From assembly GCA_019894855.1 (NCBI GenBank), contig JAGXNS010000014.1:378-38800 (forward strand): DNA of 38,423 bases, given 5' to 3'. The notes beneath the pieces are model-generated. The model made no database searches. It was not told the DNA's origin and was given only the letters and a program-made list of their open reading frames with translations. Within the stretch, counting starts at the first letter, position 1, and every line of letters starts with the position of its first letter. The stretch comes from Promethearchaeota archaeon (GTDB lineage Archaea > Asgardarchaeota > Lokiarchaeia > Sigyniarchaeales > SOKP01). Made by a program: the position numbers and the translations under genes. Below are positions 1 to 38,423 of the stretch, one piece after another.

Positions 1-65
1 GCGAGAACCAGAACTTTAAATGGTTTTGGATATTCCTTATATCCCCTTTTAATTTTTGTGAACAT
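1..65 (-). CDS. Start of an unknown gene, cut by the window edge
   Basis: An ATG at 65-63 on the minus strand opens a frame that runs without a stop to the window edge. It reads MFTKIKRGYKEYPKPFKVLV and continues outside. The peptide looks like real coding sequence, with a basic start leading into a beta-strand-like KVLVL. It is divergent from the acyl-CoA dehydrogenase gene, with about 170 bases between them. No strong ribosome binding site is visible. The product cannot be named from 21 residues, and a chance frame is possible. Confidence 0.35.
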   Translation of the reverse strand, partial: MFTKIKRGYKEYPKPFKVLVL

Positions 66-232
66 TAACAGAACAACTTTTGATTATATTTGTTATTACT
101 GAGTATGATTTCTGGTTTTTTAAAATACCATCTTCCAATAAATTAAGATAAATTTAATTGTGGTAAACTAATAAATCTTAATCTAACTATTATTTTTATT
201 GAGCATTAAAAAATATTAAGAGAGAATCAAAA

Positions 233-1477
233 ATGTTTGATTATTTAATAAGTGAAAATGCCAAAAAAATTAAAGAAGAGGTACGCTCATTTGTAAGAGA
301 CGATGTTCCTCACTCTTTAATTAAAAAGATGGATAAAGAAGAAATTAACTATCCAACTGAGTTCTTACAGAAGCTCGGTAAAAAAAATCTTATAGGATTA
401 AGGTTTCCTAAGGAGTTTGGTGGTCGAGGCTTAAATTGGGAATGTGAGGTTGTTGCTCTTGAAGAAGTAGGAGTATTAGGGAGCTCATTACCGTGTCTAT
501 ATTCTCTTCCTATAATTACTGGAGAAGCTATGAATTTATTTGGTACTGAAGATCAAAAGTTAAAGTATTTAAAGCCAATGTGTGAAGGTAAAAAGTATAC
601 TGCAGAAGCGCTGACAGAACCAAGAGGAGGTTCTGATTTCTTTGGCGCAACTTGCACGGCTGTTAAAGATGGTGACTATTATATATTGAATGGGGAGAAG
701 CGTTTTGTTGTGGGAGCTGAGGGGGCTGATTTTTTTTTAGTTTATGCTAAGACCAACCTAGATCCTAAATCTGATCCTCGGTCATCTCTTAGTCTATTTC
801 TTGTGGATCGTAGTAAGGGTGTTGAAACGGAATATCTATATGGTCTTTTAGGAACTAGAGGTGGTGGCGCTGGAAGACTTAAATTTGAAGATGTTCAAGT
901 TCCTCAAGAAAATGTCATTATGGGCGAAGGGAAGGGAAGTATAATTTTTTACCAAATGATGGTCCCTGAACGCCTTACAACTGCGTCAGGATCATTAGGA
1001 TCAGCTAGAACATGTCTTCATATTGCTACTAAATATTCAACCAAAAGGAAAGCTTTTGGGCAAACAATAAAAAACTTTCAAGCCGTGAATTTTAAAATAG
1101 CCGATAGCATTACGCTTTTAGATGCCGCGAGGTCATTAGTTTTGAATACTGCAAGAACGATTGATGCGGGAGCGCCATCCGCTTTACAGAGAAGATTAGT
1201 TTCTGAATCTAAGAAATTTTCTACTAAAGCTTGTTGGAAGGTTATTAATAGCGCAATGCAAGTAATGGGAGGAATTGGTTATACAACCGTTTATCCCATT
1301 GAAAGAATATTTCGAGATTCAAGGCTTGGAGAAATTTGGACTGGAACTACAGAAATAATGAATTTAATTATTCAACACGAGTATTATAAAGAATTATTAA
1401 GCGAAAAATGGCTCGATCGGGATGTAGAAAAAGACGCTATTGATGCAGATCACGAAGAGGAAAAACATTTCGGTTGA
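233..1477 (+). CDS. Acyl-CoA dehydrogenase family protein
   Basis: A flavoprotein of 414 residues, the usual length for acyl-CoA dehydrogenases, which oxidise acyl-CoA to 2-enoyl-CoA with FAD. Visible family features are the N-terminal helical domain, the [10 protein letters not shown] segment (about residues 124-133) of the middle beta domain, and the C-terminal helical domain with KRKAFGQTI and QVMGGIGY. The common IYEGT catalytic-glutamate motif reads IWTGT here, so the usual Glu is absent. A Glu in PERLTTAS (about residue 247) lies where isovaleryl- and long-chain-type enzymes carry their base. The ATG at 233 follows a purine-rich AGAGAG stretch. Substrate is unknown. The family call is firm. 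Confidence 0.93.
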
Positions 1478-1531
1478 AATCTATACATGCAAAATTTTCT
1501 CAACAATTTTTTTTAATTTATTCTCTTACAA

Positions 1532-1988
1532 TTATAATGTGCGCCATATTGGATTTCTAACAAGCCAAATCTTTTTTGTTATCGTATATATATCTTCATT
1601 TAAGCTTTTCCAATTTACGTAAGAAATCTGATTATCACTAAGATCTGCGGTATTTAATGTTGATAGAAATTTAAGATCGTCTAATTTTTTAATTCTATTA
1701 TTACTTAGCCATAAATCCTTTAATCTATTGAGAGAATCAATTCTCCCTAGTTCGGAAATTTGATTGTTTTCAAGATATAATTCGACTAAATTTGAAAGAT
1801 TCTCGAGTCCTTTTATTTCGGTGATTTGATTCTCATTCAGGTTCAATTTTTCTAAATTTTCAAGATTCTCAAGTCCTTTTATTTCTGAAATCTTATTTCC
1901 TCTAAGATATAATTTCTCTAAATTAGTTAGAGTTTCAAGTCCTTTTAATTCGGTAATTTGATTGTACTGAAAGCCTATAAGTTTTCAT
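1532..1988 (-). pseudogene. Leucine-rich repeat protein, frame broken at the start
   Basis: On the minus strand a frame open from 1984 to the stop at 1532 encodes about five 22-residue leucine-rich repeats (consensus NQITEIKGLENLSNLVELYL) and an LRR-cap-like end, NPIWRTL. This frame has no ATG at its beginning and meets a stop at 1987-1985. An ATG lies at 1988-1986 one frame away. Removing one A from the AAAA run just after it would give M-K-L-I-G-F-Q-Y-N-Q and then the repeats. The simplest reading is a one-base frameshift by mutation or sequencing error. A TTG at 1846 could start a shorter 104-residue protein. Such short LRR proteins usually mediate protein-protein contacts. Partner unknown. 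Confidence 0.55.
1802..1983. repeat. 66-bp tandem repeats encoding LRR units
   Basis: The segment beginning TCGAGTCCTTTTATTTCGG at 1803 recurs near 1869 and 1935 with few changes, a period of 66 bases, equal to 22 codons of the LRR. Units further along the gene (1532-1801) have diverged and are recognisable mainly at protein level. The near-identity of these copies suggests recent unit duplication. Confidence 0.7.
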
Positions 1989-2027
1989 TTTTTTTTTGTT
2001 TAAATACAATCATATGGAATAATATGT

Positions 2028-2972
2028 ATGATTGAAGATGGACCCAGATCGAATCAATGTCGATTTTGCAAATCGTCATTCTCAGGAGAAATTCTCAAAA
2101 AAATCGAAGTTAATAGAGACGATGTCTACTGCGAAAATTGTGGAGATTTAATAAAAAGAGTCCAAAACAAATATGATTTTAATCCTACTGAAATTATTGA
2201 AAATGACTCTAAAATCAAAACCAATGATACTCCTCCTAAACCTAAAAATGATTTAAAAAGCAACCCGGACGCTTTGCATTACCCAATTGGCCGCATTTTC
2301 TACGACACTGATTTTCCACTAATCTTTAAGAGTAATTTCATTATTGTATTTTCCCGCATTACTTGTTCTCACGCACTGCGATTAGAGCGCGAAGGGCAAA
2401 TCGAATTCGGAGAATCGGAAGTACCTGAAAATGGCCTTAGCGACCTCTATATGTCTATAAGGCATATTCAGGATAAGCGAATTAAGTCTGAATTCCTAAC
2501 TAATCTCCATGAAATTTCTAAGGAAGAATTTGAAAGAAATCTAAAACTCTTACAAGCTAAAATTAAATCCAACCACCAGTATCGGGAAGATTTCATCGTT
2601 TACTCGCGGTGGTTAATAAGTAAGGTGTATCTCATTATATCCATGAAATGGAATGATGATCCTCTTAACAAGTTTGATCGCACCATTAGAGACGATTTAA
2701 GAAAGTTACAATTTTTAAAAATAGACGCAAAAACTACTCAAAATCTTAAGAGTAAAGAGCAAAATATAAAATTAGAGGAAAATGAACAAGAGGCAAGTAA
2801 AAAAGAGAGCTTGATAAAAAACCCGAATGAAAATAATCATAATAGATGGTTAACAGATGAGATTCAAAACTATTTAAAAAATGTAAATGAGAATATTATT
2901 TTTTTATTTGAGCCTTTCGAAGCATTTTCAAGAATGAATGTTTTGTTTGGTTTAGGAAAAGGTATATATTGA
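2028..2972 (+). CDS. Zinc-ribbon protein of unknown function, probable N-terminal part of a broken composite gene
   Basis: A 314-residue frame. Residues about 11-42 form a zinc ribbon, CRFC with 20 residues before CENC, as in TFIIB-like or transposon-associated ribbons. A hydrophobic/helical region follows (about 80-245), then a charged Lys/Glu-rich linker and a hydrophobic end, FLFEPFEAFSRMNVLFGLGK. It ends at a TGA (2970-2972). Beyond the TGA the same frame reads FREWKKIVIK before TAA, and the LAGLIDADG reading frame overlaps. I infer that one longer gene (zinc ribbon, helical domain, LAGLIDADG endonuclease, HTH) was broken here by a nonsense change and a small frameshift. If the frame is intact as it stands, it is a stand-alone zinc-ribbon protein next to a homing endonuclease. 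Function not known. Confidence 0.6.
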   Translation: MIEDGPRSNQCRFCKSSFSGEILKKIEVNRDDVYCENCGDLIKRVQNKYDFNPTEIIENDSKIKTNDTPPKPKNDLKSNPDALHYPIGRIFYDTDFPLIFKSNFIIVFSRITCSHALRLEREGQIEFGESEVPENGLSDLYMSIRHIQDKRIKSEFLTNLHEISKEEFERNLKLLQAKIKSNHQYREDFIVYSRWLISKVYLIISMKWNDDPLNKFDRTIRDDLRKLQFLKIDAKTTQNLKSKEQNIKLEENEQEASKKESLIKNPNENNHNRWLTDEIQNYLKNVNENIIFLFEPFEAFSRMNVLFGLGKGIY

Positions 2973-3577
2973 TTCAGAGAATGGAAAAAAATTGTAATAA
3001 AATAATAGCAAAGGATATTTTAGATAGAATGCGTTTGTCTCTTCAAAAACTTATAAAGATTTGGGTTGTAAGTTATCCGCATCTATCAGACAATTTATTG
3101 AATGCCCAGAGAGATATAATAGACATTATCAACGAATATGAGATAAAATTAAACCCAAAGCCATCATCTCATTATCAAATGTATAATCATCATCCTAAAT
3201 TCAAAAGAGATTACTTTAGATTAATAAATACAAAAGATAAGGCTTATTGGTTAGGATTTATTTTTGCTGATGGTTGGATTAGTAGAGCTCTCAAAAAATC
3301 AGGCTATTATTATCGAATGGGAATTGGCTTATCTACCAAAGATAAGAGTGTTCTTGTTAGTTTTTGCAACACTATAGGTTTAAATCAAGATTATATACGA
3401 GATCGTTTTAGTGGTAGTGATTTTAGTGAAAAAAAATATCCAATAAGCTTAATTAGATGGGGTGATCAGGAATTTGCTGGAGACGTCATCAATTTAGGTG
3501 TAGAATATGAATATAGTCAAAAAAAAAAAGACGGATCAAAAACCCTAAACTGCCTATTATGGATAGTCGAGAGTTGA
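2969..3577 (+). pseudogene. LAGLIDADG homing endonuclease, first half
   Basis: A 202-residue frame starting TTG at 2969 or ATG at 2981. A helical segment comes first (about residues 15-65), then the first LAGLIDADG helix, YWLGFIFADGW (about 91-101), whose acidic residue binds the catalytic metal. The strands of the first alpha-beta-beta unit follow. The frame runs into an A11 tract at 3519-3529 and ends out of register shortly after. The second half of the enzyme continues in the -1 frame from there. The 5' end overlaps the zinc-ribbon frame by four bases. Either the A-run is slippery and read through by -1 frameshifting or RNA polymerase slippage, or the gene is decaying. Confidence 0.7.
3519..3529 (+). 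other. A11 tract, candidate slippery site
   Basis: CAA followed by an unbroken run joins the two halves of the LAGLIDADG enzyme, which lie in frames offset by -1. The run contains the A AAA AAA heptamer that supports -1 slippage of ribosomes, and polymerases also slip on it. A one-base sequencing or assembly error in the homopolymer would look the same. Confidence 0.4.
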
Positions 3578-4188
3578 TGTTGGCATTTCTTTTAGGTTTT
3601 TATGATGGTGATGGAACTCTTGCTTTCAATAAAACTACAAATAGAATTCAACCTAGTCTTATTTGCTCGAACAAAAATTTCTTACTTGAAATAAAAAAAC
3701 ATTTTGGTATTAAAAATAGTATATCGTCGAGAGTTATTGAAAAATATAGTATAAGAAGAGAAAAGATCGTTAAAACTCAGGCGAATTCGTTGAGCATTGG
3801 TGTAAAACTTTTTGAGGAAATGTTAAAGAATTATAGGTATAGTATTGTTCGCAAGAAAGTCGATTTGCCTTTTTTCAAAGAGTATTTTACTCCAAAAGAG
3901 AAGCCACCTACACCTCAACGAGTCTGGTTGAGAATTAAGCTCCAAAAAAAAACTCTAGAAGAACTACTAAATGTAATATCTCCAAACATGATTGCTAAGA
4001 TATTAGGAGTATCCCGATCCACCATTTTAAACCTTATTGAAGAGAATGGAATTGGCTTTTTTGCCGCTAGTCATTATATAAGAATAATTCGGTCAGTTCG
4101 TAATCAAGGTAAATCTTCTGATTTTTACGAACCATATAATCAATGGACAAATTATTTAAAAAAAATAGGTAAATTTAGTAATAAATAA
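3559..4188 (+). pseudogene. LAGLIDADG homing endonuclease, second half with C-terminal HTH
   Basis: This -1 frame continues the enzyme. KNPKLPIMDSRELM precedes the second LAGLIDADG helix, AFLLGFYDGDG (about residues 9-19 of this piece), so the whole is a monomeric two-motif endonuclease. Near the C-terminus, MIAKILGVSRSTILNLIEENGI is a helix-turn-helix, probably for DNA recognition. An ATG exists at 3559, but independent expression is less likely than frameshifted expression or decay. Codon use is as AT-rich as the surroundings. The locus lies directly upstream of the phosphofructokinase gene that carries two BHB introns. Confidence 0.7.
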
Positions 4189-4230
4189 TATCTTATTATT
4201 TATTCAATCTACCAAATTAAAAACTACTAA

Positions 4231-4236
4231 GGTGAT
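4231..4236 (+). promoter_or_regulatory. Ribosome binding site fixing the TTG start of the phosphofructokinase gene
   Basis: GGTGAT matches the anti-Shine-Dalgarno end of archaeal 16S rRNA and sits five bases before TTG at 4242. The codons after that TTG read MTIKKIGILTGGG, the canonical N-terminus of the family. Confidence 0.7.
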
Positions 4237-4241
4237 TTTAC

Positions 4242-5451
4242 TTGACAATAAAAAAAATAGGGATTTTAACGGGCGGCGGAGTCATGTTAAAGGCTTTCCT
4301 TAACTGCCGTTTACTGCCCGGGTTTAAACTCAGTTATTTATGGGATAATGTTAAAGGCTTACGATGCAAGAATAGAATGTATTGGAATCCTTAAAGGTTG
4401 GAAAGGCCTTATGGAAAATCTTACAATTCCACTCGATATTGCAGAACATGACGACTTGCATACTATTGGAGGGACGATATTATACACAAGCAGAACTAAC
4501 CCATTTAAAGGAGCTGAATCAAACGAAGAAAGATCAAAAAAAATAGCAAAAAAAATTGACGAACTTGACATTGACGCTCTTATTGCTATCGGTGGAGATT
4601 TAAGATGATATACATTTTAAACCTGAAACGATACTCTAAGTGTTGCCAACGCTTTATTTAAATTTTCAAATATCAATGTTGTAGGTTGCCCAAAAACGAT
4701 TGATAATGACCTGCGTGGGACACATTACACGTTCGGGTTCTGGAGTGCGGTACAGCTCGCTTCTAACGCAATGGATAATTTGACCACCACAGCAAGGTCC
4801 CATCAAAGAGTTTTTGTTGTAGAGATTATGGGCCGAGACGCCGGATTTCTCACAATGTATAGCGGACTTTCTGCTGGTGCTGATATAATACTAATCCCTG
4901 AAACGCCGTTTGATTTTGAAAAAGAAGTTGTTGATGTGCTTAGAAAAAGAGCAAAAGCAGGATACAAATACCATATAATAGCAACTTCTGAAGGTGCTTA
5001 TCCTAAGAATGAATCATTAGAACGAGATTTTAAAACTATTTCAAAGGAATCCATTGAAAAATTGCCTAAAGACACTTTTGGTAATCCTCTCCTGGCTAAA
5101 TTAAACATATCGAAGATAATTGTTGATGAGTTAAATATGAGAGATGATCTTAAAGAAGTGTTTCATAATAATGGTGTAGATTTTGAATGTAGGAGCGTTG
5201 TTCTCGGTCATACTATGCGAGCTGGAACGCCGAATTCTTTTGATCGAATTTTAGGATTACGATTTGGTCTAGCGGCTATGAAACTTGTTTTAGAAGGCAA
5301 ATTTGGAAACATGGTTTCGCTTCAAGGAAATAAAATTGAGACGATTCCTCTCTCTGAGGGTGTTAAAAAGAAATACATCACAAATGATAACGATAAAATG
5401 GAGTTAAGAGATTTATTGGTTAAAATAAGATATCTATCGAAACAAAAGTAG
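4242..5451 (+). CDS. pfp: PPi-dependent 6-phosphofructokinase, gene split by two BHB introns
   Basis: Phosphorylates fructose 6-phosphate in glycolysis, reversibly if PPi is the donor. Exons are 4242-4281, 4313-4597 and 4628-5451: 1149 coding bases, 382 residues, normal for PfkA/PFP. The spliced product reads ILTGGGDCPGLNSV, then AIGGDDTLSVA, CPKTIDNDL (catalytic Asp), MGRDAGF and a C-terminal sugar-binding part with LGHTMRAGTPNSFDR. The Asp at the second position of GGDDT and the Lys of PKTIDND are the residues known to favour PPi over ATP. Unspliced, the message shifts frame after GGG and meets a TGA after GGD. The TTG start has a GGTGAT site. Without splicing this would be a pseudogene, but the exons are otherwise intact. 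Confidence 0.85.
4282..4312 (+). other. BHB intron 1 in the phosphofructokinase gene (31 nt)
   Basis: Removal joins GGCGGCGGAG to ACTGCCCGGG, giving GGGDCPG in frame. Fold: exon helix 4270-4275 with 4314-4320 (one bulged U); central 4-bp helix GCGG 4276-4279 with CCGU 4307-4310 (three GC/CG pairs and one G.U); 3-nt bulges A4280-G-U4282 and U4311-U-A4313 on opposite strands; intron helix C4283 to G4293 with C4298 to G4306 (two bulged bases), loop CUUU. Cleavage between the second and third bulge bases, as tRNA splicing endonuclease does, lands exactly on the two exon ends. The length is not a multiple of three. Confidence 0.85.
4598..4627 (+). other. BHB intron 2 in the phosphofructokinase gene (30 nt)
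   Basis: Removal joins GGTGGAG to ACGATACTC, giving GGDDTL in frame. Unspliced, a TGA at 4606-4608 terminates translation. Fold: exon helix UAUCG 4587-4591 with CGAUA 4629-4633 (5 bp); central 4-nt segments GUGG 4592-4595 and CCUG 4622-4625 (two GC pairs, two mismatches); 3-nt bulges A4596-G-A4598 and A4626-A-A4628; intron helix of nine consecutive pairs, 4599-4607 with 4613-4621 (one G.U), loop AUAUA. Cutting after the second base of each bulge gives the correct junction. The mismatched central helix makes it a relaxed BHB. Confidence 0.8.
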
Positions 5452-5473
5452 AAAATAATTTCACTTATTACTT

Positions 5474-6043
5474 TTAATTTATTTCTTTAAGTTCGAATTT
5501 TTCAAACGAGTATTTTGATTCATCTTCAGGAATAATATAACTTCCTCCTCCTGTGTCAGTTATTATTAGAGTAAATTTAAAATCTCCCTTCATCGCCTTA
5601 TGGAGATCGTGTAAAATCTTATCAATATCTTCTATTTGAACATCATCCTTATCGAGATTTTTACGATAAATTAAAACGGCACTCTCAAACCTAAATAATA
5701 TCCCTTCAACATTGGTGTAATAAAAATCTGCGGCTGGCCCAGGTTCTACAAATAGTTCCAACTCTGGGATTTCTAATTTTCCAACGGGTGAACGATAGAT
5801 TTTTGATTTTAAATCATTCTCATTTGAAACTCTCAAAGTCATAATTCCTGGAGTATTATTGGTAGTTAAAGGAATTACATCATTATTAGAAAAATTGCAA
5901 ATGTTACACTCAAATTTGATAAGTAACATTTTATCTCCGTCAGGCACATCATAAGTAGTTTTAAGAATTTTGATTTTACCTTTATCACATGAAGGACATT
6001 TGAATGAATATTCTACTTCATCATTTTTTGATTTTTCTGACAA
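5474..6043 (-). CDS. ZPR1-type zinc finger protein
   Basis: 189 residues, the size of archaeal single-module ZPR1 proteins; eukaryotic ZPR1 has two such modules and binds eEF1A. Residues about 15-50 hold the C4 zinc finger (CPSC, then CNIC). The following domain contains GIMTLRVSNENDLKSK and a conserved RSPVGKLEIPELELFVEPG stretch typical of the family's beta-rich domain. The start is TTG at 6043, supported by GTGAT five bases upstream. It converges with the phosphofructokinase gene and stands alone. The archaeal role is unproven; help in folding elongation factor 1A is the likely one by homology. Confidence 0.85.
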   Translation of the reverse strand: MSEKSKNDEVEYSFKCPSCDKGKIKILKTTYDVPDGDKMLLIKFECNICNFSNNDVIPLTTNNTPGIMTLRVSNENDLKSKIYRSPVGKLEIPELELFVEPGPAADFYYTNVEGILFRFESAVLIYRKNLDKDDVQIEDIDKILHDLHKAMKGDFKFTLIITDTGGGSYIIPEDESKYSFEKFELKEIN

Positions 6044-6285
6044 AATTAATCACTATCTACATTTTAGGAAAATAAATTAAGGTTATTACTAATTTTCAAC
6101 AATTTCAGTGTCTATCTTATAAATTTTATCCAGAAATTTTTAATTTATTGCTAGTTAATTTACCTTAGTAGTTCTATTTAAGATAATTTTATAAGTTTTC
6201 CAAAAAAATAACTATATTATTGATTTATGGCTTTTATTATTATCAAATTTGGAATATCGAATAAATAAAAGGATGGAAAAAATTG

Positions 6286-6867
6286 ATGGATAATGGAATA
6301 ATAGAAATTACCTTTCATGGTCGAGGAGGTCAAACCGCTATCACTGCTAGCCAGCTTCTAGCTCAATTGGCTTACGAAGAAAGTTTTAAAGATGCTATTG
6401 CTATACCAATTATTGGAGCAGAGCGGAGAGGCGCACCTATCCAAGCATTTACTAAGTTGTCAAGGAACAAAACCATAAAAACTTACGATAGCGTAACAGA
6501 TCCAGATTACATGTTAATTTTTGATCCTTCCCTATTGGATATTCCGAGAATTCTCGAATCGATAAAAAGTGGAGTTACATTATTAATTAATACAAAAAAC
6601 CCGATTGATACTTGCGAATTTCCCGAAAACACAAAGATATTTATTGTTGATGCTACGGGAATCTGTATAAAATTAGGATTTATGCATTCGAGTGGACCAA
6701 TTTTGAACATTCCAATGTTGGGGGCATTTGGACAGTTATCTGGCTTTTATAATTTAGACACTATGAAAAAAGTGATCTATAGCGAGTTTGGAGAAGCAAA
6801 AGGCAAAAAAAATTTAGAAGTGGCTGTCGAAGCTTATAATAACGTTAAGGAGGTTGAATTTGAATGA
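6286..6867 (+). CDS. porG: 2-oxoacid:ferredoxin oxidoreductase, gamma subunit
   Basis: First gene of a four-gene operon for a pyruvate-type 2-oxoacid:ferredoxin oxidoreductase, which converts a 2-oxoacid and CoA to acyl-CoA, CO2 and reduced ferredoxin. The sequence begins IEITFHGRGGQTAITASQLL, the gamma-subunit signature, with GAERRGAPIQAF following (about residues 45-56). 193 residues, typical. ATG at 6286 is preferred over the adjacent TTG at 6283, with GGATG about 10 bases upstream. Its stop overlaps the next start as ATGA. The order gamma-delta-alpha-beta is the archaeal one. Confidence 0.92.
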   Translation: MDNGIIEITFHGRGGQTAITASQLLAQLAYEESFKDAIAIPIIGAERRGAPIQAFTKLSRNKTIKTYDSVTDPDYMLIFDPSLLDIPRILESIKSGVTLLINTKNPIDTCEFPENTKIFIVDATGICIKLGFMHSSGPILNIPMLGAFGQLSGFYNLDTMKKVIYSEFGEAKGKKNLEVAVEAYNNVKEVEFE

Positions 6868-7211
6868 ATAAGGTAAAATGGAAGAATATATGTGAAGACA
6901 AAGACAAACGACCTGAAGTTCAAGAATATAAAAATTGGAAAGAATTACCTCCAATCCCAATATCGTTTCCAATTAAAGGAAGTATTGGAACCACGGGAGA
7001 TTGGAGAACGTTTAAACCTATCGTTGATCAGGATACTTGCACTAAGTGTGGTATTTGCTGGATGTATTGCCCTGAAGGTACAATAATCAGAAATGAAGAA
7101 GGAGAATTTGAAGTTGATTATGTATATTGTAAAGGTTGTGGTATATGTGCTAAAGAATGCCCCACAAAAAGTATAGAAATGTTTAGAGAGAGTGAAGTTA
7201 AATATGGTTGA
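6864..7211 (+). CDS. porD: 2-oxoacid:ferredoxin oxidoreductase, delta (ferredoxin) subunit
   Basis: 115 residues carrying two 4Fe-4S clusters through CTKCGICWMYCPEG and CKGCGICAKECPTK (about residues 58-71 and 88-101). It passes electrons from the thiamine site to free ferredoxin. The N-terminal part contains TTGDWRTFKPIVD, typical of PorD. Overlaps porG by four bases and porA by eight, so translation is probably coupled. Confidence 0.93.
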   Translation: MNKVKWKNICEDKDKRPEVQEYKNWKELPPIPISFPIKGSIGTTGDWRTFKPIVDQDTCTKCGICWMYCPEGTIIRNEEGEFEVDYVYCKGCGICAKECPTKSIEMFRESEVKYG

Positions 7212-8460
7212 AGCACAAGAAGATTTTACACAGAAAAGAGAAACTAAAATAATTAAGGGAAATGTAGCAGCAGCTTACGGCGCGAAATCAGCACGGGTCC
7301 AAGTGATAAGTGCTTATCCCATTACCCCACAAACAACTGTGGTAGAAAAACTATCAGAGTTTGCTGATAACGGTGAGATGCCTGGAACTCAGTATATTAA
7401 ATTCGAGTCAGAACACTCTGTGATGGCTGCCACTATTGGTGCTAGCACTGCAGGGACTCGTACTTTCACTGCCACATCTGGACAAGGATTATTTTATATG
7501 TATGAAATGGTTCATTGGGCCGCAGGTGCTCGTTTACCTATAGTAACGACAATTGCCTCGAGAGGTCCTGCCCCTCCATGGAACATTTGGGCGGACTTTA
7601 CAGATATAATAAGTTGTAGAGATACTGGTTGGATGATTTCATTTGCATCAAGTCATCAAGAGATTTATGATGATATTTTAATGTCATATAAAATTAGCGA
7701 AGATCACGAAATTTTATTGCCTAAATTCGTAGCTTATGGCGGATTTACTTTATCTCACACATCTAAACCAGTAACCATCGAGGATCAAGATGCTGTCGAT
7801 AAATTTTTGCCACCACTTCCAGGTGAGAGAGGATGGCCCCATATCTTTCTCGATCCTGAAAGACCAATGATGCATGGGAATCTAATAATGCCGTCCGGTT
7901 TCTACAATGAATTTAGATTAAAGATTCACTATACTCATACAATAGCAAAGCAAAAAATCAAGGAAGTTACCTCAGAATTCGAGAAAAAATTTGGTCGATC
8001 TTATGGAAATGGATTAATTGAAGAATATCAAATGAAAGATGCAGAAATTGCTATACTTAACTACGGTGAACTTGCCATGCAGATGGAAGACGCTGTCGAT
8101 GATCTAAGGAATGAAGGTTATAAAGTGGGATGCGTAAAATTAAGATATTTTCGACCATTTCCCGTTGAAGATATAATACAAATTGCAAAAAAAGTTAAGG
8201 TTCTTGGCGTAGCTGACAGAGCTACTGCATTTGGATCTCCGACTGGAGGACCTGTAAGTAGTGAAGTGAAAGCAACCTTATATGGTTCTGGAGCATCTAC
8301 AAAAGTTCTACCTATTGTAATGGGTTTAGGTGGAAGAGAAGTTTCTTTAGAACAGCAGAAAGATCAATTAAAAGTATTGAATAAATTAAATGAGACTGGA
8401 GAGTTTCCAAAAGATATGATTGAAGGAACTTTCTGGGATGGATTATTGGAGGTCGATTAA
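7204..8460 (+). CDS. porA: 2-oxoacid:ferredoxin oxidoreductase, alpha subunit
   Basis: 418 residues from the ATG at 7204, which overlaps the end of porD; a GTG at 7192 would add four residues. Features seen: GNVAAAYGAKSARVQVISAYPITPQT at the N-terminus (pyrimidine-binding fold), KFESEHSVMAA with the glutamate region contacting thiamine diphosphate, and RGPAPPWNIWADFTD, close to the PorA motif that binds pyruvate or similar 2-oxoacids. The C-terminal domain carries LRYFRPFP and DRATAFGSPTGG. Pyruvate is the best substrate guess; a 2-oxoisovalerate-type enzyme cannot be excluded by eye. Confidence 0.92.
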   Translation: MVEAQEDFTQKRETKIIKGNVAAAYGAKSARVQVISAYPITPQTTVVEKLSEFADNGEMPGTQYIKFESEHSVMAATIGASTAGTRTFTATSGQGLFYMYEMVHWAAGARLPIVTTIASRGPAPPWNIWADFTDIISCRDTGWMISFASSHQEIYDDILMSYKISEDHEILLPKFVAYGGFTLSHTSKPVTIEDQDAVDKFLPPLPGERGWPHIFLDPERPMMHGNLIMPSGFYNEFRLKIHYTHTIAKQKIKEVTSEFEKKFGRSYGNGLIEEYQMKDAEIAILNYGELAMQMEDAVDDLRNEGYKVGCVKLRYFRPFPVEDIIQIAKKVKVLGVADRATAFGSPTGGPVSSEVKATLYGSGASTKVLPIVMGLGGREVSLEQQKDQLKVLNKLNETGEFPKDMIEGTFWDGLLEVD

Positions 8461-8462
8461 AT

Positions 8463-9401
8463 ATGGTATCCATTAAAGAAGCATTAGAAATAGGTAAAGA
8501 AGAATATTTTTTAGCAGGAAATTCCACATGTGCTGGTTGCGGGCTTGAAATTGCTTTAAGGTGGGCTATGAAAGCTCTTGGTCCAAATACATCCTTAGTT
8601 ACGCCTGCTAGTTGCTTAAATGTTGTTGTTGGTTTATGGCCAAAGACAGCACCAACTTTCCCGTTTATGAATATGGCATTTGCTGCGGGAGCAGCAGCGG
8701 CAACAGGAATTTCTGCAGCTTTTAAAGCAAAATCATATAAATTTCCAGGCAAAGTATGGGAAAAAATGACGACATTAGTTTTTGCTGGTGATGGAGGAAC
8801 AACAGATATTGGGATTCAAGGCTTAAGTGGTGCAGCTGAAAGAAATTCGGACATAATTTATTGCTGTTACGATAACGAAGCGTATATGAATACTGGAATT
8901 CAACGATCCTCTAGCACACCACATGGAGCAATAACGACTACAACCACATTAGGAAAAGAACGGTATAAAAAAAATCTACCGAGGATAATGGCGGCACATG
9001 AGATTCCTTATGTTGCCACTTGTTCTGTAAGCGAACCTCTCGATCTTTATGAGAAATTTAAAAAAGCAAAATCAATTGAAGGATGTAAATACATTCACAT
9101 TTTAGCTTCTTGTCCTCCGGGATGGGGTATTGCATCCGAAGATGCTATTGAAATTCCTCGCTTAGCAGTTAAAACAGGTTCATGGATTTTATATGAAATC
9201 GAAAATGGTATTTTAACATTATCAAAAAAAAGCAAACCACTTTTAGATCCCTCAAAAAGAGCTCCATTAATTGATTACTTATCAAGACAGAAACGATTTT
9301 CAAAATTATCTGAAAAAGAGTTAATTGAACTTCAAGAAAGAATCGATCTTCAGTGGAATAATCTCGCTGATGAATTATCATGTCAAGCAAATCATCAGTG
9401 A
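8463..9401 (+). CDS. porB: 2-oxoacid:ferredoxin oxidoreductase, beta subunit
   Basis: 312 residues. Binds thiamine diphosphate through GDGGTTDIGIQG (about residues 103-114) with a downstream YDNEAYMNTG, the magnesium-binding Asn motif. STCAGCG near residue 23 supplies the first two cysteines for the beta-subunit 4Fe-4S cluster, and CSVSE and SCPPGW regions provide others. Starts two bases after porA. A T-rich stretch follows the stop (9402-9414). With porG, porD and porA it makes a complete enzyme. Confidence 0.93.
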   Translation: MVSIKEALEIGKEEYFLAGNSTCAGCGLEIALRWAMKALGPNTSLVTPASCLNVVVGLWPKTAPTFPFMNMAFAAGAAAATGISAAFKAKSYKFPGKVWEKMTTLVFAGDGGTTDIGIQGLSGAAERNSDIIYCCYDNEAYMNTGIQRSSSTPHGAITTTTTLGKERYKKNLPRIMAAHEIPYVATCSVSEPLDLYEKFKKAKSIEGCKYIHILASCPPGWGIASEDAIEIPRLAVKTGSWILYEIENGILTLSKKSKPLLDPSKRAPLIDYLSRQKRFSKLSEKELIELQERIDLQWNNLADELSCQANHQ

Positions 9402-9420
9402 AGCCTTTTTTATTATTTAA
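9402..9420 (+). terminator. T-rich terminator candidate after porB
   Basis: GAAGCCTTTTTTATTATTTAA follows the last gene of the por operon directly. A run of Ts is the usual archaeal intrinsic termination signal. No hairpin is needed or seen. Weak evidence, because the whole region is AT-rich. Confidence 0.3.
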
Positions 9421-9446
9421 TAAATTTATAATCCAAATGAATCCAA

Positions 9447-10115
9447 ATGGGTTTTTTAATAAAACTTAAGGGAAAAAAAATTCAAGATTTAGAATTTGTT
9501 TTCGAATCCGCAGTGGAGACCATTATTGAGGGTAAATTAATTGCTTTCCCTACAAATAGTGTATACGGGCTTGGATGTGATCCAACAAATCTAATTGCTA
9601 TAGAAAAGATTTACGATATCAAATATCGAGATCGTTCAAAAGGATTATTGATATTAGTTGCAGATATTGAAGAAGCAGAAAAAGTTGCGGAATTTAACAA
9701 AATAGGTTATAAATTAGCTGAACGCTTTTGGCCTGGTCAATTGACTTTAATATTAAATAAGAAAGAAACAAATATTATTCCTCCAGAAGTTACGGCTTGT
9801 AAAAATACGATTGGTATTCGCGTACCAGAAAACGAGATCGTTCTAACTATTTTAAATAAATTAAAAAAAAAAGGATATTTTGGTGGAATAATAGGAACAT
9901 CAGCTAACTATTCTGGAGAACCTCCATCGATAAGTGGAAATGAAGTAGCGAAAAAATTTTTAACACCAATAGATCTAATACTTGATGGGGGAAAAACCAA
10001 AACGAAAGTTCCCACAACAATTGTTGATTGTACCTCGGAAGAGTTAAAACTATTGCGGATTGGGGTCGTAACAGAAGAAGAAATTGAAGTTTTTATTAAA
10101 TTAAATAAAGATTAA
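9447..10115 (+). CDS. tsaC: Threonylcarbamoyl-AMP synthase, YrdC/Sua5 family
   Basis: 222 residues, a single YrdC domain without the Sua5 C-terminal extension. Makes threonylcarbamoyl-AMP from threonine, bicarbonate and ATP, the first step of t6A modification at tRNA position 37. Visible: IAFPTNSVYGLGCDP (about residues 32-46), the basic KYRDRSKGLLIL loop, IGIRVPEN, and GTSANYSGEPP with the conserved S..N. KEOPS transfers the carbamoyl group; two KEOPS subunits, Cgi121 and Pcc1, are encoded nearby. Followed by the Tan1-like gene after 16 bases. Confidence 0.92.
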   Translation: MGFLIKLKGKKIQDLEFVFESAVETIIEGKLIAFPTNSVYGLGCDPTNLIAIEKIYDIKYRDRSKGLLILVADIEEAEKVAEFNKIGYKLAERFWPGQLTLILNKKETNIIPPEVTACKNTIGIRVPENEIVLTILNKLKKKGYFGGIIGTSANYSGEPPSISGNEVAKKFLTPIDLILDGGKTKTKVPTTIVDCTSEELKLLRIGVVTEEEIEVFIKLNKD

Positions 10116-10131
10116 CTATTTGGAGTAAATA

Positions 10132-10662
10132 TTGAATAACTTTAATTTATTAGTCTCAACTTCGAGATTTAATGAAGTGAATGCAAAAGCAGAAATTTGG
10201 TTTACTCTGTTAATGTGTGGCGATAAATACCCCATTATTCAAGGGATTAAATATCCTGGATTAATAACCGCTGCAACCAACATTGATACTAAAGAAGTGA
10301 TACGAAAGATTAAAAAAATCCTTGAAAAAGATTCCAGTTTTTTTCAATTCATCCTTAAAATTGTTCCTATTGATTACGTGTGCGAAACCAAGCTAAATGT
10401 AATAAAAGATTTTGTAGAAAAATATTACTCTCTTTATTTAAACAAAGAAGATTCTTTTAAGATCGAATTGAAACGCAGAAAAAATGAGATCATAGAACGA
10501 GATGCCATTATTGAATCAGTGGCAAAAATAATTACTAATAGAGTCGATTTGGATAATCCAGATAAAATTATAAAGATTGAACTTCTAGGAAAGGTAAGTG
10601 GCATATCGTTTCTAAATCCCGATGATATCTTTGTTATCAATAATAAGTATAATAAGTTCTAA
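10132..10662 (+). CDS. THUMP-domain protein, Tan1-like (tRNA ac4C adaptor)
   Basis: 176 residues. The N-terminal FNLLVSTSRFNEVNAKAEIW and the mid-region ATNIDTKEVIRKIKKIL, then IVPIDYVCET and ELKRR, fit the THUMP fold of archaeal Tan1/THUMPD1. In eukaryotes that protein helps the acetyltransferase make N4-acetylcytidine at tRNA position 12. The TTG start at 10132 has GGAG at 10122-10125, six bases upstream. Likely cotranscribed with tsaC. Ends tail-to-tail with Cgi121, overlapping by four bases. Family call good; exact modification inferred. Confidence 0.75.
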   Translation: MNNFNLLVSTSRFNEVNAKAEIWFTLLMCGDKYPIIQGIKYPGLITAATNIDTKEVIRKIKKILEKDSSFFQFILKIVPIDYVCETKLNVIKDFVEKYYSLYLNKEDSFKIELKRRKNEIIERDAIIESVAKIITNRVDLDNPDKIIKIELLGKVSGISFLNPDDIFVINNKYNKF

Positions 10663-11315
10663 ATAGATCTCCTTTTTTCTAAACTTAATAAAGCCATTTT
10701 TTCACAAATTAAGTCATTCAAAGCTCCATACAAGCTTTCTAAATTTATGGAACTTATATCTAAGACGTCGTTTTTATATCCGTAAGCCTTTAAGACGGTT
10801 AAAATCTGGTTATCAGAAAACTCAAAATGCTTTTTGACGATTTTAAACTTATCAATAGATAAATTTCCTAAATTTAAGCTTATATCTTGAGAATGTAAAT
10901 AGCTATTAATTTCGATATTTACTTGCTGAATATTATCCTTTTGAGAGATGATACAAAAACTTATTCTTTTATCGTGTAAATTAGAATCGGTTACTCCAAA
11001 AAATTCGAGACTTAGTTTAATTTGTCTTTTAGCAGCTAAATATAGAAGTAATTCAAGATTCTTTTTATTTGAAATGTTATTTTTAGTATGGAAGGCTTTT
11101 TGGACGAAATAACAAGCACGTAATATATGTTCTGGGTTTAGAATATATCTATCGTTGAAGAATTGTAAAAGAGTATCTTCATAATGACTTTGAATAAATT
11201 CAATTAATTCCACTAACTTGTTTATCTGAACTTTTTTGGGATCGATCTCAATCTGGTTAATTCCAATGTAATAATTAGGAAATCCATTTGTATTAGTAAT
11301 AGAATAGATTTTCAT
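10659..11315 (-). CDS. KEOPS complex subunit Cgi121
   Basis: 218 residues from the ATG at 11315, whose ATGA overlaps the ecfT stop; an ATG 15 bases upstream is possible. The core NPEHILRACYFVQKAFHTK (about residues 62-80) and LELLLYLAAKRQIKLSLEFFGV (about 87-108) match the Cgi121/TPRKB signature of Glu-Leu-Leu, a conserved R-Q-I and F-G-V. In KEOPS, Cgi121 sits on Bud32 and binds the tRNA 3' end during t6A synthesis. The C-terminal extension (about 110-218) is longer than the domain alone. It is the last gene of the ECF transporter operon, an unexpected place. Confidence 0.8.
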   Translation of the reverse strand: MKIYSITNTNGFPNYYIGINQIEIDPKKVQINKLVELIEFIQSHYEDTLLQFFNDRYILNPEHILRACYFVQKAFHTKNNISNKKNLELLLYLAAKRQIKLSLEFFGVTDSNLHDKRISFCIISQKDNIQQVNIEINSYLHSQDISLNLGNLSIDKFKIVKKHFEFSDNQILTVLKAYGYKNDVLDISSINLESLYGALNDLICEKMALLSLEKRRSI

Positions 11316-12085
11316 AAAGGTAAACTCCATCTAAACCATAACGGCATTAACACAAAGTTAATTCGAATGTATATTAAAAAAATCAATAAAAGAATCAAGT
11401 ATAGCGAAAATATCCAATCTTTTAAGGAATATTTAATCGTGTAATAAAATGTTCTACCTTTTTTACCAAAAGATCGTGATTCTAAGGCTTCTGCTACATT
11501 AAAAGCTCTTTTTATAGAACTAACTATAAGAGGAACTAAGAGAGGAAATAGGTTTTTTATTTGATTGATAATCCCTTTTTTTTGCATTTCATAACCTCGA
11601 CTCTGTTGAGCATCGATGATATTTTGTGTTTCTATAGCAATAGTTGGAACAAACCTAAAAGCTAACGAGAAAGAAAACGCATACTCGTATGGGATTTTCA
11701 TAGAAATCAAGGAAAGAGCTAAATCGTTTGGGTCTACAGTTAAAAAAAACAAAGAAAATGCTGAAATCATTATAGAAATCCTTAAGATCATAGCAATGGC
11801 GAACGATAATCCATTTTCATTAATAAATAGAGTATTAAGAACAATAATAAAAACGTAGAGGAAAGACATTCCTTTGACGCTTTTCAACCATTTTTTAAAC
11901 AACTTTCCAATAATTATTACTGGGAGTAGGGTTATTAAAATTAGTAATAAGGGGATTATTTCTTGAAATAATAGAGCGCTAATTGTATATGTTACAGCTA
12001 GTAATAATTTTGTTCTTGGATCTAAACTGTGGAGAAAAGTCTCTTTTTTCAAGAATTTGAACGCGCTCAGAAATTCTAAAGACAT
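11312..12085 (-). CDS. ecfT: ECF transporter transmembrane component EcfT
   Basis: 257 residues with about five to six hydrophobic membrane segments. The coupling-helix motif appears as AQQSRGYEMQ (about residues 160-169), and a second, ALESRSFGKKGR (about 200-211), follows; these A-R-G/S-type motifs contact the two ATPases. LDPRTKLLLA near the N-terminus is characteristic of EcfT. Lies downstream of ecfA2 (17 bases) and overlaps the Cgi121 gene by four bases. No substrate-binding S component is in the window, so it probably works with S components encoded elsewhere. Confidence 0.93.
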   Translation of the reverse strand: MSLEFLSAFKFLKKETFLHSLDPRTKLLLAVTYTISALLFQEIIPLLLILITLLPVIIIGKLFKKWLKSVKGMSFLYVFIIVLNTLFINENGLSFAIAMILRISIMISAFSLFFLTVDPNDLALSLISMKIPYEYAFSFSLAFRFVPTIAIETQNIIDAQQSRGYEMQKKGIINQIKNLFPLLVPLIVSSIKRAFNVAEALESRSFGKKGRTFYYTIKYSLKDWIFSLYLILLLIFLIYIRINFVLMPLWFRWSLPL

Positions 12086-12102
12086 TTATTAATTTTCCTC
12101 CT

Positions 12103-12960
12103 TTAAATTGTCGATTTGCTCTCCAAATAAGCATCCAAAAAATCAATTATTTCGCTTTCTCTAATAACTTCTTTAGGAATAGTAATTCCTATTTTTTTAA
12201 GTTCTTTTTTGAATAGATATATTTGTGGCATAATTAATGAAGATTTTGATATTAAAAACTCGTTTGTAAAAATACTCTGTGTTGGGCCATCCGCAATAAT
12301 TTGTCCCTTCCCCATCAAGATTGTCCTTGGAACATGTTCTACTGTAAATTCTATGTTATGTGTGACCATAATTATTGTTTTTCCTCTTTCTAACTCGTTT
12401 CTTATTAATCCAAGGAAGAAGTTAATCTCTTTTGCGTCTTGCCCTAATGTTGGTTCGTCAAAAACTAGAATGTCAGGGTCTCGACATAAAATAGAAGCTG
12501 TAGCTAATTTTTTTGATTCTCCACCAGATAAGTTAAATGGGGATCTTTTTCGATATTTTTCGAGATCAAATTCCTCTAGTGTTTGATCGACTTTTTTTTG
12601 AATCTCTTCTTTATCTAAATTTAGATTTTTCAAGGAAAATTTAATTTCGTCCTCTAATGTATTAGAAAATAGTTGATGCATAGGATTCTGGAAGATAACT
12701 CCAACTTTTTTAGATATTGTAGCAATAGTTTTTGAATCAATATTTTCTCCTTCTAAAAAAATACTTCCCTTAGTTGGTCGAATTAAGCCATTAAAAGTGC
12801 GAATCAAAGTCGTTTTTCCCGCTCCATTTTGTCCCATTATTGCAATAAATTCGCCTTTCTTAATATTTAACGAAACTTGCTTTAACGCAATTGTTCCGTT
12901 TGAATACACATAATCAATATCGCGTACCATTATTAAAGGGAGCGAATTTTTTTCTTTCAT
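12103..12960 (-). CDS. ecfA2: ECF transporter ATPase EcfA2
   Basis: 285 residues. Walker A GQNGAGKTTL (about 43-52), Q-loop VIFQNPMHQLF, ABC signature NLSGGESKKLA, Walker B ILVFDEPTLGQD, switch His in MVTHNIE. Powers uptake of vitamins or metal ions together with EcfA1 and EcfT. Starts 12 bases after ecfA1 and is one of two distinct ATPases, as in classical Ecf modules. Confidence 0.93.
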   Translation of the reverse strand: MKEKNSLPLIMVRDIDYVYSNGTIALKQVSLNIKKGEFIAIMGQNGAGKTTLIRTFNGLIRPTKGSIFLEGENIDSKTIATISKKVGVIFQNPMHQLFSNTLEDEIKFSLKNLNLDKEEIQKKVDQTLEEFDLEKYRKRSPFNLSGGESKKLATASILCRDPDILVFDEPTLGQDAKEINFFLGLIRNELERGKTIIMVTHNIEFTVEHVPRTILMGKGQIIADGPTQSIFTNEFLISKSSLIMPQIYLFKKELKKIGITIPKEVIRESEIIDFLDAYLESKSTI

Positions 12961-12972
12961 GAGTATCTCGAG

Positions 12973-13812
12973 TTATTTAATCATTTTTAATGAACTTATG
13001 GCATCTTGAATAGAAACTGGAATATCGTGTTCAAATTGATTTCTCTTTTTTAATTCATTGAAAATTGAATATATTTTTGGCTTATTAATATTCAAATTCT
13101 CAAATGTGTTAGAATTTATGACTTCATCCTTAACACCATGAGCTATGATCTCACCATCCTTCATTAAAATTATATCGTCTACTAGTGGGAGAATTAAATC
13201 CATTCGGTGCTCACTAATTATGACAGTCATCTTCTTTTCGACTTGAATTTTTTTTAATAGTGTTAAAATTTTTCTTGCGAATAATGGGTCCAAATTTGCT
13301 GTTGGTTCGTCCAAAACGATAACCCTAGGTTCTAATACTAAAATTGAAGCGATTGCTACTCGTTGTTGTTCACCACCACTTATCTCGAAAGGCGCTTTAT
13401 CTATTATGCTTTCAATTTCTGTTATCTCTACAACTTCCTTAATTTTTTCTTTTATTTTCTCCCTTGGGATTCCTAAATTTTCCAAACCGAAAGCTATTTC
13501 ATGTTCTACATTCATTGCAATTAGTTGATTTTCAGGATTTTGGAATACGATTCCAACTTCAGTAGATAATTCAGATATTGTGGTTTCAGTGGTGTTTTTT
13601 CCTGAAATTTCTACATCTCCTTTATAATAACCAGCATAAAATTGGGGGATTAATCCATTCATACATCTAATTAATGAAGTTTTCCCAGATCCCGTCTCCC
13701 CTGCTAATAAAACAAACCTATTTGATTCCATTTCCAAATTAATTTTATTAAGTGCATACTCATCGTTTCCTTTATATCGAAAATGAAAATTATTAAATTT
13801 AATTAAGCTCAT
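12973..13812 (-). CDS. ecfA1: ECF transporter ATPase EcfA1
   Basis: 279 residues. Walker A GETGSGKTSL (about 38-47), Q-loop VFQNPENQL, signature EISGGEQQRVA, Walker B VIVLDEPTANLD, switch His in ISEHRMD. First gene of the operon ecfA1-ecfA2-ecfT-cgi121 on the minus strand. The gap to the DHH gene upstream is 41 bases, so a common message with the pfdB/eL43 cluster is possible. Confidence 0.93.
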   Translation of the reverse strand: MSLIKFNNFHFRYKGNDEYALNKINLEMESNRFVLLAGETGSGKTSLIRCMNGLIPQFYAGYYKGDVEISGKNTTETTISELSTEVGIVFQNPENQLIAMNVEHEIAFGLENLGIPREKIKEKIKEVVEITEIESIIDKAPFEISGGEQQRVAIASILVLEPRVIVLDEPTANLDPLFARKILTLLKKIQVEKKMTVIISEHRMDLILPLVDDIILMKDGEIIAHGVKDEVINSNTFENLNINKPKIYSIFNELKKRNQFEHDIPVSIQDAISSLKMIK

Positions 13813-13853
13813 GAAAGGGGATATCCATAATTCTTTTTACTTTATAAGGATAA

Positions 13854-14849
13854 TTAATTAATTAAAGTTTCTTTTATTTTATCGATTAATTGATTGAGAC
13901 TTTCCTCTACATCATTCTTACCAGTCAAAGTAGCAGCGCCATCATGTCCACCACCATTCACATTATCTATTTCACTAATAATTTTCCCGAGATGTAAGCC
14001 TGTTATTAGGCAAACTTGTTTTTTTGCTCGAGATGTGATTCTATAATCAGATTTATCTTCAGATACGATAATTCCAATGTCAAAACCCACTTTTGTTAAG
14101 ATTGAAGCAGCAGAAGCACTAAAACTACTGAGATGTGATATTCCTATTAACCAATTGTTAATTCGAATTAATTTGACTCTTTGAAGCGCTTTAATTCTTG
14201 CAATTTTCTCTGAGATGTCTATTTCTCTTTCTAGTAAAGGTAACACGTCTTGAATTTCTAAATGATCCTGTAAGATGCTATTTAAATTTTTTATAGTTCC
14301 GGTATTTCCATACTTGAGAAAACCAGAATCGGTCAATATTGCTGATACAAGGAGATATTTGTATGGGAGTGGAAGCTTAATGTTGCAATCATCAAATAAT
14401 TCTGACACCATCTCTGATGTCGAAGAATAATTATCAAAAATTAAATTAAGAGAAGAAACATTACCTGGATAATTTTTCTGTAAATTTAAATGATGGTCTA
14501 TAAAGATAAAAGGAATATCCAAATCTATATTATTAAATAACTTTACCTGATTTAGATTATTAGAGTCAACTATTACAATAACATCGATATCTGATAATTC
14601 AACATGCTCTTGATAGTTAAAGTTAAAGTTTGGAAATTTTGTACTAAATTTGTTTATAAAACTTTTTGTATGCTTAGAAAGTCCTGAAAAAGTTAATTGT
14701 ATGTTTTGGTTAGGGAAATAATTTTCAAAACAATATTTCAAGGCAATTCCTGAGTTAAAACCATCAAGGTCTGCTAAATCATGGGTGGTAATTAAGAGGT
14801 TTTTTCCTTTAAAGAAGTTTAAAAAAACCTCTTTTTTAGAATTAAGCAT
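13854..14849 (-). CDS. DHH-family phosphoesterase (NrnA/RecJ-like)
   Basis: 331 residues. Metal-binding motifs of the DHH family: THDLADLDGFNSGIAL (about 22-37, the D-x-D motif), IVIVDSNN (about 90-97) and FIDHH (about 116-120). The DHHA1 domain ends in VNGGGHDGAA (about 297-306), which binds the nucleotide phosphate. Such proteins degrade short oligonucleotides (nanoRNase), pAp or cyclic dinucleotides. Sixteen bases downstream of pfdB in the eL43-pcc1-pfdB-dhh series commonly seen in archaea. Confidence 0.9.
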   Translation of the reverse strand: MLNSKKEVFLNFFKGKNLLITTHDLADLDGFNSGIALKYCFENYFPNQNIQLTFSGLSKHTKSFINKFSTKFPNFNFNYQEHVELSDIDVIVIVDSNNLNQVKLFNNIDLDIPFIFIDHHLNLQKNYPGNVSSLNLIFDNYSSTSEMVSELFDDCNIKLPLPYKYLLVSAILTDSGFLKYGNTGTIKNLNSILQDHLEIQDVLPLLEREIDISEKIARIKALQRVKLIRINNWLIGISHLSSFSASAASILTKVGFDIGIIVSEDKSDYRITSRAKKQVCLITGLHLGKIISEIDNVNGGGHDGAATLTGKNDVEESLNQLIDKIKETLIN

Positions 14850-14864
14850 GAATATTTCAGTAAA

Positions 14865-15224
14865 TTATTGATTTTGAGCAAGGTCAGCCTGTAAACTTTT
14901 CTGCATGCTCTCGAAAGTGCTCTTTGTTCTTTCTATTTTTTGAGCAAGCGTGGTTGAACGCATATTTAAAGTTTCTTTAGCAGATGTTTTTTCTGCAAGA
15001 AGCTTATCTCTATCGCTTCTAACCATTATACCACCGATTTGCTTATAAACTATTGTATCGGGGGTTGCTTTTTCTAACTCTTCAAGTGCAAGTTCTGTTT
15101 CTCTAATAGAACTATCAATTTGAATTTTCTGTTGTGTTAGGAGTTCTAAAGTCTGCCCAACCTGAGTTAAATTTTGAAATTTTTTTCTTGTTTCTTCATC
15201 TAATTGGTCTAAATTAATCGTCAA
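14865..15224 (-). CDS. pfdB: Prefoldin subunit beta
   Basis: 119 residues, the usual length. Two long coiled-coil helices at each end flank a short beta hairpin; ATPDTIVYKQIGGIMVRSDR (about 53-72) is the hairpin signature of prefoldin beta. With prefoldin alpha it forms the hexameric chaperone that passes unfolded proteins to the thermosome. Lies between pcc1 and the DHH gene as in many archaea. Confidence 0.93.
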   Translation of the reverse strand: MTINLDQLDEETRKKFQNLTQVGQTLELLTQQKIQIDSSIRETELALEELEKATPDTIVYKQIGGIMVRSDRDKLLAEKTSAKETLNMRSTTLAQKIERTKSTFESMQKSLQADLAQNQ

Positions 15225-15300
15225 CGAAAATCACAACTTTTGTTTTATAATATCAAATGAAATGTGAAATATGAAATTTACGAATAATTTAATCTAAGGC

Positions 15301-15573
15301 TTATTGAGTATTATTTACAATATTCAAAACGCCTTCAAATATACGACCAAAACTGATGATTTCATTAATTGATGCCCTGAATGCGGTAATATCTCTACTT
15401 TCTATTAAAAAGATTAAGGAATTTTGTTCTTTTTTTAAAGATATGGTTGATCTTTTTGATTTTTGAACTTTAAATTCAGGTAAAATAGAGATATAGGAAT
15501 AATTACATAATTCAGATGTTTTAAATTGAAACTCTAAGGTAGTTTTAATAATAAGTAAGTTATTTTTATTCAT
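15301..15573 (-). CDS. pcc1: KEOPS complex subunit Pcc1
   Basis: 90 residues, typical. Small alpha-beta fold; the C-terminal ESRDITAFRASINEIISFG (about 58-76) is the conserved Pcc1 segment (D-x-x-A-x-R-A-S-x-N). Pcc1 is the dimerisation subunit of KEOPS bound to Kae1. The start codon overlaps the eL43 stop by one base (TAATG), so the two are translationally coupled. The rpoP gene often found beside eL43 in archaeal clusters is not present here. Confidence 0.83.
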   Translation of the reverse strand: MNKNNLLIIKTTLEFQFKTSELCNYSYISILPEFKVQKSKRSTISLKKEQNSLIFLIESRDITAFRASINEIISFGRIFEGVLNIVNNTQ

Positions 15574-15863
15574 TATTCTTCTATAGTTTCTAACTCTCTT
15601 TGCTTTCGCTTCGCTATTCTAAACGACTCAGCACCACGAGGAGTTTGGGTATCATAAGCACCACCAGTAAACTTAGCATTGCATTTTTTACAATGCCATA
15701 TACCTGTGGAGATTCTATTAATAGATCCTTTTGTTTCGCATCGTGGGCATTTTAAATTACCATCTTTTTGTTTCTCCATTACCAAACGCCATTTCTTTCT
15801 TACATTAGCACCATAACGCGCTCCAAAGGTTGCCGATATCCCAGTTTTTTTAGTTTTACCCAT
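15573..15863 (-). CDS. rpl37ae: Large ribosomal subunit protein eL43 (L37Ae)
   Basis: 96 residues from the ATG at 15863 (a GTG three codons upstream is less likely). GKTKKTGISATFGARYGANV at the start is diagnostic. The zinc ribbon is CPRC...CKKC (about 39-60), followed by TGGAYDTQTPRG. The protein binds 23S rRNA. First gene of eL43-pcc1-pfdB-dhh on the minus strand. In many archaea this series directly follows rrp42; here a 480-base gap with an opposite-strand frame separates them. Confidence 0.95.
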   Translation of the reverse strand: MGKTKKTGISATFGARYGANVRKKWRLVMEKQKDGNLKCPRCETKGSINRISTGIWHCKKCNAKFTGGAYDTQTPRGAESFRIAKRKQRELETIEE

Positions 15864-15962
15864 ATCATTCACTAGTTTCTTTTATAATAATGTATTTAAA
15901 TAAAAACTAGTATAAACTTTAAATTTTTCTAATGAGGAGATAAGAATTCCTCTTGAAACCAA

Positions 15963-16271
15963 TTGTTAACCGTATTGTCTGAATCAACCTTTAAAAAAAG
16001 CTTTAAACAAAGATATAGTAACATTTTTCTTATCAAAATTTTTCAATTAAATTTCAAAAATTTTAGGGGTTCTGAGTTAGAATTAATAGATGCTCAGAAT
16101 GATCGCCACATACTTAAGGCAAAAGTAGGACCAATTATTCCTGTCAATTTTCAGGACAGTGAAGGAAACCAATCAATTTTAGTTCAATCCTTTGGAACAT
16201 TCGAGCTCGATGGAATGAAAGGAGGATATGGTACTTTTGAAACTCTGAGAAGAGTAAGAAAACTAACTTAA
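15963..16271 (+). pseudogene. Unrecognised 102-residue frame, probable 3' remnant of a gene
   Basis: Plus-strand frame with only a TTG start and an N-terminal third (about residues 1-32) that looks random, rich in Phe, Lys and Ile. From about residue 34, SELELIDAQNDRHILKAKVG and a Gly-rich end, DGMKGGYGTFETLRRVRK, look like a real domain. The ending faintly recalls the C-terminus of DUF7064-type proteins. It lies on the opposite strand between eL43 and rrp42, neighbours in many archaeal genomes. I infer a truncated gene left by an insertion. It could instead be a small intact gene with an unusual start. Confidence 0.4.
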
Positions 16272-16351
16272 ATTAAAATATGAATTGGTTATGTTTCCTA
16301 TAAATTAAAAATAAAATTAAAAATTTTTTGAATTATCTAAAAAATTTAGTT

Positions 16352-17170
16352 TTAAACCTTATATTGCCAGAGATTTAAATCTTTTCTGGTTTTCTTGCCA
16401 AACTCCATAGATTTTTTACTTAACATCTCAACTTCTTCTATAGAAAAAGTAGCATATCCACTTTTTTGAATAGATGTTATCTTATCTTCGGTTACCGAAA
16501 TTGAAATTCTTCCATCGCATACTAATTCTTCTGGTAAACTCGGATCTGAAAAAATAATATCTCCAATCTTTCCATACGTTGAAACTATAGGCAATTCGTT
16601 CACAAGTGTATCTCCGGTCAAATATTTTCCCGTCCATACAACTTCATCGTTCTCCCATTTTCCTTCCGGGATTTTACTTGAAATTAACGCAGTTAAAGAA
16701 CTAATACCACCAACATCAATTAAATTCCCTGAATAATTAATGACATAAATATCCACGAATATAATATAGACTGCTTTCTTTTCCTTTATACATAGCTTTT
16801 TCGTTTGCACACAGTCTGCATGGCGAATTCCCCTATCAACAACGCGTGCTAATTCAATAGATTGTTCGTTAGGAGGACCTCTTTCAAACAAAGGAGATGC
16901 TAAAGGTAATAGTTCCGCCATAAATGTACAAACTCCCTCGTTAGGAAGATCTGGAAATGGTGTACCTACATCGTACTTCACTCCAGTGATCACCTTTGTT
17001 TTTCCTAAAGAAACTTCAGCAGATCCCTCCGCTGAAGCGATTACATTACTTTTAACACTCCAGTCTCTATATTGCCAAAGATCTCTGCCATCTATTCTTT
17101 CTCCTTTTTTCAGATTAGAAAAAATATAATTCTTTTCTATAGTCGATATTACTCGCTTTATATTCATCAT
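16352..17170 (-). CDS. rrp42: Exosome complex component Rrp42
   Basis: 272 residues, RNase PH fold. GERIDGRDLWQYRD (about 22-35), KVITGVKYDVGTPFPDLP and RVVDRGIRHADC are typical of Rrp42, the non-catalytic partner that alternates with Rrp41 in the hexameric ring of the archaeal exosome for 3'-5' phosphorolytic RNA decay. The conserved acidic catalytic residues of Rrp41 are not kept. Starts two bases after the rrp41 stop. Confidence 0.95.
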   Translation of the reverse strand: MMNIKRVISTIEKNYIFSNLKKGERIDGRDLWQYRDWSVKSNVIASAEGSAEVSLGKTKVITGVKYDVGTPFPDLPNEGVCTFMAELLPLASPLFERGPPNEQSIELARVVDRGIRHADCVQTKKLCIKEKKAVYIIFVDIYVINYSGNLIDVGGISSLTALISSKIPEGKWENDEVVWTGKYLTGDTLVNELPIVSTYGKIGDIIFSDPSLPEELVCDGRISISVTEDKITSIQKSGYATFSIEEVEMLSKKSMEFGKKTRKDLNLWQYKV

Positions 17171-17172
17171 TC

Positions 17173-17934
17173 TTATTTCTCTCCTCCACTGTATTTCTCT
17201 TGAATTTCTATATATTTCTTTTTCAAAGCATCCAACTGAATTTCATAGATTTTAGAGAGTGCTTCTTTAGCAAGGACCAAACTTTGGCTAAATTCTTCTA
17301 AATCCATACTACCATCAAATTGAAGTAATGATAGTTCTTCATTAAACCATGTCATTGCACAAGGTAAATCTGCTTCACCAGCTTTATCTTCTATCCCTGA
17401 TAGATCAGTTATTAATTCTCCGTCAATTTTACCTATAGCAACGGCTGTTACTAAACTTCTCATAGGAATGCCGGCATCTGCAAGTGCTAATGCTGCAACA
17501 GTGGTACACGCACATCGTGTTCCACCATCTGCATCTAGAACGTTGATATAAACCTCAAAGGAAGTTCCAGGATAAAGTTCTAAAAATAGAACAGGTTTCA
17601 AGCAATCAGTTATTACCATTGAAACTTCTTTTTCTCGGCGACCAGGAGCAGGGCGTTTTCTTTCAAACACCGAAAAAGTTGCCATCCGATAAAAAACGCG
17701 TAAGATTCCTCTGTCTGGTTTTGCTAAATGGTGAGGATGTACTTCTCTAGGTCCATAAACGGCACAAAAAATTTTATTGTTACCCCATTCTAAGTAAGCT
17801 GAACCATCAGCATTTTCTAAGACTCCGACCTCCATTTTAATAGGTCTCAATTCGTTCTTATCTCGACCGTCTAGCCTCTTACCATCTTCACGAAATAACT
17901 TCTCCGGATACTCATCTTTAATAATTAACGGCAT
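17173..17934 (-). CDS. rrp41: Exosome complex catalytic component Rrp41
   Basis: 253 residues. GKRLDGRDKNELRPIKMEVG (about 18-37), GPREVHPHH, the RNA/phosphate-binding RPAPGRREKE (about 93-102), DADGGTRCACTTVAALALAD and DLSGIEDKAGEADLP carry the phosphorolytic site. It trims RNA with inorganic phosphate and also adds A-rich tails. Abuts rrp4 by one base and rrp42 by two. Confidence 0.95.
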   Translation of the reverse strand: MPLIIKDEYPEKLFREDGKRLDGRDKNELRPIKMEVGVLENADGSAYLEWGNNKIFCAVYGPREVHPHHLAKPDRGILRVFYRMATFSVFERKRPAPGRREKEVSMVITDCLKPVLFLELYPGTSFEVYINVLDADGGTRCACTTVAALALADAGIPMRSLVTAVAIGKIDGELITDLSGIEDKAGEADLPCAMTWFNEELSLLQFDGSMDLEEFSQSLVLAKEALSKIYEIQLDALKKKYIEIQEKYSGGEK

Positions 17935-18744
17935 TTAATTCATACCTCTTATCTTTTTTTCATTCTCAATATATTCAGACATTCTGTCTGTTAGCCCAAC
18001 AGTATGGGCTTCTTTTTCTATTTTTCGTATCGCATCTATTAATAATCTTTCATGAGCCAAATCTTCGCCTTTCAGCCAAATTCGACCATTTTGTGTAACA
18101 AATATATTACTTTTAGTTAGGTTTTTTAACATTTTAATCATCGAACCACTACGGCCTATAATGCGGGGTATTTTTGGAGTGTCAATTGTGATTACTAATC
18201 CATCCCTTCTTTTACCTAAATATTTACCAACAGTTGTTAATTCCGGTTTATTTAACCTATCTGCCGAAAGTACTTTAACTATTAAAATATCTCCAATGTC
18301 ATACTTTCCCGTAGAATTATCCTGACGATCAGGTGCTCCGCCTCTATAACCTCTCGGTTTTCCTCTTGGTACGGTGTTTTTAGGTTTTAAAATACCTCTG
18401 TCTTTCGCGTTTATATCACATATGTATTTAACGGGATTTTTATCAGTAATTAATGCAATTACTTTGTCTCCTGGACGGGGTGTATAGAATCCTCTAAGAG
18501 GAATTACATTAATGTAATTTCTCTTAACTTGTTTTAATCCAATATTTAGAGATATAATCTTAGACCTATCTTTATTAAATATAGTTCCACGTCCCGGTAG
18601 ATAATTTTTTGTATCTTCTGTTAAAATTTCTCCAGGTACAACAAGATCGCGGGAGGTTTCCTCGTCATCAAACTCATCGACATCTACATCCTCAGAATTG
18701 TCCATGGTAGGTTCTTCAATAGGTTCATCTTTCTCGTGTTCCAT
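17935..18744 (-). CDS. rrp4: Exosome RNA-binding cap protein Rrp4
   Basis: 269 residues. An acidic Asp/Glu-rich tail (about 1-30) precedes the N-terminal domain LVVPGEILTEDTKNYLPGRG. An S1 domain follows (about 80-170), interrupted by a basic insertion with GKPRGYRGGAPDR. The KH domain has IPRIIGRSGSMIKML (about 193-207). Forms the cap of the exosome ring and feeds RNA to the pore. The acidic N-terminus and the basic insert inside the S1 region are longer than in most archaeal Rrp4 proteins. Confidence 0.94.
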   Translation of the reverse strand: MEHEKDEPIEEPTMDNSEDVDVDEFDDEETSRDLVVPGEILTEDTKNYLPGRGTIFNKDRSKIISLNIGLKQVKRNYINVIPLRGFYTPRPGDKVIALITDKNPVKYICDINAKDRGILKPKNTVPRGKPRGYRGGAPDRQDNSTGKYDIGDILIVKVLSADRLNKPELTTVGKYLGKRRDGLVITIDTPKIPRIIGRSGSMIKMLKNLTKSNIFVTQNGRIWLKGEDLAHERLLIDAIRKIEKEAHTVGLTDRMSEYIENEKKIRGMN

Positions 18745-18835
18745 TTCTTAAACTCACTTTTTCTTATTATTTATGCTTTTACTTAACCAATGTAGTAAAA
18801 AAAATCTATACAAAAATTAGTCAAAAATTAATCAG

Positions 18836-19627
18836 TTAAGATTTCATAATTTTAGTTTGAACTCTTCCATGAGTAAGTTTATTTAACTTATCTACTAATT
18901 CCATCTGCAACCCTGCTGGCAAACTAACAACTGATACCCACGATCCATCCGATTGCCACTCCTCTTTCTTAATTTGTGCTAATTGTGCTACTATGTTATA
19001 ACCTTTTGCTGTAAATACAGACGGTATTTTAAGCGCGAGTTCTACCTGTTCCATCCGAATAGGTATAATTGCCCGTATTTGTTTAATAACATCATCTACC
19101 TGTTCTTCTGCGTTTCTCATCAAGTCAACTTTAACGTTAGCTTCTTCTATTGCTTTCTCGATTCTCTGATAAGGATGTGGTTTCTTATTTTGAGGATTTA
19201 TTGCATTTTTAGTAATTATTGTTATAATTTGTTTTAATTTCTTCTCTCTCTCTTCATCTCTTTGAGAGCGAGTCCATTGAATCTCCCCATCAAGTAAAAT
19301 ATGGCCCGCTATAATTCTCCCTTCTGAAGTGTTAAATACAGCTTCCATATCACCATTAGTAGCTTTTTTTCCTCGCCTTAAATCCTCAAATACAATGAAG
19401 CTTTCGAAAATTAGTTCAATTGATATCATAGGATTTTTTAGAAGTTCGTCAACAGAGACGCGAGATTTATCCTTTCCCTCAACAAGACGCTCATTGATTT
19501 CCTCTCGAATCATTTTTTTCGCTTCCCAAGCCTGATCTGGGGCTAACAGCATTTCAAATGTTCGACCCTCCTTTTGAATGCGTCCGATGATAAAACCGCC
19601 TAAATCTATCCTCGCTCTGCCTATCAT
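18836..19627 (-). CDS. Ribosome maturation protein SBDS (Sdo1)
   Basis: 263 residues with the three SBDS domains: N-terminal FYSH domain containing LAPDQAWEAKKM and KNPMISIELIFESFIVFEDLRRGK, a helical middle domain including QNKKPHPYQRIEKAIEEANV (about 155-174), and a ferredoxin-like C-terminal domain, IPIRMEQVELALKIP. In eukaryotes SBDS with EFL1 releases eIF6 from 60S subunits; the archaeal homologue is thought to act in ribosome maturation or quality control. Classic neighbour of psmA and the exosome genes. Confidence 0.94.
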   Translation of the reverse strand: MIGRARIDLGGFIIGRIQKEGRTFEMLLAPDQAWEAKKMIREEINERLVEGKDKSRVSVDELLKNPMISIELIFESFIVFEDLRRGKKATNGDMEAVFNTSEGRIIAGHILLDGEIQWTRSQRDEEREKKLKQIITIITKNAINPQNKKPHPYQRIEKAIEEANVKVDLMRNAEEQVDDVIKQIRAIIPIRMEQVELALKIPSVFTAKGYNIVAQLAQIKKEEWQSDGSWVSVVSLPAGLQMELVDKLNKLTHGRVQTKIMKS

Positions 19628-19744
19628 TGAAATTTATCTCTATTTGCTTTATGGAAATATCAAGTTTCTGTATGTTTTTTGCCTTCTATTATTAGATAAA
19701 CGTTAATTTGAGATAACCTTGAATCAGATATAATTGTAAGAAGA

Positions 19745-20461
19745 TTATATTTTAGCTAATAATTCTTCCTTTTCTTGATCATTTAATAGCTTAAATTTTA
19801 AATTGTCTTTCATAATGAAAGCTACATCACAAGTATCCTTACTTAAATTTTCACCCATTAATTCCTTCAAGGTCCTTAAAGGTAACAACTTTAGGTCCTC
19901 ATCACTTATATCTTCTTTATAGTGTTCTTCAAGGTAAGCTCTTGCTTCGGTCGCTCCTGACCCAATCGCAAAGGCTTTATAGCCCCACATAGCGCCAGAG
20001 GGATCAGTTAAGTACAAAGAAGCTTCTCCATTGGAATCAACTCCAGCTATAAGGAAACTTACTCCAAAAGGCCTTACACCCGCATTCTGGGTAAATAATT
20101 GGAGGTATTCGCAAATATTTAAAGTGCTATCTTTTACAGAAATTATTTCATCATAATTTAAAATATTAACCTGTGCTTGGACGCGAGCTCTATCAACTAA
20201 AACTCTTGCGTCAGCTGTGAGCCCAGCGATAGCCACACCAATATGGTCGTCAACTTTAAAAATCTTCTCAGAGCCAATAATCTCTTGAAGCTCGGAACTC
20301 TTTTTCTCTACGGTAAATACAACAGAATTATTATTTCTGCATACAATAGATGTTGTCCCTCTTCTTACAGCTTCTATGGCATACTCAACCTGAAAAAGAC
20401 GACCCTCAGGGGAAAACTGAGTTATAGCCATATCATAGCCCCTTCCTGCTTGCTGGAACAT
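19745..20461 (-). CDS. psmA: Proteasome subunit alpha
   Basis: 238 residues. GRGYDMAITQFSPEGRLFQV and EYAIEAVRRGTTSI at the N-terminus are the alpha-type signature; the N-terminal helix gates the 20S channel. GVRPFGVSFLIAGVD is also typical. The ATG at 20461 has AGGAGAG about four bases upstream. Heads the series psmA-SBDS-rrp4-rrp41-rrp42, the conserved archaeal proteasome-exosome superoperon. Confidence 0.96.
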   Translation of the reverse strand: MFQQAGRGYDMAITQFSPEGRLFQVEYAIEAVRRGTTSIVCRNNNSVVFTVEKKSSELQEIIGSEKIFKVDDHIGVAIAGLTADARVLVDRARVQAQVNILNYDEIISVKDSTLNICEYLQLFTQNAGVRPFGVSFLIAGVDSNGEASLYLTDPSGAMWGYKAFAIGSGATEARAYLEEHYKEDISDEDLKLLPLRTLKELMGENLSKDTCDVAFIMKDNLKFKLLNDQEKEELLAKI

Positions 20462-20706
20462 GAATCTCTCCTAATAGAATTTTTTATTAATTTTTATTAC
20501 GTATTTTTTTTACTATTTTAATAATCAAATAATCAATAAAATTTATATTTTTACTAAATAAACTATAACCTTTATTGTAATTTGTATCTGAAAATCCAGA
20601 TAAAAATCTAAAAAGAAAACAAGAAGAAAATATGAAATCTCAATCCTTAAAATCGTAATTTAATTTTTTTGAACCTTTATTCCTTTATTTTTTATTATTT
20701 AAGGAG

Positions 20707-21900
20707 TTAAGTTCTCAATTCAATTTTATCTTTAATTCCTAAGTTAGTTAGTAAAGTTTGCACTTCACTAATATTTGGTTCTGAAACTGCTGGTAACCCT
20801 AATTCTTGGCGCCTACGTTCGATAGCTGGCTGAGAAGGTATAGCTTTCGCATTGTCAAAAATTGTTATGGCTTGTTCAATAATATAATCTGGGCCTTTAC
20901 CTAATGCAATACTCTGGTTCTTTAACGATGCGAATAAATCTGTCAGTTCAATACCTTGAGGACATACTTCATTACATGTATGACAATCGGTACAACCCCA
21001 GATTACTAAATCGTCCCCCTTTAGAAGCAAATCTTTATACCCTAAAAGAGTGGTTAAGATATTCCTTCTTGGGTTATAGTTTCCTTTTGTAACAATGGAA
21101 ACTGGACATTCAGACGTACAAGTTCCACATTGCAAACATGGATAAAGCGAAGGGTTTTGCTTTAATGAACGGAATGCCCACTTTCTGTCCTTTTCTGAGA
21201 CACCATCTAAACCTACATCATCCCAAGAGCTTTTACGATACGCATAGGGGTCACTTGTTGATCGAAACCTTCGAATCAACTTGTGATAAAACCATCCGAT
21301 AATCGTAATGCCAAAGAAAAAGTAATATATGCCAAGCATGTACACCGAACTTATTGATGTGAAGGATATTATCGAGTGGTAAAAAATGAGAGCTAATCCT
21401 ACCATCATAACATTATGAAGGATTTTATTGGTGTCATATTTAAATCTCATAATGAATGCAGACAATCTTAATTTTCCGATTGCTTTGTACTTCACTAGCC
21501 TGTTTGACATGAAGATTTTTGCCAGTAACATCAGAATAATAAAAGAAGCCCATCCAAAATTTCCAGTACGTAATTGAGTAGGATCAATGGCCCCTCCTAA
21601 ACGTATTAATGGATAATGGAGAGACCCAAGAATTATTGCAATAACAGCTGTCCACATGTGAAATTTATTTAACCAATCCAAGCTATAATTTGTTTCTATG
21701 ACTCTAATCTTTGTCATAATAATAATGTTAAAACACATCCAAATAAAAGCGAAAATACCAAATATGCTCCCAATTCTATGAATTAATTCATTGGATCCTA
21801 GATAAGGTATTGGTTCTTCAATCACATAGACTATTGAAGCAATTATAGGGAAAATTGCATATATCATCAGCAAGTATATCTTATTTGCTTTAGTTTCCAT
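20707..21900 (-). CDS. HdrC-like membrane iron-sulfur protein
   Basis: 397 residues. The N-terminal half has about five membrane helices (about residues 8-210), resembling HdrE or nitrate-reductase gamma-like cytochrome b proteins. The C-terminal half has two 4Fe-4S motifs, CLQCGTCTSECP (about 255-266) and CTDCHTCNEVCP (about 304-315), as in HdrC and GlpC. It probably moves electrons between a membrane quinone or other carrier and a cytoplasmic partner such as an HdrB/HdrD-type subunit, none of which is adjacent. Stands alone with about 245-base AT-rich flanks. Substrate unknown. Confidence 0.82.
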   Translation of the reverse strand: METKANKIYLLMIYAIFPIIASIVYVIEEPIPYLGSNELIHRIGSIFGIFAFIWMCFNIIIMTKIRVIETNYSLDWLNKFHMWTAVIAIILGSLHYPLIRLGGAIDPTQLRTGNFGWASFIILMLLAKIFMSNRLVKYKAIGKLRLSAFIMRFKYDTNKILHNVMMVGLALIFYHSIISFTSISSVYMLGIYYFFFGITIIGWFYHKLIRRFRSTSDPYAYRKSSWDDVGLDGVSEKDRKWAFRSLKQNPSLYPCLQCGTCTSECPVSIVTKGNYNPRRNILTTLLGYKDLLLKGDDLVIWGCTDCHTCNEVCPQGIELTDLFASLKNQSIALGKGPDYIIEQAITIFDNAKAIPSQPAIERRRQELGLPAVSEPNISEVQTLLTNLGIKDKIELRT

Positions 21901-22145
21901 CTTGTTCTATCCTTTAAATTCTATTTTTTTATCAATATAAACATTCTAGAGGTTTTTCAGTATGTCGATTACACTTGATTTAAAATATTAAGTATTTTCA
22001 GTATCAATCTCTGAAACTTTATAAAATATTTATATTAGGTGTGATAGAAGGATTATTTTTTTATTAAATTTGAACTCTTTTGATCAACAATAATATTTTT
22101 TAAATTTAGATCGATTGTAAAATAGAAAAAAAAAGTTTTTCTCGG

Positions 22146-22517
22146 CTAACTCCAAGCAACCTTATTGATAAAAATTGACCATTCAAGCACGATAAGACCC
22201 TCATCTTGCGTATGGGCTATAATGTAGTCTCCTTCTTTCGTAATGGAACCTACTATATTGCCTTTTCCTCCAACAATATTTTTTGCTGCTAGTTGTATCT
22301 CATCATTTTTTAAAATGGCATATCTAAAACTCTGAAACATTAAAGCTTGTTTATGCTCTTTCCACGCATTTAAGATTGCTTTCGCATCATCATCTGATAA
22401 TAGGAAATCTTCAGATTTAAAAAGGATTTCACCTTCAGGGCTCAACACGAAAATCTCTTCAATCCCGTTATATTCCCTTAATTGGTCTACTAAATATATA
22501 AACCGTTGTAGTTCCAT
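22146..22517 (-). CDS. Roadblock/LC7-fold protein (probable)
   Basis: 123 residues from ATG at 22517, which has GGTG five bases upstream; a GTG at 22568 would add 17 residues. The pattern of an N-terminal helix, FIYLVDQLREYNGIEEIFVL, then SPEGEILFKSE, a helix with DAKAILNAWKE, and strands GNIVGSITKEGDYIIAHTQD and LIVLEW resembles the roadblock/longin-like fold that forms dimers and acts as platform or regulator for small GTPases. Asgard genomes hold many such proteins; a Ras-like GTPase is encoded at 36267-36857. The assignment is by fold pattern. Confidence 0.65.
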   Translation of the reverse strand: MELQRFIYLVDQLREYNGIEEIFVLSPEGEILFKSEDFLLSDDDAKAILNAWKEHKQALMFQSFRYAILKNDEIQLAAKNIVGGKGNIVGSITKEGDYIIAHTQDEGLIVLEWSIFINKVAWS

Positions 22518-22685
22518 ATCTCCACCATACTTCTCTATTATTGTATTTAATGAATCATAAAACCACACTAATATAAATTTTGTTAGAACGAAAGAAATTC
22601 TTGATATGGTTTGAGAAAAAGGGAAATTTTAGATTTAAGCAATTCTTTATAATATTATTCATAACACTAATTTTAGAGAATTTTT

Positions 22686-23480
22686 ATGGTAAAAACACTG
22701 GTTCTTTACGATCAGATATATAATATCCCAAAAAAAGGCAACGTCAAAGATATATCGATAAGGTACCTTAAATACTTAAAAGAAGTAAGCCAGAGCTTTC
22801 CGGGTACTAAAATACGTATTAAGAAATTAAGAAAGTTTGATAATAGGTTTGAAATTCTCATTTCAGGGGGCGAAGAAGTATTCATTTTAAATCTACTAAA
22901 GAAAAAGATTGGGGCCATACATGAATTTGAAGATGTTAAGACAAACGACATCTTTAAAGGAGTCTTATTGGATGTAGGAAAAGTAGGTTTTGGAATTTTT
23001 GCAGATTGTGCCATTGTAAATCCTAAGGTAGATATATTATTAAACCTTCATGACTTGAGAACTCAATTGTGTAATGGAAAAACTGTTTCATTGACAGAAA
23101 TTATCAAAACTTATGATTTTATTAATAAATTCCCCGTTTATGTGAAAGTTGTTGCGATAAATAAAGAAAAACAACAAATCCAAGGCATTTTGGATCAAAA
23201 GACGCTAGACTTTTACGAAAAACTGATTTCAGAGAACCTCGAGGCGGTATTTGTCAGTGGTGAAACTAAAGGTCAATTTAAAAAAGCACTTGTGAAAACC
23301 GGACATTATCGTGATATTGCATCAATAGAACGCTTCGGATTTTTAGAAAACATAGTAATATTAAGAGAATCTACTACTGCTCCTGGAATTATTGCAGATA
23401 TAGGAAAATATCTAAAAAATTGTAAATTAAATGCAATTCGGCCTGAAAGAATCAAGAAATTATATAAATCGAAATTATAA
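22686..23480 (+). CDS. DUF2110 family archaeal protein
   Basis: 264 residues. The central segment DIFKGVLLDVGKVGFGIFAD (about 87-106) with NPKVDILLNLHDLRTQL and the end FGFLENIVILRESTTAPGI match the archaeal DUF2110 family, whose function is unknown. The middle resembles a small beta-barrel, and the whole may bind RNA, though this is inference. Divergent from the roadblock gene with about 170 bases between them. The tRNA pair downstream is on the opposite strand. Confidence 0.7.
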   Translation: MVKTLVLYDQIYNIPKKGNVKDISIRYLKYLKEVSQSFPGTKIRIKKLRKFDNRFEILISGGEEVFILNLLKKKIGAIHEFEDVKTNDIFKGVLLDVGKVGFGIFADCAIVNPKVDILLNLHDLRTQLCNGKTVSLTEIIKTYDFINKFPVYVKVVAINKEKQQIQGILDQKTLDFYEKLISENLEAVFVSGETKGQFKKALVKTGHYRDIASIERFGFLENIVILRESTTAPGIIADIGKYLKNCKLNAIRPERIKKLYKSKL

Positions 23481-23484
23481 ATAA

Positions 23485-23587
23485 TGGGCCCAGGGAGGTT
23501 TTCGTAGAAGCGATAATTTCGCTTTAAAATCGAACTCCCGACCTTCTCGGTGTAAGCGAGACGTAATAACCACTAGACCATGGGCCC
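23485..23587 (-). tRNA. tRNA-Val(UAC) with a T-loop intron
   Basis: Acceptor GGGCCCA pairs with TGGGCCC over seven bases; discriminator A; CCA not encoded. Anticodon stem TCTCG/CGAGA with loop CTTACAC gives anticodon TAC. The T stem GGGAG/CTCCC closes a 37-base loop instead of seven. Removing 30 bases (23528-23499) gives loop TTCGATC and a 73-nt tRNA. Exons are 23587-23529 and 23498-23485. The D stem is weak (one mismatch). Confidence 0.93.
23499..23528 (-). other. BHB intron in the T loop of tRNA-Val (30 nt)
   Basis: Minus-strand fold: exon helix is the T stem GGGAG/CUCCC; central helix UUCG with CGAA (4 bp); 5' bulge AUU and 3' bulge AAC; intron arms of nine bases each (seven pairs, two mismatches) and loop AAUUA. 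Cutting AU^U and AA^C gives UUCGAUC, a correct T loop. The segment sizes (1+9+5+9+4+2 = 30) are identical to intron 2 of the phosphofructokinase gene. Confidence 0.85.
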
Positions 23588-23610
23588 TTACTATTTGAAG
23601 ATTATTAGAG

Positions 23611-23712
23611 CGCAATCGGAGGGATTCGAACCCTCGAGTCCGTTGGACACTGGATTAGCAATCCAGCGCTTTTAGCACGCTTAAGCGTTCTACCAAGCTA
23701 AGCGACGATTGC
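23611..23712 (-). tRNA. tRNA-Ser(GCU) with a D-arm intron
   Basis: Acceptor GCAATCG/CGATTGC, discriminator G, long variable arm GTCC-AAC-GGAC, T arm GAGGG-TTCGAAT-CCCTC. Anticodon stem CTGGA/TCCAG with loop TTGCTAA gives anticodon GCT, reading AGC/AGU codons. The D arm is 17 to 19 bases too long; taking out about 23688-23672 restores the stem GCTT/AAGC and the D loop with GG. No CCA encoded. Lies 23 bases from tRNA-Val and on the same strand. Confidence 0.9.
23672..23688 (-). other. Candidate intron in the D arm of tRNA-Ser(GCU), about 17 nt
   Basis: The extra D-arm sequence contains ACGC-UUAA-GCGU, a small hairpin. With bulges GA^A and AA^A the central four-base segments GGUA and UGCU pair with two wobbles, and GCUU/AAGC gives the exon helix. 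Runs of A at both ends leave the boundaries uncertain by one or two bases. A relaxed BHB is likely. Confidence 0.55.
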
Positions 23713-24072
23713 TTAATGTTGATATAATCTTCAAGTGGTATAGTTTGTATATAAAAATTTAAAATTTTAATACTTTTTCATTGTATAGAGTGGATTATAA
23801 GAAATAAAATTAATTTATTAATAATAAATAAAAGAGCTGAGGACTAATTCTCCCTTGCTTATAATTTGAAAGTAGTACCTGCTGGTATCATTTATCTCTT
23901 CAATCTTATCTGAGTTTTGTACTGTAATCTCCATATGATAAACCCCAATTTCTCATTAACGAATATTGAAAATTAATAGGTTTAAATTGTTCAGAGGATG
24001 TATCAATATAAGCTTTTCTCAAACCTAATAATAGTTGGAAAAAAAAAGAAAAATCGCTAGCGAGAAAAGAAC
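23713..24072. other. 360-base AT-rich gap with a possible gene remnant
   Basis: No full gene is seen. On the minus strand 23934-23818 is a 38-codon frame starting MEITVQNSDKIEEINDTSRY and ending in a stop. It keeps a coding-like amphipathic pattern and reads upstream in frame for a few more residues. It may be the 3' remnant of a larger, perhaps secreted, protein gene or a small gene. The rest is AT-rich without clear signals. Confidence 0.35.
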
Positions 24073-24555
24073 TTATTCTTGGATAATCTCAAAAACCATT
24101 TTCTCAATCATCGGTTTTTTTGTATACCGTTTATCGTAATACCAACCCACCATATGCCCCTCTAACCCTTTTTCTGGAATATGAGGAATAATGATAATCA
24201 TAACCCCGTTTGAAAGATATTTAAGTATCCTCTTATCAATTTGGTGTAGTTTATCGTTTCCCGATGGATGTGTGTGTGCTTGCCAGACGATATCTACGTT
24301 AAGTTCCTGTTTAAACTTACGCATGTTATAAATTTTTGACTTTTTATACCTCATCCAACTTCTTGGTTTGACGTGGGTTTTTGATTTTCTTAGATCTGGA
24401 TTAACGATAAATTTATTAACAATTCCAAAGTTTTCTTTACGATCAGCAAAAATCCAATAATGTTCGATGTTTGGATGAACCTCTGTGGCTTTCTGGGTAA
24501 TTTCTTTAAATAATCGATCTGGTATCAAATACCTAAAATTTTTTGCCCCACTCAT
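24073..24555 (-). CDS. JAMM/MPN-like metalloprotease-fold protein
   Basis: 160 residues. HTHPSG at 94-99, then D107, gives the H-x-H-x(10)-D zinc-binding pattern of JAMM proteases; Glu31 in NIEHYW is placed as the general base. The Ser normally eight residues after the second His is His104 here, so one catalytic residue of the JAMM motif is changed. A basic insertion (about 54-80) separates the first strand from the zinc motif. JAMM proteins in Asgard archaea are linked to ubiquitin-like removal, but no ubiquitin, E1 or E2 gene is in this window. Stands alone between tRNA genes. It may bind metal and be active or be a regulatory pseudo-enzyme. Confidence 0.65.
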   Translation of the reverse strand: MSGAKNFRYLIPDRLFKEITQKATEVHPNIEHYWIFADRKENFGIVNKFIVNPDLRKSKTHVKPRSWMRYKKSKIYNMRKFKQELNVDIVWQAHTHPSGNDKLHQIDKRILKYLSNGVMIIIIPHIPEKGLEGHMVGWYYDKRYTKKPMIEKMVFEIIQE

Positions 24556-24803
24556 TTTTACATCATCTCAATTATGAGTCAATGTAACATAAGATTTATA
24601 TTTTTTCTTTACGGTTCTCATAAAGGTTAGGAATTACGAGATTAAAATAAAAAGAATTTTATTTTATTAAAAATAAACTATTTTAATATCTATATCACAA
24701 TATTAAGAATAAAAAATTTACAGATATAGGTTGGAAATATCAAGCAGATAATTCTTAGGAATTTTATTCTATTATTATTCTGCGTAGAATCAAAATAATT
24801 GAA

Positions 24804-24904
24804 GCACCTGTAGCCTAGTGGTAAGACGCTGGCCTTGAGTAGATAATACGATCAAGTAAGCCAGTGCGCGTAAGCGCTCGGGGGTTCAAATCCCTCCAGG
24901 TGCG
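24804..24904 (+). tRNA. tRNA-Ser(UGA) with a canonical anticodon-loop intron
   Basis: Acceptor GCACCTG/CAGGTGC, discriminator G, long variable arm GCGC-GTAA-GCGC, T loop TTCAAAT. The anticodon stem CTGGC/GCCAG closes a 26-base loop. Removing 19 bases (24840-24858) leaves CTTGAGA, anticodon TGA. Exons are 24804-24839 and 24859-24904. No CCA encoded. Confidence 0.95.
24840..24858 (+). other. BHB intron at position 37/38 of tRNA-Ser(UGA) (19 nt)
   Basis: Central helix CUUG (anticodon loop) with CAAG (intron), bulges AG^U and UA^A, exon helix the anticodon stem. This is the standard archaeal position and geometry. The intron's own helix is minimal. Confidence 0.88.
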
Positions 24905-24929
24905 TATTAAATGGCAAGCAATACTAAAT

Positions 24930-25003
24930 GGGCTATTAGCGCAGTCAGGTAGCGCATCCGGCTCTTAACCGGCAGGTCGGGGGTTCGATTCCCTCATAGC
25001 CCG
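24930..25003 (+). tRNA. tRNA-Lys(CUU)
   Basis: 74 bases. Acceptor GGGCTAT/ATAGCCC, D arm GCGC..GCGC, anticodon stem TCCGG/CCGGC (one mismatch at the end) with loop CTCTTAA, anticodon CTT; T arm GGGGG-TTCGATT-CCCTC; discriminator G. No intron and no encoded CCA. Follows tRNA-Ser(UGA) by 25 bases. Confidence 0.95.
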
Positions 25004-25034
25004 CTTATTTTTATATAGAAATGCTAATGTATTT

Positions 25035-25988
25035 CTATAAATATTGAAATATTACTTCAAAATCAGAAAAGTCAAAAGGTTTTAGAATATAACCGTCAGC
25101 GTGACTATCTTCGAGGTTCTTTTCTACTTCTGAACCAGGTATAGCAGTTAGCAAATAAACCGAAATGTTTTGAAGCTCTTTACTTGCTTTAATTCGCTTG
25201 CAGATATCGTAACCACTATAATCGGGTAAAATGATATCAAGCAATACCAGCTTAGGTGGGTTATTCGCTAGCTCTTCCAATCCTTTTGTTCCACTAACTA
25301 CACCCTTACAGGAAAAACCTTTGCTTTCAAAATAGCTTGTTAATAATCGAATGGTAGCTAAATCATCTTCAATTAGTAATATGTCGTATTGAAAAGTTTC
25401 TGTTTTTATATTGTCCAGAATGGTGACGATTTTGTTTTCTAAAAGCAAAGATTGATTAAATATATTTTGAATGGTGTCAAATACATTTTCTTCCATCTCA
25501 TCACGATAATTTTCAATTAGTAGTTGAGAAAATCCTTTGATTGATGTTAACGGTTCCTTTAGAGCATGCGATATGTTTGTGAGAGTTTGATTGTCTACTT
25601 TATGCAAATCTTCATTGATTAGAGTGGATTCTTGCTTAATAAAATAATTAACACTCTCTCTTATAAGCTTGGAAATGGTGTTATATTTATCTTTATGAGT
25701 TTTTATAAATTCGCTCCACTCTTCTTTGGTTTTGTTAGCTACATACAAGGAAATGCGTTCCTTTTCTCTGTCGTATATTTTTTCTCCCTTAAGCCATTTC
25801 ATAAAACCTTCAGTTATATTTCCACGCCAATTAGCATATTTATCAGTTGTCTCTTCATACTCCCTCATTAACTTTTTCGCTTGTTCGCTATTCAAATCCA
25901 GATTATTTATCTCTTCGTCAGTCATTTTTGGACTTGTGTGATTTTCCTTACCATTTGAATTGCTATCGTTCTCTCTTTCGTTAGGAAT
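25035..25988 (-). CDS. HisKA-REC protein (phosphorelay protein without kinase ATPase domain), copy 1
   Basis: From the ATG at 25925 it is 296 residues. An N-terminal segment with ERISLYV and TISKLIRESVNYFI (about 57-96) resembles a ribbon-helix-helix strand and helices. A HisKA-type dimerisation helix has the H-box ISHALKEPLTSIKG (His120). The receiver domain (about 180-296) has DD at 187-188, phosphoacceptor Asp230, Thr260 and Lys282. There is no HATPase_c domain. Upstream of the ATG the frame stays open for 21 codons with a polar composition like the N-terminus of copy 2; GGTG at 25998-25995 lies six bases before an in-frame ATT at 25988, so I extend the start there tentatively. Nearest gene is its paralogue. 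Confidence 0.8.
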   Translation of the reverse strand: MPNERENDSNSNGKENHTSPKMTDEEINNLDLNSEQAKKLMREYEETTDKYANWRGNITEGFMKWLKGEKIYDREKERISLYVANKTKEEWSEFIKTHKDKYNTISKLIRESVNYFIKQESTLINEDLHKVDNQTLTNISHALKEPLTSIKGFSQLLIENYRDEMEENVFDTIQNIFNQSLLLENKIVTILDNIKTETFQYDILLIEDDLATIRLLTSYFESKGFSCKGVVSGTKGLEELANNPPKLVLLDIILPDYSGYDICKRIKASKELQNISVYLLTAIPGSEVEKNLEDSHADGYILKPFDFSDFEVIFQYL

Positions 25989-26234
25989 TTTTTACACCTA
26001 TTTCATTTTGTTTATTTCTGAGTAATTTTAACTTTAAAAATCTAAAATTATTATATTGCTTATTATAAAAATTTTTATTTTTTGTAAACTAATTCTATAC
26101 TTAAAAGTAATTCTTCACAAAAAATAAATTTAATCCAATTAAGTTTTATCTTATTTTTTTTAAAAGTTAACAAACTCAAAGAAAAATCATCATCTTTCTC
26201 TTGATGGGGATCATTTAGTTAATATATACTTAGA
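25989..26234. other. Gap between the tandem HisKA-REC genes
   Basis: About 250 AT-rich bases, presumably the promoter region of copy 1. No coding frame, repeat or RNA is seen apart from the GGTG site at its lower end. Confidence 0.4.
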
Positions 26235-27239
26235 TTAATTCACTTTTCCATTTAAAATTTCAAAAATAACTTTGAAATCAGAAAAGTTAAAAGGTTTAAG
26301 AATATACCCATCAGCTAGTGTCTCATTTAAACGTTTTTTTATTTCTGATGCGGATATCGCTGTTAGAAAATAAACTGGTATTTTTCTGTACGCACTATCA
26401 GTTTTTATAGTCTGACATATATCATACCCACTTAAATCAGGCAATATAATGTCTAGCAAAATAACTTTTGGGACCACCCTTCTTAATTCCTCTAAGCCTT
26501 TTGTCCCACTTATAACTCCCTTACAGATGTAGTGCTTACTTTCAAAATAGCTTGTTATTAACCGAATTGTTGCCAAATCGTCTTCAATTAATAAAATGTC
26601 GTAGGGAGTACTTTCAGGTTGAATGTTGTCTAGGAAATTTTTTATAATGTTTTCTAGTAAATTGCTCTGATCGAAAATATTTTTTATTGTTTCCTCAACA
26701 TGCTCACTTAATTTACCCTTGTATTCGTCGCTTTCAAGAAGTAACTGAGAATAACCTTTAATAGACGTTAGGGGTTCCTTTAAGGCATGAGAGATGTTAG
26801 ATAGGGTACTCGGTTTCAGTTTAGACAACTCACTTGAAACTCTACTCGTATCTTCCATAAATGACTTAACACTTTGTCTTATTAACTCCGAAAAAGTAGG
26901 AAAAGATTTCTTGTTTTTATTTATAAATTTTTGCCAATTTCCTTTAATCTTATCATCTACATATAAAGATATTCTTTCCTTGTCCCGCGTATAGATTTTT
27001 TCGCCTTTTAACCATTTTTTAAAACCTTCAGTTATCGCCCCTCTCCAAATTGCGTATTTATCGTTCTCTTCTTTGTACTTTTTCATGTATCGCTTTATTT
27101 TTTCGTCATTAAGATTAATACTTTCTATTTCTTTTTCGGTCATATTAGGTTTATCTTCTGTTTTTTCCTTACTCGAACTCTTGTCATTCATGGTGGATGG
27201 ATTTTCTTTATTATTTGATTTTTCAGGTTCTTGCGATAT
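26235..27239 (-). CDS. HisKA-REC protein, copy 2
   Basis: From the ATG at 27191 it is 318 residues, and it aligns with copy 1 along its whole length. RHH-like segment ERISLYVDD...SELIRQSVKSFM (about 72-112), H-box ISHALKEPLTSIKG (His135), receiver domain with DD, Asp247 and a Lys in LKPF. No ATPase domain. A polar Ser/Lys/Glu-rich N-terminus precedes. The frame extends 16 codons above the ATG to an ATA at 27239 with GGTGA seven bases before it, so initiation at ATA is possible. Tandem duplication of a two-domain phosphorelay protein. Partner kinase and output unknown. Confidence 0.8.
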   Translation of the reverse strand: MSQEPEKSNNKENPSTMNDKSSSKEKTEDKPNMTEKEIESINLNDEKIKRYMKKYKEENDKYAIWRGAITEGFKKWLKGEKIYTRDKERISLYVDDKIKGNWQKFINKNKKSFPTFSELIRQSVKSFMEDTSRVSSELSKLKPSTLSNISHALKEPLTSIKGYSQLLLESDEYKGKLSEHVEETIKNIFDQSNLLENIIKNFLDNIQPESTPYDILLIEDDLATIRLITSYFESKHYICKGVISGTKGLEELRRVVPKVILLDIILPDLSGYDICQTIKTDSAYRKIPVYFLTAISASEIKKRLNETLADGYILKPFNFSDFKVIFEILNGKVN

Positions 27240-27782
27240 CTGTTTTTCACCTTAAAAGAAAATTTTTCTTTTAAAAAAACGTAAATAAAGTTCAAAAAAT
27301 TAGTGTTAAAAGTTTTATTTAATATTATCTAAAAAGATAACACGATAACTAATTAACTCGAATAAGAATAAAGTCGCAATTTTATCGCATTAAAAATAAA
27401 ATGTTGGAATTTTCAAGAATTAGAATCAAGGAGACTATTTCCCCCAAGGTTCAAGAAAAGTCATTTTTTTATTCAAAGATATACCCTTATGATATATCTA
27501 TTATTAATTCAAAAAAAAATATTTATATTCAAATTAGTTAGTTTCCTTTTCTTCATAGGAGAATAGGGTAAAAAAAAAATATATACTACTAAAAGTAAAA
27601 TTTGTATTAAAAAAACATAATATTTAAATATAAACTTAACAATGTTTGAGATAACAACAAAAAAAGTGTGTGTTCAAAACTAATAAAAACTTGTCCTATT
27701 ATTCCCTTGAAAAACGAGAATAGTAAATAAAAAAGGACGACAAAAAAAATTTATTAAATTATAAGCAAAGTGGTATCATAAT
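27240..27782. other. 540-base regulatory gap between divergent HisKA-REC and tfb genes
   Basis: Very AT-rich with no coding frame of note. TATA-like stretches such as AAATATATACTACTAAAAG near 27577-27595 could serve tfb. I see no tRNA, hairpin array or repeat. Its length is unusual for this compact region. Confidence 0.35.
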
Positions 27783-28676
27783 ATGGTTGTTGAATTAGAT
27801 GTATCATCAAATTTATGCCCGGAATGCGGGGGGAGTACTCTCATCATACAAGAAAGAGGAGAAACTGTCTGTCAACAATGTGGACTAGTTGTTGGAGAGA
27901 GAGGATTGGATATTAGCCATAGTGGAATAAGGGCTTATTCGAAACACGAAAAAGATAGAAAGGAGCGAACAGGGTCTCCTATGTCTATCTTGATGCCAGA
28001 TATAGGGTTGAGTACTGTTATCGATAGAACCAAAATCAAAAATCCTGATTTAAGAAGAGCTGCTAAATGGAATACGCATCTGTCTTGGGAAAAGAGAAAC
28101 ATGTTAATGGCCATTACCGAACTAAAAAGAATAGGGGGTAATCTAAATTTTCCCGAAAGAGTAAAAAAATCTGCTGTCAGATTGTATAAAGAAGTATTTA
28201 AAAGACAACTGTTGCGAGGAAGATCGATAAATGGGATGGTTGCAGCCTGCGCATACTACGCATGCAAAGACGAAAAAGTCCCTATTACGCTTCAAGAAAT
28301 ACTAGAAGAAGCTTCCATTAATGACAATATCGTAAAAAAATGCTATAAAATATTAGTTCGTGAGTTAAATTTAAAAATATCCCACATAAACCCAGTAACT
28401 CTTATTCCGCGTTACTGTGCAGATCTAAATTTAGGAATTGAGGTGGAAAAAGAAGCAATGAAAGTGCTTCACAACTTTATAGTAAGAACCTCTATTTCTG
28501 GAAAAGATCCTAAAGGATTATGTGCTGGTGCGATATATCTTGTAGCGAAGTTGAGAAATGTAAAAGTCTCTCAAAAAGATATCTCTCGTGTTATTTCAGT
28601 CACTGAAGTAACTTTGCGTTCAAGATATAAAGAACTTTTAGCTAATATTAGTATAAATTTCGAATCAACGAATTAA
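27783..28676 (+). CDS. tfb: Transcription initiation factor IIB (TFB)
   Basis: 297 residues. The N-terminal zinc ribbon CPEC...CQQCGLVV (about 12-37) binds RNA polymerase. The B-finger/reader and linker region contains RTGSPMS and GLSTVID. Two cyclin-like repeats follow (about 105-195 and 200-295), including GRSINGMVAACAYYACK and DPKGLCAGAIYLVAKL, the direct repeat signatures. It bridges TBP-bound promoter DNA and RNA polymerase. Complete and typical; monocistronic by context. Confidence 0.96.
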   Translation: MVVELDVSSNLCPECGGSTLIIQERGETVCQQCGLVVGERGLDISHSGIRAYSKHEKDRKERTGSPMSILMPDIGLSTVIDRTKIKNPDLRRAAKWNTHLSWEKRNMLMAITELKRIGGNLNFPERVKKSAVRLYKEVFKRQLLRGRSINGMVAACAYYACKDEKVPITLQEILEEASINDNIVKKCYKILVRELNLKISHINPVTLIPRYCADLNLGIEVEKEAMKVLHNFIVRTSISGKDPKGLCAGAIYLVAKLRNVKVSQKDISRVISVTEVTLRSRYKELLANISINFESTN

Positions 28677-28776
28677 ACATTGAAATTTTTTATATTTCAC
28701 TTTTTTTAAAAGAATTAACTCATTTTACTAAAGAATCAATAAGTTTTACTGAGCTATATTTGTTAAACATTCCACT

Positions 28777-29460
28777 CTAGAGAACGCGGGAACTTGTAAG
28801 GAGAACTATAATATAGTCGGCAACACCTTCAATAGAGTCGGATATTGCTTCCAAAATGTCGAAAATATTACCAACAGTGAAAATTGTAAAGAAATTAACA
28901 TCATACTCTGTTTTCTGAAGGCTTTCTCTTAGTTTAATATTTAAAAGGTCTACATCATGTTCCAATTGATTTATCTTTTTAGCATACTCTTTCACACTTT
29001 TCCTTTCGCCCACTAAATCACTAACAAGTTTATCTAAGTTGCTTACCGCTTCTACGGTTGTTTCAATTATTTCTAATATTAATTTTATAGTTTCTTCACT
29101 ACTCTGATCCCAAAATTTTATCGGGATAGTAGTAATTCTACGAGCCACTCCCGTACTACAATTTGCTACATCATCTAATCTTTTTATAAGATGTGATAAA
29201 TTTTGTCTTATACTAGGATTTAATTCTCCTCTCGAAACATCTTTCAGTATTTCTCTTCTTAACTTGTCTGCTTCGTCTTCTAAAAGATCAACTTTGTTAA
29301 AGTTTTCGCGAGATTTTTCAAAATTCTCTTCCGTAAGCAATACTTTAAGCCCAACTTCTAATTCTCTTACACATTGTTGAACGATTTGAGCATGTTTTAT
29401 TGTTTTTTCTAACACATTCAATGCCGTTTCTCTTTTTAGAAATTCTATTAACGAACCCAT
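28777..29460 (-). CDS. DUF47/PhoU-like protein, copy A
   Basis: 227 residues from the ATG at 29460, which has GTGAT at 29469-29465. Almost entirely alpha-helical. LLEDEADKLRREI (about 63-75) and QLEHDVDLL are the two E/D-x-x-x-D metal-binding repeats of the PhoU/DUF47 fold. Such proteins sit next to PiT transporters and are thought to regulate phosphate uptake. Lies about 70 bases downstream of the PiT gene on the same strand. Confidence 0.88.
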   Translation of the reverse strand: MGSLIEFLKRETALNVLEKTIKHAQIVQQCVRELEVGLKVLLTEENFEKSRENFNKVDLLEDEADKLRREILKDVSRGELNPSIRQNLSHLIKRLDDVANCSTGVARRITTIPIKFWDQSSEETIKLILEIIETTVEAVSNLDKLVSDLVGERKSVKEYAKKINQLEHDVDLLNIKLRESLQKTEYDVNFFTIFTVGNIFDILEAISDSIEGVADYIIVLLTSSRVL

Positions 29461-29529
29461 TTTTATCACATATTTTCTTTTCTTTATTAGTGCTATATTT
29501 TACTATTACTAAGTATTTTTTATAGTTTA

Positions 29530-30561
29530 TTAGACTAATCCAAATAAATTAAATCCAAAATAAATCAACCCTGCTAGAATTGCAGCACCTGGAAAAGTAA
29601 GAACCCAGTATATCGCCATTTTTCCTAAGCCTTTGTAGTCAACTTCTTTTCTTTGAGCCACACTCATTCCAATTATGCAAAATACTATTACGTGGCTATG
29701 GGAAATAGGCAAGCTTAAGAATGTGGCAATCATTAGAATCAAAGCAGAACTTATTTGAGTAATGAGGCTTTCGCTAGGTCGAGAATCCATCATTTGAGAT
29801 GCTAGATTTCTAATTACATACCGCGCTGCAATAAATATCCCAAGACAAGAGAAAACACCACAAATAAATGCAAAGAATATGTATTGCTCCAAGTTCAAAG
29901 TACCTACATCCAATAATCCATAAAGTATTCCTAACGCCTCCCCAGAATTTGCTCCTACCCATATCTCAGCAAAAATTACTGCAATTAATAATAACCATTT
30001 GAAATATTTCTCAGATTTCTCGATTTGATTTAAACCTTTTAATCTGGATAGATAAACTTTCGCAAGTAATTTAAAAAGTACATATGTCATGATTAATCCG
30101 AACAATGGAGAAAGGAACCAACCAAGAATTACATTATTTAATTTTGTCCAATTAAATACCGTTTCAGGATTAACTGCTTCATGTGTTATTGAGTATACAA
30201 TAACAACTCCAAAAATACTTCCTACTAATGAATGAGTGCTACTTAAGGGGATTCCTGCGAAACTACCAATTACTAACCATAAGATACTACTTATTAATAC
30301 AGTTAATAACATAAATTCTGTATAAGTTATTGCCTCACCTAATAAATCTGCACCAACGGTTTTTGCCACAAACGCGAAGCTAAAGGAGAACATCCCTACT
30401 CCAACTGCTATACCACCAATTAGTAAGGCAACTTTGAATTTAATAACTCCAGCTCCAACTAATGTGGATAGGGTTTCATCATTTGCGCCTATAGAAAATG
30501 CGAGGGCGATTGCCAAGACAATTAAAACAATTACTACAATCGAAATTATGTCAACTGCCAT
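29530..30561 (-). CDS. Inorganic phosphate transporter, PiT family
   Basis: 343 residues from the ATG at 30561 (a TTG two codons upstream is possible). About ten membrane helices. The PiT repeat signatures appear as GANDETLSTLVGAG (about 25-38) with GIPLSSTHSLVGS, and in the second half GANSGEALGIL and LPISHSHVIVF. Imports phosphate with H+ or Na+. Flanked on both sides by PhoU-like genes and probably cotranscribed with both. Confidence 0.93.
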   Translation of the reverse strand: MAVDIISIVVIVLIVLAIALAFSIGANDETLSTLVGAGVIKFKVALLIGGIAVGVGMFSFSFAFVAKTVGADLLGEAITYTEFMLLTVLISSILWLVIGSFAGIPLSSTHSLVGSIFGVVIVYSITHEAVNPETVFNWTKLNNVILGWFLSPLFGLIMTYVLFKLLAKVYLSRLKGLNQIEKSEKYFKWLLLIAVIFAEIWVGANSGEALGILYGLLDVGTLNLEQYIFFAFICGVFSCLGIFIAARYVIRNLASQMMDSRPSESLITQISSALILMIATFLSLPISHSHVIVFCIIGMSVAQRKEVDYKGLGKMAIYWVLTFPGAAILAGLIYFGFNLFGLV

Positions 30562-30576
30562 GGTCAATCAGTTTTT

Positions 30577-31239
30577 TTATTCAAAGATTAAGTATTTTGT
30601 TGATAAAAATTGAATGTACTCAGCAAAACTTTTAATATGGTCAGCCAACATCATTATATCTTCTACTAATTCTTTCAAGTAAAGGAAAGTTCGTGATAAG
30701 TAATCCATGTCATAATTATACAACCGGTTTAGTAATTCCCACTCTTTTTTTCTCATTTTTCGTCTTTCTTCTTTCACTTCTTCACAAATTTTATAAGCAT
30801 TACTCAAATCTGAGCCAATAGCTTTTACTGCGTCAGTTAAACCATTAGAAATTAATTTTAATGATTTTAAAACGCGAACGAGTTGGGATTTAAATTCATT
30901 ATCTGGAAATATGACTTTGTAAAGAAGCATTTTATTGGCGAAAAATTCTCCAATATTTTTAATATCATTAATTTTAGTGAATAATTTTAATCGGTCTGAT
31001 TTCGAGAAAATTAATTTAGATTTGAAGATCTTAGCTTCAAAAACTTTCTTGATTTGTACTTCGGTATTAGTCTCTATCACGTAATTTAAATTTTTCGTGA
31101 AATCTCCAAATTTTTCCTCGACCAGAAATTCTATACCTTCAATTAATTTCAAATTTTGTTTATTTATATTGTCTACAAATAAGTGCGTTAATTCGTCGAT
31201 ATTTAACTTTTTTAATGCTTTCTCAGTTATCTCCTTCAT
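30577..31239 (-). CDS. DUF47/PhoU-like protein, copy B
   Basis: 220 residues, all alpha-helical, first gene of the phosphate operon and 16 bases from the PiT gene. The layout of long helices and the final coiled segment FLYLKELVEDIMMLADHIKS resemble the PhoU-like DUF47 proteins. The acidic metal-binding repeats seen in copy A are much less clear here, so it is a divergent member and may not bind the same metals. Assignment rests partly on position. Confidence 0.65.
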   Translation of the reverse strand: MKEITEKALKKLNIDELTHLFVDNINKQNLKLIEGIEFLVEEKFGDFTKNLNYVIETNTEVQIKKVFEAKIFKSKLIFSKSDRLKLFTKINDIKNIGEFFANKMLLYKVIFPDNEFKSQLVRVLKSLKLISNGLTDAVKAIGSDLSNAYKICEEVKEERRKMRKKEWELLNRLYNYDMDYLSRTFLYLKELVEDIMMLADHIKSFAEYIQFLSTKYLIFE

Positions 31240-31399
31240 AACGACCCCAACTTTTTAGAATCATATATATGGAATAATAATATCTCTGCTAAAATTAACT
31301 TTGCTTTTTATCTATTAATGATAAAATATATATGTGGTATGTTAGAAAACTTGTAGCCTTATTTTACATAAATGCTAATATTTTTGTTATATCCCTATA

Positions 31400-31645
31400 A
31401 TGCGCAATGTTCAGAAATTCTACTTTTTTCGTTGTTACCATTGTGGAGAATGGTATTATAGCAATAAAATAATAAAAACGAAAAAATGTTGGAAGTGTAA
31501 TCGATCTTTTCAGTTTAAAAACTCATTTAAGATTGTAAGAACAGTAACCTTAAATGACGCTATTAAAATTATCAAGAAAATAAAAATGAAAGGAGAAAAA
31601 GAAACTCTTTTTAAATTTCTAGATTATGAAAAAAGTTTGAATTAA
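31400..31645 (+). CDS. Small zinc-ribbon protein, DUF1922-like
   Basis: 81 residues. FFRCYHCGEWYY and KTKKCWKCNRSFQF (about residues 9-20 and 27-40) form a C4 zinc ribbon; the following basic helix FKIVRTVTLNDAIKIIKKIK fits archaeal DUF1922 proteins, of unknown function. TATA-like ATAAAATATATATG lies about 65 bases upstream. Divergent from the phosphate operon. Confidence 0.7.
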   Translation: MRNVQKFYFFRCYHCGEWYYSNKIIKTKKCWKCNRSFQFKNSFKIVRTVTLNDAIKIIKKIKMKGEKETLFKFLDYEKSLN

Positions 31646-31755
31646 AAAATCTTATAAAGAAAAAAATTATTTAAACCTCGATTCTTCACTCTTCTAAGAC
31701 TCTTATTATTATTTATCAAGACATTTTATGTTTATATTGTGATTTGACGAGTTTT

Positions 31756-33207
31756 ATGGAGACAGATAACGAATTAAGTCTATTTGACAATGCTTTTATT
31801 GCAGATTTGTTACGAGAGGCGGGGAATAAAGTTGAATATTGGGATATTAGGGCAACGGTAAGTAATGGAACGACTTTAGATTTCACAGATCAAAAGAGCA
31901 CGGAGATTTCTTCTTATGAGATGACGAATTGTGGAATAAGAGCTTTTATAAATGGAGGATGGGGTTTTAGCGTTCTCAAGGATCTTAATAAAGATAGTAT
32001 TAAAGCTAGCTTCTTAAAATCAATAAAACTAGCAAAATTAACTCGATCCTTATTAAAAAATGAGTTTAAAATAATTGAAAGGGATTCTTTAGAGAAAATC
32101 TTCAAAATTGATAGCAAAATACCCTTACCGGATGTGGATATCGAAGAAAAAATAAAATTAGTAAAAACTCATGAAAAAATTGCTGCAAATTCTTCTCAGT
32201 TAGTATCAAATACGCGAACAATTTATATGGATGGCATTAGCGATTACATTTTTATCAATTCATTTGGAAGTAGAATTAAACAAAAACTTTCATATTTGCG
32301 ATTACTAAACATGGTATATTCCCGAAAGGCAGGAATAACCCAGAGATCGATTAATTCAGTAGGAGGTTTAGGTGGATTTGAGATAGTATCCACAGAAAAA
32401 GCAGAAAATTTAAGCGAAAAAACAGCTCAAGAATCGATTAAATTACTAGATGCAAAATCTCCGATAGGTGGACAGTTTACTATTATTGCTGATCCTAAAC
32501 TAGCCGGAACCTTAATCCACGAAGCTCTTGGACATGCATGCGAAGCTGATCTGGTTTTAAGTAAAGAAAGTATTTTAAAAGAAAAGATTGGTAAAGAGAT
32601 AGCTTTACCAGATATCAATATAATCGATGATCCTTCGATGGGACAAGGTAAAACACTTGGGCTTCCTTACGAGTTATTTGGGAGCTATTTTATTGATGAC
32701 GAAGGAACTCCATCACAAAAAACAACTCTTATTGAAAATGGAGTACTAAAAAACTACTTACATAACTTAGAAACATCATCTAGAATGAATTTACCACCAA
32801 ACGGTCATGGGAGAGCATCATCTAGCTCCGCTAAACCTCAAGTCCGAATGGGTTTCACTTACATTGAACCTAAAGATTGGAACATCGATGAATTAATACA
32901 AGATACAAAAAATGGAATTCTATGCAAAGATTTTTTGTATGGGTATACTAATCCGACTACTGGAAATTTTCAATTTAAGTGTAAGTTCTCCTATAAAATC
33001 GAAAATGGAGAAAAAAAAGAATTAATGAGGGATGTTGCGTTGTCGGGAATGATCCTAGAAGTTCTAAAAAAAGTTTCAGCTATAGGTGATCAAAAATCAT
33101 TTAGCTACTCAGACGGTATTTGCGGAAAGGGTGGCCAAAGCGTTAGAGTTTGTGATGGTGGGCCATATATTAGAGTTGACGACATCACTGTGGGAGGTTT
33201 GAATTAA
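31756..33207 (+). CDS. tldD: TldD-type metalloprotease
   Basis: 483 residues from the ATG at 31756; a TTG at 31744 would add four. The zinc motif LIHEALGHACEAD (about residue 253) is the H-E-x-x-x-H of TldD. GRASSSSAKPQVRMGFTYIEP and the C-terminal GKGGQSVRVCDGGPYIRV are family-typical. With TldE it forms a heterodimeric protease that digests unfolded or modified peptides. Abuts tldE with no gap. Confidence 0.93.
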   Translation: METDNELSLFDNAFIADLLREAGNKVEYWDIRATVSNGTTLDFTDQKSTEISSYEMTNCGIRAFINGGWGFSVLKDLNKDSIKASFLKSIKLAKLTRSLLKNEFKIIERDSLEKIFKIDSKIPLPDVDIEEKIKLVKTHEKIAANSSQLVSNTRTIYMDGISDYIFINSFGSRIKQKLSYLRLLNMVYSRKAGITQRSINSVGGLGGFEIVSTEKAENLSEKTAQESIKLLDAKSPIGGQFTIIADPKLAGTLIHEALGHACEADLVLSKESILKEKIGKEIALPDINIIDDPSMGQGKTLGLPYELFGSYFIDDEGTPSQKTTLIENGVLKNYLHNLETSSRMNLPPNGHGRASSSSAKPQVRMGFTYIEPKDWNIDELIQDTKNGILCKDFLYGYTNPTTGNFQFKCKFSYKIENGEKKELMRDVALSGMILEVLKKVSAIGDQKSFSYSDGICGKGGQSVRVCDGGPYIRVDDITVGGLN

Positions 33208-34584
33208 ATGAATGCGGAAATAGACATATTTGAGCTGTCTAAATTTGCTATTAAAATTGCAGAAAAAAATTATTCAAATTTTAGATGTGCCGAAGTTTTT
33301 ATCGGAAAAAGTGAATATCTTAATATCGAAGTTGAGGAAAATTCAGTAAAATATAGCGAGATTGGGAGAAACCATGGAATTTCAATAAGAATTTATCAAT
33401 CAAATGGGTCTATTGGGTTCGCATTTACAAACATATTAAAAAAAAATGTCGTAGAAAAAATTGTTAAAAATGCTATTAAGATGATGCGTGTCGGAACTCC
33501 TGATCCAGATTTTAAAAATCTGCCTGAAAAATCAAAACCCTATGCAGTGGTTGAAGGCTTATACGATAAAAGCATAAAGAACTTATCTATAGAAGATGCA
33601 ATAGAACATGTTAAGGACTTGATTAAAACTTGTAATGAAGATGACCAAGCAATATCGCAATCTGGAGATTTTACAGCTAATAGTAATCTTTCTTACATTT
33701 TCAACTCGAACGGCATTGAGGTAAGCGGAGAGGAGACATATTTCAACATATCGTCAAATATGATAGTGAAAGATACGATTAATGGCGAAGTTTCAAACGG
33801 ATACGAATCTCAAATGAGAAGAAAGTTAATTGACATTGATGGGACAAGAACTGCGGAAGAAGCGCTAAAAAATGCTAAGAGAAATCTACATAGAAAAAAG
33901 ATTAAAACAAAAAAAATGCAAGTGATACTTTCCCCTAAAGGGACAATAAACCTAATATTAAATCCAATCGCATCTGCAATTAATGCAGAAACGCACCAAT
34001 ATAAACGAAGTTTTTTAGTTGGTAAAAGAGGTAAAACTATCGGTACAGATTTGATCAATATAGATGATAACGCTTTAATTAATGGAAGGGTTGGCTCAAA
34101 TATTTTTGATGGCGAAGGTTTTCCTTGTAGAAATAAAAAAATTATTGAGCGGGGACAATTTCTGCAATCAGGATTGTTGCACAATAGTTATACAGCCGGA
34201 AAGGATGGGGTCGAAAGTACTGGAAATGCGTCGAGAAGATCATTTAGTTCCATTCCTTCTATAGGAATATCGAATTTAGTTTTACAACCTGGAACCACAC
34301 AAAAAGAAGAATTAATGCAAAATGTGAAAGAAGGGATTTTGTTAAATTCAACCGCGGATTCTCCAAATATTGCAACTGGTGATTTTTCAGGTTTGATTTC
34401 TCAAGGAAATTTGATAAAAAACGGAGAAATAAAACATGCTTTAAATGAAACTATGTTCGGTATAAACCTATTAGATTTATTTGAAAATATAACTTCTATA
34501 TCAAAGGAATATAAAATTTACGGGCCTTACTCCGCACCCTATGTAAAAATTGATAATGTTCAAATAATAGGAGCCCAGAGTTAG
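33208..34584 (+). CDS. tldE: TldE/PmbA-type protease partner
   Basis: 458 residues. Lacks the H-E-x-x-x-H motif, as expected for the TldE half. VEVEENSVKYSEIGRNHGIS-like N-terminal segment, FDGEGFPCRNKKIIERGQFL and SGLLHNSYTAGKDGVESTG (about 330-348) fit PmbA. ATG directly follows the tldD stop. Ends tail-to-tail with the DUF1616-like gene, overlapping by four bases. Confidence 0.93.
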   Translation: MNAEIDIFELSKFAIKIAEKNYSNFRCAEVFIGKSEYLNIEVEENSVKYSEIGRNHGISIRIYQSNGSIGFAFTNILKKNVVEKIVKNAIKMMRVGTPDPDFKNLPEKSKPYAVVEGLYDKSIKNLSIEDAIEHVKDLIKTCNEDDQAISQSGDFTANSNLSYIFNSNGIEVSGEETYFNISSNMIVKDTINGEVSNGYESQMRRKLIDIDGTRTAEEALKNAKRNLHRKKIKTKKMQVILSPKGTINLILNPIASAINAETHQYKRSFLVGKRGKTIGTDLINIDDNALINGRVGSNIFDGEGFPCRNKKIIERGQFLQSGLLHNSYTAGKDGVESTGNASRRSFSSIPSIGISNLVLQPGTTQKEELMQNVKEGILLNSTADSPNIATGDFSGLISQGNLIKNGEIKHALNETMFGINLLDLFENITSISKEYKIYGPYSAPYVKIDNVQIIGAQS

Positions 34585-35105
34585 GAAGTAATATTTAATC
34601 TTAAATATACCACATCATAAAACCTTCTTACACCTACAGAAGGGATTTCCCATAGTTCCGCAATTATTGATTGGTTATTTCCTGGATCCGAAAAAGTGAC
34701 ATTAAACGCACTTGAAATCCATTCTGCTCCATGTAGTAAGGTAATTGTCGACGAATTTACAAATGAAGTTGCGTTTAAAGAAGGTGATGACCCTAGTACA
34801 GTGTCGTTATCTCCCTTCAAAATTTCTATTTGGAATGAAAAATCCCGATTTAAATAATTACCAACAGAAATATAAAAAGTAATATTTGCATTAACCGCAG
34901 CTTCTGTAGGGTAATTTTCTGCTTTTTTGTCAGAATTCAAAATACCAAGATACCAATAACCCGGTCTCGGAGTTAAAAAGGCGTAAATTATGAACCCAGA
35001 TATAATGACTATACCAATAATTAAGAGAATTTTTAGGATTTTATCAAATTCTTTATAATTTTTTTTTAAACTATTAAGATTTTTTATATTATCCATTTTT
35101 GACAT
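34581..35105 (-). CDS. DUF1616-like membrane-anchored protein
   Basis: 174 residues. One membrane helix (about 24-46, LLIIGIVIISGFIIYAF) anchors an exterior beta-sandwich that begins PGYWYLGILNSDKKAENYP, the DUF1616-type signature, followed by VNANITFYISVGNYLNRDFSF. Function unknown; possibly a cell-surface or envelope protein. Its start overlaps the end of the upstream sugar-nucleotide gene by 17 bases, suggesting a shared job in surface glycan assembly or decoration. Confidence 0.7.
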   Translation of the reverse strand: MSKMDNIKNLNSLKKNYKEFDKILKILLIIGIVIISGFIIYAFLTPRPGYWYLGILNSDKKAENYPTEAAVNANITFYISVGNYLNRDFSFQIEILKGDNDTVLGSSPSLNATSFVNSSTITLLHGAEWISSAFNVTFSDPGNNQSIIAELWEIPSVGVRRFYDVVYLRLNITS

Positions 35106-36159
35106 TATCTTTAAACCAAGCTATAGTTTTCGATAACCCATCCTTTAAGGGAGTCGTGGGTTGCCAATTTAAGATTCTGTTTGCTTTTTTTAAATCAGCA
35201 CATCTTCTTGTTGGATCGTCAATAGGTAGAGGTTTAAAAATAATTCTTGATTCTGAATTGGATAAGTCTTTGATAATTTTAGCCAATTCTAAGATAGTAT
35301 ATTCCTTATTATTACCCAAATTAATAACCTCTCCTATCGCTTCGTCTTTATGAACAATTTTTAAAAGACCCTCAATTTCATCAACTACGTAAATAAATGA
35401 TCTTGTTTGTGATCCATCGCCAAAAATAGTTATCTCTTCGTTATTCAACGCTTGATGGATAAAGTTAGGTATAACTCTACCAAATTCCGGACCGAAACGG
35501 ATCCTGGGACCAGATGTATTAAAAATTCGAACTATTTTTGTTTTAATTCCATGTTGGAGTTCGTAAGCTTTAACGAAAGCTTCTCCAGCTCTTTTAGATT
35601 CATCGTAGCAACTTCTTGGACCTACAGGGTTAACATGTCCAAAATATTCTTCAGAGGTTGGGATTACATCATCGGGAGGGTTCCCATAAACCTCAGAGGT
35701 GCTCGTATAAAAGAATAAAGCATTGTGAGCTTTTGCAATTCCCAGAGCATTCATAGTCCCTAAAGTATTACTTTTTAATATGGGTATTGGAAATTTACTA
35801 AACTCAAACGGAGACGCTCTACTTGCCATATGCATCACGATGTCGATTCTTTTAATATCGCCGATACATATTCCATCTGGATGATGTGTGAACCCAAAAA
35901 ATACTGGTTTAGAAATATCGTGATTTAAAAAGCGAAAGTTATCCTTATCCATTAAATGTGTGATATTTTCAAATCTTCCTGAAGAAAGATTATCTAAACA
36001 AACGCAATACGCTCCTTGTTTTACTAGTACGTCGCAAACCCATGAACCTAAGAAACCTGCTCCTCCTGTAACTAAAATTGTTTTACCATGAAAAGAAATT
36101 CCTTCGTCTTTTAAACGCTTTATGATTTCGTTGAGGTCATCGTTTAAATCGTATTTCAA
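35089..36159 (-). CDS. UDP-glucuronate decarboxylase-like SDR enzyme
   Basis: 356 residues. Extended short-chain dehydrogenase: NAD-binding TGGAGFLGSWV (about 31-41), catalytic YDESKR preceded by GPRSC (about 190-199), a pattern typical of UDP-glucuronate decarboxylases that make UDP-xylose. FGDGSQTRSFIYVVDEIEGL and PIDDPTRRCADLKKANRIL match the same group. Related UDP-sugar 4-epimerases are the alternative. Supplies sugar nucleotides for surface glycans. Confidence 0.85.
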   Translation of the reverse strand: MKYDLNDDLNEIIKRLKDEGISFHGKTILVTGGAGFLGSWVCDVLVKQGAYCVCLDNLSSGRFENITHLMDKDNFRFLNHDISKPVFFGFTHHPDGICIGDIKRIDIVMHMASRASPFEFSKFPIPILKSNTLGTMNALGIAKAHNALFFYTSTSEVYGNPPDDVIPTSEEYFGHVNPVGPRSCYDESKRAGEAFVKAYELQHGIKTKIVRIFNTSGPRIRFGPEFGRVIPNFIHQALNNEEITIFGDGSQTRSFIYVVDEIEGLLKIVHKDEAIGEVINLGNNKEYTILELAKIIKDLSNSESRIIFKPLPIDDPTRRCADLKKANRILNWQPTTPLKDGLSKTIAWFKDNVKNG

Positions 36160-36266
36160 GTTAAATTACCTATATTTTTTTGAATATTATTGTTGATAAG
36201 CGTTTTATTTTTTAAAAAGATATAGATTCATTAATCCTTCTGTTCTAATATAATCAATAAACAGAA

Positions 36267-36857
36267 TTAACGTGTTTTCTGACCACAATATTGACAATAC
36301 TTAAGCTCTAAAGGATAAAACTTGTCGCAACTAGTGCATTTTTTTAAAGAATTCTTGATAATCTCTCTTCCAAGCGTCTCAAAAACATTTTCGACATTTT
36401 CTCCAGTCTTTGATGACACACCATGGATGTCTCCTTGAAATTTGTATTTGTCAAATAACTCTTTAGCGTCATCACGACGGACTTCTCTCTGTTTTTCTAA
36501 GTCAATTTTTGCCTCAATTAGTAGCTTAGTTTTGGGATAATTTGGAACAGAACTAATAGTTTTTACCCAATCATGAAGGTCTTCTAGAGAATCTTTATTT
36601 GTTATATCATAAAGCATTAAGGCACCAGAAGCTCCCGATACATATGAGGGAAGTAGAAGACGAAACTTTTTTTCTCCAGCGAAATCCCAAATATTTAAGA
36701 GAATCTCAGTATCATCAACAACTACCTTTTTTGTTTCAAAATCTACTCCAATCGTTGATAAAGTTGATATATCAAATTTGCCTGTTGCATATCTCCTTAT
36801 GAGAGAGGTTTTTCCGACATTTTTAGCCCCAGCTACGATTACTTTAAATTTGATTAT
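36267..36857 (-). CDS. Ras/Rab-like small GTPase with C-terminal zinc ribbon, apparent ATA start
   Basis: 196 residues if initiated at ATA 36857. G1 GAKNVGKTS (10-18), switch region with STLSTIGVDFE, G3 WDFAGE, G4 altered to EAKID instead of NKxD, G5 SSKTGEN. After the GTPase domain, CTSCDKFYPLELKYCQYCG forms a C4 zinc ribbon at the very end in place of a lipidated tail. The frame above the G1 loop has no ATG, GTG or TTG before a TGA at 36866-36864. GTGAT at 36867-36863 sits five bases before the ATA, and the peptide MIKFKVIVAG is a normal GTPase beginning. Asgard genomes are rich in such GTPases. Confidence 0.85.
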   Translation of the reverse strand: MIKFKVIVAGAKNVGKTSLIRRYATGKFDISTLSTIGVDFETKKVVVDDTEILLNIWDFAGEKKFRLLLPSYVSGASGALMLYDITNKDSLEDLHDWVKTISSVPNYPKTKLLIEAKIDLEKQREVRRDDAKELFDKYKFQGDIHGVSSKTGENVENVFETLGREIIKNSLKKCTSCDKFYPLELKYCQYCGQKTR

Positions 36858-36862
36858 GGTAA

Positions 36863-36867
36863 ATCAC
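36863..36867 (-). promoter_or_regulatory. Ribosome binding site before the ATA start of the GTPase
   Basis: GTGAT on the minus strand, five bases from ATA, the same spacing as in the phosphofructokinase (TTG) and ZPR1 (TTG) genes. It supports initiation at ATA. Confidence 0.5.
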
Positions 36868-37070
36868 ATCAAGTTTTTTTAATAACATTCTAATTATATT
36901 ACTACTAAAATAAAAATATTAATCTTTAATCATAAAATTTTTGTTATTAATATTAACTGTTTGATTTTTCATTTATTTCATAACTTTTATCTGCAAATTC
37001 TATTAAAGACTAAGATCTTAGATCGATAAGCAAATATTAGAAATTAACTAAAAAATAATGTTGATGTATT

Positions 37071-38378
37071 ATGAACGAAGGTTTAAAAAATAGATTTATT
37101 GGAACTTTATCTCAGAAAGAGCTATTGAAGTTATACGCAAAGCATGTGAATTCACCAAAAGTTCGCCTATTTAAAGGATTTGGTCTTGGAGTTATTCTTG
37201 GCGAGCGGAAGGGAGTTAAGATTAAAACTTTGGCTGGACCAAAACCCAATGAACCATCAATGGAACTTTATAATTGCCACGTATGCGGAGGCGTTTATAA
37301 TTTAGGGCATGGTAACCAAAAAATTGTACAAATCCTTAAGGACGCTTTAGATAGTGGATTAGACATAGGTGATCATTTACTATTATCAGAATGGAGAGCA
37401 TTGTTAGGTGAAAAAATAGCAGGGCTTATGCCACCAGGAATTACAAAAACCACATTTGGAGTTAGTGGTGGTGAGGCAGTTGATTCTGCTATTAAATTTT
37501 CAAGGGCGTATACGAAACGGAAAAAATGCATATCAGCAATTGGAGGATTTCATGGTCACACTGGTTTTGCGTTAGCAGCTGGAGATCCTGGCTTTAAAGA
37601 AAATTTCCTTTGGAATCTTTCGGATTTTAAGCAAGTTCCTTTTGGCGATATTGATGCCTTGAAGAAAAATATTTCGGACGATGTTGCTTGCATCATTCTG
37701 GAAACAATCCCAGCATCAGCAGGAGTATTAATCGCTCAAGAGGGTTACTTTTCAGAGGTTCGAGAATTATGCGATGATTTTGGTGTTATGATGATAATTG
37801 ATGAAGTTCAAGCTGGACTTGGACGAACTGGTCATTTTTGGGCAATTTACGGAGGACTTTATGAACATGAAAAGGTCATACCTGATTTTATGGTATTAGG
37901 TAAAGGTATGAGCGCGGGAATTTATCCGATCACTACTTGCAGTTATAAACCATTTATAGAGAAAGCAGTTTTTAAAGATGATCCATTCATACACATTTCT
38001 ACTACTGGAGGATCCGATTTAGGTTGTGTTATTGCATGTAAAATGCTAGATATCCAATCTGATCCAAAATTCTTGAACCATGTAACGGAGATGGGTAAAC
38101 TCTTCGGTAAGGGTTTAGAAGAAATCGCAGACGATAATTCTGAAATAATAAATGGTGTGAGAGGGAGAGGACTTATGTGGGGCATGGAGTTTAATAGCGA
38201 AACATTAGGGCAATTAGCTATGCTTTCCATAATAAAAGAAGGCGTTCTACAAAATTACTGCGGAAATAAAAAGGATACGCTCATAATGATGCCACCACTA
38301 ATCGTGAAAGAAAAAGAAATCGAAGAGATATTGAAAAGAATTCGTGAAGGTGTTAAAAAGATTAAACACTTAGCTTAA
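37071..38378 (+). CDS. Class III PLP-dependent aminotransferase
   Basis: 435 residues. GVSGGEAVDSAIKFSRAYT (about 125-143), GGFHGHTG, IIDEVQAGLGRTG (about 241-253) with the Asp that binds the pyridine nitrogen, and LGKGMSAGIYP containing the Schiff-base Lys (about 276). Related to 4-aminobutyrate, acetylornithine and diaminobutyrate aminotransferases. An N-terminal extension and the CHVCGG motif (about 68-73) are unusual and could bind a metal. Substrate not assignable. Confidence 0.9.
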   Translation: MNEGLKNRFIGTLSQKELLKLYAKHVNSPKVRLFKGFGLGVILGERKGVKIKTLAGPKPNEPSMELYNCHVCGGVYNLGHGNQKIVQILKDALDSGLDIGDHLLLSEWRALLGEKIAGLMPPGITKTTFGVSGGEAVDSAIKFSRAYTKRKKCISAIGGFHGHTGFALAAGDPGFKENFLWNLSDFKQVPFGDIDALKKNISDDVACIILETIPASAGVLIAQEGYFSEVRELCDDFGVMMIIDEVQAGLGRTGHFWAIYGGLYEHEKVIPDFMVLGKGMSAGIYPITTCSYKPFIEKAVFKDDPFIHISTTGGSDLGCVIACKMLDIQSDPKFLNHVTEMGKLFGKGLEEIADDNSEIINGVRGRGLMWGMEFNSETLGQLAMLSIIKEGVLQNYCGNKKDTLIMMPPLIVKEKEIEEILKRIREGVKKIKHLA

Positions 38379-38423
38379 ATATACTTAATACAATAATTTA
38401 GGAGTCATTGTGGTATTTAAATC

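Follow-up and report, generated by a model that had tools for sequence, protein, structure and literature searches.

A 30-nt T-loop intron in a Lokiarchaeial tRNA-Val gene as a probable member of a lineage-wide class of bulge-helix-bulge mini-introns

A tRNA-Val(UAC) gene of a Lokiarchaeon, a member of the Asgard lineage, is interrupted in its T-loop by a 30-nt intron whose segments have the same lengths as those of an intron in the 6-phosphofructokinase (PFK) gene of the same 38,423-nt stretch of DNA, referred to here as the window. An earlier note on this DNA had taken the match to link mRNA introns to a tRNA intron class within one genome and to suggest movement between RNA classes. The locus raises the question of what introns of one build in a tRNA and in an mRNA have in common. 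We conclude that the tRNA-Val intron is very probably a bulge-helix-bulge (BHB) intron belonging to a lineage-wide class of mini-introns of about 30 nt, predicted to be spliced by the tRNA-splicing endonuclease. T-loop introns, which the note had described as mostly crenarchaeal, occur here in an Asgard lineage and are not a feature of Crenarchaeota alone.

The tRNA-Val gene lies at 23485..23587 on the minus strand and its intron, at 59/60 of the tRNA, occupies 23499..23528. Intron and flanks read GGGAG-TTCG-AT^T-TTAAAGCGA-AATTA-TCGCTTCTA-CGAA-AA^C-CTCCC (^, exon-intron junction), giving 1+9+5+9+4+2 = 30 nt. The BHB is canonical: the T-stem GGGAG/CTCCC forms the outer helix, the central helix TTCG/CGAA is perfect, and both bulges are 3 nt long (3-4-3). 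Within the 9-nt arms, 7 of 9 positions are paired with two mismatches, or 8 pairs form if one bulge is allowed. Removal of the intron in silico leaves a canonical tRNA-Val(UAC) cloverleaf. The adjoining tRNA-Ser(GCU) gene (23611..23712, minus strand) has a 19-nt D-arm intron at 23671-23689 (1+4+4+4+4+2, the BHB being assigned by reading the sequence), which is missing from the earlier note; a tRNA-Ser(UGA) gene at 24804..24904 (plus strand) is interrupted at the canonical position 37/38 by an intron of about 19 nt. Elsewhere in the window, a Ras-like GTPase gene at 36267-36617 (minus strand) has its true start upstream of the listed open reading frame, and AKID where NKxD is expected.

The PFK gene (PF00365) consists of three exons with a TTG start at 4242..5451 on the plus strand. 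Intron 1 (4282..4312, 31 nt) shifts the reading frame and its removal restores GGGDCPG, with exon GCGG pairing with intron CCGU; intron 2 (4598..4627, 30 nt) contains in-frame stops and its removal restores IGGDDTLS. Intron 2 reads A-TTTAAGATG-ATATA-CATTTTAAA-CCTG-AA, and the partition it was said to share with the tRNA-Val intron is real, the loops being ATATA and AATTA, respectively. The further claim of a 3-4-3 BHB in both held for tRNA-Val but not for PFK, where the central 4-bp site, GTGG/CCTG, has two standard pairs only and the BHB is therefore relaxed. Of 51 distinct PFK genes, 10 carry intron 1 and 7 carry intron 2, the others having plain codons; in about 40 relatives the PFK codons are uninterrupted, and both introns are patchy. 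On the PFK exon tree, at least 7 changes are required for intron 1 and at least 6 for intron 2. Across its carriers intron 1 is 31-32 nt long and, as read from the alignment, keeps its splice-site pairing, with exon GCGG opposite CCGT, TCGT, CTGT or CCGC. Comparison of open reading frames across PFK loci recovered intron 2 only. The gene itself is seemingly inverted in place: the order in the window (233-6043) is dehydrogenase(+)-endonuclease-PFK(+)-geneX(-), as opposed to geneX(+)-PFK(+)-acyl-CoA dehydrogenase(-) in relatives.

In this genome, whose closest named relatives are Lokiarchaeota, eight T-loop introns were found by methods that included a general tRNA model. Six are 30 nt long, those of Val, Lys(UUU), Arg(GCG), Thr(GGU), Thr(UGU) and one tRNA on C83, while one on C89 is 31 nt and that of Met is 34 nt. 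A sample of relatives, most of them in the genus, yielded 56 distinct T-loop introns of 29 to 34 nt (30 nt, 38; 29 nt, 7; 31 nt, 6; 34 nt, 3; 32 nt, 2), a census that rests in part on a search model made largely of introns of 30 nt and so favours that length; the set from this genome, obtained with the general model, is less biased. T-loop introns of 30 nt were also found in other genera of the family, and those of tRNA-Met are 31-34 nt. Anticodon-loop introns in the same sample are scattered from 5 to 57 nt, so that the wide scatter of sizes which the earlier note had named as a sign of coincidence is present at that position but not in the T-loop. The 30-nt build was also read from the sequence of a D-loop intron in the same tRNA-Thr(UGU), A-TTATGTAAT-CATTA-ATTACATAA-GGCT-AA.

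In the 9-bp arm of the 30-nt T-loop introns, 84.7% of cells are paired, whereas random re-matching of the arms gave 48% on average and 61% at most. Covariation was analysed in 21 distinct 30-nt introns, of which 92.1% of cells are paired as opposed to 69.0% in shuffled controls; in each of the nine h2 pairs, both partners vary. The sequence of these introns turns over and their length stays. In the comparison of congeners, the tRNA-Val T-loop intron is present in six genomes (G000, G002, G003, G014, G017 and G034) and the gene is uninterrupted in six others (G008, G009, G015, G018, G023 and G035), so that the absence from relatives which the earlier note had proposed to look for was found in several congeners. 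Other relatives have tRNA-Val(UAC) introns of 25-28 nt near 22/23, or of 30, 31 or 37 nt at 33/34, and the gene of G003 has three introns.

Candidate introns of the same 30-nt build interrupt other protein genes, namely those for EF-2, GH38 mannosidase, acyl-CoA synthetase, Zn-alcohol dehydrogenase and Elf1. Scans for BHB structure alone, with length left free, returned chance matches for the most part, and only the exact 1+9+5+9+4+2 build stood apart from the control. A scan for BHBs of this build that close a reading frame only on removal covered the flanks of 40 LAGLIDADG homologs in relatives. Homolog flanks gave 13 matches with a score of at least 18 and 7 with at least 19, as opposed to 1 and 0 in own-genome DNA. 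By length, this excess is largest at 30 nt, smaller at 29 and 31 nt, and absent at 28, 32 and 36 nt. After de-duplication, 12 strict matches remain in 309 kb near homologs, at least 8 of them motif-restoring, versus 2 in about 1.2 Mb elsewhere, a control that excludes PFK and EF-2 genes and is not matched genome by genome. Spliced motifs are HWDRE^WYLPF (GH38), TDSD^EEEQARGITI (EF-2), PSWM^MWNWL (acyl-CoA synthetase), CG^ICGSDVH (Zn-alcohol dehydrogenase), VDHG^YFGN (aldolase-like), IGGE^CQWV and, from a 30-nt candidate in this genome (C104, L218 10777, minus strand), FTCPN^CGEKS of an Elf1-like Zn-ribbon gene. The introns are placed in the most conserved codons, and Pfam matches most of the in-silico spliced products. 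As judged from sequence, exact removal restores the gene product of PFK, tRNA-Val and the other protein genes, and two 3-nt bulges with a 4-bp helix between them are found at the exon-intron junctions of tRNA-Val, EF-2 and GH38.

Exact presence or absence was seen in tRNA-Val, PFK, EF-2 and GH38. The EF-2 intron occurs in G009, G020 and G026; in G034 it lies two codons further upstream and has apparently slid, as if along repeated CAGAT; stops are also found in G025 and G031, and most genomes are without it. Copies in relatives lie at L305 4921-4950, L306 4889-4918, L370 and L366, one of them shifted two codons upstream. GH38 is interrupted in G001, G003, G004, G006, G010 and G034; 30-nt introns at L331 5294, L320 5078 and L322 4910 differ in sequence and have 9-bp arms in common. 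Two further candidates in this genome are a 33-nt one in an alpha/beta-hydrolase-like gene (L220 4511, minus strand, C104; CHPHP^QYGGDMYNNVV) and a 29-nt one before RtcA-like DGSLGEGGG (L226 9177, minus strand, C33), which could equally be a gene boundary. With PFK intron 1, the Met T-loop introns and the 33-nt candidate, the length of 30 nt is not absolute.

The endonuclease that would remove these introns appears from its sequence to be of the heteromeric type. The genome, like most of 58 relatives, has two different PF01974 (splicing endonuclease) genes. The product of the gene on C127 is closest to A. pernix EndA chain B, with the Lys of SKPR aligned with 3p1z_B K44, and the second is closest to M. 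jannaschii EndA; RtcB is also encoded. A conserved lysine in the crenarchaea-specific loop of EndA is reported to be important for the relaxed recognition of substrates (PMC12397907). The enzyme is thus predicted to be a two-subunit (alpha-beta) endonuclease with the crenarchaeal broad-specificity lysine, and the genome to have what splicing of non-canonical BHBs requires. In the tRNA-Val precursor, the T-stem would serve as outer helix, exon bases 54-57 (UUCG) would pair with CGAA of the intron, the endonuclease would cut at both 3-nt bulges and RtcB would join the exons; we infer both cleavage and ligation. Members of the class would be about 30 nt long, with an arm of 9 bp, a loop of 5 nt and a central helix of 4 bp, at sites comprising the T-loops of many tRNAs, one D-loop, position 33/34 and conserved codons of protein genes.

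How, then, did the tRNA-Val intron and PFK intron 2 come to be alike? Chance agreement of unrelated introns in one partition among many would fit the 5-57 nt spread of anticodon-loop introns and the 19-nt intron of the neighbouring tRNA-Ser(GCU), but it is very unlikely given that length and partition recur in 38 of 56 T-loop introns, a D-loop, position 33/34, PFK, EF-2, GH38 and other mRNA introns, and that 30 nt is the length of greatest excess over control. That the insertions are pseudogene features or assembly errors, left unspliced, is more improbable still: the metagenome-assembled genome is incomplete (83.65% complete, 170 contigs, 2.5 Mb), but these introns recur in independent genomes, where compensatory changes are seen and the exons are conserved, and intron removal restores exact codons and tRNA cloverleaves. 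Copying of an intron between tRNA-Val, or another tRNA, and PFK would account for the common partition and length, and large-scale intron transposition among Thermoproteales tRNAs is reported in PMC4033280 and PMC4090602, both citing Fujishima et al. 2010. The 23-nt cores of the two introns, however, are identical at 13 of 23 positions, a level attained in 24% of structure-preserving shuffles; with all genes compared, no pair of cores from different genes rose above the null (P ~0.3 for the best pair); near-identical introns in different tRNAs, of the Thermoproteales kind, were not seen; and the target-site flanks are unlike. Direct transposition is unsupported because core similarity at different sites is no better than in shuffles, and we consider it unlikely. 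The proposed movement between RNA classes thus found no support, while the link between mRNA introns and a tRNA intron class was borne out, the 30-nt build being found in tRNAs and mRNAs of both genome and lineage. We infer that the two introns share their architecture because of a length and structure constraint common to the class; there is no sign of recent copying.

Membership in this class leaves room for a means of spread. Directly 5′ of PFK is a two-motif LAGLIDADG homing endonuclease gene (2969..4188, plus strand) in two frames (2969-3577 and 3559-4188), the switch of frame falling close to a poly-A run at about 3519-3529. Homologs adjoin intron-bearing EF-2 (G009, G020) and GH38 (G001, G003, G010) genes, and none was found beside intron-less EF-2 or GH38 orthologs in a comparison of hit lists. 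These neighbourhoods at PFK, EF-2 and GH38 suggest that mini-introns are spread by adjacent homing endonucleases. In such collaborative homing, a separate enzyme would cut a conserved site in an intron-less allele, repair would copy the intron together with its flanks, often along with the gene for the endonuclease, and the allele would from then on be shielded by its intron, so that introns spread and persist; this would add to splicing by the host and is no alternative to it. The position of introns in the most conserved codons and the 12 exact matches near homologs versus 2 elsewhere (in a control unmatched by genome) are consistent with it. In its first three windows, the 5′ flank of this PFK gene is 0.83-0.90 identical to that of the intron-1 carrier L104 and 0.57-0.73 to that of the sister L058, and it is also nearer to another intron-1 carrier, L087, than to L058, as expected if the intron arrived with co-converted flanks. 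Against it, no homolog was detected next to the majority of intron-bearing PFK, EF-2 and GH38 genes, free-standing endonucleases being found beside a minority of intron-bearing copies; a homolog remnant adjoins an intron-less PFK gene (L088), and the endonuclease of the window is frame-shifted. We judge collaborative homing to have slightly less than an even chance. The full picture, in which Lokiarchaeia have mobile introns of about 30 nt in tRNAs and essential protein genes, removed by the host tRNA-splicing endonuclease and spread or kept by free-standing LAGLIDADG neighbours, is offered tentatively and with marginally less assurance.

Endonuclease homologs also adjoin tRNA genes (L313 711-1901, on C154 of this genome; L326; L330), the one on C154 lying between tRNA-Thr(GGU) and tRNA-Met, both intron-bearing. 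Group I introns were considered and rejected: a ribozyme would not fit into about 30 nt, and Rfam gave no group I match in the window, nor in the seven endonuclease loci searched.

Several known systems resemble the one described here. In archaeal rRNA BHB introns a LAGLIDADG endonuclease is encoded inside the intron; the association of BHB and endonuclease is similar, but the introns here are about 30 nt long, with the endonuclease encoded in a gene beside them. Collaborative homing in phages, known for group I introns and inteins, likewise involves a free-standing endonuclease gene beside the intron or gene that it may mobilise, whereas removal of the introns here would fall to a protein enzyme of the host cell. 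To our knowledge, archaeal protein-gene introns are documented in few genes, such as cbf5. The BHB intron of the cbf5 pre-mRNA shows lineage-specific loss (PMC2738675). Like it, the introns here lie in protein-coding genes and are patchy by lineage; they differ in affecting several genes per lineage, in their length of about 30 nt, in interrupting the most conserved codons and, in some cases, in adjoining homing-endonuclease genes. Non-canonical tRNA BHB introns in archaea are described in the T-arm, D-arm and other positions, with up to three per tRNA, patchy gain and loss and a heteromeric endonuclease (PMC4033280, PMC3293823). These traits of Crenarchaeota, Thermoproteales and Caldiarchaeum recur here in Lokiarchaeia, but with T-loop introns of nearly fixed 30-nt length and differing sequences that give no hint of transposition. 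A search of the open-access literature found no mRNA introns reported for Asgard archaea.

Lokiarchaeia are close relatives of the eukaryotic host. If the reading given here is true, mRNA splicing by the tRNA machinery would be a regular feature of these organisms, and gene prediction in Asgard archaea would mis-call EF-2, phosphofructokinase and other interrupted genes. The near-fixed length of 30 nt would offer a clean handle on what the endonuclease measures, and the link to homing endonucleases, if true, would provide a testable account of intron spread.
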